Shown here piece after piece: positions 1 through 64,000 of a stretch of DNA of 64,000 bases. The stretch comes from Bacteroidota bacterium (GTDB lineage: Bacteria > Bacteroidota > Bacteroidia > Chitinophagales > JADIYW01). Location of the stretch: assembly GCA_028288625.1 (NCBI GenBank), contig JAQBNI010000152.1:1-64000 (forward strand). The letters are read 5' to 3'. A program made the position numbers and the translations under genes. Within the stretch, counting starts at the first letter, position 1; each line of letters begins with the position of its first letter. The notes below the pieces were generated by a model. It was not told the origin of the DNA, did no database searches, and worked only from the letters and a program-made list of their open reading frames with translations.

Positions 1-436
1 GCACAAGGTCGCCGCTTGCACCAACACCGCCATGCTCATACATGCACGGATAAATATTCTTATTAATTATTTTTTGCAATAACAAAACCAATTCTTTATC
101 AACGCCGGAATATCCTTTCATTAAAGAAGAAAGGCGGGCGATCATGGAAGCTTTCACATACACAGGTTCTATTAAATTACCGGTGCCTGAACAGTGGCTC
201 CTGATCAGATTATATTGTAATTGCTGAAGGTTTTTATCTGCAATTTTATATTGCGCCATGGGACCGAAGCCCGTATTTACGCCATATATTATCTTGCCTT
301 TTGAGAAATCTGTTAAGAAATGGAAGCTTTTATCAACTTTTACTAAAGCATTTTTTGAAAGATTTATTTCCTTATGCTCGAAGAGAATAGAATAAATATC
401 ATCAAGAGACAATTCATTTTCACCAACAGTAATCAT
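1..436 (-). CDS. Aromatic amino acid ammonia-lyase (HAL/TAL family), 3' part cut by window edge
   Basis: Not in ORF track. Translating the minus strand from ATG at 436 gives MITVGENELSLDDIYSILFEHKEI...YGVNTGFGPMAQ...IYPCMYEHGGVGASGDLV, including the MIO-forming ASGDL motif and the YGVNTGFG motif of HAL/TAL/PAL. Confidence 0.93.
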   Translation of the reverse strand, partial: MITVGENELSLDDIYSILFEHKEINLSKNALVKVDKSFHFLTDFSKGKIIYGVNTGFGPMAQYKIADKNLQQLQYNLIRSHCSGTGNLIEPVYVKASMIARLSSLMKGYSGVDKELVLLLQKIINKNIYPCMYEHGGVGASGDLV

Positions 437-469
437 TCTTATATACTTTGTAGTAGTTTTTGGTACCTG

Positions 470-499
470 CAAAGGTAGTTGTTTATGACTAAATACAAA
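470..499 (-). promoter_or_regulatory. Bacteroidota-type promoter for the ammonia-lyase gene
   Basis: Minus strand reads TTTG-18 nt-TACCTTTG (-7 consensus TAnnTTTG), about 35 nt upstream of the ATG at 436. Confidence 0.55.
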
Positions 500-570
500 A
501 ATATATATAATAGCTGCCGATTAGTTCTCATATATTCCCGGGTTTATATGTAAAACATGCGACTTTAAAA

Positions 571-1806
571 TTATGTCGTTTTGTATTGACGAACCACGGT
601 CGATAAGGTTTTTATGGCAGACCGGTGGTTTTTTACATAATGATTATTCTCATCCCAAACATAGCCGGCAAGCACGGAACAGATCTGTTTTTTGATAGCT
701 TCATTCGGATGTTCGGCAAAAAGTATGTCCTGCAGTGTGCCGTCATACCAACTCATTACATAAGTTCTGAATGTATCAACGCCTTTTTGCACAATATCAC
801 TAAACTCGGTTTGCCAATCTACGGTATGCCCGCTTAGCTGTTTTACAACTGCATGTGCGGCTAACTGGCTGGAAGATACCGCGAGTGTAACGCCGGATGA
901 AAATATCGGGTCTAAGAATTCCGTTACGTTACCGGTGAGTACAAAACCATCTCCGAAAAATCTATCTGTAGTAACTGACCAGCCTTCTATCGTTCTTGGC
1001 TCGAAACGAAACTTCGCATCTTCAAAACGTTTCGCGATATGTTTTTCGGTAGAAATTAATTGGCGCAATTGCTCGTCATTTGTTCCGGTTCCTTTTTCGA
1101 AGAACGCAGGATCTCCCACAAATCCAACGGAAGTAAATCCATTGGAAAAAGGAATTACCCATATCCATACACCCGGCGCATGATCGATGATAATGATCCT
1201 GTTCGGTTCATCGTACTCTTCGCGTTTTGTATCGAGTATGTGCGTGAATAACGTCTTGCGCGGGGGCAGATTTGAAGGTCTGTCTAAGTTTAATAATTTC
1301 GGGATCACCCTGCCATAACCACTGGCATCAATAATAAAACGTGCTGCAATTTGTTTGCTGTTTCCGTCTTTATCAACGACTGTTGTTACGGAATCTGTGC
1401 CATTAAATTCTATATCAGTTACACCAGTTTCGAAATCGAGCGGAATGCCCATTCTTTGATTTTCCTGTGCTAATAATAAATCGAAATCTTCACGCGGCAC
1501 CTGCCATGTCCAGCTCCATCCCTTTGTAAACTGGTCTGTAAAATTGAAGTCGCAGATCTTGTCGCCTTGCACAAATTTGGCTCCGAATTTTTGCTGGAAT
1601 CCTTTTGCTGTCAATGCGGGAATAAATCCAGCTTCGTCAAAAGCTTCCATGCTTCTTGGCAGTAAGCTTTCCCCAATAACAAAACGCGGGAATTTTAATT
1701 TTTCCACCATCTTTACTTTTAAGCCGGATTGATTTACAATGGCTGCCGCGACTGATCCCGCAGGTCCTGCACCGATTACTAATACATCTACTGATTCTTT
1801 TTGCAT
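571..1806 (-). CDS. FAD-dependent oxidoreductase, flavin-dependent halogenase-like
   Basis: GAGPAGS Rossmann motif, WIWVIP (matches halogenase WxWxIP) and FLDPIFSSGV. Confidence 0.8.
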   Translation of the reverse strand: MQKESVDVLVIGAGPAGSVAAAIVNQSGLKVKMVEKLKFPRFVIGESLLPRSMEAFDEAGFIPALTAKGFQQKFGAKFVQGDKICDFNFTDQFTKGWSWTWQVPREDFDLLLAQENQRMGIPLDFETGVTDIEFNGTDSVTTVVDKDGNSKQIAARFIIDASGYGRVIPKLLNLDRPSNLPPRKTLFTHILDTKREEYDEPNRIIIIDHAPGVWIWVIPFSNGFTSVGFVGDPAFFEKGTGTNDEQLRQLISTEKHIAKRFEDAKFRFEPRTIEGWSVTTDRFFGDGFVLTGNVTEFLDPIFSSGVTLAVSSSQLAAHAVVKQLSGHTVDWQTEFSDIVQKGVDTFRTYVMSWYDGTLQDILFAEHPNEAIKKQICSVLAGYVWDENNHYVKNHRSAIKTLSTVVRQYKTT

Positions 1807-1807
1807 A

Positions 1808-3106
1808 CTACAATTTTTCTGTTTTTCTTTTATCGTAAAATTTATTGAGTTTCCTGTTGCTTACATTTTGCTGCAAACTTAAAATATTGTCATTTGATAT
1901 AAAACTTATTTTTGGTAAAACCCTTAATGATGACCTGATCATCTCGGTTATTTTTTGTTGTGTATCTGCTTTCTCATCTTTTACAGAAATATAAAGATGT
2001 AAGTCATCAGTATTAATTTCGTTCAGGCTCACTTCCACAAAATAATTTTTTATTTCTTCTATGCCGCTAAGTGTATTGTATATTGTTGAAGGATATAAAG
2101 TAGTGCCTTTGAATTTGATGAGTTGTTGTTTGCGACCGATTATCGGGCTTATGCGGAGGGAATGCCTGCCGCAAGTACACGGGGAATTGTAGTAAGTACA
2201 AATATCTCCGGTTTTATATCTTAATAAGGGCATGCCTTCCACGCCTAATGTTGTAACGGTTAATTCACCATATTCACCTGCAGGCAACGGCTGATTGTTT
2301 TCATCCAAGATCTCAAAGATCAACAGATCCGCATGTGCATGCGCGCCATTACCGGATTCGCATTCTGTAAATGCGGTTTGTTTTTCTGTAGATGCATAAG
2401 TGGAATACATTTTTACATTCCAGTTATTTTGTATTCTTAACGCTAATTCGTTTGGAGAGAAATCTGCATTGCGGATAGCTTCGCCAATGCAAATAATTTT
2501 TTTTATCGATGTTTTATTAAGATCGATATTATTTTCTTTCGCGTATTCAATCAGTTTTAAAATAAAAGAAGGTACGGCGATCAGGACAGTTGGCTTGTTG
2601 TTTAAAATAGAATCTATTTGCAATGGCATATTCCCTGAACCGATTCGAATCGCTGAAGCGCCTAATTTTTGTATGCCCGCATAATATGCGATGCCTGCCA
2701 TAAACTGCTTATCCATAGTCAGCATCAATTGAAAAATGTCTTCAGAAGTGCACCCTGCTTGCAGGAACGAGCAGTATTCATTATAGGCTAAACGCTCGAG
2801 GTCATTTGATGTTAATGCAATCGTAACGGGAGCGCCTAAAGTGCCTGAAGTAGAACAATATTCTGCGATCTTATTTTTTTCTACACAAAGAAAATCCATG
2901 TTATGCGCTTGTAAGTTATCCTTGCTTGTGGGCGGAATAGATGATAAACCAGCCAATGTGATCTTTGCAGGATCAATATTATTTTTTAAAAAAAGTTCGC
3001 GATAAAACGGGGAGTGATCTGATAAGTATAATAATAATTTTTGCAGCTCCGATTCCTGGTATTGCTCAATTTCACTTATAGGTCTTCTATCTAAGTTTTC
3101 CATCAC
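1808..3106 (-). CDS. AMP-dependent ligase, phenylacetate-CoA ligase-like
   Basis: YCSTSGTLGAPV (P-loop-like motif), YKTGDIC, GRHSLRISPIIGR. Confidence 0.8.
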   Translation of the reverse strand: MMENLDRRPISEIEQYQESELQKLLLYLSDHSPFYRELFLKNNIDPAKITLAGLSSIPPTSKDNLQAHNMDFLCVEKNKIAEYCSTSGTLGAPVTIALTSNDLERLAYNEYCSFLQAGCTSEDIFQLMLTMDKQFMAGIAYYAGIQKLGASAIRIGSGNMPLQIDSILNNKPTVLIAVPSFILKLIEYAKENNIDLNKTSIKKIICIGEAIRNADFSPNELALRIQNNWNVKMYSTYASTEKQTAFTECESGNGAHAHADLLIFEILDENNQPLPAGEYGELTVTTLGVEGMPLLRYKTGDICTYYNSPCTCGRHSLRISPIIGRKQQLIKFKGTTLYPSTIYNTLSGIEEIKNYFVEVSLNEINTDDLHLYISVKDEKADTQQKITEMIRSSLRVLPKISFISNDNILSLQQNVSNRKLNKFYDKRKTEKL

Positions 3107-4773
3107 CCGGCACTCTTTATTTCTTCATCACATTTTGCAATATGCTTCCTGATACTTTCTTCTTCGTTTTTTGTAGCGATTACTTTCGTCAAAGCTTTTT
3201 CAAAATATATTTTTGCGTCACTGTAGCGCTTTTTTTTCATTAAATAATTTCCTGCGATCACGTATGCATCGTAAAATTCAGGATCTGAAGTGATGAGTTT
3301 TTGAATATCTACTTCTTTCCCATCCAGTGCATTTTGTTTTTGCTGAAGGAATTGTAAGAAGCGGAGATAATCGGGTGTCAATAAAAATTTATCAGGTGCA
3401 ATGGTTAATGAGCTGTCGTTGATCTCGTGATTGTTGGTTAAACCATGCATTGCAAAAATCTTATTTAAATCATAGGCAACATACTTGCCGAGTTGCCATG
3501 GCGAAGTGGAGATCCAGACTATCCTGTGTTTAGGGTCGAAAATTACGGAGTGGTGACATATCAGCTGGTTCACTGCTTTTTCATTTCCCATGCCAATAAA
3601 TGCACCGTGTAACCCTGCCTGGTCTCTCAGTATATCGGCTGTAATTTGCGGTGTGTTTTTATCCACCTTACTCAATAATTCTTCAATTCTTTTGTACCTG
3701 TAAACGGATGCGCTGGTCGCCATTTGCTCTTTATTTATTGCTGTATTGACCAGTTCCTTGCTTTGGTTATGATTGGTGCAGATCATGTAATCTGATGAGG
3801 GATAAGCCACCCCGGTAGTCTCCGGAGTTTTTTCTATAATGACGGTTTTATTGTCTGCTGCCGAAGAGATCATAAAAGTTTCGGCTACAAATGATTTCCT
3901 TGTTTTTGCAATTTTTATGGCTTCATCAATATTTTTCGCATACTGCAAAATTTCTCTTCCTATTAAAGAAACCGGCGTCGCCGCTCCTGTAGGTATGGAT
4001 GATTTTGACGCATTTAAGGTGATGGATAACCCCTGCATATTCATCCCGGAAACTACACCCGTAAATCCGCCCCATGTGATGTACATAAATTTGTAGCCTT
4101 TTTCAGGATTGCAGAAAAGTATAAGTTTGTCTTCGGCAAATTTATCGCCCACATAAAAATCAAAATTCCGTCCTGATAGTAAGGTACTGTCTTTTGATTT
4201 GCTGTTCCATGTTGCGAAAGAGGAGCAGCCTACCAATGCCAGATTTTGAAGCGCGTGACCAATGTCGTGTGCAGCGTGGTAATTCAGAATGCGTTCATAA
4301 GGCGAGCCTATATAATTAAATTCAGAGGATGCAGCTTTGGACACGCCATAAATTTCCAGCTTTTCTTCTTCGGTTAAACTATGTGCTAAATTCCGGTTAA
4401 AAACAGCGATAGAATATTTCAAAAATTTTCTATAAAAAGAAGACGGGATCATTTTACTGATCTGATCCGTAAAAGCTTCTTCCTGTTTCTGCACTAACTG
4501 TTGTGCAAGCTTCCCGTTAATGACGCCTCTTTCAAAAGGTTTTCCTTCAACGTACATTTCCCATAATCCGCTGTTGCTTTTCCTGATCCAGTTATTTCCA
4601 ATCGTATAGCAATTGGTATCAATCTGTTTGGGTTGTAAGTTTAAACATGTAGTGTTTTCGGGTGTTGGCGGCGATATGTGAAGCGTACTCACATAAATGA
4701 CCAACGCAAAGATGATCAGCAAAAATGCACCAAGAGCATATTTAAGTATTTTTTTAATCCTGCGCATCTTCAA
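3103..4773 (-). CDS. C45-family (acyl-CoA:6-APA acyltransferase-like) acyltransferase/hydrolase with C-terminal TPR-like segment
   Basis: Candidate autoprocessing Cys in LVGCSSFATWN, GRNFDFYVGD and TNHNQS; N-terminal TM segment. Confidence 0.7.
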   Translation of the reverse strand: MKMRRIKKILKYALGAFLLIIFALVIYVSTLHISPPTPENTTCLNLQPKQIDTNCYTIGNNWIRKSNSGLWEMYVEGKPFERGVINGKLAQQLVQKQEEAFTDQISKMIPSSFYRKFLKYSIAVFNRNLAHSLTEEEKLEIYGVSKAASSEFNYIGSPYERILNYHAAHDIGHALQNLALVGCSSFATWNSKSKDSTLLSGRNFDFYVGDKFAEDKLILFCNPEKGYKFMYITWGGFTGVVSGMNMQGLSITLNASKSSIPTGAATPVSLIGREILQYAKNIDEAIKIAKTRKSFVAETFMISSAADNKTVIIEKTPETTGVAYPSSDYMICTNHNQSKELVNTAINKEQMATSASVYRYKRIEELLSKVDKNTPQITADILRDQAGLHGAFIGMGNEKAVNQLICHHSVIFDPKHRIVWISTSPWQLGKYVAYDLNKIFAMHGLTNNHEINDSSLTIAPDKFLLTPDYLRFLQFLQQKQNALDGKEVDIQKLITSDPEFYDAYVIAGNYLMKKKRYSDAKIYFEKALTKVIATKNEEESIRKHIAKCDEEIKSAG

Positions 4774-6271
4774 TTTTTTTTAATAGTGAGTGCAAATCTA
4801 CAAATGTCCCGCAAGATATTACAGAACTCATTACAACGCCGTGCACGCCATGTAGCGTTGTATTCTGACCCACAAGCAATAAATTTTTAATTTTAGTTCG
4901 AGTGGAAACCATGTTTTGGAATGGCGCCTTGCAATCTTTTACAATACCATAAATTGCGCCATCATCGGTGCCGATATAATCTCTGTAAGTTAATGGAGTA
5001 GCAGTATAGTATGTATGGATAGTATTTCTAATGCCTGGAAATTTTACCTCTATTGTATCTAATATTACTTCAGCTTTATTCTTTTTAAATACCTCATATT
5101 CTTCACCCCGGTCCTCAGGGGAATTAACTACATTATGTGTATCCTCCCATTTTTTTACCTCGTCGTATTTCATATAAACCATTACTGTCGCTGATTCGGC
5201 ATACTGCGGATTCTTTTGCGATCTTGTAAAAAACACAGTGTAGTAAGTCGGCCACTCTTCCTCTTTATCAAACATGCAATCCCAAACTTTATCGCCGGTA
5301 AAGCAGTAATAATTTGAGTTGATGTATTTAAAAGTTCCCGCTTTAAAAATGATATTTAAATTAAAAATGGAAGTTGAATTTTCGAGAGATGTTATCCGGT
5401 TTTTATAAGCACTCCGGAAAACGTTGGAGTCGGTTATTTCCAGGGTTTTTACAGGATGAATATTAGAAATAAAATGGTCTGCAGAATAAATTTCGCCGTT
5501 TTCCGTTTCTGCAAATTTTATCAGTTTATCTTCTTCTGTCAAGCGAGTAACGGTTTTATTTTTTTTGACGGTACCTCCGTGTGACGTTATCACTCTGGAT
5601 AATAACTTTGCAATCTGGTTACTTCCTTTTTTAAAAACGAAGGCGCTTTCAATATAACTGTTTACCACCAACGCATGAACGAATAACGGCGTTTTATCAC
5701 TGATCCCCGCATATAACATGTTGTTGCCCGCGAGCACTTTTTGCAGCATTTCATTTTTAGTTATTGATGCAATGTATTCCTTCGTGTCAATTTCAAGGTA
5801 TTTTGCCTTTTCAAAAAAACCGTTTTCATCCATATTGAAAATGGAGAATTTATGACCAATCGTTTTAATCGTATCTGCATACTCAATAATAGATTTTTCT
5901 TCTTCCGGAAAATCCGCCGCCAGCATTTTTATAAAATTAGGATAGCCTTGCGCAATGTTGTATTCTTTTTCTATTCCGTGGAATGTAATTTTTTCCACTG
6001 CGAATTCGTCAAGCTTTTCCAATTCTAAATCATCAGTAATTCCAAGGTATTTAAAGATCTTGTAAAGATTTTGTCCCTTACTGATGCCGCCAATATAATG
6101 GACACACGAATTGAAGATGTGCTTATTCCGGACGAAGATCTGCAGGCAGCCGCCGATCTGTTTATTTTTCTCAAGAACAGTAATTTTATAACCTTCCCTG
6201 GCTAAAATAGCGCCGCAAACTAAGCCGCCGATGCCGCTTCCGATAATTACTATTTCTTCTTTTCTTTTCAC
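4754..6271 (-). CDS. CrtI/retinol saturase-like NAD(P)/FAD-dependent oxidoreductase
   Basis: IIGSGIGGLVCGAILAREGYKITVLEKNKQIGG FAD motif and CrtI-like C-terminus (LLLVGQNTTLHGVHGVVMS). Confidence 0.85.
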   Translation of the reverse strand: MKRKEEIVIIGSGIGGLVCGAILAREGYKITVLEKNKQIGGCLQIFVRNKHIFNSCVHYIGGISKGQNLYKIFKYLGITDDLELEKLDEFAVEKITFHGIEKEYNIAQGYPNFIKMLAADFPEEEKSIIEYADTIKTIGHKFSIFNMDENGFFEKAKYLEIDTKEYIASITKNEMLQKVLAGNNMLYAGISDKTPLFVHALVVNSYIESAFVFKKGSNQIAKLLSRVITSHGGTVKKNKTVTRLTEEDKLIKFAETENGEIYSADHFISNIHPVKTLEITDSNVFRSAYKNRITSLENSTSIFNLNIIFKAGTFKYINSNYYCFTGDKVWDCMFDKEEEWPTYYTVFFTRSQKNPQYAESATVMVYMKYDEVKKWEDTHNVVNSPEDRGEEYEVFKKNKAEVILDTIEVKFPGIRNTIHTYYTATPLTYRDYIGTDDGAIYGIVKDCKAPFQNMVSTRTKIKNLLLVGQNTTLHGVHGVVMSSVISCGTFVDLHSLLKKIEDAQD

Positions 6272-6272
6272 T

Positions 6273-9200
6273 TTATATTTTTTTCAGGATAAAAAGAACA
6301 TTAGAAGTGTACTTGGTTTCATCGATCCTGGTCAGTTTTAAATGATGTGCCGTAGCAAATTCCTGCAAGATCCTGTACGATAAAAAAGACGACGATCCGG
6401 CGGTTTTATTAAATGAAATCAAGCGCCTTGAAATAAATTCAGTCAACCTCGTTCCATGATGTTTCCCTTTCATGTCTTCATCGCCCTCTCTTACGATGAC
6501 CATGCCGCTGTCAGAAATATGTTGTATACAGTTTGTGAGAACCTGATTTTGCTCATTTGGTTGCAGGTAATGCAAAACATCACTTAAAATGATCGTATCG
6601 TATTTTTCAAACTGATATTCTAAAATATCGTAATGTTTAAAAATTAATTTCCTGCTCTTTAAAAAGCCATGTTTCGCCACATTTATTTTGTCTTCATCAT
6701 AATCTATACCAAGGATCTCCCGCTCAGCACCTGTAAAGCTTAGCATATAAGATAAGAAACCATAGCCGCAACCAATATCTAAAATTTTATTTTTTTTAGG
6801 TATAATTTCGTTATAGACCGCATAATTATTTTCAAGTTTTAATTTCACTTTCAGATACCATTCCAATATTGGACCTTTAAAAAGATAATTACTGATCAGC
6901 TGGTCCCTGTAATACTCCGGCGTTTCCGTTTCTTCAGATAGCTTTGCAAATTCTTCCTTAAAATATTTTGCAATTACAGTGGTTCTTTCAGAATAACCAA
7001 CACCGTATTTTTTATCGCTAGGTTTGATCCTGTCCAAAATTTTTACCGTCATTAATCCATTCTTTAATAAAAATTCTCCCTTCGTCATACAATAACCTGT
7101 TCCGTGTAATACGATGGGCAAAATATCTATATTTAATTTCTCTGCTAAATAGAACGCGCCTTTATGAAACCTTTTAATTACGCCATCCTTGCTGCGTGTG
7201 CCTTCAGGGTAAACGATAATGGAATAACCATCCTTTACCAGGTCTGCGATCTTATCGATTTTTGCATCGGTATTCACAGCTATCTGGAAGTCAGCCATCC
7301 TCACTACAAAGCCAAACACCGGCGAATTCCAAACCCAATTGTTAGTCAGCATGATCATTTTAGGATGCAACATCAGCAATACTAAAATATCGAGGAACGA
7401 CTGGTGATTAGCAATGATCACTGCGGGTTTGGCAAAGTTTTCTTTGTGTTCATTGACGATCTTTTTATTAACGTTCGCCATCACGTAAACTAATGACCCA
7501 ACGAATTTACTCAACACAAAGTGGTAAGCATACTTCATTTTTTTACGCTGAAAAGGAATGAGCTTAGTGAGTAACACACCAATGATCGTTAGTACAAAAG
7601 CGCCAAAAACAAAATAGCTGAAAGCAAATAAGGACTTTATAAAACCCGAAAAAGTTATCGGGAAACGCTTGTTGTCCGTTTGCTTTTGAATTAATAAATT
7701 AAATAAGAATGGCTGTAGTGTTTGCGACATCAGCCAAACCGAAATTATGCCGATGATAGATACCAGCGCAATGGATTTTAATGCCGGGTGTTTGGCAAAG
7801 ATCAGTATGCCTAAGCCTAAAATGGTTGTCATTGCTGATAGTAAAATAGAAATGCGCACAGAGGCACTCATTTTTTTTCCTTCGGCATATTCCTGCTGCA
7901 TGCTATCCATAGTGAAAATGCAAAAGTCGTCTCCCAAAGCAAAAACAAAGGTGGACAATATGATATTTACAATATTGAATTTGATTCCGAATAAAGCCAT
8001 GAAGCCGAGTATCCAGATCCAGGAAACGACCATTGGAATAAATGCAATCAGTGTTAACTCAATTCTGCCATACGATATCAGCAAGGCTAAAAAAACAATT
8101 AATGTCGTGAGTAATGTGATAAAGTTGAAATCATTGCTGATGGCGCTCACTAATTTGTTGATAATACTTTGCCTGTCTACAACAGAAATATTTTTGAATT
8201 TGCTAAGTTGCTTATACACCATATTTGTTTTTCCCCGGGGAGCCTTTACAATATTGATGATAGTATAGTTGCCGGTTTTTTCATTAATAAAATTATTAAG
8301 GATAGCAGATTTCAAAGTGGCAATGTCTGCCGGGGACAACGGATGATAGTCCCTTGACGTTTGTTCTGCAAACCCTGTAAAAGCTGATGTATTGAAATGA
8401 AGCTTTTTACCTTCATTATTTAATGTTGCTAATGTTTTAGTGCGTTTTTCGCTTGTCCAGAATTGATTCCATTTTGCAATCCTGGATTTTTGTTCGGTTT
8501 CGGAAACCCAAATGGAAGAAATATTTGTGTAAGCATAAATGCTGCCGTTCGTCTTCATATTGTTTAACACAGGAAGAATTTTTTCATTGACCGCCAATGC
8601 TTCTTCCATTGTTTTTCCTTTAGAGATAATAAAGACAGACTTTTGATACAGGCTGCTGAATTGATTAAATTCTTTTTCCGCATTTTTTAATTGCGGCGTC
8701 ATGTAATTCATCTTCGTCATATCATTTTCAAATTGCACATTGCCTGCAAAATGATACAGTACGATCGTCAATATTAAAAAAATAATCACTGCATATTTAT
8801 TTCCCGCAAGTTTGGTTATCCTCAAACTGAAATTTTCAAATCGCGGGCTTTTCAGATGCGTATTTTTATCCGGAATAAAATGAGGCAAGAAAATAAGCGT
8901 CGACAGCGCAGCGCCGATCAGGCTGAACGCTGCAAATAAGCCCAGGTCGCGTAACACCGGAATAGATAAAAATTGCAAAGAAAAGAAACCGCCAATCGTG
9001 GTTGCGCTTCCTACGATCATTGGGAAAGCGAGATCTTTGATCACCGTTTCTTTTTGCGGATGATATAAGTAATGCGTTAAAAAATGGAGTGAATAATTGA
9101 CGGCAATACCCAGTACGATGGAGCCTGCGCCTACTGCTATGATAGAAATACTTCCCTTCAAAAAATAAATAACCATGAGCGCGAATAGTCCGCCGAAAAT

Positions 9201-10103
9201 GACGGGCAACATGACAAGAACCGGTGAGATAATACTTCTGAAAAAAGTGGCAAACAACAGGATCAATAAAACAATTGTAATCACCGATGTGAGAATACTG
9301 TCTTTTCTTATTTGCGCAGCATTCGCAGTAGCTACTGCAGTTTCACCAAAGTAAGACACTTTAAGAATTGTATTTTTTGTGGCGGTTTTTATAGCTTCAT
9401 CCAGATGCAAAAAGCATTCAGCGTTTTTTGCTGTTTCGGACGACTGGGCACGTAAATGCAAAAATACGAGCAGGTGTTTTCTGTCCTTAGTGACAAAATG
9501 ATTATCGTATAATTCAATATTATCGTCTAATTGGAATCCTTTTAATTTTTTATAGATATTATTATTAAATCCTAACGGATCGCGAATAATAAAATTTTTT
9601 AAAGCCAACCCAGCGGGGCTTGTAAGCGTTTGAAAATTGTAATTGAGTTTTTGACTGATAGCCTGATTCGTTAACGAAGAATCAATCGCAGCATAATCTT
9701 TGTCGTCTAAAAATACCGGGAGATTATTATCAATCACCGTGAGCACTTCCCGGAATAAACTATCACTTGCTGTGTAATCTATAGATTTTATATCTGTCCG
9801 TAATTTTGTGTTTACTTGTTCTACAAAAGCGTCAGCAAATTGAACCAGGGAATCGGGAATAACGGAGTTTGTATCTTTTGCGGAAATACTTACAATAATT
9901 CTTTCTGTAAATTTGGAGCTCTGAAGGAATTCGTAAGCATTTTTATTGCTTTTTTCTTCGGGCAGCATTTGAATTACATCTTCTTTTAATTCAACCTTAC
10001 TCGCTATCAGCAACATGACCACGATACATCCTGCAAATAATGAAATAGTAACCGGTAGTCTTCCTTTAAGTAACCGGTAGATGGATATAAAAATGCTATT
10101 CAT
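6273..10103 (-). CDS. Trifunctional MMPL/RND transporter - PlsC-like acyltransferase - class I SAM methyltransferase fusion
   Basis: 1276 aa: two MMPL TM blocks, acyltransferase motifs NHQSFLD (Hx4D) and YPEGTRS, methyltransferase motif LDIGCGYGFLSYML. Confidence 0.92.
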   Translation of the reverse strand: MNSIFISIYRLLKGRLPVTISLFAGCIVVMLLIASKVELKEDVIQMLPEEKSNKNAYEFLQSSKFTERIIVSISAKDTNSVIPDSLVQFADAFVEQVNTKLRTDIKSIDYTASDSLFREVLTVIDNNLPVFLDDKDYAAIDSSLTNQAISQKLNYNFQTLTSPAGLALKNFIIRDPLGFNNNIYKKLKGFQLDDNIELYDNHFVTKDRKHLLVFLHLRAQSSETAKNAECFLHLDEAIKTATKNTILKVSYFGETAVATANAAQIRKDSILTSVITIVLLILLFATFFRSIISPVLVMLPVIFGGLFALMVIYFLKGSISIIAVGAGSIVLGIAVNYSLHFLTHYLYHPQKETVIKDLAFPMIVGSATTIGGFFSLQFLSIPVLRDLGLFAAFSLIGAALSTLIFLPHFIPDKNTHLKSPRFENFSLRITKLAGNKYAVIIFLILTIVLYHFAGNVQFENDMTKMNYMTPQLKNAEKEFNQFSSLYQKSVFIISKGKTMEEALAVNEKILPVLNNMKTNGSIYAYTNISSIWVSETEQKSRIAKWNQFWTSEKRTKTLATLNNEGKKLHFNTSAFTGFAEQTSRDYHPLSPADIATLKSAILNNFINEKTGNYTIINIVKAPRGKTNMVYKQLSKFKNISVVDRQSIINKLVSAISNDFNFITLLTTLIVFLALLISYGRIELTLIAFIPMVVSWIWILGFMALFGIKFNIVNIILSTFVFALGDDFCIFTMDSMQQEYAEGKKMSASVRISILLSAMTTILGLGILIFAKHPALKSIALVSIIGIISVWLMSQTLQPFLFNLLIQKQTDNKRFPITFSGFIKSLFAFSYFVFGAFVLTIIGVLLTKLIPFQRKKMKYAYHFVLSKFVGSLVYVMANVNKKIVNEHKENFAKPAVIIANHQSFLDILVLLMLHPKMIMLTNNWVWNSPVFGFVVRMADFQIAVNTDAKIDKIADLVKDGYSIIVYPEGTRSKDGVIKRFHKGAFYLAEKLNIDILPIVLHGTGYCMTKGEFLLKNGLMTVKILDRIKPSDKKYGVGYSERTTVIAKYFKEEFAKLSEETETPEYYRDQLISNYLFKGPILEWYLKVKLKLENNYAVYNEIIPKKNKILDIGCGYGFLSYMLSFTGAEREILGIDYDEDKINVAKHGFLKSRKLIFKHYDILEYQFEKYDTIILSDVLHYLQPNEQNQVLTNCIQHISDSGMVIVREGDEDMKGKHHGTRLTEFISRRLISFNKTAGSSSFLSYRILQEFATAHHLKLTRIDETKYTSNVLFILKKI

Positions 10104-11283
10104 TAACCGTTTCTTTTTTGTAAAAAGCTAATAACAGGTAGGAAAGAATACCAAATACAATGGCGGCAATTATTGCTAATGCAATACTTCCATACAAATA
10201 CTGAGTGATGTTCATCTTAATAGCTTCTATTGTGATGTTCCTGCTAAAAACAAAATGTATGGCTTTATCGCCCAGCCAGATTTGTCCCAGTTTATAACTT
10301 AAAAAAATAATAAGCGGGATCATCGGTGGTATGCTGATGTTGGAAAAGATAAGCACCAATGCTTTGTTTAACCTGAATAGAATTGCAAGAAAAAGTGCTA
10401 CAATTAATTGGAAACCCCAGATGGGAAGTATCCCCGTAAATACACCTAATGAAACCGACAACGCAGTCATCAATCTTGAATGTTCAGAGTTTTTGATTTC
10501 GGTAATAAACTCCCGGTAAGTTGATACGCTGAAGATCTTTTTAAAAAATCTATACGGGTGAAAAAACAGGATAGCTGCGATAAATAAAAAAGTATTTAAT
10601 ATGCTGATCCTTGTAAAATCCTGCAAGGGGCGGAAGTGCGTAATACGCGTTTCTTTCGGCGAATAATAAACTGACACCGGCACCCATTCTATTTTAATTC
10701 CTTTCCATGCAACGCGCACGATTGATTCAATTTCGAATTCAAATCTTCGAGTAAAAAATATCATTTCATTCATTATACTGATCGGGTACAGCCTGTAACC
10801 TGATTGGGTATCGGGCATTTTGATGCCGGTTTCTGCCCAATACCAGAAGTTTGAAAATTTATTGCCAAAGTTACTTTTCCCCGGAACTGATGCCTGGTCC
10901 ATATTGCGTGCACCAATGATCAAACATCGTCCTGTCTCTTCTAATTTATTAATAAATAGAGGAAGATCTTTTGCGAAATGCTGCCCGTCGGAATCAATTG
11001 TTATTGCATAATTGTAGCCGAGTTTTACAGCTTCCTTAAATCCGTAGCGCAAAGCAAAACCCTTTCCCCGGTTTTTCTCATAACCCGAAATTTTTATTGA
11101 TTTATAATTGGAAAGAATTTGAGTAGTTGAATCCGTTGATCCGTCATTTACCACTAAAACATTGGAAGTATATTCCAGCACGCTGTCGATTACATTTTTT
11201 AGTGTCTGTTCATTATTGTATGTGGGAATAATTACACAAATCTTATTATCAATAAATTTTTGATGAATAACCTGGTCAGACAT
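10096..11283 (-). CDS. Family 2 glycosyltransferase with C-terminal DUF2062-like membrane domain
   Basis: IPTYNNEQTLKNVIDSVLEY...VNDGSTDST, DSDGQH; C-terminal GVFTGILPIWGFQ... Confidence 0.88.
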   Translation of the reverse strand: MSDQVIHQKFIDNKICVIIPTYNNEQTLKNVIDSVLEYTSNVLVVNDGSTDSTTQILSNYKSIKISGYEKNRGKGFALRYGFKEAVKLGYNYAITIDSDGQHFAKDLPLFINKLEETGRCLIIGARNMDQASVPGKSNFGNKFSNFWYWAETGIKMPDTQSGYRLYPISIMNEMIFFTRRFEFEIESIVRVAWKGIKIEWVPVSVYYSPKETRITHFRPLQDFTRISILNTFLFIAAILFFHPYRFFKKIFSVSTYREFITEIKNSEHSRLMTALSVSLGVFTGILPIWGFQLIVALFLAILFRLNKALVLIFSNISIPPMIPLIIFLSYKLGQIWLGDKAIHFVFSRNITIEAIKMNITQYLYGSIALAIIAAIVFGILSYLLLAFYKKETVNE

Positions 11284-11285
11284 AA

Positions 11286-11660
11286 TTACGGTGAAAAATA
11301 AACGGCATTAATAATCTTCAAAAATACAACTTCCTTTGAAGATATTGTACTGTTTATTTTATATGAATTATTCTCTATGTTCTCATAAGACACGAGGACA
11401 TCCAGGTTGTGATGTTGAGCGGGATTAATTACTGCGGTAAACTTTACATTACTGATACTTTGTAACCGGACCTGTTTTTGAAAATGAATTTCTATCAGAT
11501 CTTTTACGATCTGTAACATGCATACACCGGGTACTATAGGGTTTCCGGGAAAGTGCCCGTTAAACACATCGTGGTTTTTATTAATGGAAATTGCTGACGA
11601 AAAAGAAGTTCCGGAAATAATCTCTTTTGAATTGATGGTATAAAAGTCACCGAGCAGCAT
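11286..11660 (-). CDS. 3-hydroxyacyl-ACP dehydratase-like hotdog protein
   Basis: HDVFNGHFPGNPIVPGVCMLQ is the FabZ/FabA-type hotdog signature. Confidence 0.85.
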   Translation of the reverse strand: MLLGDFYTINSKEIISGTSFSSAISINKNHDVFNGHFPGNPIVPGVCMLQIVKDLIEIHFQKQVRLQSISNVKFTAVINPAQHHNLDVLVSYENIENNSYKINSTISSKEVVFLKIINAVYFSP

Positions 11661-12274
11661 TATCGTTCAATTTGTTTTAAATGGATATCAAATTTGAAAG
11701 TTTTATAATTTATAAAAATATCTTCTGCTATTCCATTCTTTTGACCGTCGAAACTAATGATAATTTTTTTCTTCTCCCCGTCAGTTGTTTCAATCAGCAT
11801 TACCTTTGTGCAATTGGTATCGGTGATGTAATAGGTTTGTTCTTTTTCGCCATTTAAACAAAAATATTTTGTTGTACCGGTTTTTATTAATTGATAGGAA
11901 TTGATCTCTGTTTTATTCATTAAAATTAAAGAGAAAATTTTCTTTAACTGGTTGATCGCAATTTTTTTATTCAGCTTCCTGATGCAGGAAATTACCCTGA
12001 AATTATTTTCTGTGAATTCAAAATCAAAATATTTGATGCCCATTTCATTTGTAAATACTACTCGTGTCGTATCGTCCTGCATTTTTTTCATTAATAGCAA
12101 GCCTGTTAAATGATGGCTGGTAATATCAACCTGGGTATTAAATAATACGGTTTCGAATTTTGGCTTTACATTAACCAGGCAGGAATTATTTACAACAGTT
12201 TGAGCAAAGCTATCCGCAATTTTTTGGGAACAGCCATACAAAATAATTAAGCTACTTAACAGTAAAGTCCGCAT
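11660..12274 (-). CDS. Putative lipoprotein of the pigment cluster
   Basis: Lipobox-like N-terminus (LLLSSLIILYGCSQ); overlaps the LolA-like gene; no recognised enzyme motif. Confidence 0.6.
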   Translation of the reverse strand: MRTLLLSSLIILYGCSQKIADSFAQTVVNNSCLVNVKPKFETVLFNTQVDITSHHLTGLLLMKKMQDDTTRVVFTNEMGIKYFDFEFTENNFRVISCIRKLNKKIAINQLKKIFSLILMNKTEINSYQLIKTGTTKYFCLNGEKEQTYYITDTNCTKVMLIETTDGEKKKIIISFDGQKNGIAEDIFINYKTFKFDIHLKQIER

Positions 12275-12881
12275 CAGTTACGTTTGTATTGAATTGTTTG
12301 TTTATAAAAGTGATCACTGTATTGTCACCTGAAGCATCTGACATATCAAAATTATTTACCGTATAATCCTTTTTATCAATATAGATATCGATCTTTTTAA
12401 ACAGATCTTTAAATGCCTTTAGTTTTGGTGATAATTCCAGCAGGTATAGCTTGTCGTTTTCGTAGACCACGCAAGTAAAGTTTTTATTTTCCAACGCAGT
12501 TCCCTGCACACAATCGATCATTATTTTATTGATGTTTTCAAACATTTTATTATTGGAGGAAGAAAATGAATTCGATTTTTGAGCGTCCTTAATAAAAACT
12601 TTATCACCGTTGATGATCAGTAAATATTTGAATGGCGAAATGTATTCCATGCGCGCCATATTTTGTTTCTTAAACATGAACACACCCTTTGATTTTATTT
12701 TCTCGGATAAGACACTCAGGTTTTTTTCCTGTATAAAATCAGATTTAATTGTATTGACGGATTTGGAAGCTGCTGCGAATTTATTTTTAAAACTAACCAG
12801 GTCTTTAATTCCCGTAAATCCTTTAGGCTGGGCTAATAAAACCACGGGGTAAAAAAATATCAAAAAAAAGTAGTTACGCAT
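12252..12881 (-). CDS. LolA-like outer-membrane lipoprotein carrier protein
   Basis: Signal peptide; SDFIQEKNLSVLSEKIKSKGVFMFKKQNMARMEYISPFKYLLIINGDKVFIKD is LolA-like. Confidence 0.8.
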   Translation of the reverse strand: MRNYFFLIFFYPVVLLAQPKGFTGIKDLVSFKNKFAAASKSVNTIKSDFIQEKNLSVLSEKIKSKGVFMFKKQNMARMEYISPFKYLLIINGDKVFIKDAQKSNSFSSSNNKMFENINKIMIDCVQGTALENKNFTCVVYENDKLYLLELSPKLKAFKDLFKKIDIYIDKKDYTVNNFDMSDASGDNTVITFINKQFNTNVTDADFTVK

Positions 12882-13647
12882 ATGCTTCTATATTCAATAA
12901 TTTATCTAACCTGACAATTTCAAATCCCTTGTTTTTTATTACATCTATAATGCCCTGCAGGTTTTGCACCGTAATTATTGCAGTATCGTGTAATAAGACA
13001 ATATCGCCGGCTTTTAATTTGCCTGTAATATTACGCAACAATTTTTGTTCCGTTTTTACAACAGTATCCATCGAGCGGCGGCTCCAGCCTATAGAATAAT
13101 AATTTCCTGATCTAACCGCCCTGGCTAAATTGGGATTGGTAACGCCGTAAGGAGGTCTGAAGAACCGGGTTCTTTTATGGATATTTTGCTCAATGATGTC
13201 ACCGGTTTTCATTAATTCATTTTGCATTTCTTTTACAGATTTTAGGTCAAAAAAGAAATGATGTGAGTAGCTGTGATTGCCGATGATATGTCCTTCATTG
13301 TGCATTCTCAATAACAGTGACGGGTGTTTTTCGATTTGGCTGCCAATACAAAAAAAAGCCGCATGGATGTTATTGTTTTTTAATATATCTAGTATAAGAT
13401 TGGTTTTATTCTCTAGCGGACCGTCATCAAAAGTAAGTGCAATTTGTTTTTTGTTTGTTTTTGTTTCATTAATTGAAGTCATAAAAAAGTTTGCCTGGAT
13501 CTTTATCGCGCCGTACACTAAAAATAAACTATAAACGAATACAACCAATATCATCCACCAAAGTGATAGTGAAAAAAATAATTTGCTAACCAGCAATATC
13601 AAAATTAATATTGCAAAAAATATCCGTATGGAATTATATTTTAACAT
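12874..13647 (-). CDS. Polysaccharide deacetylase (NodB-homology)
   Basis: ALTFDDGP, GNHSYSHH, FRPPYG, LLHD motifs. Confidence 0.93.
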   Translation of the reverse strand: MLKYNSIRIFFAILILILLVSKLFFSLSLWWMILVVFVYSLFLVYGAIKIQANFFMTSINETKTNKKQIALTFDDGPLENKTNLILDILKNNNIHAAFFCIGSQIEKHPSLLLRMHNEGHIIGNHSYSHHFFFDLKSVKEMQNELMKTGDIIEQNIHKRTRFFRPPYGVTNPNLARAVRSGNYYSIGWSRRSMDTVVKTEQKLLRNITGKLKAGDIVLLHDTAIITVQNLQGIIDVIKNKGFEIVRLDKLLNIEAYA

Positions 13648-14573
13648 GCGGAAAGCAATATGAAAGAATGATGAGTGCCTGAATAATTATTATAGATCAA
13701 AGTATTTTTCACATCTTTATTTTTAAACAGATCAATTGCCAGCGAGAATGCATAAGCATTTGACGTTGGATATTCTCCGGAAAGATGCTTGTAAAAAATA
13801 ATTTTATCTTCTGCATGTAAAGCATCAATGATGGCTTTGTCATTTTCACTGATCTCCTCTTTGTTACTGCCGATGATCAATGCATCAATCTCTTCATTTA
13901 AAAAAGATGATGCTTTAGTTTTGATCTCATCGATGTTGTAATTTGACAGCATCTGCACCGACTTTAATTCTGCATAACAATTTTCATCTTTATCATTTCC
14001 TAAAACAAAGAATGATGAACCTTCTCCTGCTTTATTTTTTTTATAAAACCCAAGTCTTTTCAATAATGTAAAGCTATCTTCCGTTAGCTCATCGATGCCG
14101 CCGACCAATGCATTTTTTACTTCATTTTCTTTCAATAAAAAATACGCATCTGACAATGCGCTTTCAAAGGAGAAATTCCTGTGAGAGTAGGTGCTGTTGT
14201 ATCCATGCGTTTTTAATAAAATAGCAATTTGCGATGCAACGGTATTATGTGTAGAAAAAATAAACGGCGTTGGATTCAGCATTTCTTCTTTATTGGTCAC
14301 CATTTTTCTTAAAAATAGAGAAGTATCTTCGAGACAACCGAAACCTGTTCCTACGATAACCGCATCAGGCGATTCAACATTCGCATCCCGTAAAGCCATT
14401 ATTGCCGCGGTTGAACCCAGCTTTACAATTCTGCTCATTCTTCGCAACATCCTGCTATCAAAAAATTGCGTGTAATCCGGTTCAATGCATTCCCTTTTCT
14501 CATCGCTTATATTTGCAATTTCATCTCCAATACCTGGCGCAATGATCCCTTTCCCTTTGATAAATATTTTCAC
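13641..14573 (-). CDS. Beta-ketoacyl synthase-like chain length factor (no active-site Cys)
   Basis: Ketosynthase fold (VIVGTGFGCLEDT...), but the active-site region reads SHRNFSFESAL with no Cys. Confidence 0.75.
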   Translation of the reverse strand: MKIFIKGKGIIAPGIGDEIANISDEKRECIEPDYTQFFDSRMLRRMSRIVKLGSTAAIMALRDANVESPDAVIVGTGFGCLEDTSLFLRKMVTNKEEMLNPTPFIFSTHNTVASQIAILLKTHGYNSTYSHRNFSFESALSDAYFLLKENEVKNALVGGIDELTEDSFTLLKRLGFYKKNKAGEGSSFFVLGNDKDENCYAELKSVQMLSNYNIDEIKTKASSFLNEEIDALIIGSNKEEISENDKAIIDALHAEDKIIFYKHLSGEYPTSNAYAFSLAIDLFKNKDVKNTLIYNNYSGTHHSFILLSAC

Positions 14574-14592
14574 TTGATCCCTGATACTTTCG

Positions 14593-15786
14593 TTAATACT
14601 TAGAAAAAATTAATGAGCTGCAATTCCCTCCGAAGCCAAACGAGTTAGATATCACATGCTGCAATTTTATTCCCTTTTGAAATTTTGTTTCCGGAATAAT
14701 ATTTAAACCTTCCATTGGATTGCTGAATGAAAAATTCGGAAAGATCATTTCATGTTTAATTGCTAAAACAGATAATACGGCTTCTATACTTCCGCTTGCG
14801 CCAAGTGCATGTCCGGTAAAAGATTTGGTAGAACTCAGCTTTGGATATTTTCCATCGAAGAGTTTTTTTATTGCCAGACCTTCAGCTTTATCGTTGTTGC
14901 GCGTGCCCGTTCCATGCATGTTGATGTAACTGATATCTGATGGTTTCAGATTGCTTTTATTGAGTGCGCCCTGCATCGCCAAAAAAGCGCCGTTACCGTC
15001 ATCAGACATTGCGGTTTGATGATGCGAGTCGTTCGCATTATGATACCCGGTAAGTTTGCATAAGATCTCCTGCTGTAATTCATTCGCAATCTTTTCACTC
15101 ATCAATACAATATAAGCTGCGCCTTCACCAATATTTAAACCAACTCTCGTTTCATCCAGTGGACGGCATTGTTCAGGATCTAAGATCTGCAAAGTTTTAA
15201 AACCGTTTAAAGTAAATCTTGTCAGCGAATCAACACCGCCGGCAATCACAATATCTAATTGATCATGCGTGATCATGCGCGCGCCAAGCAAAATCGTATT
15301 TGCTGAAGAAGAGCAAGCTGTACTGATCGTGGTTACTGTACCCTTCAATCCTAATTGTTTCGTTACATGATCTGCTGTTTTTCCGCAGTCGTGATATTTT
15401 ACATCTTCAATATTTCCGGCATTTTCGTCCGTTGTATATTCTTCGAAAAAGTTTTCCGTTTTATCCATGCCACCTACCGTTGTTCCTGAAAAAAAACCTA
15501 CTCTGTATGTATCACCAAAATTTTCAGGAAGAGATGCGATGGCTTCTTTGGCAGCTAAATAACTGAGCAAAATGGAACGACTTAAGTTGTCCGGCAATTC
15601 TGAAATATTTGCCAGTTCCCGGTTTGTGGCTTTTACTTCTGCAACAGATAATTCTCCTGCATACCTCGTTGATAAATATTGAACAGGGGCAACGCCGGAT
15701 TTATGTTTTTCAAAAGATCCCAGGCATTCCGCAACGTTTTTACCGATCGCAGAAATAATCCCTAATCCCGTTACTACAATTTCCAA
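14593..15786 (-). CDS. Beta-ketoacyl-ACP synthase (FabF-like)
   Basis: STACSSSANT, HGTGTRNND, TGHALGASG: intact Cys-His-His. Confidence 0.95.
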   Translation of the reverse strand: MEIVVTGLGIISAIGKNVAECLGSFEKHKSGVAPVQYLSTRYAGELSVAEVKATNRELANISELPDNLSRSILLSYLAAKEAIASLPENFGDTYRVGFFSGTTVGGMDKTENFFEEYTTDENAGNIEDVKYHDCGKTADHVTKQLGLKGTVTTISTACSSSANTILLGARMITHDQLDIVIAGGVDSLTRFTLNGFKTLQILDPEQCRPLDETRVGLNIGEGAAYIVLMSEKIANELQQEILCKLTGYHNANDSHHQTAMSDDGNGAFLAMQGALNKSNLKPSDISYINMHGTGTRNNDKAEGLAIKKLFDGKYPKLSSTKSFTGHALGASGSIEAVLSVLAIKHEMIFPNFSFSNPMEGLNIIPETKFQKGIKLQHVISNSFGFGGNCSSLIFSKY

Positions 15787-16050
15787 TTACGCTTTTTTAT
15801 GTTCTGTGATGTATTTTGCAATTGTGGCTACGGAATAAAATATTTTCGGACCATCTTCCGATTGTGGAATGATGATCCCATACTTCTCCTCCAGCAATAC
15901 AATTAATTCGAGGGCGTCAATAGAATCAAGCCCGAAGCCCTTGCCGAACAGCGGTTCGTTAGTGTCTATCGTTTCAGGATCTACGTCTTTTAAATTTAAT
16001 TGAGCAACGATTTGTTGCTTAAGATTTTGTTCCAATTCCTCTGAATTCAT
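15787..16050 (-). CDS. Acyl carrier protein
   Basis: GFGLDSIDALELIVLLEEKYGI: phosphopantetheine Ser in DSI. Confidence 0.95.
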   Translation of the reverse strand: MNSEELEQNLKQQIVAQLNLKDVDPETIDTNEPLFGKGFGLDSIDALELIVLLEEKYGIIIPQSEDGPKIFYSVATIAKYITEHKKA

Positions 16051-16675
16051 TTGTATAATTTTTATAAAGTTGGTAAATATTCTGACTTGTAAAAGATGAA
16101 AGCTCCTGTTGGTTATTTTTCTCTGCTATAAATAAAAATGCTTCATAATTATTTTCAATATAATCTATATAACCGCAAATACATATTTCACTTTCATTCG
16201 TTTCAAACAATGTTGATGTATAATTATATTGAAGTTCTGTATCGTACCTGTCTGAAACAAACAATAAATTATCACCCTTAATATTGTGCCTGATGCAAAT
16301 TTCGCCAAGCATAATATTGGGGAGTGTATATACAAATACTGCTGGACTACTTGTTCCTTTTTCCACCAGTTGATTGTATTTGATATCCGTGTCAATGCTC
16401 GAATTTTTATTAATAATATTTATAGCAATATTTTCGGGGATATACCGGCTTAGATCAAAATCTTTGAGCAAGGATTCAGCTGCCAGGAAACCTAATTTTG
16501 ATAAGTTATCCATTTTGTAAAATTTGGGATAACGGATATCAAAATGCTTATAACACGTTTCCGCAAAAGATTCAAAATTTTCAGCAGGATGATAATATTC
16601 ACGATCACCATTCAGGTATAAAGAACTTTGTGTGATGTAACAGGATCGTACAATACCCGGCTTATTACTATTCAT
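16019..16675 (-). CDS. Truncated, catalytically degenerate ketosynthase-like protein
   Basis: 218 aa resembling only the N-terminal KS half (PAVFVYTLPNIMLGEICIRHNIKG); no active-site Cys; overlaps the ACP gene. Confidence 0.55.
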   Translation of the reverse strand: MNSNKPGIVRSCYITQSSLYLNGDREYYHPAENFESFAETCYKHFDIRYPKFYKMDNLSKLGFLAAESLLKDFDLSRYIPENIAINIINKNSSIDTDIKYNQLVEKGTSSPAVFVYTLPNIMLGEICIRHNIKGDNLLFVSDRYDTELQYNYTSTLFETNESEICICGYIDYIENNYEAFLFIAEKNNQQELSSFTSQNIYQLYKNYTNEFRGIGTKS

Positions 16676-16744
16676 ATTTATTGCAAAGTTAATTATTATA
16701 GATGATTAGCAAAAAATATTAAGAGTAGCACATGAGTGAATGTC

Positions 16745-17893
16745 TTAATTTGAGTTGGAGAATACTACTGCAGCATTACATCCGCCAAACCCGGAAGCTG
16801 TTTTCAGGAAGGAATGCATCGGCTTATGGATTTGCTGAGCACAAATATTTACCGGTACACTGACGCCATGATTTGTAAAGCCAAATGTGGGAATGATGGT
16901 TGAATGTTGAAGTGACATCATTCCGATTACAGATTCCACTAAACCCGCAGCGCCTAAGGTGTGACCAAAATATCCCTTAAAACTGTTAACCGGTGTATCG
17001 TATAATTTTGAGAGATAAAATGATTTGGCTTCCATTTCATCATTAAAAGGTGTAGCTGTACCATGCGCGGAAATAAAATCAATTTGCTTCGATAAAATAT
17101 TAGCTTCCGATAATGCTTTGTCAATTGCTGAACTTAGCTCAACGCCTGTTTTTGAAGGTCCTGAGATATGGTTGGCATCATTGCGGATAGCGCCGCCTTT
17201 AAGCTGAAGAGCTCCGGGTTGAGATTGCGTAGATAAGATGACAGTGCTCGCAGCTTCACCTAAATTGATGCCGTCCCTGTCGGCAGAGAAGGGCTTGCAA
17301 ACACCATTGCTCAACGCGCGGAAAGATTTAAAACCCGAAAAAATAAATTTGCTGATATTATCCCCTCCAACAACCACTGCATTTTCATATGCACCGGAAG
17401 ACAATAATCTTTTAGCATAAATTAATGCTGCAATACCTGAAATACATGCATTTGAAATGACAACGGGTGTGTTTGGATTTTTAAATAGTTCGGTCACTAA
17501 TTTTGCAGAATGAAACAAGCTGATCTCCTCCAGAGAATTTGACAAAGGTTCATTTTTTTCCAATAATGCAATGTTGCCCTTTGTTGAGGAAAATATGAGA
17601 ATTGTTTTTTTATCCTCCATATCAACAGCAACAGTTTCCAATGCTTGCTTTATTGATGCAATGAGTAAGGTTTCAAACCGCGTGTATTTTTTATTACCCG
17701 GGTGAAGATGACTTGCACCAGGTAAAATTTGATCATCTATTAAAGAAGCATAGAAGGGTTCATCATCAATATCAATTCTGTTATGCAATTTCACACCGGT
17801 ATTTCCTTTCAGTATTTCTTTAAAATTTTCTTCAGATGAAATACCTAACGGGGAGATGATGTTATGTCCTTTTATAAAAATATCAGCGTGCAT
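16745..17893 (-). CDS. Beta-ketoacyl-ACP synthase
   Basis: ISNACISGIAAL, HGTATPFNDEMEA, FGHTLGAAG. Confidence 0.93.
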   Translation of the reverse strand: MHADIFIKGHNIISPLGISSEENFKEILKGNTGVKLHNRIDIDDEPFYASLIDDQILPGASHLHPGNKKYTRFETLLIASIKQALETVAVDMEDKKTILIFSSTKGNIALLEKNEPLSNSLEEISLFHSAKLVTELFKNPNTPVVISNACISGIAALIYAKRLLSSGAYENAVVVGGDNISKFIFSGFKSFRALSNGVCKPFSADRDGINLGEAASTVILSTQSQPGALQLKGGAIRNDANHISGPSKTGVELSSAIDKALSEANILSKQIDFISAHGTATPFNDEMEAKSFYLSKLYDTPVNSFKGYFGHTLGAAGLVESVIGMMSLQHSTIIPTFGFTNHGVSVPVNICAQQIHKPMHSFLKTASGFGGCNAAVVFSNSN

Positions 17894-18330
17894 CAGAGGA
17901 GATTATGGCTTCTTTTCCAGTTTAAAAAAAATGCCGGCGATTGCAATTGCAATTGTTGTTTTTCGATATCTAAAAAAACCTGTGTAGTGGATCCGGTTGC
18001 GAGTATTTCAGAAGTTGCAGCGTTGTAGAGCGTATACTTAAAAATAATTTTTGCCGCATGACTGTCTTCAAAACTCGTTTCAATTAAAACGGATTCGCCA
18101 TACCGGAGCATTTTTTTGAAATCACAATTCAGGTTTACAATTGGCGCTACAAAACCATTCTTGAAAATATCTAAATAATGAAGTCCGTACTTTGTTCCGA
18201 AAGCTTCGCGACCGTCTTCAAAATAGGTAACGTAATGCCCGTGCCAGGTAATTCCTAACGGATCTGTTTCATTAAATCTTACTTTAATTGTTGCCGTTGC
18301 AGTAAGCATATTATTTTTTTGTCGGATCAT
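17893..18330 (-). CDS. Acyl-CoA thioesterase (4-HBT-like hotdog)
   Basis: RFNETDPLGITWHGHYVTYFEDGREAF is the 4HBT signature. Confidence 0.88.
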   Translation of the reverse strand: MIRQKNNMLTATATIKVRFNETDPLGITWHGHYVTYFEDGREAFGTKYGLHYLDIFKNGFVAPIVNLNCDFKKMLRYGESVLIETSFEDSHAAKIIFKYTLYNAATSEILATGSTTQVFLDIEKQQLQLQSPAFFLNWKRSHNLL

Positions 18331-18979
18331 ACTTTCTTTTCCAGTCTCTAAACGTGCCTGATTTGATGTCTTTTATGACTTCGTAAAATGGTCTCGCCCA
18401 GTAATTCCTCATGCCAAAGCCACCAGCTACGCCGTTTGCTTTTTCAGCAAATATTACACTGTTGGTGCCCATATCAATAAAAACACACCACATCACTTCT
18501 TCCGCATATTGCTTATTAAGATTATCGACAATAAAAACAAATCCCACGCCTTTTTCATAACCGCTAAGATCATAATCAGCAACGATTTTTAATACGTCGT
18601 TCTTTGATAATTTATTAAGTTCGTCAGGTTTGTTGGTGAAAAATTTATCATCGTTTATTGTAGAATCTAATTTTCTTGTGAGGTTAAATTTTAAATCGAC
18701 AAAATGTTTTTTGAAAGCTTCTGTAAGATTATATTTTTCATGTTCAAGATCAACCAGATCATTGATCCTGCCGGCAAGATCTGCAGCATTAAATCTTTCT
18801 TCACCATAACATTTTGCATGTGTAAAATCGATGCCCAGGAAAGTGACCGGCACTTGTGGATCAAAAACATCTTTCGCGTTTGTCTGAGCATTTGCGTTTG
18901 TGTAATTCGCGGTGCACACCACCGGAAACATCAATAAAATAAGCCAATTCCGTATTTTCATATAATTAAGATTTAACAA
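18311..18979 (-). CDS. Secreted protein of unknown function in pigment cluster
   Basis: Signal peptide; co-directional overlaps with both neighbours; no recognised motif. Confidence 0.65.
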   Translation of the reverse strand: MLNLNYMKIRNWLILLMFPVVCTANYTNANAQTNAKDVFDPQVPVTFLGIDFTHAKCYGEERFNAADLAGRINDLVDLEHEKYNLTEAFKKHFVDLKFNLTRKLDSTINDDKFFTNKPDELNKLSKNDVLKIVADYDLSGYEKGVGFVFIVDNLNKQYAEEVMWCVFIDMGTNSVIFAEKANGVAGGFGMRNYWARPFYEVIKDIKSGTFRDWKRKYDPTKK

Positions 18980-19394
18980 AAATCCTCATTTCACAATTTG
19001 CAATTATCAATGTATTCAAAAAAACTTTTCCTTGTATGATATTAAATCCCATTACAGGTTTTTGAATAGTGATTTCGGTTGTAAGAATTGAGCCTGCAGG
19101 CGGCAACTCGTTTATAATAAGATTTTTTATAGATGCTATAAAGCCAAGTGAAACCGGTTTGCTTTCCAGTTTATCCAAATAGCCGAATCCTGCAGCGCCT
19201 GTTTGAGCAATATTTTCAATGATCCCGCTTTCTGATAAAAAACCATTCATGCAAAAAATGCAGCCATCTGTAATTTCAAAATTTGAAATTATTTTTCCGG
19301 TATCCGCATACTGCAATGAATCGATCATGACCACCGGCGCGCGCTGTGGGATCAGGTCCAGTACGTTTATTTCAGATACAGATTTGTTATACAT
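18966..19394 (-). CDS. 3-hydroxyacyl-ACP dehydratase-like hotdog protein (first gene of minus-strand cluster)
   Basis: LDLIPQRAPVVMIDSL resembles FabZ/ApeP-type dehydratases. Confidence 0.75.
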   Translation of the reverse strand: MYNKSVSEINVLDLIPQRAPVVMIDSLQYADTGKIISNFEITDGCIFCMNGFLSESGIIENIAQTGAAGFGYLDKLESKPVSLGFIASIKNLIINELPPAGSILTTEITIQKPVMGFNIIQGKVFLNTLIIANCEMRIFVKS

Positions 19395-19476
19395 TTTCTG
19401 TTTAGATATTATTAGTAATTATTTTGATTTTGCGCAACTAAGATACGATTTTGACAGAATATACTTAATATTGAAT

Positions 19477-20517
19477 ATGCAGCTCAATGAAGAAAAAGCG
19501 GAATTTATAAATAAGATAATCGATGAGTGGAGGTCTCAGGAACTGATCACCGCAGAGCAGGCTGAAAAATTAAAGCAATCTTATACAGTTCGAAAGTTTG
19601 ACTGGAAACAGGTAACCGTTTATGCATTTATTATTGCCGTGATATGTTGTGTGTTATCTATCATTGTTTTGCTGGCGGATCAAACCCTCCAACAGATCAT
19701 CGAAAAGTTTACCCAGATCACAGATCTTGGCATCAGCAGCATTTTAACGGCGATCACGCTATTTCTCTTTTGGTATACAAGAAAAAGATTTCGTGAACAC
19801 AGTACAACTCCGATCAGTAACAACAGCTTTTTATTAGTTGCATCTTTTATGGCGTTGGCAACAATTTCTTATTGGGCAAAAACAATCCATGTATTCGAAC
19901 ATAATTACTCTTTTATATTTTTGTTGGCTGCTGTGATGTATCTGGTTTTATCGCTTTATTATTCCTCGCAAACTTTATGGGTGATGAGTATATTAATGCT
20001 GGCATTTGCATACGGCGTGTTTTCTGCGTTTTATAATAATAATGAAATGAAATTTTTCGGGATGAATTACCCCGTACGTTTTCTTCCTTTCAGCATGGTC
20101 ATTTTATCGCTGACACTTCTCATAAATATGACCGAAAGACTAAGGCGCTTTTTTAAGATCCATTTTATCTCTTCATTACTGCTTTTTTATTTTTCGCTGT
20201 GGCTGATCACCATTTTTGGCAACTACTCAAGCCTGGAGCGCTGGAATGATACGAGGCAGGTTGAATTTATCGGGTATGATATCTTGTTATTCGCAATTTC
20301 AGCAGCAGGCATGTACCTCGGTTTGAAAAGGAATGACCATATTTTGGGAAATATATCGCTGAGTTTCTTTATTATCAACCTGATCACCCGATATTTTGAA
20401 TATTTCTGGGAACCGCTTCATAAATCCGTTTTTTTCATGATCCTGGCGCTTATTTTCTGGTTTATCGGCAGTCGCGCTGAGAGATTATGGAATCTTAAAT
20501 TCCTTGAGGAAAAATAA
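19477..20517 (+). CDS. DUF2157-like multi-pass membrane protein
   Basis: Start chosen at MQLNEEKAEF (19477) inside the longer ORF, because the upstream part overlaps the divergent dehydratase gene antisense. N-terminal SQELITAEQAEKL then many TM segments. Confidence 0.75.
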   Translation: MQLNEEKAEFINKIIDEWRSQELITAEQAEKLKQSYTVRKFDWKQVTVYAFIIAVICCVLSIIVLLADQTLQQIIEKFTQITDLGISSILTAITLFLFWYTRKRFREHSTTPISNNSFLLVASFMALATISYWAKTIHVFEHNYSFIFLLAAVMYLVLSLYYSSQTLWVMSILMLAFAYGVFSAFYNNNEMKFFGMNYPVRFLPFSMVILSLTLLINMTERLRRFFKIHFISSLLLFYFSLWLITIFGNYSSLERWNDTRQVEFIGYDILLFAISAAGMYLGLKRNDHILGNISLSFFIINLITRYFEYFWEPLHKSVFFMILALIFWFIGSRAERLWNLKFLEEK

Positions 20518-20784
20518 TGACAAAAGAACTATCTTAATACTATATTCAAATCGCTGATTATAAGATATTTACTAATTCAACATTCATCATTCCGCATTCA
20601 TCATTCTCTTTTCCTTTTCTTAACTCCAAATTAATATGGAATAATTTTCCACAATTGGGAATTAATACCTATATTTGCGCCCACTTCAGAAGGAATATTC
20701 TGTGTTTTGAATAACTTCTTTCTGTAGTTACTGCCTTCGCAGGGAAGGTAAGACTACAAAAAATCACTCCTCACGGGTTTATTA

Positions 20785-20816
20785 TTTGGTATTCTTACCC
20801 CAACTTCCTACCTTTG
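20785..20816 (+). promoter_or_regulatory. Promoter of the str (rpsL) operon
   Basis: TTTG (20785-20788) -20 nt- TACCTTTG (20809-20816) matches the Bacteroidota TTTG/TAnnTTTG promoter. Confidence 0.75.
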
Positions 20817-20844
20817 CAGTCCAAAAAAAAATAAAGAGTAAAGA

Positions 20845-21258
20845 ATGCCTACAATTCAACAGTTAGTAAGAAAAGGAAGACAAGAACTTCATTATGCTTC
20901 GAAATCCAGAGCTTTAGCGGCATGTCCGCAGCGCAGAGGTGTATGTACACGTGTGTATACAACCACTCCTAAGAAGCCGAATTCGGCTTTGCGTAAGGTA
21001 GCAAAAGTGCGTTTGACCAACAAATTTGAGGTGATTGCATACATTCCTGGTGAAGGTCACAATTTACAGGAACACTCTATCGTGATGATCCGTGGAGGTC
21101 GTGTTAAAGATCTACCGGGCGTACGTTACCATATCGTCCGCGGTGCATTGGATACTGCAGGTGTAAATAACAGGCAAAAAAGCCGTTCTAAATACGGAAC
21201 AAAGAAAGCAAAAGCGGGAGCAGCAGCTGCAGCACCGGCAAAAGGGAAAAAGAAATAA
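20845..21258 (+). CDS. rpsL: 30S ribosomal protein S12
   Basis: [12 protein letters not shown]...[17 protein letters not shown]. Confidence 0.99.
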
Positions 21259-21263
21259 TGTAA

Positions 21264-21283
21264 ATACGCACTGATGTGCGTAT
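21264..21283. repeat. Palindromic intergenic repeat copy 1 (ATACGCAC-TGAT-GTGCGTAT)
   Basis: Perfect 8-bp inverted repeat with 4-nt loop between rpsL and rpsG. Confidence 0.95.
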
Positions 21284-21298
21284 CAAAAAAATAAACAG

Positions 21299-21766
21299 AT
21301 GAGAAAGCAAAAAGCAAAAAAAAGATACTTAGCACCGGATCCGGTTTACGGAGATCCATTGATCACGCGTTTTGTAAATAATTTAATGATCGGCGGTAAA
21401 AAAAGTACTGCTTATACAGCTTTTTATGAAGCAATGGAACGCATCAAAACTTCTTCGAACGAAGAAGGATACGATGTTTGGAGAAAAGCAATGGATAATG
21501 CACAGCCTGCAGTGGAAGTAAAGAGCCGAAGAATAGGTGGAGCAACATTCCAGATCCCGACACCTATCCGTGAAGACAGAAAAATATTTATGACGATCCG
21601 CTGGCTGATCCAGTTTGCACGTAAAAGAAACGGCAAATCTATGGGAGATAAGCTTGCAGCGGAATTGCTGGCAGCATCAAAAGGTGAAGGTGCAGCAGTA
21701 AAAAGAAAAGAAGACACACACAAAATGGCAGAAGCTAATAAAGCATTCTCTCACTTTAAAGTATAA
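21299..21766 (+). CDS. rpsG: 30S ribosomal protein S7
   Basis: MRKQKAKKRYLAPDPVYGDPLITRFVNNLM. Confidence 0.99.
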   Translation: MRKQKAKKRYLAPDPVYGDPLITRFVNNLMIGGKKSTAYTAFYEAMERIKTSSNEEGYDVWRKAMDNAQPAVEVKSRRIGGATFQIPTPIREDRKIFMTIRWLIQFARKRNGKSMGDKLAAELLAASKGEGAAVKRKEDTHKMAEANKAFSHFKV

Positions 21767-21777
21767 TGTAAATGTAA

Positions 21778-21797
21778 ATACGCACCGACGTGCGTAT
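21778..21797. repeat. Palindromic intergenic repeat copy 2 (ATACGCAC-CGAC-GTGCGTAT)
   Basis: Perfect 8-bp inverted repeat between rpsG and fusA. Confidence 0.95.
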
Positions 21798-21810
21798 CAA
21801 ATAAAAGAAA

Positions 21811-23916
21811 ATGGCACGCGACTTAAAATATACAAGGAACATCGGTATTGCAGCACACATTGACGCAGGTAAAACAACTACGACTGAGCGTATTCTTTAT
21901 TATGCAGGTGTGAACCACAAGATCGGTGAAGTGCATGACGGTGCTTCAACAATGGACTGGATGGTGCAGGAAGCAGAGCGTGGAATCACAATCACTTCAG
22001 CAGCTACTACAGTATCATGGAAATACCGCGACAATGATTACCACGTAAACATTATCGATACACCTGGACACGTCGACTTTACAGTAGAAGTGAACCGTTC
22101 TTTACGTGTATTAGATGGATTGGTATTCTTATTCTCGGCTGTTGATGGTGTTGAGCCGCAATCTGAAACAAACTGGCGCCTTGCAAACAATTATAATGTT
22201 GCACGATTAGGCTTCGTAAATAAAATGGACCGAGCAGGAGCAGATTTCCTGATGGTGGTTGCACAAGTGAAGAAGATGTTGGGATCGAATGCAGTTCCTT
22301 TACAATTGCCGATCGGTGCAGAAGATACTTTTAAAGGTGTAGTTGATCTGATCAACTTCCGTGGAATTATCTGGAATGAAAAAGACAGGGGGATGACTTA
22401 CGAAGTGATCGACGTTCCTGCTGACATGGTAGAAGAAGCTTTAGAGTGGAGAGAAAAATTACTGGAAGCAGTTTCTGAATACGACGATCATTTAATGGAA
22501 AAATTCTTTGAAGATCCTAAATCAATTACAGAAAGAGAGATCCTCGATGCATTGCGTAAAGCATGTCTCGATATGAAGATCGTTCCTATGCTTTGCGGAT
22601 CGTCATTTAAAGATAAAGGTGTTCAAACCATGCTTGATCTGGTAATGGAATTGATGCCAAGCCCGATGGATCGTCCTAATATTATCGGAACACATCCTGA
22701 TACAGGCGAGGAAGTTATTCGCAAACCAAGCTATACAGAACCTTTTGCAGCACTCGCATTCAAGATCGCTACAGATCCATATGTTGGTCGTCTTGCATTC
22801 ACCCGTGTTTATTCAGGAATGCTGGAAGCAGGTTCTTATGTATTAAATACAAGAACCGGCAACAAGGAGCGTATTTCCCGTATTTTCCAGATGCACGCGA
22901 ACAAGCAAAATCCTATCGACCGTTTAGGAGCAGGAGATATTGGCGCTGTGGTTGGATTTAAAGATATCCGTACAGGTGATACGCTTTGCGCTGAAAATTC
23001 ACCGATCGTTTTGGAATCTATGAATTTCCCTGATCCGGTTATCGGTCTGGCAATCGAGCCTAAGACACAAAAAGATGCCGACAAATTAGGCATGGCTTTA
23101 TCAAAGCTGGCTGAAGAAGATCCGACATTTAAAGTAAGATACGACGAAGATACCGCGCAGACTGTGATCAGCGGAATGGGAGAGTTACACTTGGAAATTA
23201 TTGTTGACCGCTTATTGCGCGAATTCAAAGTAGAATGTAATCAGGGCGCACCCCAGGTGAATTATAAAGAAACGATTACACAAACGATTGACCACAGAGA
23301 AAAATATGCGAAGCAGTCAGGTGGTCGCGGTAAGTTTGCAGATATACAAGTGGAAATTGGTCCCGGCGATGAAGGTGAAGTTGGTTTGAAATTTATCAAC
23401 GATATTTTCGGAGGTTCTATTCCGCGTGAGTTTATTCCTTCTGTAGAGAAAGGTTTCAAAGAGGCAATGAAAACAGGCGTTCTCGCAGGTTACGAAGTGC
23501 CGAGCTTAAAAGTTCGTTTACATGATGGTTCATTCCACCAGGTGGATTCAGATTCTTTCTCTTTCGAGCAGGCTGGGAAATTTGCATTCCGTGAAGCATG
23601 TAAAAAAGCAAATCCAATCTTGTTGGAACCGATCATGAAGCTCGAAGTAATTACGCCGGAAGAAAATACAGGAGATGTGGTAGGAGATCTAAACCGTCGC
23701 CGTGGTATGATGGAAGGCATGGAAATGAAGAACAACGCAAACGTAATTAAAGCGAAAGTTCCATTGTCAGAAATGTTTGGTTATGTAACGGATCTGAGAA
23801 CAATTACATCCGGAAGAGCAACTTCCATTATGGAATTTTCTCATTACGCGCAGGCGCCGAATGCAATCACCGAACAAGTGATATCAAAAGTGAAATCTAA
23901 AGTAAAAGCTGACTAA
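21811..23916 (+). CDS. fusA: Elongation factor G
   Basis: [30 protein letters not shown]. Confidence 0.99.
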
Positions 23917-23926
23917 AGCGTATATC

Positions 23927-24232
23927 ATGACACAAAAAATCAGAATAAAATTAAAATCTTACGATCACAACCTCGTAGATAAGTCTGCTGAGAAGATCGT
24001 AAAAACAGTACGCAATGCGGGTGCGGTAGTAACCGGTCCTATTCCATTGCCTACAAATAAAAAAATATTTACGGTGCTGAAATCACCACACGTAAATAAA
24101 GTGGCGAGAGAGCAATTTAAATTGTGTACATACAAAAGATTATTAGATATCTACAGCGCGACACCAAAGACTGTGGATGCATTAATGAAATTAGAATTAC
24201 CAAGTGGTGTTGATGTAGAAATTAAAGTGTAA
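23927..24232 (+). CDS. rpsJ: 30S ribosomal protein S10
   Basis: [21 protein letters not shown]. Confidence 0.99.
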
Positions 24233-24237
24233 TAGTC

Positions 24238-24858
24238 ATGGCAGGAATAATAGGAACAAAATTAGGTATGACCAGTATCTTCGGCGAAGGCGGAACAATG
24301 CTTCCTTGCACCGTAATCCAGGTTGGTCCATGTGTGGTAACGCAGAAAAAATCGAAAGATAAAGACGGTTACGATGCAGTACAATTAGCTTTTGGTGATA
24401 AGAAAGAAAAAAACACCACTAAGCCGATGATGAAACATTTCGAAAAATCAGGCGCTTCTCCTAAATCGAAGTTAGCTGAGTTTCGCGGAATGGACGAATT
24501 GAATGTAGGTGATGTAGTAACGTCTGACATTTTAAAAGAAGGCGAAACAGTATTCGTCACCGGAATATCAAAAGGAAAAGGATTTCAGGGTGTAGTAAGA
24601 CGTCACGGTTTCGCGGGTGTTGGCGGACAAACTCACGGACAGCACAACCGTTTACGTGCGCCGGGTTCATTAGGAGCATGCTCTACGCCTGCACGTGTAA
24701 TGAAAGGAATGAAAATGGGCGGACGCATGGGAACCGACAAAGTGAAAGAATTAAATATCAAAATATTGAAAATAGTGCCGGAAGAAAATGTGATCATCGT
24801 AAAAGGATCGATCCCCGGATTTAATGGTTCTTACGTAATTATTGAGAAGAAGAAATAA
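24238..24858 (+). CDS. rplC: 50S ribosomal protein L3
   Basis: [13 protein letters not shown]...[16 protein letters not shown]. Confidence 0.99.
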
Positions 24859-24864
24859 AATCAG

Positions 24865-25485
24865 ATGAAAGCAGACGTATATAATATAAGCGGACAAACA
24901 ACAGGAAGAACGATCGAGTTGCCTGATGCAATTTTTGGTGCAGAACCGAATGAGCATGTTATCTACCTCGCTGTGAAACAATATCTCGCAGGAAGAAGAA
25001 GCGGCACGCATAAAACGTTGGAGAAATCTGAGTTGTCAGGTTCTACAAGAAAACTTCACAAGCAAAAAGGTACAGGTGGCTCCCGTAAAGGAAGTATCAA
25101 AAGCCCTTTATTTAAAGGTGGAGCGCGTATCTTCGGACCTCGCCCGCGTACGTATGATTTCAAGCTGAATAAGAAAGTGAAATCATTAGCGAAAATTTCA
25201 GCATTGTCTGTAAAGGCTGCAGGAAACAGTATCAAGATCATCGAAGATTTTTCTTTCGAATCACCGAAGACAAAAGAATATACAAACTTCTTAAAAGCAT
25301 TCGGTCTCGAAAACAAAAAATCGTTATTGATATTGCCGGAACTGATCGATAATATTTATTTGTCAAGCAGAAATATTCAGGGTGCAGGAGTTGCGGTGGC
25401 TGACAACTTAAATACTTATGACATCATGAACAACAGCATGATCCTGATCAGCGAAAAATCTTTAGAAGCAATTGCAAATTCATAA
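24865..25485 (+). CDS. rplD: 50S ribosomal protein L4
   Basis: KQKGTGGSRKGSIKSPLFKGGARIFGP. Confidence 0.98.
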   Translation: MKADVYNISGQTTGRTIELPDAIFGAEPNEHVIYLAVKQYLAGRRSGTHKTLEKSELSGSTRKLHKQKGTGGSRKGSIKSPLFKGGARIFGPRPRTYDFKLNKKVKSLAKISALSVKAAGNSIKIIEDFSFESPKTKEYTNFLKAFGLENKKSLLILPELIDNIYLSSRNIQGAGVAVADNLNTYDIMNNSMILISEKSLEAIANS

Positions 25486-25497
25486 ATAATAAATAGA

Positions 25498-25788
25498 ATG
25501 GAAATTCTTAGAAAACCTTTGATCACCGAAAAAGCCTCTGCACTCTCTGAGAAAGCAGGCAAGTATACTTTCCTGGTAGATAAAAAGGCAAATAAAGTAG
25601 AGATAAAAAAAGCGGTAGAGAAAATGTATGGTGTGAATGTGGAAGAAGTGAACACGATGATCATGCCGTCAAAACCGAAAAGCCGTAACACTAAGAAAGC
25701 TGTGGTCACCGGAAGAAAAGGAAGCTACAAGAAAGCAGTAGTGAAAGTAGCAGCAGGAGAAACAATTGATTTCTATAACGAGATTTAA
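25498..25788 (+). CDS. rplW: 50S ribosomal protein L23
   Basis: ILRKPLITEKASAL...TFLVDKKANKVEIKKAVEKMYGV. Confidence 0.98.
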   Translation: MEILRKPLITEKASALSEKAGKYTFLVDKKANKVEIKKAVEKMYGVNVEEVNTMIMPSKPKSRNTKKAVVTGRKGSYKKAVVKVAAGETIDFYNEI

Positions 25789-25893
25789 TAAGTAGAAAAT
25801 ATCCATTGTCTAAAGTAAAAAAAGGGTTCAGATGAAAAAGGATATTCTATCTCACCTTTAAAAAAGACATACATATTAGATAAATTTTAAGCA

Positions 25894-26718
25894 ATGTCAA
25901 CTAAAAAATACAATCCGATAACGCCAAGTATGCGATACAGAGTAACGAACTCTTACGCAGAAATCACAACGAATGAGCCTGAGAAATCATTGCTCGTTCC
26001 GAACAGGAGATCTGGCGGACGTAACCAGAAAGGTGAAATGACGATGCGTTATTTAGGCGGAGGTCACAAGCAGCAATATCGTATCATCGATTTCAAAAGA
26101 AATAAATTTGATATTCCTGCTACAGTAAAATCAATTGAATACGATCCGAACCGTTCAGCATTTATTGCACTTGTAGTTTACAAAGACGGCGAAAAGAAAT
26201 ACATCATCTCTCCGGAAGGATTGAAAGTTGGAACGGAGATCATTTCAGGACAAGCTGTACCACCCGAAGTTGGAAATACATTGCCTATCGCAAACATGCC
26301 ATTAGGTTCTGTAATTCATAACATCGAATTGCAGCCTGGAAAAGGAGCATCTATCTGCAGAAGCGCAGGAACATTTGCGCAACTGACAGGCAAGGATGGA
26401 AAATATGCGAATATCAAATTGCCTTCCGGTGAAGCAAGAATGATTTTAGGAACTTGCCTTGCAACAATCGGCACAGTTTCAAATTCAGACCATAACCTGG
26501 TCGTAGGCGGAAAAGCTGGTGTTTCCCGCTGGAAAGGCAGAAGACCGCGTACACGTCCGGTAGCGATGAACCCGGTAGATCACCCGATGGGCGGTGGAGA
26601 AGGAAGAGCATCCGGAGGTCATCCGCGCTCAAGAAAAGGTATCCCTTCAAAAGGATTAAAAACAAGAAATAAGACGAAAGCGTCGAACAAATATATTATC
26701 TCAAAAAGATCAAAATAA
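25894..26718 (+). CDS. rplB: 50S ribosomal protein L2
   Basis: [21 protein letters not shown]. Confidence 0.99.
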
Positions 26719-26730
26719 TCGGATAAGAGA

Positions 26731-26997
26731 ATGGCAAGAAGTTTAAAAAAAGGTCCTTACATAGCATACCATTTACAAGGTAAGGTAGATGCTATGAACG
26801 CAGGCAACAAAAAATCAGTGATCAAAACATGGTCAAGAGCATCAATGATCACACCTGATTTTGTGGGTCATACATTCGCAGTGCACAACGGAAATAAATT
26901 TATCCCGGTGTACATCACGGAAAATATGGTAGGACATAAATTAGGTGAATTTTCTCCGACCAGGCAATTTAAAGGACATTCAGGAAACAGAAAATAA
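26731..26997 (+). CDS. rpsS: 30S ribosomal protein S19
   Basis: [15 protein letters not shown]...[18 protein letters not shown]. Confidence 0.99.
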
Positions 26998-27005
26998 AAG
27001 TAATC

Positions 27006-27449
27006 ATGGGAGCTAGAAAAAGATTGGTAGCAGAAGCGCGTAAGGAAGCGAAGAAACTCGTTTGCGAAGTGAAAGGAACAGGTGTTCCGACATCTCCGCG
27101 AAAAATGAGATTACTCGCTGACGTGATCAGAGAGAAAGATATATTCGATGCATTGAATATTCTGACATTCTCTACAAAGCACGCCTCTAAAACATTGGAA
27201 AAATTATTGCGCTCTGCAGTTGCAAACTGGGAAACCAAATTTGAAACAAAAGCAGAAGACAGCGAATTATTTATAAAAGCAATTACGATCGACAGCGGTA
27301 GAATGCTGAAGAGATTCCAGCCGGCTCCGCAAGGACGTGCTTACAGGATCCGCAAGCGTTCTAACCATATCACGTTGCAGTTGGCAAGCCGCAATATGGC
27401 AGATGCTGAAGCAGTAGTTGAAGAAGAAGTTGAAAATAACGAAAACTAA
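27006..27449 (+). CDS. rplV: 50S ribosomal protein L22
   Basis: Position in S10 operon; PQGRAYRIRKRSNHITL. Confidence 0.97.
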   Translation: MGARKRLVAEARKEAKKLVCEVKGTGVPTSPRKMRLLADVIREKDIFDALNILTFSTKHASKTLEKLLRSAVANWETKFETKAEDSELFIKAITIDSGRMLKRFQPAPQGRAYRIRKRSNHITLQLASRNMADAEAVVEEEVENNEN

Positions 27450-27463
27450 AATAAAAATAATCA

Positions 27464-28291
27464 ATGGGAACAAAGGCTAATCCGATAGCAAATAGGTTGG
27501 GAATCATCAGAGGATGGGATTCTAACTGGTATGGCGGAAAAGATTTTAGCGATAAATTGATTGAAGATCAAAAGATTCGTAAATACTTAAATGCACGTAT
27601 TCAAAAAGGGGGTATCTCTAAAATAGTGATCGAAAGAACACTCAACAGGATCACCATCTCTATCAATACATCGCGTCCGGGCATCATTATCGGAAAAGGT
27701 GGAAACGAAGTTGACCGTATCAAGGAAGAGATCAAGAAGCTGACAAAGAAAGATGTTCAGATCAATATCGTAGAAATTCGCAGACCTGAAGTAGATGCAG
27801 CAATTGTTGGTGAAACAGTTTGCAAGCAACTCGAAGCGCGTGTGAATTTCCGTCGTGCAGTAAAAATGGCGATCGCATCAGCAATGCGTTTAGGAGTAGA
27901 AGGAATTAAAATTAAATGTTCTGGTCGTTTAGGCGGCGCGGAAATGGCAAGAAGCGAAGAATATAAAGAAGGCAGAACGCCTTTGCATACATTCAGAGCA
28001 GATATCGATTACGCATGGAAAGAAGCAGAAACCATTTACGGAAAGATCGGTGTGAAAGTATGGATATGTAAAGGTGAGATCTTAACGAAGAGAGACCTTT
28101 CTCCAAACATAGGAATGGATGAAGCGAACAAGAAAGGCGGACAGGAAAGACGTGGTGATAGAAGAGACGATCGCAGAGGCGGCGGTGGCGGCGACCGAAG
28201 AGGTGGCGGCGGTGGCGGCGACAGAAAGCCAAGAGGTGAAGGCGGCGGCGGCAGAGGCCCGGGCGGACCAGGCGGACCAAGAAAGAAATAA
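27464..28291 (+). CDS. rpsC: 30S ribosomal protein S3 with Gly/Arg-rich C-terminal extension
   Basis: [25 protein letters not shown]; ends with [37 protein letters not shown]. Confidence 0.98.
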
Positions 28292-28378
28292 AATAATTGT
28301 AAATAAAGATGAAGGAAGAAGATTAGAGTTTAAGAATCTCAAATCCCAAATCTCAAATCCCCAATCAAAATAGGTGTC

Positions 28379-28801
28379 ATGTTACAACCGAAAAGAGTAA
28401 AATTCAGAAGAGTTCACAAGATGAAAACCAAGGGCATTGCGTACAAAGGTTCGCAGTTGTCATTCGGTTCATTCGGATTGAAATCATTAGACGAGGCATG
28501 GGTAACGGATCGTCAGATCGAAGCAGCACGTATTGCGCTTACCCGCCACATGAAACGTGAAGGAAAAGTTTGGATCAATATTTTCCCAGACAAGCCGATC
28601 TCCAAGAAACCTGCGGAAGTTCGTATGGGTAAAGGAAAAGGAGCATTGGATCATTGGGTAGCTGTGGTAAAGCCGGGAAGAATTTTGTTCGAAGTAGAAG
28701 GTGTTTCCAAGCAGATCGCGGAAGAATCATTGAAACTGGCGGCACAAAAATTACCTGTATTGACAAAGTTTATTATCCGAAGAGATTACGAAGCTATTTA
28801 A
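28379..28801 (+). CDS. rplP: 50S ribosomal protein L16
   Basis: [14 protein letters not shown]...[21 protein letters not shown]. Confidence 0.99.
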
Positions 28802-28810
28802 AAAATAAAA

Positions 28811-29020
28811 ATGAAAACAACAGTATATAGCGAAATAGCAGGATGGAGCGACGAAGAATTGAGCAATGAATTATCAGCGTCTTCAATGAAACTGACAAAA
28901 TTGAGATTCAACCACGCCATCACGCCATTGGAAAACACGAATGTGTTAGGTGAAACTAAAAGACACATTGCGCGTATCAAAACAGAATTGAAAAAAAGAC
29001 AATTAACTAAACAAGCATAA
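28811..29020 (+). CDS. rpmC: 50S ribosomal protein L29
   Basis: Position between L16 and S17; [16 protein letters not shown]. Confidence 0.95.
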
Positions 29021-29025
29021 ATCAA

Positions 29026-29319
29026 GTGCAGATGACAACGGAGTTAGAATCAACAGTGGAAACAGCGGACAGGAAACTAAGGAAAACCAGGACAGGCGTG
29101 GTAACATCCAACAAAATGGAAAAAACCATCACCGTATCTGTAGTTCGTAAGCTGAAGCATCCAAAGTATGGTAAGTTCTTAAAGAAGACTAAGAAGTTTC
29201 ATGCACACGATGAAAAAAATGAATGCAGCATCGGCGATACCGTAAGGATTATGGAAACGCGCCCTTTGAGTGCAACGAAGAGATGGAGATTAGTAGAAAT
29301 AGTAGAAAAGGCTAAATAA
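29026..29319 (+). CDS. rpsQ: 30S ribosomal protein S17
   Basis: [29 protein letters not shown]. Start could be 29026 or 29032. Confidence 0.97.
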
Positions 29320-29320
29320 A

Positions 29321-29689
29321 ATGGTACAACAAGAATCAAGATTAAAAGTTGCTGACAACAGCGGCGCCAAAGAAGTACTCTGTATCAGGGTATTGAAAGG
29401 TACTCGTGCAAGATACGCATCGATCGGAGATAAGATCGTAGTATCAGTGAAGGAAGCAATGCCCGGCGGAAACGTAAAAAAGAAAATGGTTTCTAAAGCA
29501 GTCGTGGTTCGCGTAAAAAAAGAGATCAAGCGCAAGGATGGAACATACATTCGTTTTGACGACAACGCAGTAGTGTTGTTGAATAACCAGGACGAGCCGC
29601 GTGGCACACGTATCTTCGGACCGGTTGCGAGAGAATTGAGAGATAAAGACTTTATGAAAATAATTTCATTAGCACCAGAAGTATTATAA
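29321..29689 (+). CDS. rplN: 50S ribosomal protein L14
   Basis: [25 protein letters not shown]. Confidence 0.99.
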
Positions 29690-29690
29690 T

Positions 29691-30029
29691 ATGAGCATAG
29701 CAACACAAAAGCGTTTTGCGCCGAAATTAAAAATAAGAAAAGGAGATACTGTGATGGTTATCACGGGAGAGTATCGTGGTAAAAGCGGTAAGGTTCTCGA
29801 AGTATATCCTAAGGACAATAAAGCCTTGGTGCAGGGTATCCGTATCATGTCACGTCATACGAAGCCAAACGCACAGGAGCAAAAAGGCGGCATCATTAAA
29901 AAAGAAGCGCCGATCCATATTTCAAATCTTATGTTGATGGTGGGTGGAAACACAACACGCGTAGGAAGAAAAGTGGAAGAAGGAAAATCAATTAGAATCG
30001 CTAAAACTACAGGGGAGGCTATAAAATAA
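29691..30029 (+). CDS. rplX: 50S ribosomal protein L24
   Basis: [25 protein letters not shown]. Confidence 0.98.
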
Positions 30030-30580
30030 TGAGTTACGTACCTACACTTAAGAAAAAGTATATCGGTGAAGTAGTACCTGCTTTGATGACAAAGTACAGC
30101 TACAAATCCGTTATGCAAGTGCCGAAGATCAGCAAGATCGTAGTCAACCAGGGCGTTGGCGCGGCAGTTGGAGACAAGAAATTAATTGATAACGCTATCG
30201 ATGAAATTTCAAGAATCACAGGACAGAAAGCAGTGTCTACAAAATCCAAGAAAGCGATCTCAAACTTTAAGTTGAGAGAAGATCTGCCGATTGGAGTTCG
30301 TGTAACATTGCGTGGAGAAAGAATGTATGAGTTCCTGGAAAGATTAATGGCAGTTGCATTGCCGCAGGTGCGCGATTTCAAAGGCATCAACGACAAGTCA
30401 TTCGACGGCAGGGGTAATTATACATTAGGTATAACAGAGCACATCATCTTCCCGGAAATCGACATCGATAAAATATCCAAGATCAGCGGAATGGACATTA
30501 CAATTGTCACCACTGCATTGACGGACGATGAAGCGCATTCATTATTAAAAGAAATTGGCTTACCATTTAGAAAAAAATAA
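30029..30580 (+). CDS. rplE: 50S ribosomal protein L5
   Basis: [20 protein letters not shown]; start overlaps the rplX stop by 1 nt. Confidence 0.99.
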
Positions 30581-30583
30581 AGC

Positions 30584-30853
30584 ATGGCAAAAGAATCAAT
30601 GAAAGCTCGTGACGCAAAGCGTAAGAAATTAATTACGAAGTATAAAGCGAAACGTGAGCAATTAAAAAAAGCAGGCGACTGGACCGCATTGGATAAGCTT
30701 CCGAAAAACGCGTCACCGGTTCGTTACAGGAATAGATGTAAATTGACGGGACGTCCCCGTGGTTATATCGGTTTCTTTGGGTTGTCGAGAATACAATTCA
30801 GAGATTTGGCGAGCTACGGAAAAATTCCGGGCTTAACAAAAGCAAGTTGGTAA
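30584..30853 (+). CDS. rpsN: 30S ribosomal protein S14 (long, zinc-free type)
   Basis: [16 protein letters not shown]...[22 protein letters not shown]; no CxxC zinc pairs. Confidence 0.99.
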
Positions 30854-30942
30854 TAAAATAATTCAAAAATAAAGTGAAGGTGGGAAACTGAACTGATACC
30901 GGTTTAAGTCTCACATCTAAGCGATCTAAACAAAAAAACAAA

Positions 30943-31341
30943 ATGGTTACAGATCCAATAGCAGATTTCTTAACAAGGATCAGAAATGCACAACTCGCCG
31001 GTCACACGATCGTTGACATTCCTGCTTCTAACATGAAGAAAAAACTAACCGAGATTCTACATGAAAACGGTTATATCTTAAAATTCAAATTCGAGGAAGA
31101 CGGTCCCCAGGGAACAATCAAGATTGCATTAAAATACAATCCTGAAACCAAGGAACCTGCCATCCGCGAATTGATCAGGGTATCAAAACCGGGCTTACGC
31201 CGTTATTCGCACGTAGCCGGTATCCCAAGAGTAAAAAACGGATTAGGTCTTGCGATCTTATCTACGTCAAGAGGAATCCTGACAGATAAGCAAGCGAAGA
31301 ACCTGAAAGTAGGTGGAGAAATTATTTGCATAGTATCATAA
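30943..31341 (+). CDS. rpsH: 30S ribosomal protein S8
   Basis: [18 protein letters not shown]...[16 protein letters not shown]. Confidence 0.99.
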
Positions 31342-31351
31342 ATTATCACTC

Positions 31352-31909
31352 ATGTCACGCGTAGGAAAATTACCAATAACAATACCGGCAAAAATAGAAG
31401 TGAACGTTGCAGATAATAACGTTGTCACTGTAAAAGGACCGAAAGGAACATTAACGGAAAAAGTTGATAGAGATATCATCGTTAAAGTGGAAGATGGAAA
31501 GATCACACTGGAACGTCCGACTGAACAAAAGCGTCACAAGGCGTTACACGGCTTATACCGTTCGCTGATCCATAACATGGTGATGGGCGTAAGTGAAGGC
31601 TATAAGAAAACACTCGATGTTGTCGGTGTAGGTTTCCGTGCAAGCAACCAGGGACAATTATTAGAATTGTCGATAGGTTTTTCGCATCCGATCTATGTAT
31701 TGCTGCCTTCAGAAATAAAGATCACAACGGCATCTGAAAAAGGTCAGCCGCCACGGATCATTCTGGAAAGTAACGACAAGCAATTGATCGGACAGGTAGC
31801 TGCAAAGATCAGGAGCTTAAGAAAACCTGAGCCGTACAAAGGAAAAGGTATTAAGTATACTGAAGAAATATTGAGAAGGAAGGCAGGAAAATCTGCAGGT
31901 AAAAAATAA
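31352..31909 (+). CDS. rplF: 50S ribosomal protein L6
   Basis: MSRVGKLPITIPAKIEV...EPYKGKGIKYTEEILRRKAGK. Confidence 0.99.
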   Translation: MSRVGKLPITIPAKIEVNVADNNVVTVKGPKGTLTEKVDRDIIVKVEDGKITLERPTEQKRHKALHGLYRSLIHNMVMGVSEGYKKTLDVVGVGFRASNQGQLLELSIGFSHPIYVLLPSEIKITTASEKGQPPRIILESNDKQLIGQVAAKIRSLRKPEPYKGKGIKYTEEILRRKAGKSAGKK

Positions 31910-31915
31910 CTGTAA

Positions 31916-31935
31916 ATACGCACCGACGTGCGTAT
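31916..31935. repeat. Palindromic intergenic repeat copy 3 (ATACGCAC-CGAC-GTGCGTAT)
   Basis: Perfect 8-bp inverted repeat, first of two in the rplF-rplR gap. Confidence 0.95.
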
Positions 31936-31952
31936 CAACAAAAACGGGGTAA

Positions 31953-31972
31953 ATACGCACCGACGTGCGTAT
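31953..31972. repeat. Palindromic intergenic repeat copy 4 (ATACGCAC-CGAC-GTGCGTAT)
   Basis: Second copy in the rplF-rplR gap, 17 nt after copy 3. Confidence 0.95.
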
Positions 31973-32002
31973 CCCTTGATAAAAAAACTAAAAATTATTG
32001 TC

Positions 32003-32344
32003 ATGGCAATAGCGAAATTATCCAGAAGGGAAAAAATAAAATTCAGAATACGCAGGAAACTCAGCGGTACGGAAGCTCGTCCACGTTTATGTATATTCAG
32101 AAGTAACAACGAGATCTATGCGCAGATCATCGACGATGTAGCCAGTAAAACGATCACTTCTGTTTCTTCCCTGAAATCAACAGGCAGCAAAACTGAACGC
32201 GCGAAAGCAGTAGGTGCAGCAATTGCCGCAAAAGCAAAGGAAGCAAATGTTACACATGTAGTGTTTGACAGGAACGGATTTTTATATCACGGCAGGGTGA
32301 AAGCATTAGCAGACGCTGCAAGAGAAAACGGTTTACAATTCTAG
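32003..32344 (+). CDS. rplR: 50S ribosomal protein L18
   Basis: Start set at [22 protein letters not shown] (32003). The ORF-track start at 31928 lies inside repeat copy 3. Confidence 0.97.
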
Positions 32345-32347
32345 TAG

Positions 32348-32387
32348 ATACGCACAGCGGTGCGTATATTAAAACAGCGGTGCGTAT
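32348..32387. repeat. Palindromic intergenic repeat copy 5 (ATACGCAC-AGCG-GTGCGTAT) plus half copy 6 (CAGCGGTGCGTAT)
   Basis: Full palindrome 32348-32367, then right half only at 32375-32387, between rplR and rpsE. Confidence 0.92.
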
Positions 32388-32404
32388 AATAAAAAATAAA
32401 TAAA

Positions 32405-32929
32405 ATGATTCAAAAAGTAAAAGAAACCAAGGTCAGGGCTGCAACGGAACTGGAGTTGAAAGAAAAAGTTGTCGGCATTCAGCGCGTAGCAAAAGTTACA
32501 AAGGGTGGACGAACATTCAGCTTTTCAGCATTAGTGGTTATTGGCGATGGTCACGGAACTGTAGGTCACGGCTTGGGAAAAGCTCGCGAGGTACAGGAAG
32601 CAATTTCAAAAGGTATCGATGATGCCAAGAAGAACCTGGTAAAAGTGCCGATCTTAAAAGGAACAATTCCTCATGATCAGCTCGCAGAGTTCGATGGCGC
32701 GAAAGTGCTCATCAAACCGGCTTCAACCGGAACAGGTGTTATTGCAGGAGGTTCTATGCGTGCAGTTTTAGAAAGTGCAGGCGTTCACGACGTGTTGGCA
32801 AAATCATTAGGTTCTGCAAATCCGCACAACGTTGTTAAGGCAACCATCCGCGCACTTACATTATTAAGAGATCCTTATCGTGTTGCAAAAGACAGGGGAA
32901 TCAAACTTTCAAAAGTATTTAACGGCTAA
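32405..32929 (+). CDS. rpsE: 30S ribosomal protein S5
   Basis: [38 protein letters not shown]. Confidence 0.99.
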
Positions 32930-32934
32930 TTATT

Positions 32935-33114
32935 ATGGCAAGAATAAAAATTACACAGGTTAAGAGTGCGATCGACAGAAGTCACAGTCAGAAAGGCACC
33001 ATCAAGGCTCTCGGTATCCAAAAGGTAAACAGGAGTGTTGAAAAAGAAGCTACCCCGCAAATATTGGGAATGGTGGCAAAAGTAAAGCATTTGGTAACGG
33101 TAGAAAATATCTAA
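32935..33114 (+). CDS. rpmD: 50S ribosomal protein L30 (59 aa, absent from ORF track)
   Basis: Read directly: MARIKITQVKSAIDRSHSQKGTIKALGIQKVNRSVEKEATPQILGMVAKVKHLVTVENI*, between rpsE and rplO. Confidence 0.98.
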   Translation: MARIKITQVKSAIDRSHSQKGTIKALGIQKVNRSVEKEATPQILGMVAKVKHLVTVENI

Positions 33115-33115
33115 A

Positions 33116-33577
33116 ATGAGCATCAGTTTAAATAATTTAAGACCTGCAAAAGGCGCGGTAAAAAACCGCAAGCGAATTGCACGCGGAGAAGGTTCAGGAT
33201 CAGGCGGCACAGCCGGCAGAGGACATAAAGGAGCAAAATCCCGTTCAGGTTATAAATCAAAAAGAGGTTTTGAAGGTGGACAAATGCCGTTACAGCGTCG
33301 TTTGCCTAAGCGTGGTTTTAAAAACCCGGGTAGAGAAGAATTCCGTACGCTGAACTTGTCTGAATTACAGGCACTGGCAGAAAAAAACAACCTGAAAGAT
33401 TTCAACTTCGATACATTCAGAACATTGAAATTGATTAAAGGAAGTGATAAGATAAAAATACTGGGTAACGGAGAATTGAAAGGTGCGTATAATATTACTG
33501 CTCACGCATTCAGTGCAAAAGCAAAAGAAGCGATTGAAAAAAGCAGTGGTACTGCAACAGTTATAGAGATAAAATAA
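33116..33577 (+). CDS. rplO: 50S ribosomal protein L15
   Basis: RPAKGAVKNRKRIARGEGSGSGGTAGRGHKGAKSRSG. Confidence 0.99.
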   Translation: MSISLNNLRPAKGAVKNRKRIARGEGSGSGGTAGRGHKGAKSRSGYKSKRGFEGGQMPLQRRLPKRGFKNPGREEFRTLNLSELQALAEKNNLKDFNFDTFRTLKLIKGSDKIKILGNGELKGAYNITAHAFSAKAKEAIEKSSGTATVIEIK

Positions 33578-33681
33578 ATGCTAAAGCCGACTGCAGTTTT
33601 TGTCATACAAAAAGGAATACTGATTAAAGTTCCCTGCGCGCCGAAAAAGGGCCTCCGCAACAACAAAAAAACATACAACTG

Positions 33682-35013
33682 ATGAAACAATTTTTTGAAA
33701 CGCTAAAAAATATCTTCAGTATAGAAGACTTAAGGAAAAGAATATTTCTGACTTTAGGTCTTATTTTTATTTACCGCTTAGGATGTTTCGTAGTATTACC
33801 CGGAGTAGATCCATCAAGGATCTCCAGTGGAAAAGCTGGCGGTTTCGCGCAATTATTTGATTTATTTGCAGGTGGTGCTTTTACAAAAGCATCCGTTTTT
33901 GCATTAGGGATCATGCCTTATATTTCCACGTCAATCGTTATGCAATTATTGACGCTGGCAGTTCCTTATTTCCAGAAATTACAGAAAGAAGGTGAAAGCG
34001 GCAGAAAAAAAATTACACAATACACGAGATACGGAACAGTACTCGTTACAGCTTTACAAGGCTTTGCTTACGTGAAATTCTTATACTCACAGGGAATCGT
34101 TTCTCCTTCCATATCTACAGCATTATTTTCACTATCAACAATGATCATCCTGATTGCAGGTACAGTTTTCGTGATGTGGTTAGGCGAACAGATCCAGGAA
34201 AGAGGATTAGGTAACGGAACATCGCTGATCATCATGTCTAACATTATTTCGCGTTTACCCGGTTCTTTCTGGGCGGAAGCAAAATCAAGAGCAGGCACGG
34301 GAAGCGGCATTCTGATGTTGGTCTTAGAACTTGCAATTCTTGGAGCAGTGATCGTAAGTACGATCATGCTGATCCAGGCGATTCGCAAAGTGCCGTTGAG
34401 CTATGCAAAACAAATGTCAGGCGGAAACAGCGCGTATTCACAGCGCCGTGGGTTTTTACCTTTAAAAGTAAATATCGCGGGTGTGATGCCGATCATTTTC
34501 GCGCAGGCGTTCCTGTTCATTCCGGGTACGATCGCGCAATTGTTTCCTGACAGCGCAGCATCAGGCTTCCTCAGACAAATTACAGATTTTACATCTTTAC
34601 CATATAACGTGATCATGTTCCTCATGGTGGTTTTATTCACCTATTTTTATACGGCGTTGATCATGAACCCTGTTCAAATGGCAGATGATCTTAAAAGAAA
34701 CAACGGCTTTGTTCCGGGCGTAAAACCTGGTTTAAATACAGCAGAATATATCGATACGGTTTTGTCCAGGATCACATTACCGGGCTCTATATTTTTAGGA
34801 TTTATAGCGATCATGCCGTCGTTCGCAAAAATGCTCGGCGTAAACAGCCAGTTTTCCTATTTCTTTGGAGGAACATCGTTGTTGATCCTTGTATCGGTTG
34901 TTTTGGATACGATGCAGCAGATCAATTCACATTTATTAAGCCGTCATTATGATGGTTTGACGAAGTCAGGCGCGAAGATCAGAGGTAGGAATGTGATGTC
35001 AACAGATTATTAA
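33682..35013 (+). CDS. secY: Preprotein translocase subunit SecY
   Basis: Ten-TM SecY; LGIMPYISTSIVMQLL. Confidence 0.99.
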   Translation: MKQFFETLKNIFSIEDLRKRIFLTLGLIFIYRLGCFVVLPGVDPSRISSGKAGGFAQLFDLFAGGAFTKASVFALGIMPYISTSIVMQLLTLAVPYFQKLQKEGESGRKKITQYTRYGTVLVTALQGFAYVKFLYSQGIVSPSISTALFSLSTMIILIAGTVFVMWLGEQIQERGLGNGTSLIIMSNIISRLPGSFWAEAKSRAGTGSGILMLVLELAILGAVIVSTIMLIQAIRKVPLSYAKQMSGGNSAYSQRRGFLPLKVNIAGVMPIIFAQAFLFIPGTIAQLFPDSAASGFLRQITDFTSLPYNVIMFLMVVLFTYFYTALIMNPVQMADDLKRNNGFVPGVKPGLNTAEYIDTVLSRITLPGSIFLGFIAIMPSFAKMLGVNSQFSYFFGGTSLLILVSVVLDTMQQINSHLLSRHYDGLTKSGAKIRGRNVMSTDY

Positions 35014-35024
35014 AATCTCCGGGA

Positions 35025-35825
35025 ATGATACATTATAAAACCCCGGAAGAAATTGAAAAAATACGAAAGAGTTCTTTGTTAGTCAGCCAGACGCACGCGC
35101 TTTTGGTAGAGTATATTAAGCCGGGAGTAAAAACGTCGAAGCTGGATGAGATTGCGGAAGAATTTATCCGCGACAATCACGCAGAGCCAGCATTTAAAGG
35201 CTATCGCGGGTTTCCGGCAACACTTTGTATTTCTATGAACGAACAAGTGGTTCACGGAATTCCGTCGGATCGCGAAGTGAAGGAAGGAGATATTCTCTCG
35301 ATAGATTGCGGTGTTTGCAAGGATGAATATTACGGCGATTCAGCATTTACTTTTCCTATCGGTGATATCCCGGCAGAAGTAAGAAAACTGCTGCGCGTAA
35401 CGTTCAATTCCCTCTATCTCGGCATAGAAAAAGCAGTGGTAGGAAACCGGATCGGCGATGTAAGCTTTGCCATCCAGAAGTATTGTGAGATGGATAATCA
35501 TTACGGCGTTGTTCGCGACCTGATCGGTCACGGAGTGGGAAAACACCTGCATGAAGAGCCGGATGTACCGAATTACGGAAAAAGAGGAAAAGGACCGATG
35601 ATGCAGGAAGGATTGGTGATCGCTATCGAGCCGATGATCAACCTGGGAACATCAGATGTGAGGCATTTATCAGATAAATGGACAGTAATAACGAAGGATG
35701 GAAAACCTTCTGCGCATTTTGAGCATACAATTGCCGTAAAGCGCCAGAAAGCAGACATTTTAAGTGACCATAATTTAATATTCGAGGCTATAAAAAAGTC
35801 GGATTACATTAAGGATTTCAGATAA
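35025..35825 (+). CDS. map: Type I methionyl aminopeptidase
   Basis: [41 protein letters not shown]. Confidence 0.98.
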
Positions 35826-35853
35826 TTATTCGGATATTTGCAGTCCTAAATTT

Positions 35854-36072
35854 ATGGGTAAAACAGATTTAATAAAATTAGATGGTACGATCACGGAAGC
35901 TTTATCTAACGCGATGTTTCGCGTGAAATTGGAAAACGGCCACGAAATTTTAGCTACAATATCCGGCAAGATGCGTATGAACTACATACGGATTCTCCCG
36001 GGCGACAAAGTCGCAGTTGAAATTTCTCCGTACGATCTCTCCAGGGGAAGAATAACATTCAGATATAAGTAA
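35854..36072 (+). CDS. infA: Translation initiation factor IF-1
   Basis: [46 protein letters not shown]. Confidence 0.99.
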
Positions 36073-36112
36073 TAAACAGCCGGCTAAAAATCGGCATATA
36101 AAATAAAAAGAA

Positions 36113-36229
36113 ATGAAGGTTAAAGCATCAGTAAAGAAACGAAGCGAAGACTGCATCATCGTGCGCAGGAAGGGCAGAGTTTATGTAGTGAATAAGAAGA
36201 ATCCAAAATTTAAACAAAGACAAGGGTAA
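36113..36229 (+). CDS. rpmJ: 50S ribosomal protein L36 (38 aa, absent from ORF track)
   Basis: Read directly: [38 protein letters not shown]. Three of four zinc-ligand positions substituted. Confidence 0.97.
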
Positions 36230-36233
36230 TACA

Positions 36234-36611
36234 ATGGCTAGAGTATCAGGTATAGATCTTCCCAAAAATAAAAGAGGCTTCGTTGCCTTAACTTATATTT
36301 ATGGAATAGGCAGATCAACGGCAAAGTACATTTTAGAAACTGCACAAGTTGATCCGCAAAAAAAAGTGCACGAATGGAATGATGATGAAGCAACCGCAAT
36401 TCGTAACGCGATCAACGCGGAAGTGAAAGTGGAAGGCGCTCTTCGTTCTGAAGTTCAGTTAAACATCAAGCGATTGATGGATATCGGTTCTTACCGTGGC
36501 ATCCGTCATCGTAAAGGCTTGCCGGTTCGCGGACAAAGCACAAAACGTAATGCGCGTACAAGAAAAGGTAAACGTAAAACAGTAGCGGGAAAGAAGAAAG
36601 TAACTAAATAA
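36234..36611 (+). CDS. rpsM: 30S ribosomal protein S13
   Basis: [26 protein letters not shown]...[15 protein letters not shown]. Confidence 0.99.
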
Positions 36612-36631
36612 TAATTCTTGAAGAGCTTATA

Positions 36632-37030
36632 ATGGCAACAACAACAACAACAAAAAAGACGACGAAAAAAAGAGTAGTGAAAGTGGAAGCTGAAGGCTAT
36701 GTTTATGTCAAAGCGACTTTCAACAACATCATCATCTCTTATACAAATAAAGGCGGACAAGTGATCTCCTGGAGCAGCGCGGGAAAATGCGGCTTTAAAG
36801 GATCTAAGAAAAGCACGCCGTACGCAGCACAAATGGCAGCGCAGGATGCAGGTTCAAAAGCATACGAAGCAGGTTTGAGAAGAGTGGAAGTATTTGTAAA
36901 AGGACCGGGCGGCGGAAGAGAATCTGCTATCCGTACGATCGGGAATGCAGGCATTGAAGTTACTGTGATCCGGGACGTTACACCGTTGCCGCACAATGGC
37001 TGTCGTCCACCAAAGAAACGTAGAGTATAA
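36632..37030 (+). CDS. rpsK: 30S ribosomal protein S11
   Basis: [40 protein letters not shown]. Confidence 0.99.
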
Positions 37031-37105
37031 AAATTATAAATAATGAATTTTGAATGAGATTTTAATAATTCAACATTCAACATTCAACATTCAACATTAA
37101 CAGAA

Positions 37106-37714
37106 ATGGCAAGATATACAGGACCACGTACTAAAAAATCAAGAACATTCGGAGATGCGATCTTCGGATATGATAAATCATTCGAGAAAAGAAAATATGC
37201 TCCGGGTCAGCATGGCAATTCACGTAAGCGTTCACAGCAATCGGAATATGCAGTTCAGTTAAAAGAAAAACAAAAAGCGAAATATATGTACGGCGTTTTG
37301 GAAAGACAGTTCTACAAAACGTTTGAAGAAGCTGCACGTAAGCACGGTGTAACAGGTGAAAACTTGTTGCGTTTGCTGGAACAGCGCTTAGACAATACGA
37401 TCTACCGTTTAGGTTTTGCACCTACACGCAGCGCGGCTCGCCAGCTGGTCAATCACAAGCACATTACAGTGAACGGAAGAATTTTAAATATTCCTTCTTA
37501 CACCGTAAAGATTGGTGATGTTGTGGGCATCCGTGAGAAGTCAAAGAATCTGGATGTTGTACAGGATACATTAAAAGGAGCGAGAGTAAAGAAATACGGC
37601 TGGCTGGAATTGAATTCAGAAAAGCTGGAAGGCAAATACCTGGAAATTCCAAACAGGGAACAGATCCCTGAAAACATTAAGGAACAACTGATCGTCGAAT
37701 TATATTCTAAATAA
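37106..37714 (+). CDS. rpsD: 30S ribosomal protein S4
   Basis: [16 protein letters not shown]...[28 protein letters not shown]. Confidence 0.99.
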
Positions 37715-37779
37715 TTTTTTTGAAGAGAAGGGTTTAATAAACCTATTCAGAATTCACCTTTAAAAAATAAATAACAATT

Positions 37780-38775
37780 ATGGCTATTTTATCATTTCAG
37801 AAACCGGACAAAATTCTATTACAGAAAGCAACGGACTTCGAAGGAACTTTCGAATTCGCTCCGCTTGAACCTGGTTTTGGAAATACAATCGGCAACGCAC
37901 TCCGCAGGGTGTTATTATCTTCTTTAGAAGGATACGCAATTACTGCGATCAAAATTGCGGGAATCAATCACGAATTTTCAACGATCAAGGGCGTTATCGA
38001 AGATGTGACCGAGATCGTGCTCAACATCAAGCAGGTTCGTTTAAAAAGAGTATTGCAGGATGCAGATGCAGGTTTTGAAAAGATCTACATTTCCCTCAAA
38101 AATAAAGAGCAGTTCACTGCAGGAGATATCGAAGCGCATACCAATGTATTCGCGGTAACAAATCCTGAACTCGTGATCTGCAATATGGAAAAGAACGTTC
38201 ATTTGGAACTTGAAATTTCTATCGGAAAAGGAAGAGGTTATGTAGCTGCTGAAGAGCACTATGTTGACAGCTCCATCGTTGGCTTGATCCCTGTAGATTC
38301 TATTTACACGCCGATCAAGAATGTACGTTACAAAATTGAAAACACGCGTGTTGAACAACGTACAGATTTTGAAAAATTGATCATCGATGTAAAAACTGAT
38401 GGTACTATCCACCCGGAAGATGCGGTTAAAGAAGCAGCAAAAATTTTGATCCAGCACTTAATGCTGGTATCTGATGAAAATATCACTTTCGATTCTGAAG
38501 AAAAAGGACAGGAAGAAGTGGTGGATGAGCACATCTTACACATGCGTAAGATCCTCAAAACGCCTTTGGAAGACCTGGATCTTTCCGTACGTGCTTACAA
38601 CTGCTTAAAGGCAGCGAAGATCAATTCATTATCTGAATTGGTGCAGTACGACACGAACGAATTATTAAAGTTCAGAAACTTCGGACGTAAATCGTTAGTG
38701 GAAATTGAAGAATTAATTATCGAGAAAGGAATGCACTTTGGTATGGACCTTTCCAAATTTAAATTAGAAGACTAG
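37780..38775 (+). CDS. rpoA: DNA-directed RNA polymerase alpha subunit
   Basis: [23 protein letters not shown]; alpha-[19 protein letters not shown]. Confidence 0.99.
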
Positions 38776-38801
38776 TAATAGTCTGCTGAAAACTCAAGAA
38801 A

Positions 38802-39341
38802 ATGAGACACGGAAATAAAATAAATCACTTAGGCAGAAAAACGGGGCACAGGGCTGCGTTGCTGAAGAATTTGTCTGCTGCATTATTTATGCATAAGAGG
38901 ATCGAGACGACAATTGCCAAGGCTAAGGAATTAAGAGGTTATGTTGATCCTTTAATTACAAAGGCAAAAAGTAATACCACACATTCACGCCGCGATGTAT
39001 TCAGCTACTTGCAGGATAAATTCGCTACGCAGGAATTGTTTGATGTGATCGCTGCAAAAGTTGGCGACCGTCCGGGCGGCTACACACGGATCATCCGTTT
39101 AGGTCAACGCCAGGGAGATGCAGCGGAAATGGCAATGATCGAATTGGTGGATTTCAACGAAACCTACCAGCCGAAAAAAGCGAAAACTGCTGAACCTAAG
39201 AAGAAAACACGCCGTGCGGGCACTCCGAAGAAAAAAGTGGAAGATGCTGCTGTAGTGGAGGACGCGAAAGCGGAGGAAACGCCGGTTGTTGAGGAACCAC
39301 AAGTTGATGAAACTCAAACAGAAACAGCGGCAGAAGAGTAA
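38802..39341 (+). CDS. rplQ: 50S ribosomal protein L17 with C-terminal extension
   Basis: [24 protein letters not shown]; Lys-rich then acidic C-terminal tail. Confidence 0.98.
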
Positions 39342-39367
39342 AAAAATGTTTTTTGCAACACATACAG

Positions 39368-39398
39368 AAGGATAGCGTTATATAGCTATCCTTTTTTA
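39368..39398 (+). terminator. Intrinsic terminator at the end of the ribosomal super-operon
   Basis: AAGGATAGC-GTTATATA-GCTATCCTT followed by a T-rich tract. Confidence 0.9.
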
Positions 39399-39478
39399 TT
39401 TTAGGGAAACTGAGAAAAGAGGCGATTGAACATTTACCGGATATTTCCGGTCCGTTTTATTAATGTTTTAAGTTATAT

Positions 39479-40087
39479 GTGATGAAAGGAATATTTTGCC
39501 TGGAAGGGTTTTGGTACGGCGATCACAGGGATCCCACATCCGTGCTGCCGATTTTGGAATTGATCAACCGCTGCCATAAAGTTCCTTTTTTACATCATCG
39601 CTGCGCTACAAAGGAAGAAGTATTATATTCTTTGGAAAGGTGGAAGATGAAATCTTTCAATAATAAATACCCGATCCTTTATCTCGCCTTTCATGGCGAA
39701 AAATACGAGATCAAAATTGGTGCGTACCATTTTACACTGGATGAGCTTGCAGATGTACTGGAAGATAAATGTGAAGGCGTGATCATTCATTTCGGGAGTT
39801 GTCTCACTTTAAAAGTAAGCAAGAACAAGCTCCAGAGTTTTATGGAGAGAACTAAAGCGCTTTGTGTGATGGGATATAAAATGGAAGTTGATTTTATTGA
39901 ATCAACTTCGCTGGACCTGCTCCTTTTTCACAATATTATTGTGGAGGAAATCAAACTGAACCGCACCGGGATTTTTAAAATTTACAGGAACATGATGACG
40001 GGCAGCAAGAAGCAAATGGATAAATTAAAATTTACTATGCAGATCAACGAACGCACAAGGTTTAACAGGAAGAAAGTGAAAGGGTGA
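39479..40087 (+). CDS. Uncharacterised ~202 aa protein with possible caspase/CHAT-like His-Cys dyad
   Basis: YLAFHGEKYEI and VIIHFGSCLTLK are spaced like a clan-CD HG...SC dyad; otherwise unrecognised. Confidence 0.6.
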   Translation: MMKGIFCLEGFWYGDHRDPTSVLPILELINRCHKVPFLHHRCATKEEVLYSLERWKMKSFNNKYPILYLAFHGEKYEIKIGAYHFTLDELADVLEDKCEGVIIHFGSCLTLKVSKNKLQSFMERTKALCVMGYKMEVDFIESTSLDLLLFHNIIVEEIKLNRTGIFKIYRNMMTGSKKQMDKLKFTMQINERTRFNRKKVKG

Positions 40088-40268
40088 GGAAATGTTGAAT
40101 GATGAATTTTGAATGATAGTGTGCAATTTCTCCCTTCAGGGGTCGGGGTTTAGAGAATGTTGAATGTTGAATGATGAATGTTGAATGTTTGCCTCACCTT
40201 TAATATCAAAAAGTAAGAAACAAATAATAATTTAGCGTTTTAAGCGCCTTGCGGTTAAAAAACCAATT

Positions 40269-41354
40269 ATGCCAACACCAGCCATTTTATTATTAGAAGA
40301 CGGAACATCCTACACCGGGCAAGCCTGCGGCAAGATCGGGACCGCCACCGGGGAAATTTGTTTTAATACATCAATGACAGGTTACCAGGAGCTTTTCACT
40401 GATCCGAGTTATGCAGGACAACTGCTTGTTACCACAAATGTACACGTCGGGAATTATGGCATTAAGAGTGTTGAGGAAGAATCCGCTCACATACAGATTG
40501 CAGGATTGATCTGCCGTGAATACAACAATAATTTTTCACGCAAGCAAGCGGATGAAACGATAGAAGATTATTTTATCCAGAATAATTTAGTAGGAATCAG
40601 CGGGATCGATACGCGCGCCGTAGTTCGTCATGTACGCGAAAAGGGCGCAATGAATGCAATTGTTTCTTCAGAAAATATCGACATCGAATTTCTGAAAAAG
40701 GAATTGAAAAAAGTTCCGAGCATGGAAGGTCTCGAGCTTTCCTCGCAGATCACTACCAACGAATCTTATACGCTCGGTGATGAAAATGCAAAATATAAAA
40801 TTGCAGTATTAGATCTTGGAGTGAAAAAAAATATCCTTCGCAATTTTTTAGAGCGGGATTGTTTTGTAAAAGTGTTTCCTGCAAAAACTTCTTTTGCGGA
40901 GATGAAAAATTTTCAACCGAACGGTTACTTTATTTCCAATGGTCCCGGTGATCCCGGCGTGATGGATTATGCAGTGGATACGGTAAAGCAAATACTGGAT
41001 GAAAATCAGCCGCTGTTCGGTATTTGTTTAGGCAATCAATTGCTTGCACGCGCTGTAGATATCCCGACCTATAAATTGCATCACGGGCACCGCGGAGGCA
41101 ATCATCCGGTAAAGAATTTAAAAACAGGTAAATGCGAAGTAACCACGCAAAATCATGGCTTCTCCGTAGATATGGAAAAACTAAAAGCATCTGATAAAGC
41201 AAAGATGACGCACATCAATTTAAACGATAATACTGTGGAAGGATTGGAGATTGTTGGAAAGAAAGCATTCTCTGTTCAATACCACCCGGAAGCTGCTCCC
41301 GGTCCGCATGATTCAAAATATCTCTTCGATCAGTTTATGGATATGATTGGATAA
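40269..41354 (+). CDS. carA: Carbamoyl-phosphate synthase small subunit
   Basis: LLLEDGTSYTGQACG...FGICLGNQLLARA, QYHPEAAPGPHDS. Confidence 0.98.
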   Translation: MPTPAILLLEDGTSYTGQACGKIGTATGEICFNTSMTGYQELFTDPSYAGQLLVTTNVHVGNYGIKSVEEESAHIQIAGLICREYNNNFSRKQADETIEDYFIQNNLVGISGIDTRAVVRHVREKGAMNAIVSSENIDIEFLKKELKKVPSMEGLELSSQITTNESYTLGDENAKYKIAVLDLGVKKNILRNFLERDCFVKVFPAKTSFAEMKNFQPNGYFISNGPGDPGVMDYAVDTVKQILDENQPLFGICLGNQLLARAVDIPTYKLHHGHRGGNHPVKNLKTGKCEVTTQNHGFSVDMEKLKASDKAKMTHINLNDNTVEGLEIVGKKAFSVQYHPEAAPGPHDSKYLFDQFMDMIG

Positions 41355-41359
41355 TATCA

Positions 41360-41386
41360 TCATCCTGGGTAACGCGAAGGATCTGC
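41360..41386. repeat. Imperfect inverted repeat TCATCCTGGGTAACGCGAAGGATCTGC downstream of carA
   Basis: ATCCT...AGGAT arms; resembles the dispersed intergenic TCATCCTGAGCGAAGCGAAGGATCTGC-type element recalled from many genomes. Confidence 0.5.
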
Positions 41387-41472
41387 CGGACCAACAATCT
41401 AACTTTATTACTCTTCATCAAAAATATAAATACACTTATTATATATCTGAACAAGTTTTTTATCTTTATTAA

Positions 41473-42174
41473 GTGAAGAAAAATTATTTCATAGTTCAGA
41501 GAGGCAGGCAATCGGGTCCAATATCTTTAAGTGAATTGCTTAAGATAAAGTATGAGCCTAACACATTGGTATGGACACAAGGGTTTAAAGAATGGCTAAA
41601 TGTAACTAATAAAGAAGATCTCTTTCAAAAATTAGGCATTACTCTTGAAGACTTACAATCCAATAGTCCTTCACAGACATCTTCCCAACCAAAAGTTTTT
41701 ACAGGCAGCACAGTAATTACCGGCACGCCAAATAGTGCAGGTCCTTTTATTTCAAATGACATCTCCAATACACATGGTTATATACTCGCCGGCAGGGGAA
41801 AAAGATTCCTGGCATTTATTTTTAACTGGATAATGACGGCATTCGCTGCAAAATTAATTCCGAATTCATACGGCGAATACGATGGGTTAGCATTCATATT
41901 TATTCCTTTAACCGCTGTTGTCAGCTACAATCTTTGGAGTGGAAATATCGGGCATAAGATACTTGGCTTAAAAGTAATTCATGCAGTGAGCGGCGAGGAT
42001 ATAAAAAATCCGCTGATTGGTTTTCTCCGGGAATTATCCAAAAACATGTTGATGTGGTTCACGTTGCCCATCATCTGGTTATTGTGGGATAAAAGAAAAC
42101 AAAATGTATACGATAAAATATTCAGAACATTAGTAGTGGAACAACATAAAGCAATACAGGATGCTCATTTTTAA
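41473..42174 (+). CDS. GYF_2-like + RDD family membrane protein (GTG start)
   Basis: N-terminal FIVQRGRQSGPISLSELLKIKYEPNTLVWTQGFKEW; C-terminal RDD-like AGRGKRFLAFIFNW...NIGHKILGLKV. Confidence 0.75.
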   Translation: MKKNYFIVQRGRQSGPISLSELLKIKYEPNTLVWTQGFKEWLNVTNKEDLFQKLGITLEDLQSNSPSQTSSQPKVFTGSTVITGTPNSAGPFISNDISNTHGYILAGRGKRFLAFIFNWIMTAFAAKLIPNSYGEYDGLAFIFIPLTAVVSYNLWSGNIGHKILGLKVIHAVSGEDIKNPLIGFLRELSKNMLMWFTLPIIWLLWDKRKQNVYDKIFRTLVVEQHKAIQDAHF

Positions 42175-42865
42175 TGCTAAAGGTATAGTTGTTGCTTTAG
42201 CAACATTTATTGTATTGGCACTGGTGATCTGGATGGGTTTAAGTGCAGGTGTATCAGTAATCTTAGCAGGTATAACCGCTTTATTTGTATCAGTAAAAAT
42301 GTCGAAAGGATACACAGGCTTTTTTGCTCTTCCTTCTATATTTATCATTCCAACGCACGTATATGCCGGTATAATTATTATAATCGGGATCGCCATTTTT
42401 ATTAAGGAGCCTGTGTTCCTGGAAAAGAAAGCACCACAGGATATAAGAAAGCAATTGGTGGAAAGAGATATCGCATTACTCGATAGCCAGTATGTAAACA
42501 CTGATCCTGTTGCTAATGATTTGAAAGAATATGTAAGCAGTATAGTAATTAAACAAATGAAACCAGGTGAGATAAAATATCTCGTGAAAGAAAATACGGA
42601 TTCCAGTAAAATATTGGTCCTGGTAAAATTTCCACAGATAAAAGAATTGAGAAAAGAAATGCGTTCGGATTTTATTCAGATCATCCACAAGTATTTTAAA
42701 ATGGATGCTGCAAATGCAGGTAAGAAAATATATATCGGCATTGCTGATAACTCTTCGCTCGCCATAACAGATACTCCTGAAAATGGAATTGAATCATCTT
42801 TTTTACTTGCAAACAGCGGGCAGTTGCTGCCATTTTATGGAAATGAAAATCCTGAAAAATATTAA
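42161..42865 (+). CDS. Putative membrane protein, unknown function
   Basis: Long ORF with N-terminal TM segments; overlaps preceding ORF by 14 nt. Confidence 0.6.
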   Translation: MLIFNAKGIVVALATFIVLALVIWMGLSAGVSVILAGITALFVSVKMSKGYTGFFALPSIFIIPTHVYAGIIIIIGIAIFIKEPVFLEKKAPQDIRKQLVERDIALLDSQYVNTDPVANDLKEYVSSIVIKQMKPGEIKYLVKENTDSSKILVLVKFPQIKELRKEMRSDFIQIIHKYFKMDAANAGKKIYIGIADNSSLAITDTPENGIESSFLLANSGQLLPFYGNENPEKY

Positions 42866-42868
42866 TGT

Positions 42869-43516
42869 ATGGCAAAGATTGGTGTAATCAAAAGGGAATT
42901 GTGGCACAGTGTTGTTGCGGATAAATGTCCAAAGTGCGGAAGTATGTCAGAGTTACAAATAAAGTTTACACAGAACATTTTTGTATTGGGCTTTCCACTG
43001 TTTCCTATGGATAAAAAAGTGGAAATTAAATGTACAAACTGTAACCAGGAAATTCCGCTGCATTATGCTCCAAAATATGTTACTGCAAAATATGAAGAGA
43101 TACGACCGGATTTAAAAACGCCAAAATGGGCATATAGCGGCAGTATACTTTTTGGAGGAGTATTACTCTTTATGTTGATCTATATGCCGATAGAGGCTAA
43201 AAAAAATAAAAAGTATATTGATGCTGCAAAACCCGGCGACATATACAAGGTCAGGTACGAAGACCCGAATGCTATATTTCATAAAGACTTGTATTCTATG
43301 CTGAAAGTCGTGGGGGTTAATGGAAATGATGTTTTTATAGTGCCCTGTATTTATGAAAAGAATAGCAGTGATCTTTCTTCCATAACACGTAAACCTGACG
43401 AGGAGATATGGGGAGATGATACCACATACTACACTAAAGAAACATTAAAGAATATGTTAGAAAACCCGTTTTCCTCTGATAAAAAAGAAATGCTGATCAC
43501 AGATATTGACCGGTAG
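42869..43516 (+). CDS. Zinc-ribbon membrane protein, unknown function
   Basis: CPKCGS and CTNCNQ zinc-ribbon knuckles plus one TM segment. Confidence 0.65.
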   Translation: MAKIGVIKRELWHSVVADKCPKCGSMSELQIKFTQNIFVLGFPLFPMDKKVEIKCTNCNQEIPLHYAPKYVTAKYEEIRPDLKTPKWAYSGSILFGGVLLFMLIYMPIEAKKNKKYIDAAKPGDIYKVRYEDPNAIFHKDLYSMLKVVGVNGNDVFIVPCIYEKNSSDLSSITRKPDEEIWGDDTTYYTKETLKNMLENPFSSDKKEMLITDIDR

Positions 43517-43535
43517 ATTATTCTTCATTTTTTTT

Positions 43536-46500
43536 CTATCTCAGCACCGTCACATTTCCTTTTAGCTTTATCTGCTCTCCATTGATACAAGTCCCTTCAA
43601 AAGAATAACCATAAGCATCTTCCTGTGCAGGTTCTCCTTTATAAATACCATCCCAGCCTTTTGTAAGATCATCCGATTCAAAAACTTTATTTCCCCAGCG
43701 ATCATAAACGACTAAATTGCCCGATTGAAGAATTTTTGAACGTACTTTAAAAATATCATTTACGCCGTCGTAATTTGGTGTAAATGAATTTGGGATAAAA
43801 ACATTTTCTGCATCGCAGTTATTGAATATATCTATAAAAATTGAATCAGATCGTCTGCATCCGCGAAGCAGAAGATCTCCCTCAGAGTTTAAATAAATCC
43901 AGCTTGGTTGATTGATAACGGCGAATGGGTTTCGTATATGACTGTTGCTTAAAATTGCTGAACTGATCCAGTTATAATATAAAGGCTGGGAAGAAATTAC
44001 ATCCAGTTGAATGGTATCTCCGGGAGCAACAATTGTTTCTGAAGCAGTGATGGATAAATCAATTGATTGGACAATCGATAATTTTAAATTTATGATGCTG
44101 TCACATCCGTTGCTGGAAATAAGTGTATCACTATATATTCCAGGTTGATCATAAAAATGATTACCAATATGAATTCTATGACCTATGCAAATAGTTGTAT
44201 CAATATTTCTTATGCCTTTTTTTAAGACTGTAAGATTTAATGTATAAAAGGTATCGCATGAAGAAGATAAAATAGTATCTGTATACGTCCCGCTATTTGT
44301 GTAAACATGATTATTAAGAGTTGCGCTTTCACCTTCACAAATCGTATTGTTTAAAGTATATGCGGCATTGCTGACAAGCCGGTAAGTAGTGCTAAAAGAA
44401 TCCTTGCAGTTATTGATGTTGACGAATCTAATTATGTGATATAAACCAGTATCTGCAGAAACAACACCATTAATGCGCATGGTGTCACCAATAAATACAG
44501 TACCATCAGGTCTCGTCCAGTAATATGTAAAAAAGGGCGACGACTGATAAAACAAAATCACGTTTCCTCCGATACATGAAGAGCCTATTATATTAACCGG
44601 TGGAAAGATCAACGTATCTACTCCAAAGTTTAAAATATTAGAGTTACCGCAGGCATCTACAATTCGGGTGACGTAATCTCCAATAGGAATAAAATCAAAT
44701 ACATTGGAAGTTTGTAAAGGATACAATTTCGGTCCGGAGATTACTTCATATTGGTAAGGTGGAAGTCCTTTTGTACTATCCGGATGTAATTCTGCATAAC
44801 GGTTGCCGTTGCAATAAATAATTGAAAAACTGGCGACTTGAGGAGGACGATACAAAGGTATTTCAACAGTATCATAAGCTATCCAGCAATTTTTAATATT
44901 TTCATTGATAGGCTCTCCATTTTGAGGATACTCAATTTGAAGAGTATACTTGCCGGATGGAATAGAAGTAATGGAGTCGAATAGGTTAAGGTAATCATGG
45001 TAGTCATAAATACGTCTTCCCGAGTCATTATAAATAGATGCGCTCAAAAAATAAGCATCATAACAATTTGTTTTATAGTATAAAATATTTTCACCTAAAC
45101 ATCCTCTTTTATACCATGATGTATGATGAAGTAAAGTCAAATTACTTTCTAAAACAGTAACCGAATCAAAAACTATATTTCCACAAGAATCTGTTACCTT
45201 GAATTTATAAATCCCTTCGGGTAAATTTTTTAGGTCTATATAGAAATAATCTATTACGCTAATACCACCTGTGTAAATTCCGTCTGCAGAAAAATGCGTA
45301 TAGGTTTTAGGATAAATAATAGAATCTGAATAGCTGTATTTAGGCGTTGTACTATGCAAGTATCGGGGACCCGATAAAATTTCCAACTTTAATCCCGGTC
45401 CGAAACCATAAAACCGTAATTCAGAGGCAGCCGTTGAATCGATACAACCGTCATATACAAGTGATCGTACAAAAGGCTTTCCAACACTTGGAAAAATAGT
45501 ATCAAATGAATATACAGTACCACATTTGTCAGTAATGGTTATCAGATAGTTTCTGCCGGAAACTTTTGGGGTAATGTTTAGTAATCCTGAAAAGATCTGT
45601 GACGTCTGAACAATTTTATTTGAATCAACGTCTTTAACGGTCATGGTTAAAGGATATTTTGGATCTAAATAATAGTACCCAAAGCCTCCATACACATTCC
45701 GATAGATGTCCAATATTGCACCTAAATCTCCTGTGCAAGTATGTTCACTATACCATAGTCTAACGGTAAATAAGAATTCCGGAATTTTTTTTGTAAATGA
45801 AATCTTTCTACCACAATCGTCAAATAAAACATAACTGAAATTCGAATTATAGGTTACATTCGGAAAAGTATCTGTTATAGAATATTCATTTACTCCTGTT
45901 CGATAATAATTTGATTGATCGAGTTTAGGATATACAAATTTTGTTATGGTATCATTTAAATGATACATCACCAGTTTCAGCGGAGAAGTATAATGGAGGT
46001 TGGAACTAAAAAATACAAAATTCAGCCTTATGGTATCGCAGCCAATTTTACTAACTCTTGCATTATCAACCCCCGAAAAAACTGTGTCGGTGTTTTCAAT
46101 AATAATTGTCCGTGTAACAAAATTCTGACAGGAATCATACATCCGTAAAGTATACGTACTTGACTTTAAATTATTAAACGTATCGCTGTTTTGTGTTGTT
46201 ACTACACTTGTTATTGTGTTCGTCAAAACCCAATTATATGGCTTTCTTCCTGTGGACGAAATGGGGTGACCAATGATCTGTCCATCGCTTCCCCCATAAC
46301 ATGTAGGTAAATTTCCAACAGGTATAAAATCCGGTACTACATAGCCGGAACCTTTTATAATCACCGTTTGTGTATCCCTTTCTCCGGTAATATTTGTAGC
46401 AGCAACCACATAAGTTCCGGGAAATAATCCCTGGAACAAAGAATCACTCTGCAATGGTCTTGTTTCAGGTCCTGAGAGAATGGAATACAATACAGGCGGT

Positions 46501-46658
46501 TGGGTTGTTGTTGCAAACACAGTAATAGTTCCATTATTCGGACAGCGGCTGATCGTCGTCTTCACAGAATCGATAGAAACAGATGCATATGAAATGTTGT
46601 AACAGCTGAATAGAATTACAGTTACGATTAACGACTTTATGAATTGATAAATGTGCAC
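43536..46658 (-). CDS. T9SS type B sorting domain (gliding-motility-associated C-terminal) secreted protein
   Basis: C-terminus FIPNSFTPNYDGVNDIFKVRS...VYDRWGNKVFESDDLTKGWDGIYKGEPAQEDAYGYSFEG; signal peptide. Confidence 0.92.
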   Translation of the reverse strand: MHIYQFIKSLIVTVILFSCYNISYASVSIDSVKTTISRCPNNGTITVFATTTQPPVLYSILSGPETRPLQSDSLFQGLFPGTYVVAATNITGERDTQTVIIKGSGYVVPDFIPVGNLPTCYGGSDGQIIGHPISSTGRKPYNWVLTNTITSVVTTQNSDTFNNLKSSTYTLRMYDSCQNFVTRTIIIENTDTVFSGVDNARVSKIGCDTIRLNFVFFSSNLHYTSPLKLVMYHLNDTITKFVYPKLDQSNYYRTGVNEYSITDTFPNVTYNSNFSYVLFDDCGRKISFTKKIPEFLFTVRLWYSEHTCTGDLGAILDIYRNVYGGFGYYYLDPKYPLTMTVKDVDSNKIVQTSQIFSGLLNITPKVSGRNYLITITDKCGTVYSFDTIFPSVGKPFVRSLVYDGCIDSTAASELRFYGFGPGLKLEILSGPRYLHSTTPKYSYSDSIIYPKTYTHFSADGIYTGGISVIDYFYIDLKNLPEGIYKFKVTDSCGNIVFDSVTVLESNLTLLHHTSWYKRGCLGENILYYKTNCYDAYFLSASIYNDSGRRIYDYHDYLNLFDSITSIPSGKYTLQIEYPQNGEPINENIKNCWIAYDTVEIPLYRPPQVASFSIIYCNGNRYAELHPDSTKGLPPYQYEVISGPKLYPLQTSNVFDFIPIGDYVTRIVDACGNSNILNFGVDTLIFPPVNIIGSSCIGGNVILFYQSSPFFTYYWTRPDGTVFIGDTMRINGVVSADTGLYHIIRFVNINNCKDSFSTTYRLVSNAAYTLNNTICEGESATLNNHVYTNSGTYTDTILSSSCDTFYTLNLTVLKKGIRNIDTTICIGHRIHIGNHFYDQPGIYSDTLISSNGCDSIINLKLSIVQSIDLSITASETIVAPGDTIQLDVISSQPLYYNWISSAILSNSHIRNPFAVINQPSWIYLNSEGDLLLRGCRRSDSIFIDIFNNCDAENVFIPNSFTPNYDGVNDIFKVRSKILQSGNLVVYDRWGNKVFESDDLTKGWDGIYKGEPAQEDAYGYSFEGTCINGEQIKLKGNVTVLR

Positions 46659-46778
46659 CGGCTAGTCTAAATATAAGATTATTTTTTATTTATATATAAT
46701 GCAGCCATTCTAAACCTTTCACTTTTCATTTTGTTCTACTCACGACTGAAACCCTTTAATTCTTAATAAATAATACAG

Positions 46779-48308
46779 ATGAAAAAAATATACTTCCTTA
46801 TAGGGTTCTTTATTAATACAATTTGTCTTCACGCACAAAACCATTACTGGCTGCAGCAGTTCGGCGCAGAAAATACATTGCTTGGCGGTGCAGTAGTAGG
46901 TGGAGTTAGCGACAATGCTGCCATGTATTATAATCCCGCACGCTTGGGATTTATTACTGCAACAAAAATAAGTGTAAGCGCAAATGCATATGGTGTGGAT
47001 CTGATAAAATTGAAGAATGCCGCAGGAAACGGGTTGGAGCTTAAATCAAGTAAATTATTGCTGTATCCGCAGATTGCTTCCGGCTCTATCGATATTAAAA
47101 AGAAAAGAAAATTAAAATTCATATATGGAACTCTTGTAAGGTACAGGAGCCAGATACACTTCGAACAGGAAAATTCGATGAATTATAATGTATTTACAAA
47201 ATTACCCGGAGATGAATTTTACGATGCGCGTGTCGACTTTGACTACAATGTTATTGCCAACTGGATTGGCGGCTCTCTCGCGTACAGGTTGAATGATAAC
47301 TGGTCCATTGGCTATACGCAGTTTTTTACTTATATCAACGTTCAGTATCACCAAGGGTACACAATCACCACGGATAATCATATCTCAAAAACAGATTTTG
47401 TCTCTTCAAATAATCACAGTTTAAATTTTAATCTAAATAGTGTCAATGTAATCGAGAAAATAGGAATTGCTTATGAAAAGAAGTCGGCAAAAAAAGAAGA
47501 TTTTTATTATCGTGTAGGATTATGTGCCACTATGCCTTCTTTAAAAATGTATAGCTCAAGCAAGGTGACTCAAATATCTGAACTCAATAATATCGATGAA
47601 CACAATTTTTCAGTTGATTCTTTTTTTACTTCTTCTACGGTATTGAATAATTCAAACAAAAAAATAAAAAGCAACCTGAAAGACCCTGCATCTATTGCCC
47701 TGGGCTTTGAGATTGAAAATAGCAGGATACGCTTTTGTACTACCGTGGAATATTTTTTCCGCGTTAAAGAATATACGATGATCAGGGATAATTCGCAAAC
47801 TGTAAAGCGCCCGGTTCAAAATGGCAAACCTGAATATATCACAGATTATATGACGATACATGAAGCAAAAAGCGGAGTACTCAATGCAGGTTTTGGCATT
47901 GAGTTTAAATTCAATACTCAGAATGAAAATCAAAAGAAAGAACATACGTGGAGTATACTTATTGGCGCAAGAACAGATTTTAATAATGATCAGCTTTATC
48001 GACTGGAAAGAGTAGAGCCTGGTGCAGAACAAATTTACAACCCCGACAATTGGGGGTATATTCATTATTCTGCCGGTGCAGCACTCAATAGAAGATCTGA
48101 TAAATTTACATTCGGACTGGATTACGGACGGGGCATTACGGTTAAATCCATGCAGGCTATCAATATAACCGAACCAACTTCAGCAAATTTTTTATTAGGG
48201 CTAAAACAAAAAACTGTTGTGCCAAAAGTAAATGCTATTAATATTGTGATCGGCTATACTTATAGCTTTATTAAAACCGATAAGCTGGTTAACATGAAAG
48301 TACTTTAA
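46779..48308 (+). CDS. Outer-membrane transport-like protein (FadL/OmpP1-like)
   Basis: Signal peptide; GVSDNAAMYYNPARLGFI resembles FadL/OmpP1 N-termini; beta-strand-like periodicity. Confidence 0.65.
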   Translation: MKKIYFLIGFFINTICLHAQNHYWLQQFGAENTLLGGAVVGGVSDNAAMYYNPARLGFITATKISVSANAYGVDLIKLKNAAGNGLELKSSKLLLYPQIASGSIDIKKKRKLKFIYGTLVRYRSQIHFEQENSMNYNVFTKLPGDEFYDARVDFDYNVIANWIGGSLAYRLNDNWSIGYTQFFTYINVQYHQGYTITTDNHISKTDFVSSNNHSLNFNLNSVNVIEKIGIAYEKKSAKKEDFYYRVGLCATMPSLKMYSSSKVTQISELNNIDEHNFSVDSFFTSSTVLNNSNKKIKSNLKDPASIALGFEIENSRIRFCTTVEYFFRVKEYTMIRDNSQTVKRPVQNGKPEYITDYMTIHEAKSGVLNAGFGIEFKFNTQNENQKKEHTWSILIGARTDFNNDQLYRLERVEPGAEQIYNPDNWGYIHYSAGAALNRRSDKFTFGLDYGRGITVKSMQAINITEPTSANFLLGLKQKTVVPKVNAINIVIGYTYSFIKTDKLVNMKVL

Positions 48309-48357
48309 AGTGATAGTGAAAAGGATTGCTGTGAACTGTGATCCCTACAGTGAACTT

Positions 48358-49569
48358 CTACACCGTTGCAATTACTTCCTGCTTTTTCTTTCTCTGCGCA
48401 TCATATAATTCTTTCAGTAATCCGCGCGCTATCAACAGCTTCATGATCTCGTTTGTACCTGCATATATTCGTGCCACGCGGCAATCTGCATATGCGCGTG
48501 CAATGTAGTACTCCCACATGTATCCATACCCGCCATGCAGCTGCAGACACTCATCCACAATGAGCTGGTGAATATCCGTACATGAATATTTTGCCATCGA
48601 AGCAACTTCCGGAGTGAGTTCTCCTTTATTAAACAATTCAACACACCTGTCGCAAAAAGTCTGGTGTATTTGTAATTGTGTAGCAAGCTCGGCAAATTTA
48701 AACTGTGTATTCTGAAACCCTGCTATCGGTTGTTTAAATGCTTGCCTGGATAAACTATATTCAATTGTATTTTCCAGAGCGCCTTCCGCACCGCCAACAG
48801 CCATTAATGCCACGGACAATCTTTCTCTTCCCAGTTTCTGCATCATATAAATAAATCCCTTTCCAACTTCTCCCAATAAATTATTTTTCGGAATTTCAAC
48901 ATTGTCAAAAAATAATTCGCACGTATCCTGCGCTTTCATTCCAATTTTCTTAAACGGTTTTCCTTTTGAAAATCCTGTTCGTTCCGCTTCCACAACAAAC
49001 AAGCTGATGCCGTTATCTTTTTCATTAATGATCGTTCGTGCAGCGATGATTACCAGGTCGCACATATAACCATTCGTGATAAATGTCTTTTGTCCATTCA
49101 CTACATAGTGGTCACCCATATCTACCGCAGTAGTTTTTAGTGCCTGCAAATCGCTGCCGCAGCCGGGCTCTGTCATGCCGATGGAAGTAATGATTTCACC
49201 GGTGCACATTTTCGGAAGCCATCTTTGCTTTTGTTCTTCTGTGCCGTAATCAACAATATAAGGGGCTACAATGTCTGAGTGAAGGAAAAATCCCGGACCG
49301 GTGTAACCCGCTTTAGGAATTTCTTCCGTGATGAGCGCGTTAAACGAAAAATCCAAGCCTGCCCCGCCATAATCAAGCGAAACATCCATGCAAAGCAAAC
49401 CCGTTTCACCTGCCTTTAACCACACTTCGCGGCTCACCATGCCATTTTCTTCCCATTGTGCATGGTGCGGTGCAATTTCTTTTTCAATGAATTGCTGCGT
49501 GGTTTTAAGAAGCATATCGTGCTCTTCTGTATTGTAGATACTTCGCTTTAATTTTATATTGGAAAACAT
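48358..49569 (-). CDS. Acyl-CoA dehydrogenase
   Basis: IGMTEPGCGSDLQALKTTA, LQLHGGYGYMWEY, RIYAGTNEIMK. Confidence 0.95.
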   Translation of the reverse strand: MFSNIKLKRSIYNTEEHDMLLKTTQQFIEKEIAPHHAQWEENGMVSREVWLKAGETGLLCMDVSLDYGGAGLDFSFNALITEEIPKAGYTGPGFFLHSDIVAPYIVDYGTEEQKQRWLPKMCTGEIITSIGMTEPGCGSDLQALKTTAVDMGDHYVVNGQKTFITNGYMCDLVIIAARTIINEKDNGISLFVVEAERTGFSKGKPFKKIGMKAQDTCELFFDNVEIPKNNLLGEVGKGFIYMMQKLGRERLSVALMAVGGAEGALENTIEYSLSRQAFKQPIAGFQNTQFKFAELATQLQIHQTFCDRCVELFNKGELTPEVASMAKYSCTDIHQLIVDECLQLHGGYGYMWEYYIARAYADCRVARIYAGTNEIMKLLIARGLLKELYDAQRKKKQEVIATV

Positions 49570-49703
49570 AGTTGGTTATTTATCTCAAAAATAAGGAGAA
49601 ATGCAGGAATTCTGTATTAATTCAAAATTACTCAATATTATTTTTGAGTATGGTGTTCGTGAATACTTTGCATTTCATAATTCAAAATTCATAATTTTAA
49701 TAC

Positions 49704-50459
49704 ATGAACACCAAACAACGCTTCTCCGACCGTGTAGAAAATTACATTAAATACCGACCGGGATATCCCGATGAAATTATTCCGGCATTACAACTCGAGA
49801 TCGGTTTAATGTCCGGTGATATTGTCGCCGACATCGGCAGCGGTACGGGCATTTCTGCAAAGATATTTTTAGAGAACGGAAATAAAGTATACGGCGTGGA
49901 GCCCAACGAGCCTATGCGAAATGCAGCGGAAGATCTGTTGAAAGATTATGATGATTTTATCAGCGTGGAAGGCAGTTCGGAACAAACAAATCTTGAAGAC
50001 GGATCCATTGATCTGATTGTTTGCGCGCAAGCGTTTCACTGGTTCGATCGTGCAAAGACAAAGATAGAATTTGAACGCATCGGATCAAGCGGCGCGCATC
50101 TTGCGTTGATGTTTAATGACCGGAAAGCATCGGAGCCTTTTCACCAGGGTTACGAAAAAATCATACAGGATTTTTCCATAGATTATAATGAAGTTTCACA
50201 CCGCAATATTTCCGAAGAGATTATTAAGGAATTTTACGCACCGCATAAGTATAAAAAATTTGTACTCGATTATGCCCAGCAGTTCGACTTGGATGGTTTG
50301 ATCGGTCGTGTGTTATCATCTTCTTATATGCCGAATGAAGACCATCCAAATTTTCCACAGTTAAAAAATGCAATCGTTGATCTTTTCAACACACACAAAC
50401 AAAACGGAATAGTTACTTTTGCCTACGAAACCAGTTTATTTATAGGAAGGTTAAAATAA
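49704..50459 (+). CDS. Class I SAM-dependent methyltransferase
   Basis: VADIGSGTGISAKIFLENGNKVYGVEPNEPM. Confidence 0.92.
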   Translation: MNTKQRFSDRVENYIKYRPGYPDEIIPALQLEIGLMSGDIVADIGSGTGISAKIFLENGNKVYGVEPNEPMRNAAEDLLKDYDDFISVEGSSEQTNLEDGSIDLIVCAQAFHWFDRAKTKIEFERIGSSGAHLALMFNDRKASEPFHQGYEKIIQDFSIDYNEVSHRNISEEIIKEFYAPHKYKKFVLDYAQQFDLDGLIGRVLSSSYMPNEDHPNFPQLKNAIVDLFNTHKQNGIVTFAYETSLFIGRLK

Positions 50460-50480
50460 TTTTTAAATCTTAATTCATAA

Positions 50481-51770
<1,290 letters not shown>

Positions 51771-51801
51771 TTTCAAATATTTCAATTGTAGAATTATAAA
51801 A

Positions 51802-52806
51802 ATGATGAACGGTTTAAAACTATTTTTTCTAATTCCACTTATGTCTTTTGCAGCTTTTACAAAAGCAGCAGATTATCCTGCAAAAATCTATCACTTAACC
51901 GATTCCGCGAATAAAATTAATTATTCAGAAACCGAGAAAAAGATTTCATCCCTGGTAAAAAATCACAATAACAATCCCTATGTGTATTGTGCAAGATCCG
52001 CATTCTACTATAAATTTAACCAGGAGGAATTAGCTTTAAAAGATATCAGCACTGCGATTGAATTGATCCCTGAAAAATATGACTTTTTCGAAGCGCGTTG
52101 TCAATTGTATATGAGCTACGAGCGGTACGATGAGGCATTTAAGGATATCAATTCTATGTTTAGAATGGACTCCACTATTCCGGATCCATATATTTACAGG
52201 GGCAATTATTATTTTAATACAGATAACCTGCATGTAGCTTTTGAGAATTATGATAAAGCTATCGGAATTTTTGAAAAGAACCATGCGCATTGTCATATAA
52301 TACTGAATAGTTATTACTTCCGCGGCGAATTAAATCTTGCATTTGGCAATGCAGATAAAGCGATAGAAGATTTTAGTAAGATAATTAACCTGACAAAAGA
52401 TCATGTGCATGCAGGTGATTATTACATGAGGGCATTGGCATACGCTGTTAAAGGGGATTCGTTCAACATGCGCCATGATATTGATTCGTCACTATCACAA
52501 AAGCCTGATAATGGCTGGTCGGTTTATATATATGCATTAAAGGGTGATACTTTAAATACAGGCAAGATGATCAGTGCATCCATACTTAAGGAAAAAATGC
52601 CATGGGAAAAACCATATGATAAAAACTACCGTTTAGCACGTTATTATGCGGTGGCAAATCAAAAAGAGAAAGCATTTAAATATTTAGAGGAAGCGTTGTT
52701 GTCCGGATATAAAAGCTTTAACTGGATAAAAGCAGATTATATGCTTAATAATATCAGAAACACACCAGAGTATACTGCACTGATAGAAAAATATGAAAAG
52801 AAGTAA
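51802..52806 (+). CDS. TPR-repeat periplasmic protein
   Basis: Signal peptide and multiple TPR-like repeats. Confidence 0.75.
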   Translation: MMNGLKLFFLIPLMSFAAFTKAADYPAKIYHLTDSANKINYSETEKKISSLVKNHNNNPYVYCARSAFYYKFNQEELALKDISTAIELIPEKYDFFEARCQLYMSYERYDEAFKDINSMFRMDSTIPDPYIYRGNYYFNTDNLHVAFENYDKAIGIFEKNHAHCHIILNSYYFRGELNLAFGNADKAIEDFSKIINLTKDHVHAGDYYMRALAYAVKGDSFNMRHDIDSSLSQKPDNGWSVYIYALKGDTLNTGKMISASILKEKMPWEKPYDKNYRLARYYAVANQKEKAFKYLEEALLSGYKSFNWIKADYMLNNIRNTPEYTALIEKYEKK

Positions 52807-52902
52807 GCACCAATCCACAATTGTTCTAAAATTCTAAATTACTAATCACAAAATACTCATTACTTTTACTTGCGACTTACGACTTATAACTTACGACTAA
52901 TT

Positions 52903-53220
52903 ATGTCTATCATCGATCCGAAATTAAAAGAAAAAATTCCTGCACCATTGCGCAATAAATTTATTTTGCTCTTCCTCGGATATTTTGTTTATCTCTTATT
53001 TTTCAATCAAAATACTTTATGGTCGCAGGTAAAACTCGCGATGCAGGTACATGATCTGAATAAGGAAGAAAAATATTATACCAAGGAGATCGTGAAAGTA
53101 AAACAGGAACAGAAAGAATTATTTTCCGGTGTAGACCAAATGGAAAAATATGCGCGCGAAAACTATTGGATGAAACGCGACAGCGAAGACCTGTACATCT
53201 TTGTGGAGGCAGAAAAATAA
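52903..53220 (+). CDS. FtsB/DivIC-like septum formation initiator
   Basis: Start set at MSIIDPKLKEKIP (52903): N-terminal TM, coiled coil, MEKYARENYWMKRDSEDLYIFVE. Confidence 0.85.
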   Translation: MSIIDPKLKEKIPAPLRNKFILLFLGYFVYLLFFNQNTLWSQVKLAMQVHDLNKEEKYYTKEIVKVKQEQKELFSGVDQMEKYARENYWMKRDSEDLYIFVEAEK

Positions 53221-53242
53221 AATTCCTCTGCTTTAATACCAC

Positions 53243-53692
53243 TTACAATCTTGTAAAATGCAAAAACCAATACGGACGTACACTCGTATCCGCAATAATG
53301 GTAAAATCCATATTCGATACATCAATGAGCTTACTCACCGTCGTCAAATGTAAGGCAGAAATATTAGAGGTTATATACGTATTGGTGCTGTCCAGTGTCC
53401 ACGTTAAGCTGGCAGAGCCGGATGTATCAGGAGTAGAAAAAGAAAAGTTTCCTGTGCCGTTATCATTCAAATGGAAATTTACGGTTACGCTTGTAGTATC
53501 AGCATATCTTAATTCTCCCTCATCAATAAAAGAATTGTTATTTGTATCTAAACCCGATTGCAATAATTTCCAGTCTTTATTTGATAATTTTTCCTTTATT
53601 GTAGTGTCTGTAAAATCAGAAGTGGAAGCTTTGTTGCATTTTGTAAAAACCAGTGTCATCAGGATGAAGCAGAAAAGGATTATATTTTTCAT
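53243..53692 (-). CDS. Small lipoprotein, lipocalin-like
   Basis: Lipobox-like FTKCNK; WKLLQSGLDTNNNSFIDEGE... Confidence 0.55.
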   Translation of the reverse strand: MKNIILFCFILMTLVFTKCNKASTSDFTDTTIKEKLSNKDWKLLQSGLDTNNNSFIDEGELRYADTTSVTVNFHLNDNGTGNFSFSTPDTSGSASLTWTLDSTNTYITSNISALHLTTVSKLIDVSNMDFTIIADTSVRPYWFLHFTRL

Positions 53693-53808
53693 CTTGAATA
53701 TTTTTATAATACAAAACTAATATGTTATGTAGTTAGCCTGTTATATAATTAATCGGAAACGTTGTAAACATCCCATATTCTTGCTAACTTTAATATGCAA
53801 TCTGCAAC

Positions 53809-54927
53809 ATGAAAAGTCTTATTATTTATTCTATTCCGGTATTTTTTATTTTGATCGCTGTAGAGTTGATCATTGATAGATACAGGAAGTCAAATCTCTA
53901 TCGTCTGAATGATACGATCGCCAATATGAACTGCGGAATTGCGCAACAGGTAACAGGTGTACTCGTTAAATTATTTACGGTTGGCGTTTATATCTGGATA
54001 TACGATCATTACCGCTTAACAACCATTCCGCTTACGTGGTATTCATGGGTGTTGTTGTTTCTCGGGATAGATTTTTTCTATTATTGGTTTCATCGTTTAT
54101 CGCATGAAGTAAGCGTTTTGTGGGGAACACACGTGGTACATCATCAGAGTGAGGAATATAATTTATCCGTTGCATTGCGCCAATCCGCAACACAGGTATT
54201 CGGCTCGTTCTGGTTTTACCTGCCGCTTGCATTTATTGGTTTCGATCCGATATCTTTTATTATAATCTCACAAATTCAAACATTGTACCAATTCTGGATA
54301 CATACAAAGCTGATCAAAAAAATGCCGGTATGGTTTGAATATGTTTTCAATACGCCGTCGCATCATCGTGTACATCATGGCGTAAATCCGAAATATATCG
54401 ATAGGAATCACGGCGGCACTTTAATTATTTTCGACAGGATGTTTGGTACATTTCAGGAGGAAGAAGAAGAAGTGCATTATGGTGTAACTTCACAATTAAA
54501 AAGCTGGAATATCGCTGTTGCAAATTTTAATTATTATGAATGGGTGGCGAAGCATGCAATACGCGTAAAAAATATGCGCGACTTTTTTTTAGTATTGATC
54601 AAGCCACCTGGCTGGCGGCCGGAATATCTTGGCGGTCCGATTGTGCCGCAGGAAATTGATACTACGCGGGAGTTATACAATGCATACGCAGATAATAAAA
54701 TGCACATTTATATTTTCGTGCAATTTCTATTATTGTTAGCATTCGCTTCTTACTTTTTATTTGGTATAGAGCATTTTAATTTAATGCAGAAGATCGTCGG
54801 TATTGCCTTTATTGTACTATCCACTATAACCATCGGAACGCTTTTCGAAAATAAAAACTGGACCAAAATCCTTGAAGTAATAAGGCTGATTTCTTTCATC
54901 CCTGTATTGCTGTTTCTTATAAGATAA
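53809..54927 (+). CDS. Sterol desaturase/fatty acid hydroxylase family protein
   Basis: Histidine boxes HRLSHE, HVVHHQSEEYN, HHRVHHG. Confidence 0.92.
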   Translation: MKSLIIYSIPVFFILIAVELIIDRYRKSNLYRLNDTIANMNCGIAQQVTGVLVKLFTVGVYIWIYDHYRLTTIPLTWYSWVLLFLGIDFFYYWFHRLSHEVSVLWGTHVVHHQSEEYNLSVALRQSATQVFGSFWFYLPLAFIGFDPISFIIISQIQTLYQFWIHTKLIKKMPVWFEYVFNTPSHHRVHHGVNPKYIDRNHGGTLIIFDRMFGTFQEEEEEVHYGVTSQLKSWNIAVANFNYYEWVAKHAIRVKNMRDFFLVLIKPPGWRPEYLGGPIVPQEIDTTRELYNAYADNKMHIYIFVQFLLLLAFASYFLFGIEHFNLMQKIVGIAFIVLSTITIGTLFENKNWTKILEVIRLISFIPVLLFLIR

Positions 54928-55131
54928 TAATTGTTAAGAAACACTCCGATACCTCATCATATTTGGTGAGTAAGCAAAATATTTATTATCTTCGCGTAGC
55001 AACTGTTGGAAGTCGTACAACACTAGTATTAAACCTTATTTATCTTATTAACTATTATTGCCGTAAAGCTGTAGTTGGAAGATTTTTTGTGAAAAAGAGA
55101 CGATCCGGGTTGCTGAAAAAATACAGTAAGC

Positions 55132-56499
55132 ATGAAACAAGTATTAATTTTTCTTCTTATTTCTGTAATAGTTATCACCTGTAAAAGCCCTCAGCGCCAG
55201 AAAAGAAATGCGTTTGCTGAAAGAACAGGCAATTCACCCGCAGTGGTAACAAAAACTGTTGCTGTTAAGCCTTGCAACGATCCAAAATCACACTCCTTTT
55301 TAGATATTGATGTAGATGGCTTGTATGTTCGTGAAAAAGAATTTTCGCGAAAAGACAATGTCCAGAAAATATTTAAAACCAACAAGCTGGACAAAAATCA
55401 ATATGCGCAGTTCCTGGAGGATAGCAAGGAGTATTATGATTTCACAACTGTAAAGACAAGACAAAAATATTTCACGATCACAAAAGAAACAGATTCTTCT
55501 TCTCAGCTGCAATATCTTGTTTTCAAAATTTCCGATTATGAATATGTGATCGCAAATTGCACAGATACTTCCATGGTAACGCAAATGACAGCGGATGAAA
55601 ATGTGGGACGAAGGAGAAGAAATAAGCATGCGCAAAAAGCAGTTTATTATCACCCTATACAAATCGCTTACTACGAAAAAAATATCGATACGATACAAAT
55701 AAAATTCGCTGCAGTCATACAAAGATCTGTATCCAAAACATTCCGCGAAAATAATCTCGATTCTAAATTGATCGAAAAATTATCAGGCTCACTCAGCAAT
55801 AAATTTAATTTGAATAGTTTGCACTCCGGAGATACACTTCAATTTATATATAATCAATTAAGTGTAAACGGTCAATTCTTAGATTACGGTCATGTGCAGG
55901 CGATTTGTATAAAAACAAAAAAGAAACAATACTACGCTCTCGATTATTTTTTAAAGGATGATAGCAGCTATCAATATGTAGATAATGGAGGTAAATATTT
56001 GAAAAGCGCGTTCCTGAAATCACCTTTGCAAAAAGGAGGCAACATCGTATCGCGATATAACCTGCATAGGTTTCACCCTGTATTGCAGGTAGAGAAAGCA
56101 CATTTGGGAACTGATTTCGCCGCGCCGAAAGGTTCACCAATTATTGCTACTGCGAGCGGAGTTATAGAAGCAGCTCAGTTTACGCAGAATAACGGCAACT
56201 ATGTAAAGATCCGTCACGACAGGATATATGAAACGCAATATCTGCATATGTGCCGTTTTGCAAAGGGCATTCGTAATGGTGTTCGTGTTCAGAAAGGACA
56301 GGTGATCGGATACGTAGGTATGACGGGTTTGGCGACCGGACCGCACGTTTGCTATCGTTTCTGGAAACATGGCGCACAGGTAGATCCGTTAAAAGAAAAA
56401 TTAAATACGTTCAAACAAATTCCAAATACTTATTTGGGCAGTTACCTGAAATATTTTGCATCCATCAGGAAAACCCTGGATGCAATTACTCTACGATAG
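55132..56499 (+). CDS. M23 family peptidase-like protein
   Basis: HLGTDFAAPKGSPIIATASGVIEAA...YLHMCRF...GYVGMTGLATGPHVCYRFWKHG. Confidence 0.88.
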   Translation: MKQVLIFLLISVIVITCKSPQRQKRNAFAERTGNSPAVVTKTVAVKPCNDPKSHSFLDIDVDGLYVREKEFSRKDNVQKIFKTNKLDKNQYAQFLEDSKEYYDFTTVKTRQKYFTITKETDSSSQLQYLVFKISDYEYVIANCTDTSMVTQMTADENVGRRRRNKHAQKAVYYHPIQIAYYEKNIDTIQIKFAAVIQRSVSKTFRENNLDSKLIEKLSGSLSNKFNLNSLHSGDTLQFIYNQLSVNGQFLDYGHVQAICIKTKKKQYYALDYFLKDDSSYQYVDNGGKYLKSAFLKSPLQKGGNIVSRYNLHRFHPVLQVEKAHLGTDFAAPKGSPIIATASGVIEAAQFTQNNGNYVKIRHDRIYETQYLHMCRFAKGIRNGVRVQKGQVIGYVGMTGLATGPHVCYRFWKHGAQVDPLKEKLNTFKQIPNTYLGSYLKYFASIRKTLDAITLR

Positions 56500-57457
56500 T
56501 ATTCGTCACAATTTTATTATTGATTGGTTTCAGCGTTCTCAGGTATGCGTAAATCGCTTTGAGATCTGTGCTGTCCATTCCTCCATACATATTCCAGGGC
56601 ATAATGGTTTGGAAATCCTTGCTGGATTTGTAGGGTTGTAATTTACTTTTATCCTCAAATGATTTGAATTTATTGACGAAGGCTTCTTCCGTCCAGTAAC
56701 CAATCCCTGTTTCTTTATCAGGAGTGATATTTGCGGAGACTATTTTTTTACCGCCCGGAAAAATAAATTCACGTCCCCCCGCGAAATCCATTCCTTCAAC
56801 ATGTTTTCCTTTGATCACATTCGTATGACATTCGTTGCAGGCTGCAGCATTTACAAGGTAAGCACCATAGTCCATTACATTTTCTTTAGCGGGCATTGTT
56901 GTAAAGCAAGCTTTTTCCGGTATGGTATTGATGAGAAAACTCATCGGGAATTCAGGCTCCGCAAGAGGAATTTTATTTGGAATAGGTTTCAGAGTTCGTA
57001 TATACGCGATAATAGATTTAATGTCCTCTTTATCCATATGACTGTAATAGTGATAAGGCATAACAGGAAACAACGCAACACCGTTTTTGTCAACTCCGCA
57101 TGTAATTGCTCTTAATATTTCCCCATCAGTCCAGGTCTTTAAATTAGCAGGCGTAAGATTCTGAGAATAGAATGTTCCCGGAAATCCGAATTCGGGTGTA
57201 AAAGTTTCTCCGCCCTTGCCTTCCGTTCCCGGAACGATCGGTCCTGAAAATGTGCTCCAGTCTCTTTTAGAATGGCAATCGATGCAAACACAAACATGGT
57301 TTGCAAGATATTCCCCACGTTTAACCATTTCCGGTGTTGCGGAAATTTGAATGCCTTCGGGCTTGCCTACATTTGGAAGCATCAGTTTTACATACGCCAG
57401 AACGGCAGCAATGACTACCACAAGAATGACGGCGATTCGTTTGATCCATTTTACCAT
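56486..57457 (-). CDS. Di-haem c-type cytochrome
   Basis: Two CxxCH motifs (CIDCH, CNECH); N-terminal TM anchor. Confidence 0.88.
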   Translation of the reverse strand: MVKWIKRIAVILVVVIAAVLAYVKLMLPNVGKPEGIQISATPEMVKRGEYLANHVCVCIDCHSKRDWSTFSGPIVPGTEGKGGETFTPEFGFPGTFYSQNLTPANLKTWTDGEILRAITCGVDKNGVALFPVMPYHYYSHMDKEDIKSIIAYIRTLKPIPNKIPLAEPEFPMSFLINTIPEKACFTTMPAKENVMDYGAYLVNAAACNECHTNVIKGKHVEGMDFAGGREFIFPGGKKIVSANITPDKETGIGYWTEEAFVNKFKSFEDKSKLQPYKSSKDFQTIMPWNMYGGMDSTDLKAIYAYLRTLKPINNKIVTNTIVE

Positions 57458-57577
57458 AGTAATTAGTTTTAAACACTAAAATATAACATGTTGCGGAAAC
57501 TTCCAATACGTCGTAAAGAAAAATCTAACAGTAGGCAAACAATACAGTCAACAACTTTTTGTTTTTCATATCTTTAA

Positions 57578-58987
57578 ATGTTTATGAAAAATAAAAATTT
57601 GTATTTCAGGTATTTTATTTTCCTGTGTTTTGTTTTGAATATCGTGTACGCATTTAAGCAAAACTATGGAAAGGTATTAGATGGCGATATCATACATGTA
57701 GTATTACCTGTATCGAATTATAATGAAGTTTTAAAAGATCCGTTTGGAATTAACGTGCTATTGTATAAAAAACAATACGCAGGAACCAACCGGTATTTTA
57801 GTCATGAAACCATGTATATCTGGTTCAGACCGGTTCAAAAAATAATTTCTTCTTTTTTTAAAGATAAGGTGACAGCGATTTATGTGGTATCTGCGCTGTT
57901 TAATACATTAATTTATGTGTTTGTGGTTTTAATGATGGCGGCATATCTCGCGAGAAATTTTTCATTTAAAAGCAATCAGTTTTTGTTAGCGGTTTTGATG
58001 GTGATACCTTTAATTCATCAGAACGGCTGGAATGAAAGTATCGGAATTATAGATCATTCCGTTTCCTATACTTTTTTTTACGGGCTTCCATTATGCCTGC
58101 TTTTGTTGTATATGTTTCCGTTTTACAAACATGCAGTTACCGGAGATCAGGCACACATTTCATTCAGCAAAGCACGCCATATATTATGGGCATTACTTGC
58201 AGTTTATATTTCATTCAGCGGTGCGCTGATTCAGCCGCTGGTGTTAATGATATGTCCCATTATCTTGATTTTTTTGGTAGTGAAAAAGAGATCATTTAAA
58301 TCTATTCCTTTATCCATCCGGATATATTTTATGTGGATCATTATTTTATGTGTCTACTCTTTTTATATAGGGAGATATAATTCTGAAAATGCGGCGCAAG
58401 TTCCGGGTTTGCATGAACGATATTTATTATTGATGCAAGGCATACCCAAATTTTTCAGTAAAACGCCGGCATACATATACATTCTCATTTTATTTGCCGT
58501 GAATATTATTATTTTGAGAAAAATAAAACTGCAACCTGATGAAAAGCGAATATTGCGTGCAGCGCCGTTAGTCATAATTTTCTGTTTGATTTATATCGCG
58601 CTGCTGCCCCTTGGAGGATATCGTGTTTATCGCCCATTCATTATACGCTATGATACCTTTATGCCGGTAACTTTTATAGTGTTGTTTTATCTTGCATTTA
58701 CGAGTTTACTTGTTGTTTCTGCAAAAAATAAGATCTATATATCTTTTATCGTCATCATCGGTTTAATATTTCTTGTAAATGATAAACCTCTTTTTCATGC
58801 AAACAAATGTGAAAAATATTATTTGCGAACACTCAGTCACACAAAAGAAGACACACTGGTATTTCCAAAAGATTGTAATATCATAGAATGGCACTATTCT
58901 ACTACTTTCAGTGATAGCAGGAGCACTTCGCTAATGCTTACAGAATGGGGGATCACGAAAAAGCCGGTATATTTTTACCAGGAATAA
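57578..58987 (+). CDS. Multi-pass membrane protein, unknown function
   Basis: About ten hydrophobic segments. Confidence 0.65.
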   Translation: MFMKNKNLYFRYFIFLCFVLNIVYAFKQNYGKVLDGDIIHVVLPVSNYNEVLKDPFGINVLLYKKQYAGTNRYFSHETMYIWFRPVQKIISSFFKDKVTAIYVVSALFNTLIYVFVVLMMAAYLARNFSFKSNQFLLAVLMVIPLIHQNGWNESIGIIDHSVSYTFFYGLPLCLLLLYMFPFYKHAVTGDQAHISFSKARHILWALLAVYISFSGALIQPLVLMICPIILIFLVVKKRSFKSIPLSIRIYFMWIIILCVYSFYIGRYNSENAAQVPGLHERYLLLMQGIPKFFSKTPAYIYILILFAVNIIILRKIKLQPDEKRILRAAPLVIIFCLIYIALLPLGGYRVYRPFIIRYDTFMPVTFIVLFYLAFTSLLVVSAKNKIYISFIVIIGLIFLVNDKPLFHANKCEKYYLRTLSHTKEDTLVFPKDCNIIEWHYSTTFSDSRSTSLMLTEWGITKKPVYFYQE

Positions 58988-59062
58988 CTTTACCAAAACG
59001 TTGCGCCTTCACACTAAATGATTTATTTACAATAAAATATCTTTTATCCATTCCGCATTCGC

Positions 59063-59070
59063 TAATTTTG
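59063..59070 (+). promoter_or_regulatory. -7 element (TAATTTTG) for the mrp operon
   Basis: Matches TAnnTTTG, only 7 nt before the ATG at 59078; implies a near-leaderless transcript. Confidence 0.5.
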
Positions 59071-59077
59071 CAGTTCA

Positions 59078-60160
59078 ATGAAATTCACAGAACAGCAAAT
59101 ACTGCAGGCGCTATCACAGGTAGAGGATCCCGATTTTAAAAAAGATCTGGTTTCACTCAATATGATCAAGGATCTTTCTTTTACTGACGACCTGATCAAA
59201 TTCACTATTGAACTAACAACACCTGCATGTCCTTTAAAAGAAAAACTGGAAACAGATTGCAGAAATGCAATCGCGCAGCTCGTTTCTAATGATGTAAGAG
59301 TTGAGATCGAATTTACATCGCGCGTAACTTCATTGCGTGATATCAAGTCGGAAGTATTGCCAAACGTAAAAAATATTATCTCTGTTGCATCGGGAAAAGG
59401 CGGTGTAGGTAAATCAACAGTGTCCGTCAATCTCGCGTTAGCATTGTTGAGAAGCGGTGCGAAAGTTGGATTGATCGATGCAGATATTTATGGACCATCC
59501 ATTCCAACCATGCTGGGTTTGCAGGGCGCGCGACCACGAATTGAAAAAGTAGAAGACAAGAATAAAATTATTCCGGTAGATTATCTCGGTATGCAGGTAA
59601 TGTCTATTGGTTTTTTGATCCAGGAAAAACAGCCTGTAGCATGGCGAGGACCCATGGCAACATCTGCGCTTCGCCAGATCATCACCGATGTTTTATGGGA
59701 TGATTTGGATTACCTCGTGATCGATCTTCCGCCGGGTACAGGAGATATACATCTTACCTTGGCGCAATTTGTTCCTGTAACAGGCGCTCTCGTGGTTACA
59801 ACCCCACAGGAAGTTGCGCTTGCAGATGCAAGAAAAGCCATTGCATTTTATCAGCTTGAAAATATTAATGTACCGGTGTTAGGTGTGGTAGAGAACATGT
59901 CGTTTTTTACTCCGCCGGAATTGCAGGATAAAAAATATTATATTTTTGGAAAAGGCGGAGGAAGATTATTAGCACAGCAGTTTGATGTTCCTTTCCTTGG
60001 TGAATTACCTTTGGAACAAGATATTCGGGAAGGCGGAGATTTTGGAAAGCCTATCGTCTTGCAAACAGCAACAGCCGGTGCAATTGCATTTGCGCAACTC
60101 GCACAAAACGTAGCGCAACAAATCGCATTGCAAAATGCAAAACTCGCGGTAATGTCGTAA
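59078..60160 (+). CDS. Mrp/NBP35-type Fe-S cluster carrier ATPase with N-terminal DUF59-like domain
   Basis: VEDPDFKKDLVSLNMIKDL; SGKGGVGKSTVSVNLA. Confidence 0.95.
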   Translation: MKFTEQQILQALSQVEDPDFKKDLVSLNMIKDLSFTDDLIKFTIELTTPACPLKEKLETDCRNAIAQLVSNDVRVEIEFTSRVTSLRDIKSEVLPNVKNIISVASGKGGVGKSTVSVNLALALLRSGAKVGLIDADIYGPSIPTMLGLQGARPRIEKVEDKNKIIPVDYLGMQVMSIGFLIQEKQPVAWRGPMATSALRQIITDVLWDDLDYLVIDLPPGTGDIHLTLAQFVPVTGALVVTTPQEVALADARKAIAFYQLENINVPVLGVVENMSFFTPPELQDKKYYIFGKGGGRLLAQQFDVPFLGELPLEQDIREGGDFGKPIVLQTATAGAIAFAQLAQNVAQQIALQNAKLAVMS

Positions 60161-60164
60161 CTTT

Positions 60165-60425
60165 ATGGAGATGACTGTCACTGAGAAAAATAAAAAACAA
60201 TTGCTCGAAAGAGTGGAAAGTGCGTTGAATAATATCCGCCCGTTTTTACAGTCCGACGGCGGAGATATTGAACTGCTGGAGATCACCACAGAACTCGTGG
60301 CAAAAGTAAGATTAACCGGCAATTGTGTAGGCTGCAAAATGAGCGTTTCCACAATGAAAGCAGGCGTAGAGAGCACGATAAAAAATTTCGTTCCCGAAAT
60401 AAAATCGGTAGAGGCAGTGAATTAG
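60165..60425 (+). CDS. NifU C-terminal domain-like Fe-S scaffold
   Basis: LQSDGGDIELLEI...LTGNCVGCKMS (CxxC). Confidence 0.95.
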   Translation: MEMTVTEKNKKQLLERVESALNNIRPFLQSDGGDIELLEITTELVAKVRLTGNCVGCKMSVSTMKAGVESTIKNFVPEIKSVEAVN

Positions 60426-60456
60426 CCATTCATCATTCATCATTCAACATTCAGCA

Positions 60457-61266
60457 TTGACCCGCAAGCAACTCATCAGCCAGATCAAAAAAAAGAAGAG
60501 TTATCTTTGTGTAGGTTTAGATACGGATATTACAAAAATCCCCAAGCATCTTTTAAAATATAAAGATCCAATCCTCGAGTTCAACAAACAGATCATTGAT
60601 GCCACTCACGACCTTTGTATCGCGTATAAACCCAATTTAGCTTTTTATGAATTGTATGGCGCAAAAGGCTGGATAACTTTACAAAAAACAATAGACCATA
60701 TTCCATCTTCCCTTTTTAAAATTGCAGATGCTAAGCGCGGCGATATCGGAAATACATCGGGTATGTATGCGAAAGCTTTTTTTGAGAATATGAATTTTGA
60801 TGCACTCACCATCGCTCCTTATATGGGCGAAGATTCTATCCTTCCTTTTCTTGAAATAAAAAATAAATGGGTGATCATACTAGGCTTAACATCCAATAAA
60901 GGGTCACGCGATTTCCAGTTCCTGGATACAGATAAAAAGCCATTATTTCAAAACGTAATTGAAAAATGTATGGAATACGGAACCCCGGAAAATACAATGT
61001 TCGTCATAGGCGCTACCCATGAAAAAATATTTAAAGAGATCAGGCAGTTTTGTCCTGAACATTTTTTTCTCGTGCCGGGTGTAGGCGCCCAGGGCGGCGA
61101 TCTTGAAAAGTTATCTGCATATGGAATGAATAGGGATTGCGGTTTAATTGTAAATGCCACGCGAAGTATTATTTATGCTTCAGGAGAAAAAGATTTTGCG
61201 GAGAAAGCGCGGGCGGAAGTGCTGAGTTTACAGCAAATTATGAAGACCCGTCTCATGGGTGATTGA
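60457..61266 (+). CDS. pyrF: Orotidine 5'-phosphate decarboxylase (likely TTG start)
   Basis: YLCVGLDTD, IADAKRGDIGNTS, FLVPGVGAQGGD. Confidence 0.95.
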   Translation: MTRKQLISQIKKKKSYLCVGLDTDITKIPKHLLKYKDPILEFNKQIIDATHDLCIAYKPNLAFYELYGAKGWITLQKTIDHIPSSLFKIADAKRGDIGNTSGMYAKAFFENMNFDALTIAPYMGEDSILPFLEIKNKWVIILGLTSNKGSRDFQFLDTDKKPLFQNVIEKCMEYGTPENTMFVIGATHEKIFKEIRQFCPEHFFLVPGVGAQGGDLEKLSAYGMNRDCGLIVNATRSIIYASGEKDFAEKARAEVLSLQQIMKTRLMGD

Positions 61267-61308
61267 TGAACGAAACAATTATTTAAAGCGAAAGTCAGAA
61301 AACTGGCG

Positions 61309-61316
61309 TATATTTG
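61309..61316 (+). promoter_or_regulatory. -7 promoter element (TATATTTG) of the cys leader
   Basis: Exact TAnnTTTG match 5 nt before the leader-peptide ATG; no convincing -33 TTTG at 19-21 nt. Confidence 0.65.
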
Positions 61317-61321
61317 TACAA

Positions 61322-61381
61322 ATGAAATCACTACACATACTATTTGCAGCTTGTTGTTGCTGTTGCTTCACCCACCGGTGA
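61322..61381 (+). CDS. Cys-rich leader peptide MKSLHILFAACCCCCFTHR*
   Basis: Five consecutive Cys codons TGT TGT TGC TGT TGC (61352-61366); stop TGA (61379-61381) lies inside an attenuator arm. Confidence 0.85.
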   Translation: MKSLHILFAACCCCCFTHR

Positions 61382-61382
61382 G
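61367..61382 (+). promoter_or_regulatory. Attenuator pause/antiterminator hairpin segments 1 and 2
   Basis: TTCACC (61367-61372)-CACC-GGTGAG (61377-61382). Segment 2 is also complementary to CTCACC (61428-61433) in the terminator 5' arm. Confidence 0.75.
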
Positions 61383-61423
61383 CAAAGTATGTTATAAATA
61401 AGAAATAAAATTCATATCATACG

Positions 61424-61451
61424 AAGCCTCACCACAACTGGTGAGGTTTTT
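61424..61451 (+). terminator. Attenuator terminator upstream of cysM
   Basis: CCTCACCA-CAAC-TGGTGAGG perfect 8-bp stem (61427-61446) followed by TTTTT. Confidence 0.88.
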
Positions 61452-61470
61452 AATTGTTATAAATTGACTT

Positions 61471-62394
61471 ATGCAGGCAGCTATTATACATCCTCATCTT
61501 ATTGATAAGCTTCACCAGTTGGAGAAGTTCGTTGGTAATACGCCTTTATTTCCAATCACGGGATTGGGAACAAAGAAGAATGTGAAGATCTATGCGAAAC
61601 TGGAATGGCAGCAAATTTCTAATTCGGTAAAAGCACGCGCTGCTTATGCGATCATTAAGGATGCCGTATTAAAAAATGAGATCAATACAATCAAAGGATT
61701 GATCGATGCATCAAGCGGCAATACCGCTGTAGCGTATGCAACAATAGGAGCACATCTTGGTATTCCAATTAGTTTATGTGTACCTGAAAATGCATCATCG
61801 CAAAAAAAGAATGCACTGCAAGCCTTGGGGGCAAATATTATTTATACTTCTAAATTTGGTGGAACGGATGAAGCGCAGGTGAAGGCAAAAGAATTGAGCG
61901 TGGAGCATGCGTCAGAATATTTTTACGCAAATCAATATGCAAACGAAAATAACTGGAAAGCGCATTATAACGGAACTGCCATAGAAATATGGAACCAGAC
62001 AAAGGAAAAGATAACGCACTTCGTTGCAGGCTTGGGAACAACCGGAACATTTATTGGAACCAGCAGGAGATTGAAAGAATTAAACCGCGATATCATTACT
62101 ATTTCTTTACAACCCGATGCTGCAATGCACGGATTAGAAGGATGGAAGCATTTGGAAAGCGCTATTGTTCCCAAAATTTATGACGCCGGAATTGCGGATC
62201 ACAACCGTTTTATCGATACATATGAATCGTACGAAATGATGAAGAGCGCTGCAAAGTATGAAGGATTAATGCTGAGCCCGTCGTCTGCGGCAAATTTATT
62301 GGGAGCTGTACAATTAGCGGAGACATTGGAAGAAGGTGTGATCGTTACAACCTTCGCGGATCATGCCAGTAATTATCCTGATTTAAATATTTAG
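61471..62394 (+). CDS. cysM: PLP-dependent cysteine synthase (CysM-like)
   Basis: VGNTPLFPI, IDASSGNTAVAYA, GLGTTGTFIGTSRRLKE. Confidence 0.93.
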   Translation: MQAAIIHPHLIDKLHQLEKFVGNTPLFPITGLGTKKNVKIYAKLEWQQISNSVKARAAYAIIKDAVLKNEINTIKGLIDASSGNTAVAYATIGAHLGIPISLCVPENASSQKKNALQALGANIIYTSKFGGTDEAQVKAKELSVEHASEYFYANQYANENNWKAHYNGTAIEIWNQTKEKITHFVAGLGTTGTFIGTSRRLKELNRDIITISLQPDAAMHGLEGWKHLESAIVPKIYDAGIADHNRFIDTYESYEMMKSAAKYEGLMLSPSSAANLLGAVQLAETLEEGVIVTTFADHASNYPDLNI

Positions 62395-62402
62395 TAGACT
62401 GC

Positions 62403-62432
62403 TTTCCCCCTTATCAAGGGGGTCAGGGGGAT
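62403..62432. repeat. REP-like palindromic element TTTCCCCCTTATCAAGGGGGTCAGGGGGAT
   Basis: CCCCCTT-ATC-AAGGGGG 7-bp hairpin plus TCAGGGGGAT flank, in the cysM-JAMM gap. Confidence 0.7.
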
Positions 62433-62455
62433 GCGTCGAACAAAGAAAAAAACAA

Positions 62456-62878
62456 ATGAAATTAATCATACAACCATCTGCAGAAGAAACCATGAAGCAG
62501 CACGCCATAAAAGATTTTCCGGATGAATGCTGCGGTTTTTTATACGGGAAGGAAAGTGATGAAGCAAGAATAATAGAAACCGCAGTACCTGTAGAAAATA
62601 AAAAAGAAGGAGATAAGAAACGAAGATTTGAAATTTCAGGAATAGATTATATGAGAGCGGAACAACATGCATTAAAAAATAAAATTGATTTGCTGGGTGT
62701 TTATCATTCGCATCCCCAGCATCCGGCGATCGCTTCGGAACACGATCTGAAACAAGCGATGCCGTTTTTCTCATATGTAATTCTTTCCGTGATGGACAAA
62801 AAAATCGACGATATAAAAAGTTGGAAACTCAACGAAGAAAACACTGAGTTTATAGAAGAAACAATCATTTATCATTAA
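62456..62878 (+). CDS. JAMM/MPN+ metallopeptidase (Mec+-like)
   Basis: HSHPQHPAIASEHD matches HxHx7Sx2D exactly. Confidence 0.93.
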   Translation: MKLIIQPSAEETMKQHAIKDFPDECCGFLYGKESDEARIIETAVPVENKKEGDKKRRFEISGIDYMRAEQHALKNKIDLLGVYHSHPQHPAIASEHDLKQAMPFFSYVILSVMDKKIDDIKSWKLNEENTEFIEETIIYH

Positions 62879-62895
62879 TCATTCAACATTATACT

Positions 62896-63231
62896 ATGGC
62901 ACAATTGATCATCCCAACTCCGCTTAGAAAGTACAGTAATGAAGCGTCTACATTTAACACCGAAGCATTTACGATTGAACAGGCAATTGAAGAATTGATC
63001 ACGGAGTATCCGGATATCAAACCGCATTTAATGGATGCAAATGATAAGATCAGGGGATATATAAAAATTTTTGTAGGAGAAGATGATATCCGTGCGCTCG
63101 ATGGCGATCAGACAGAATTAAAAGCAGATTCTGTAGTAAGCATTGTCCCTGCAATTGCCGGGGGCTCCGTCTCGATTCCGACATGGATCGGAGAGAGATC
63201 CCGCTATATTTCAGTAGTAGCCAATAACTAG
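62896..63231 (+). CDS. MoaD/ThiS-like sulfur carrier protein (CysO-like) with a 21-residue extension after GG
   Basis: SVVSIVPAIAGG resembles CysO C-termini, followed by SVSIPTWIGERSRYISVVANN. Confidence 0.9.
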   Translation: MAQLIIPTPLRKYSNEASTFNTEAFTIEQAIEELITEYPDIKPHLMDANDKIRGYIKIFVGEDDIRALDGDQTELKADSVVSIVPAIAGGSVSIPTWIGERSRYISVVANN

Positions 63232-63271
63232 TAACTTATAACCGATAACTTATAACCGATAACTTATAACC
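63231..63271. repeat. Tandem repeat of (AT)AACTTATAACCG, about 3 units of 14 bp
   Basis: TAACTTATAACCG ATAACTTATAACCG ATAACTTATAACC, immediately before the MoeB-like start. Confidence 0.9.
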
Positions 63272-63274
63272 ACA

Positions 63275-64000
63275 ATGAACGAATTAAGTAAGGAAGAACT
63301 CGCAAGATATTCACGGCATATTATTATACCGGAGTTTAACATCGTGGGACAAAAAAAATTGAAAGCTGCTAAAGTACTGGTGATCGGCACCGGCGGTTTA
63401 GGCAGCCCGATGTTATTATATCTCGCTGCTGCGGGAGTGGGCACTATTGGTATTGTGGATTTTGATGTTGTGGATGACAGTAACCTGCAGCGCCAGGTTT
63501 TATTCAGCGTCAACGATGTGGGCAGACCGAAAGTGGAAGCAGCCAAAGAAAGAATATTAGGATTAAATCCTCACGTGAATGTGATCGCGTATAATCTTCA
63601 TTTATCCAGTGTGAATGCGCTTGAAATTTTTAAGGAATACGATGTTGTGGCTGATGGAACAGATAATTTTCCCACGAGATATTTAGTGAATGATGCCTGT
63701 GTAATAACCGGCATTCCAAATGTATATGCATCTATTTTTCGTTTTGACGGACAAGTTTCTGTTTTCAATTATAAGAACGGACCAAACTATCGCGATCTAT
63801 ATCCTGAGCCACCGCCGCCGGGATTAGTGCCGAGCTGTGCAGAAGGCGGAGTATTAGGCGTGCTACCCGGAATCATTGGCAGCTTGCAGGCGAATGAAGT
63901 GATCAAAGTGATCACAGGTATTGGCGAAACATTGAGCGGAAGATTATTTGCTTTTGATGCATTGAATTTTACAACGCGCACTTTTAAAATTCAAAAAGAT
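63275..64000 (+). CDS. MoeB/MoeZ-like E1 adenylyltransferase, 3' part cut by window edge
   Basis: Read directly from ATG at 63275: ARYSRHIIIPEFNIVGQKKLKAAKVLVIGTGGLGSP...NYRDLYPEPPPPGLVPSCAEGGVLGVLPG. Confidence 0.95.
   Translation, partial: MNELSKEELARYSRHIIIPEFNIVGQKKLKAAKVLVIGTGGLGSPMLLYLAAAGVGTIGIVDFDVVDDSNLQRQVLFSVNDVGRPKVEAAKERILGLNPHVNVIAYNLHLSSVNALEIFKEYDVVADGTDNFPTRYLVNDACVITGIPNVYASIFRFDGQVSVFNYKNGPNYRDLYPEPPPPGLVPSCAEGGVLGVLPGIIGSLQANEVIKVITGIGETLSGRLFAFDALNFTTRTFKIQKD

Follow-up and report, generated by a model that had tools for sequence, protein, structure and literature searches.

Poly-cysteine leader ORFs as candidate transcription attenuators of cysteine synthesis in Bacteroidota

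Organization of the leader and the downstream operon

The window, i.e., the whole 64-kb stretch of DNA analysed, contains near its end a short cysteine-rich ORF followed by a terminator-like hairpin and four genes on the same strand. The upstream neighbour is pyrF, whose end lies approximately 42 nt before the -7 box of the leader. The features are as follows:

61309..61316, + strand: promoter -7 element TATATTTG, recognized from the sequence by the sigma-A consensus TAnnTTTG of Bacteroidota
61322..61381, + strand: leader ORF MKSLHILFAACCCCCFTHR with its stop codon; 19 codons, ATG at 61322, predicted transcription start site (TSS) at 61321
61352..61366, + strand: putative Cys sensor run TGT TGT TGC TGT TGC, five consecutive Cys codons read directly
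61367..61372, + strand: segment 1 (TTCACC), predicted to form a pause hairpin with segment 2 in the ribosome-free fold
61377..61382, + strand: segment 2 (GGTGAG), overlapping the stop TGA (61379-61381) and beginning 10 nt past the last Cys codon
61387..61422, + strand: spacer helix GTATG (61387-61391)/CATAC (61418-61422), predicted to close the antiterminator loop in the fold with ribosome-masked Cys codons
61426..61433, + strand: segment 3 GCCTCACC, with CTCACC at 61428-61433; terminator 5' arm and partner of segment 2 by the permutation test of 2:3
61440..61451, + strand: segment 4 (GGTGAGG) plus U5, predicted intrinsic terminator with a hairpin of -14.1 kcal/mol; GGTGAG at 61440-61445, T5 at 61447-61451
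61471..62394, + strand: cysM-like PLP enzyme, the first putatively regulated gene; PF00291, best NCBIfam match TIGR01138 (cysM), under its cut-off
62456..62878, + strand: JAMM metalloprotease (Mec-like), PF14464
62896..63231, + strand: ThiS/MoaD-fold sulfur carrier (CysO-like), PF02597
63275..64000, + strand: MoeB/MoeZ-like E1 with a rhodanese domain, extending beyond the window end to about 64411

The box, the ORF, segments 1-4 and the U5 tract had been listed in a preliminary description of this DNA, and all of these elements and their coordinates matched the sequence on re-reading. The description also assigned the genes to a CysM/CysO-type operon, with which the domain matches (cysM-JAMM-CysO-MoeZ) agree; judging from these domains, the cysteine synthesis encoded downstream is of the CysM/CysO/Mec type. 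The leader ORF was the sole ORF of its kind on either strand of the window in a scan for ORFs of at most 45 codons with ATG, GTG or TTG starts and a run of four or more Cys codons. An Rfam search of the leader returned no match above the gathering threshold, the best being Phe_leader with 20.5 bits against a threshold of 55.

Conservation of the poly-Cys leader upstream of cysM

Within the family, eight cysM orthologues were recovered, namely the window's own cysM and seven others with 63-79% protein identity, and upstream of each lies a poly-Cys ORF with 4-7 Cys and, behind it, a hairpin with a U tract. Close relatives retaining cysM without the Cys run and the terminator, a case that the preliminary description had set against its reading, were not seen among these eight loci. 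The same description proposed a scan across Bacteroidota, in which the poly-Cys ORF proved to be recurrent. At the order and class levels, ATG-initiated ORFs of at most 45 codons with four or more consecutive Cys were present within 1 kb upstream of cysM on the sense strand in 40 of 60 regions and on the antisense strand in none (0/60); among runs of four or more of other amino acids, Leu came next, with 9 of the 60 regions. A sample of named genomes, which shares part of its loci with the former, gave 44/79 and 0/79 for the sense and antisense strands, respectively. The codons of the Cys runs were mixed (TGT:TGC = 318:134), as would be expected from selection on codons and not from a DNA repeat. 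Outside the run, the leader peptide was not conserved, and its length ranged from roughly 15 to 45 aa.

The leader was carried by Chitinophagales, Saprospiraceae, Flavobacteriales, Cytophagales/Flammeovirgaceae and a few Acidobacteriota (L222, L229, and L231). In two of the latter, affiliated with Pyrinomonadaceae (L222 and L229), a related poly-Cys leader with another terminator sequence precedes a cysM/CysO-type gene, which suggests transfer or a wider spread of the element. Among the carriers is a cultured strain, Pseudoflavitalea rhizosphaerae KACC 18655 (L193). Outside the family, no poly-Cys leader was present in the upstream DNA examined for many cysM orthologues (L059, L061, L062, L065, L067-L071, L105, L107, L112, L114, L115, L168, L173, L174, L198, L203, L212, and L213). 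Three genomes (G098, G113, and G118) hold a second cysM copy without the leader; the other copy has one in G098 and G113, and its upstream DNA is too short to judge in G118. Upstream of cysM in Balneolales and Ignavibacteria (L199, L241, and L225), poly-Cys ORFs were not followed by a convincing intrinsic terminator, possibly reflecting a different mechanism or chance.

A second target and tandem leaders

Genes of the nitrite/sulfite-reductase type were also preceded by poly-Cys ORFs, with four or more Cys in 15 and three or more in 19 of 27 loci, a set that includes one match (L157) probably due to chance; none was found on the antisense strand. In the present genome, MKSKFNRCNCCCVCPL with its stop codon and a terminator (GCCTGTCC...GACAGGC-T7) precede the gene of a NIR_SIR protein of 707 aa, downstream of which lie genes for siroheme synthesis. 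These leaders came to light on inspection of 20 matches from a family-wide scan for poly-TGY in general, in which simple repeats prevailed, and the list of regulon members in this genome, having been obtained by searches, may be incomplete. Both cysM and sulfite reductase lie on the route from sulfite to cysteine, which fits a cysteine signal. The genomic context points to sulfite, not nitrite, as the substrate of the siroheme enzyme. The poly-Cys ORFs in L103, L157 and L162 were discarded as probable chance occurrences because their hairpins were weak or far off.

At 23 of 100 loci, before cysM or sulfite reductase, two poly-Cys leader-terminator units stood in series; their sequences had diverged, and the spacing between them was usually 4-90 nt. 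Such tandem loci include L036, L040, L050, L060, L102, L104, L144 and L147, as well as L152, L153, L154, L166, L171, L189 and L194, among others. A pair in series would be expected to leak less and to respond more steeply.

Covariation between the antiterminator and the terminator

The pairing of segments 2 and 3 was assessed across species as the best duplex between the stretch after the Cys run and the 5' arm of the terminator, comparing each leader's own arm with the arms of other species. For 77 leaders, the mean energies were -14.0 and -9.2 kcal/mol for own and swapped arms, respectively, and none of 20,000 permutations was as good. In a set of 95 leaders, comprising the de-duplicated leaders and the named genomes, the values were -13.7 and -9.3 kcal/mol (0/20,000 permutations; z = -18.4, a score that overstates independence even after de-duplication because the leaders share descent). 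Relatedness also improves the swapped pairs and in this respect works against the measured effect. The own segment 3 was better than the median swap in 93 of the 95 leaders, and in the sulfite-reductase subset alone the own pairing was better in 19/19 (z = -7.3), whereas the DNA upstream of the ATG, used as a control region in the same test, gave no effect (z = -0.8). Segment 2 itself varies among species, from GGTGAGG through GGAAAGG to GGTGGAG, keeping its pairing with the respective segment 3. The difference between own and swapped arms, together with the silent control region, indicates that segments 2 and 3 change together as the sequences diverge. A compensatory change proposed in L007 was contradicted by the sequence of that locus and was dropped.

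The 2:3 antiterminator and 3:4 terminator postulated in the preliminary description, which had called for a covariation check, thereby gained strong cross-species support. Of the complete four-segment scheme, the 1:2 pause hairpin was present in the fold of the window, but its signal across species was weak (z = -3.9). A strong hairpin with a U tract followed nearly every Bacteroidota leader, and some poly-Cys ORFs had no intrinsic terminator.

Geometry and predicted folding states

The distance from the last Cys codon to the start of segment 2 has a median of 13 nt (at least 7 nt in 97% of leaders; 10 nt in the window), and approximately 80% of segment 2 falls within the assumed footprint of a ribosome at the stop codon. 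Segment 2 would therefore lie past the assumed footprint of a ribosome stalled in the Cys run, a geometry that fits a ribosome-operated switch. Folding of the window leader yielded hairpin 1:2 and the terminator when no ribosome was placed on it, and the terminator when the stop codon was masked. With the Cys run masked and segment 4 not yet made, the 2:3 antiterminator formed at -14.6 kcal/mol with the inner GTATG/CATAC helix. Once segment 4 was included, the terminator was the more stable fold even with a ribosome at the Cys run; hence, the switch must work kinetically, as in trp.

Promoter and near-leaderless start

In Flavobacterium psychrophilum, the sigma-A box with the consensus TAnnTTTG is positioned at -12 to -5 (PMC9723704), and applying this position to the window places the TSS at 61321, leaving a 5' UTR of 1 nt. 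The nearly leaderless start proposed in the preliminary description thus fits the window, and six of the eight family loci (L001, L003, and L005-L008) have a -7 box 4-7 nt ahead of an in-frame ATG, but it does not hold generally, as the box and the ATG are at most 10 nt apart in only 17 of the 77 leaders of the wider set. On these counts, near-leaderless initiation appears to be a local feature and not a defining one.

Proposed mechanism and alternative explanations

At the level of sequence, the comparisons demonstrate a poly-Cys ORF, a terminator and mutually exclusive 2:3 and 3:4 pairings, conserved before cysM and sulfite reductase. The element is very probably a trp-type, ribosome-mediated transcription attenuator that senses cysteine through Cys-tRNA. 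Transcription would start at about 61321, and the leader ORF would be translated from an almost 5'-terminal AUG. When Cys-tRNA is plentiful, a ribosome reaching the stop codon would cover segment 2, allowing 3:4 to form and transcription to terminate, so that the predicted response to plentiful cysteine is to switch the operon off. When Cys-tRNA is scarce, the ribosome would halt at the Cys codons; segment 2, which lies 10 nt further downstream, would then be available for pairing with segment 3, and with 2:3 formed, RNA polymerase would continue into cysM-mec-cysO-moeZ. In an untranslated leader, 1:2 would sequester segment 2 and termination would be the default.

A stalled ribosome might instead act on translation, by making the start codon of cysM more or less accessible or by permitting coupling, in the manner described for mycobacterial poly-Cys leaders that control downstream translation (PMC9031893, PMC13236596). 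We regard this as improbable, given the strong hairpin and U tract behind nearly every Bacteroidota leader and the covariation of segment 2 with the terminator arm. Even less credible is a functional Cys-rich peptide, binding metal or active in redox, that stands before cys genes by coincidence: the Cys run is conserved as such a peptide would need, but the remainder of the peptide is not and varies in length, the end of the ORF covaries with the terminator at the RNA level, and the tandem copies differ in sequence. A chance pairing of a random ORF with an ordinary pyrF terminator, suggested by the terminator's position 160 nt beyond the stop codon of pyrF, is refuted by the sense/antisense asymmetry, the 8/8 family loci, the permutation test and the recurrence of the element ahead of cysM genes with other neighbours and ahead of sulfite reductase.

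In enteric bacteria, the work of the cysteine regulon is done by protein regulators. Beyond the attenuator at this locus, a Bacteroidota-wide cysteine regulon reaching a few Acidobacteriota can be envisaged, in which poly-Cys attenuators, single or in tandem for the same amino acid, control sulfite reduction and CysM/CysO synthesis in place of enteric-type protein regulators; we give this broader proposal roughly even weight.

Relation to known systems

The enterobacterial trp, his and leu attenuators combine a short ORF carrying codons of the regulating amino acid with 1:2/2:3/3:4 logic and an intrinsic terminator. The present element resembles them in all these respects and differs in its amino acid, Cys, its Bacteroidota promoter, its predicted nearly 5'-terminal start and its frequent doubling in series. 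To our knowledge, the two ORFs of Salmonella mgtCBR are not duplicate sensors of a single amino acid. The mgtCBR tandem attenuators carry two regulatory short ORFs serially in one leader (PMC3641672), an arrangement shared by the tandem poly-Cys leaders, in which, unlike mgtCBR, both ORFs are poly-Cys.

For cysteine, poly-Cys leaderless sORFs have been shown in mycobacteria (Canestrari 2020, as relayed in PMC9094748 and PMC9031893), and leaders with Cys codons but no conserved terminator hairpin have been predicted in Actinobacteria (PMC1262725). The Bacteroidota leaders share with the mycobacterial sORFs a Cys codon run in a short ORF before sulfur or cysteine genes, an ORF predicted in the window to be nearly leaderless; in contrast to the actinobacterial leaders, which are described as translational, they possess a terminator and a covarying antiterminator. 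In Rhodobacterales, uORFC-8-2 upstream of cysS is likewise a predicted ribosome-mediated Cys attenuator with a terminator stem (PMC8632094), but it has two conserved Cys codons, belongs to Alphaproteobacteria and precedes cysS, whereas the leaders studied here have runs of 3-10 Cys and precede cysM and sulfite reductase. Leader-type cis-regulation is known in Bacteroidota from F. psychrophilum, where such elements occur at amino-acid operons and 5' elements of pheA and hisG, but no Cys element, are named (PMC9723704), and from the Bacteroid-trp RNA (RF01692), which is listed among the cis-regulatory RNAs of Bacteroidetes (PMC2864571) and has no Cys link; the present leaders differ in their putative Cys signal.

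In the openly accessible main texts covered by our literature search, no Cys attenuator was described for Bacteroidota, in line with the preliminary description, whose author was aware of none; the survey of Lopatovskaya (2010) may hold a related prediction. The leaders represent a new family within an attenuator principle that is already known; most original are their doubled arrangement and the regulon of two operons. They offer a concrete candidate answer to how cysteine synthesis is controlled in many Bacteroidota and extend predicted Cys-specific attenuation past Actinobacteria and Rhodobacterales, here combined with an intrinsic terminator and an antiterminator that covaries with it. The single and double attenuators constitute a natural series for gain and leakiness, and many unannotated ORFs of 15-45 codons in these genomes gain an assignable function.

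Shine-Dalgarno sequences are little used in the phylum Bacteroidota, and the predicted near-leaderless start is relevant to the question of how leader peptides are translated under these circumstances.

The CysO-like carrier (62896-63231) has 21 residues beyond its IAGG motif and does not end in GG. Among relatives, the tail is short or the carrier continues directly, in one frame, into the MoeB-like E1 (L046, L214, L222, and L230). Because of this C-terminal extension, the JAMM protease may serve in maturation of the carrier as well as in the release of cysteine.
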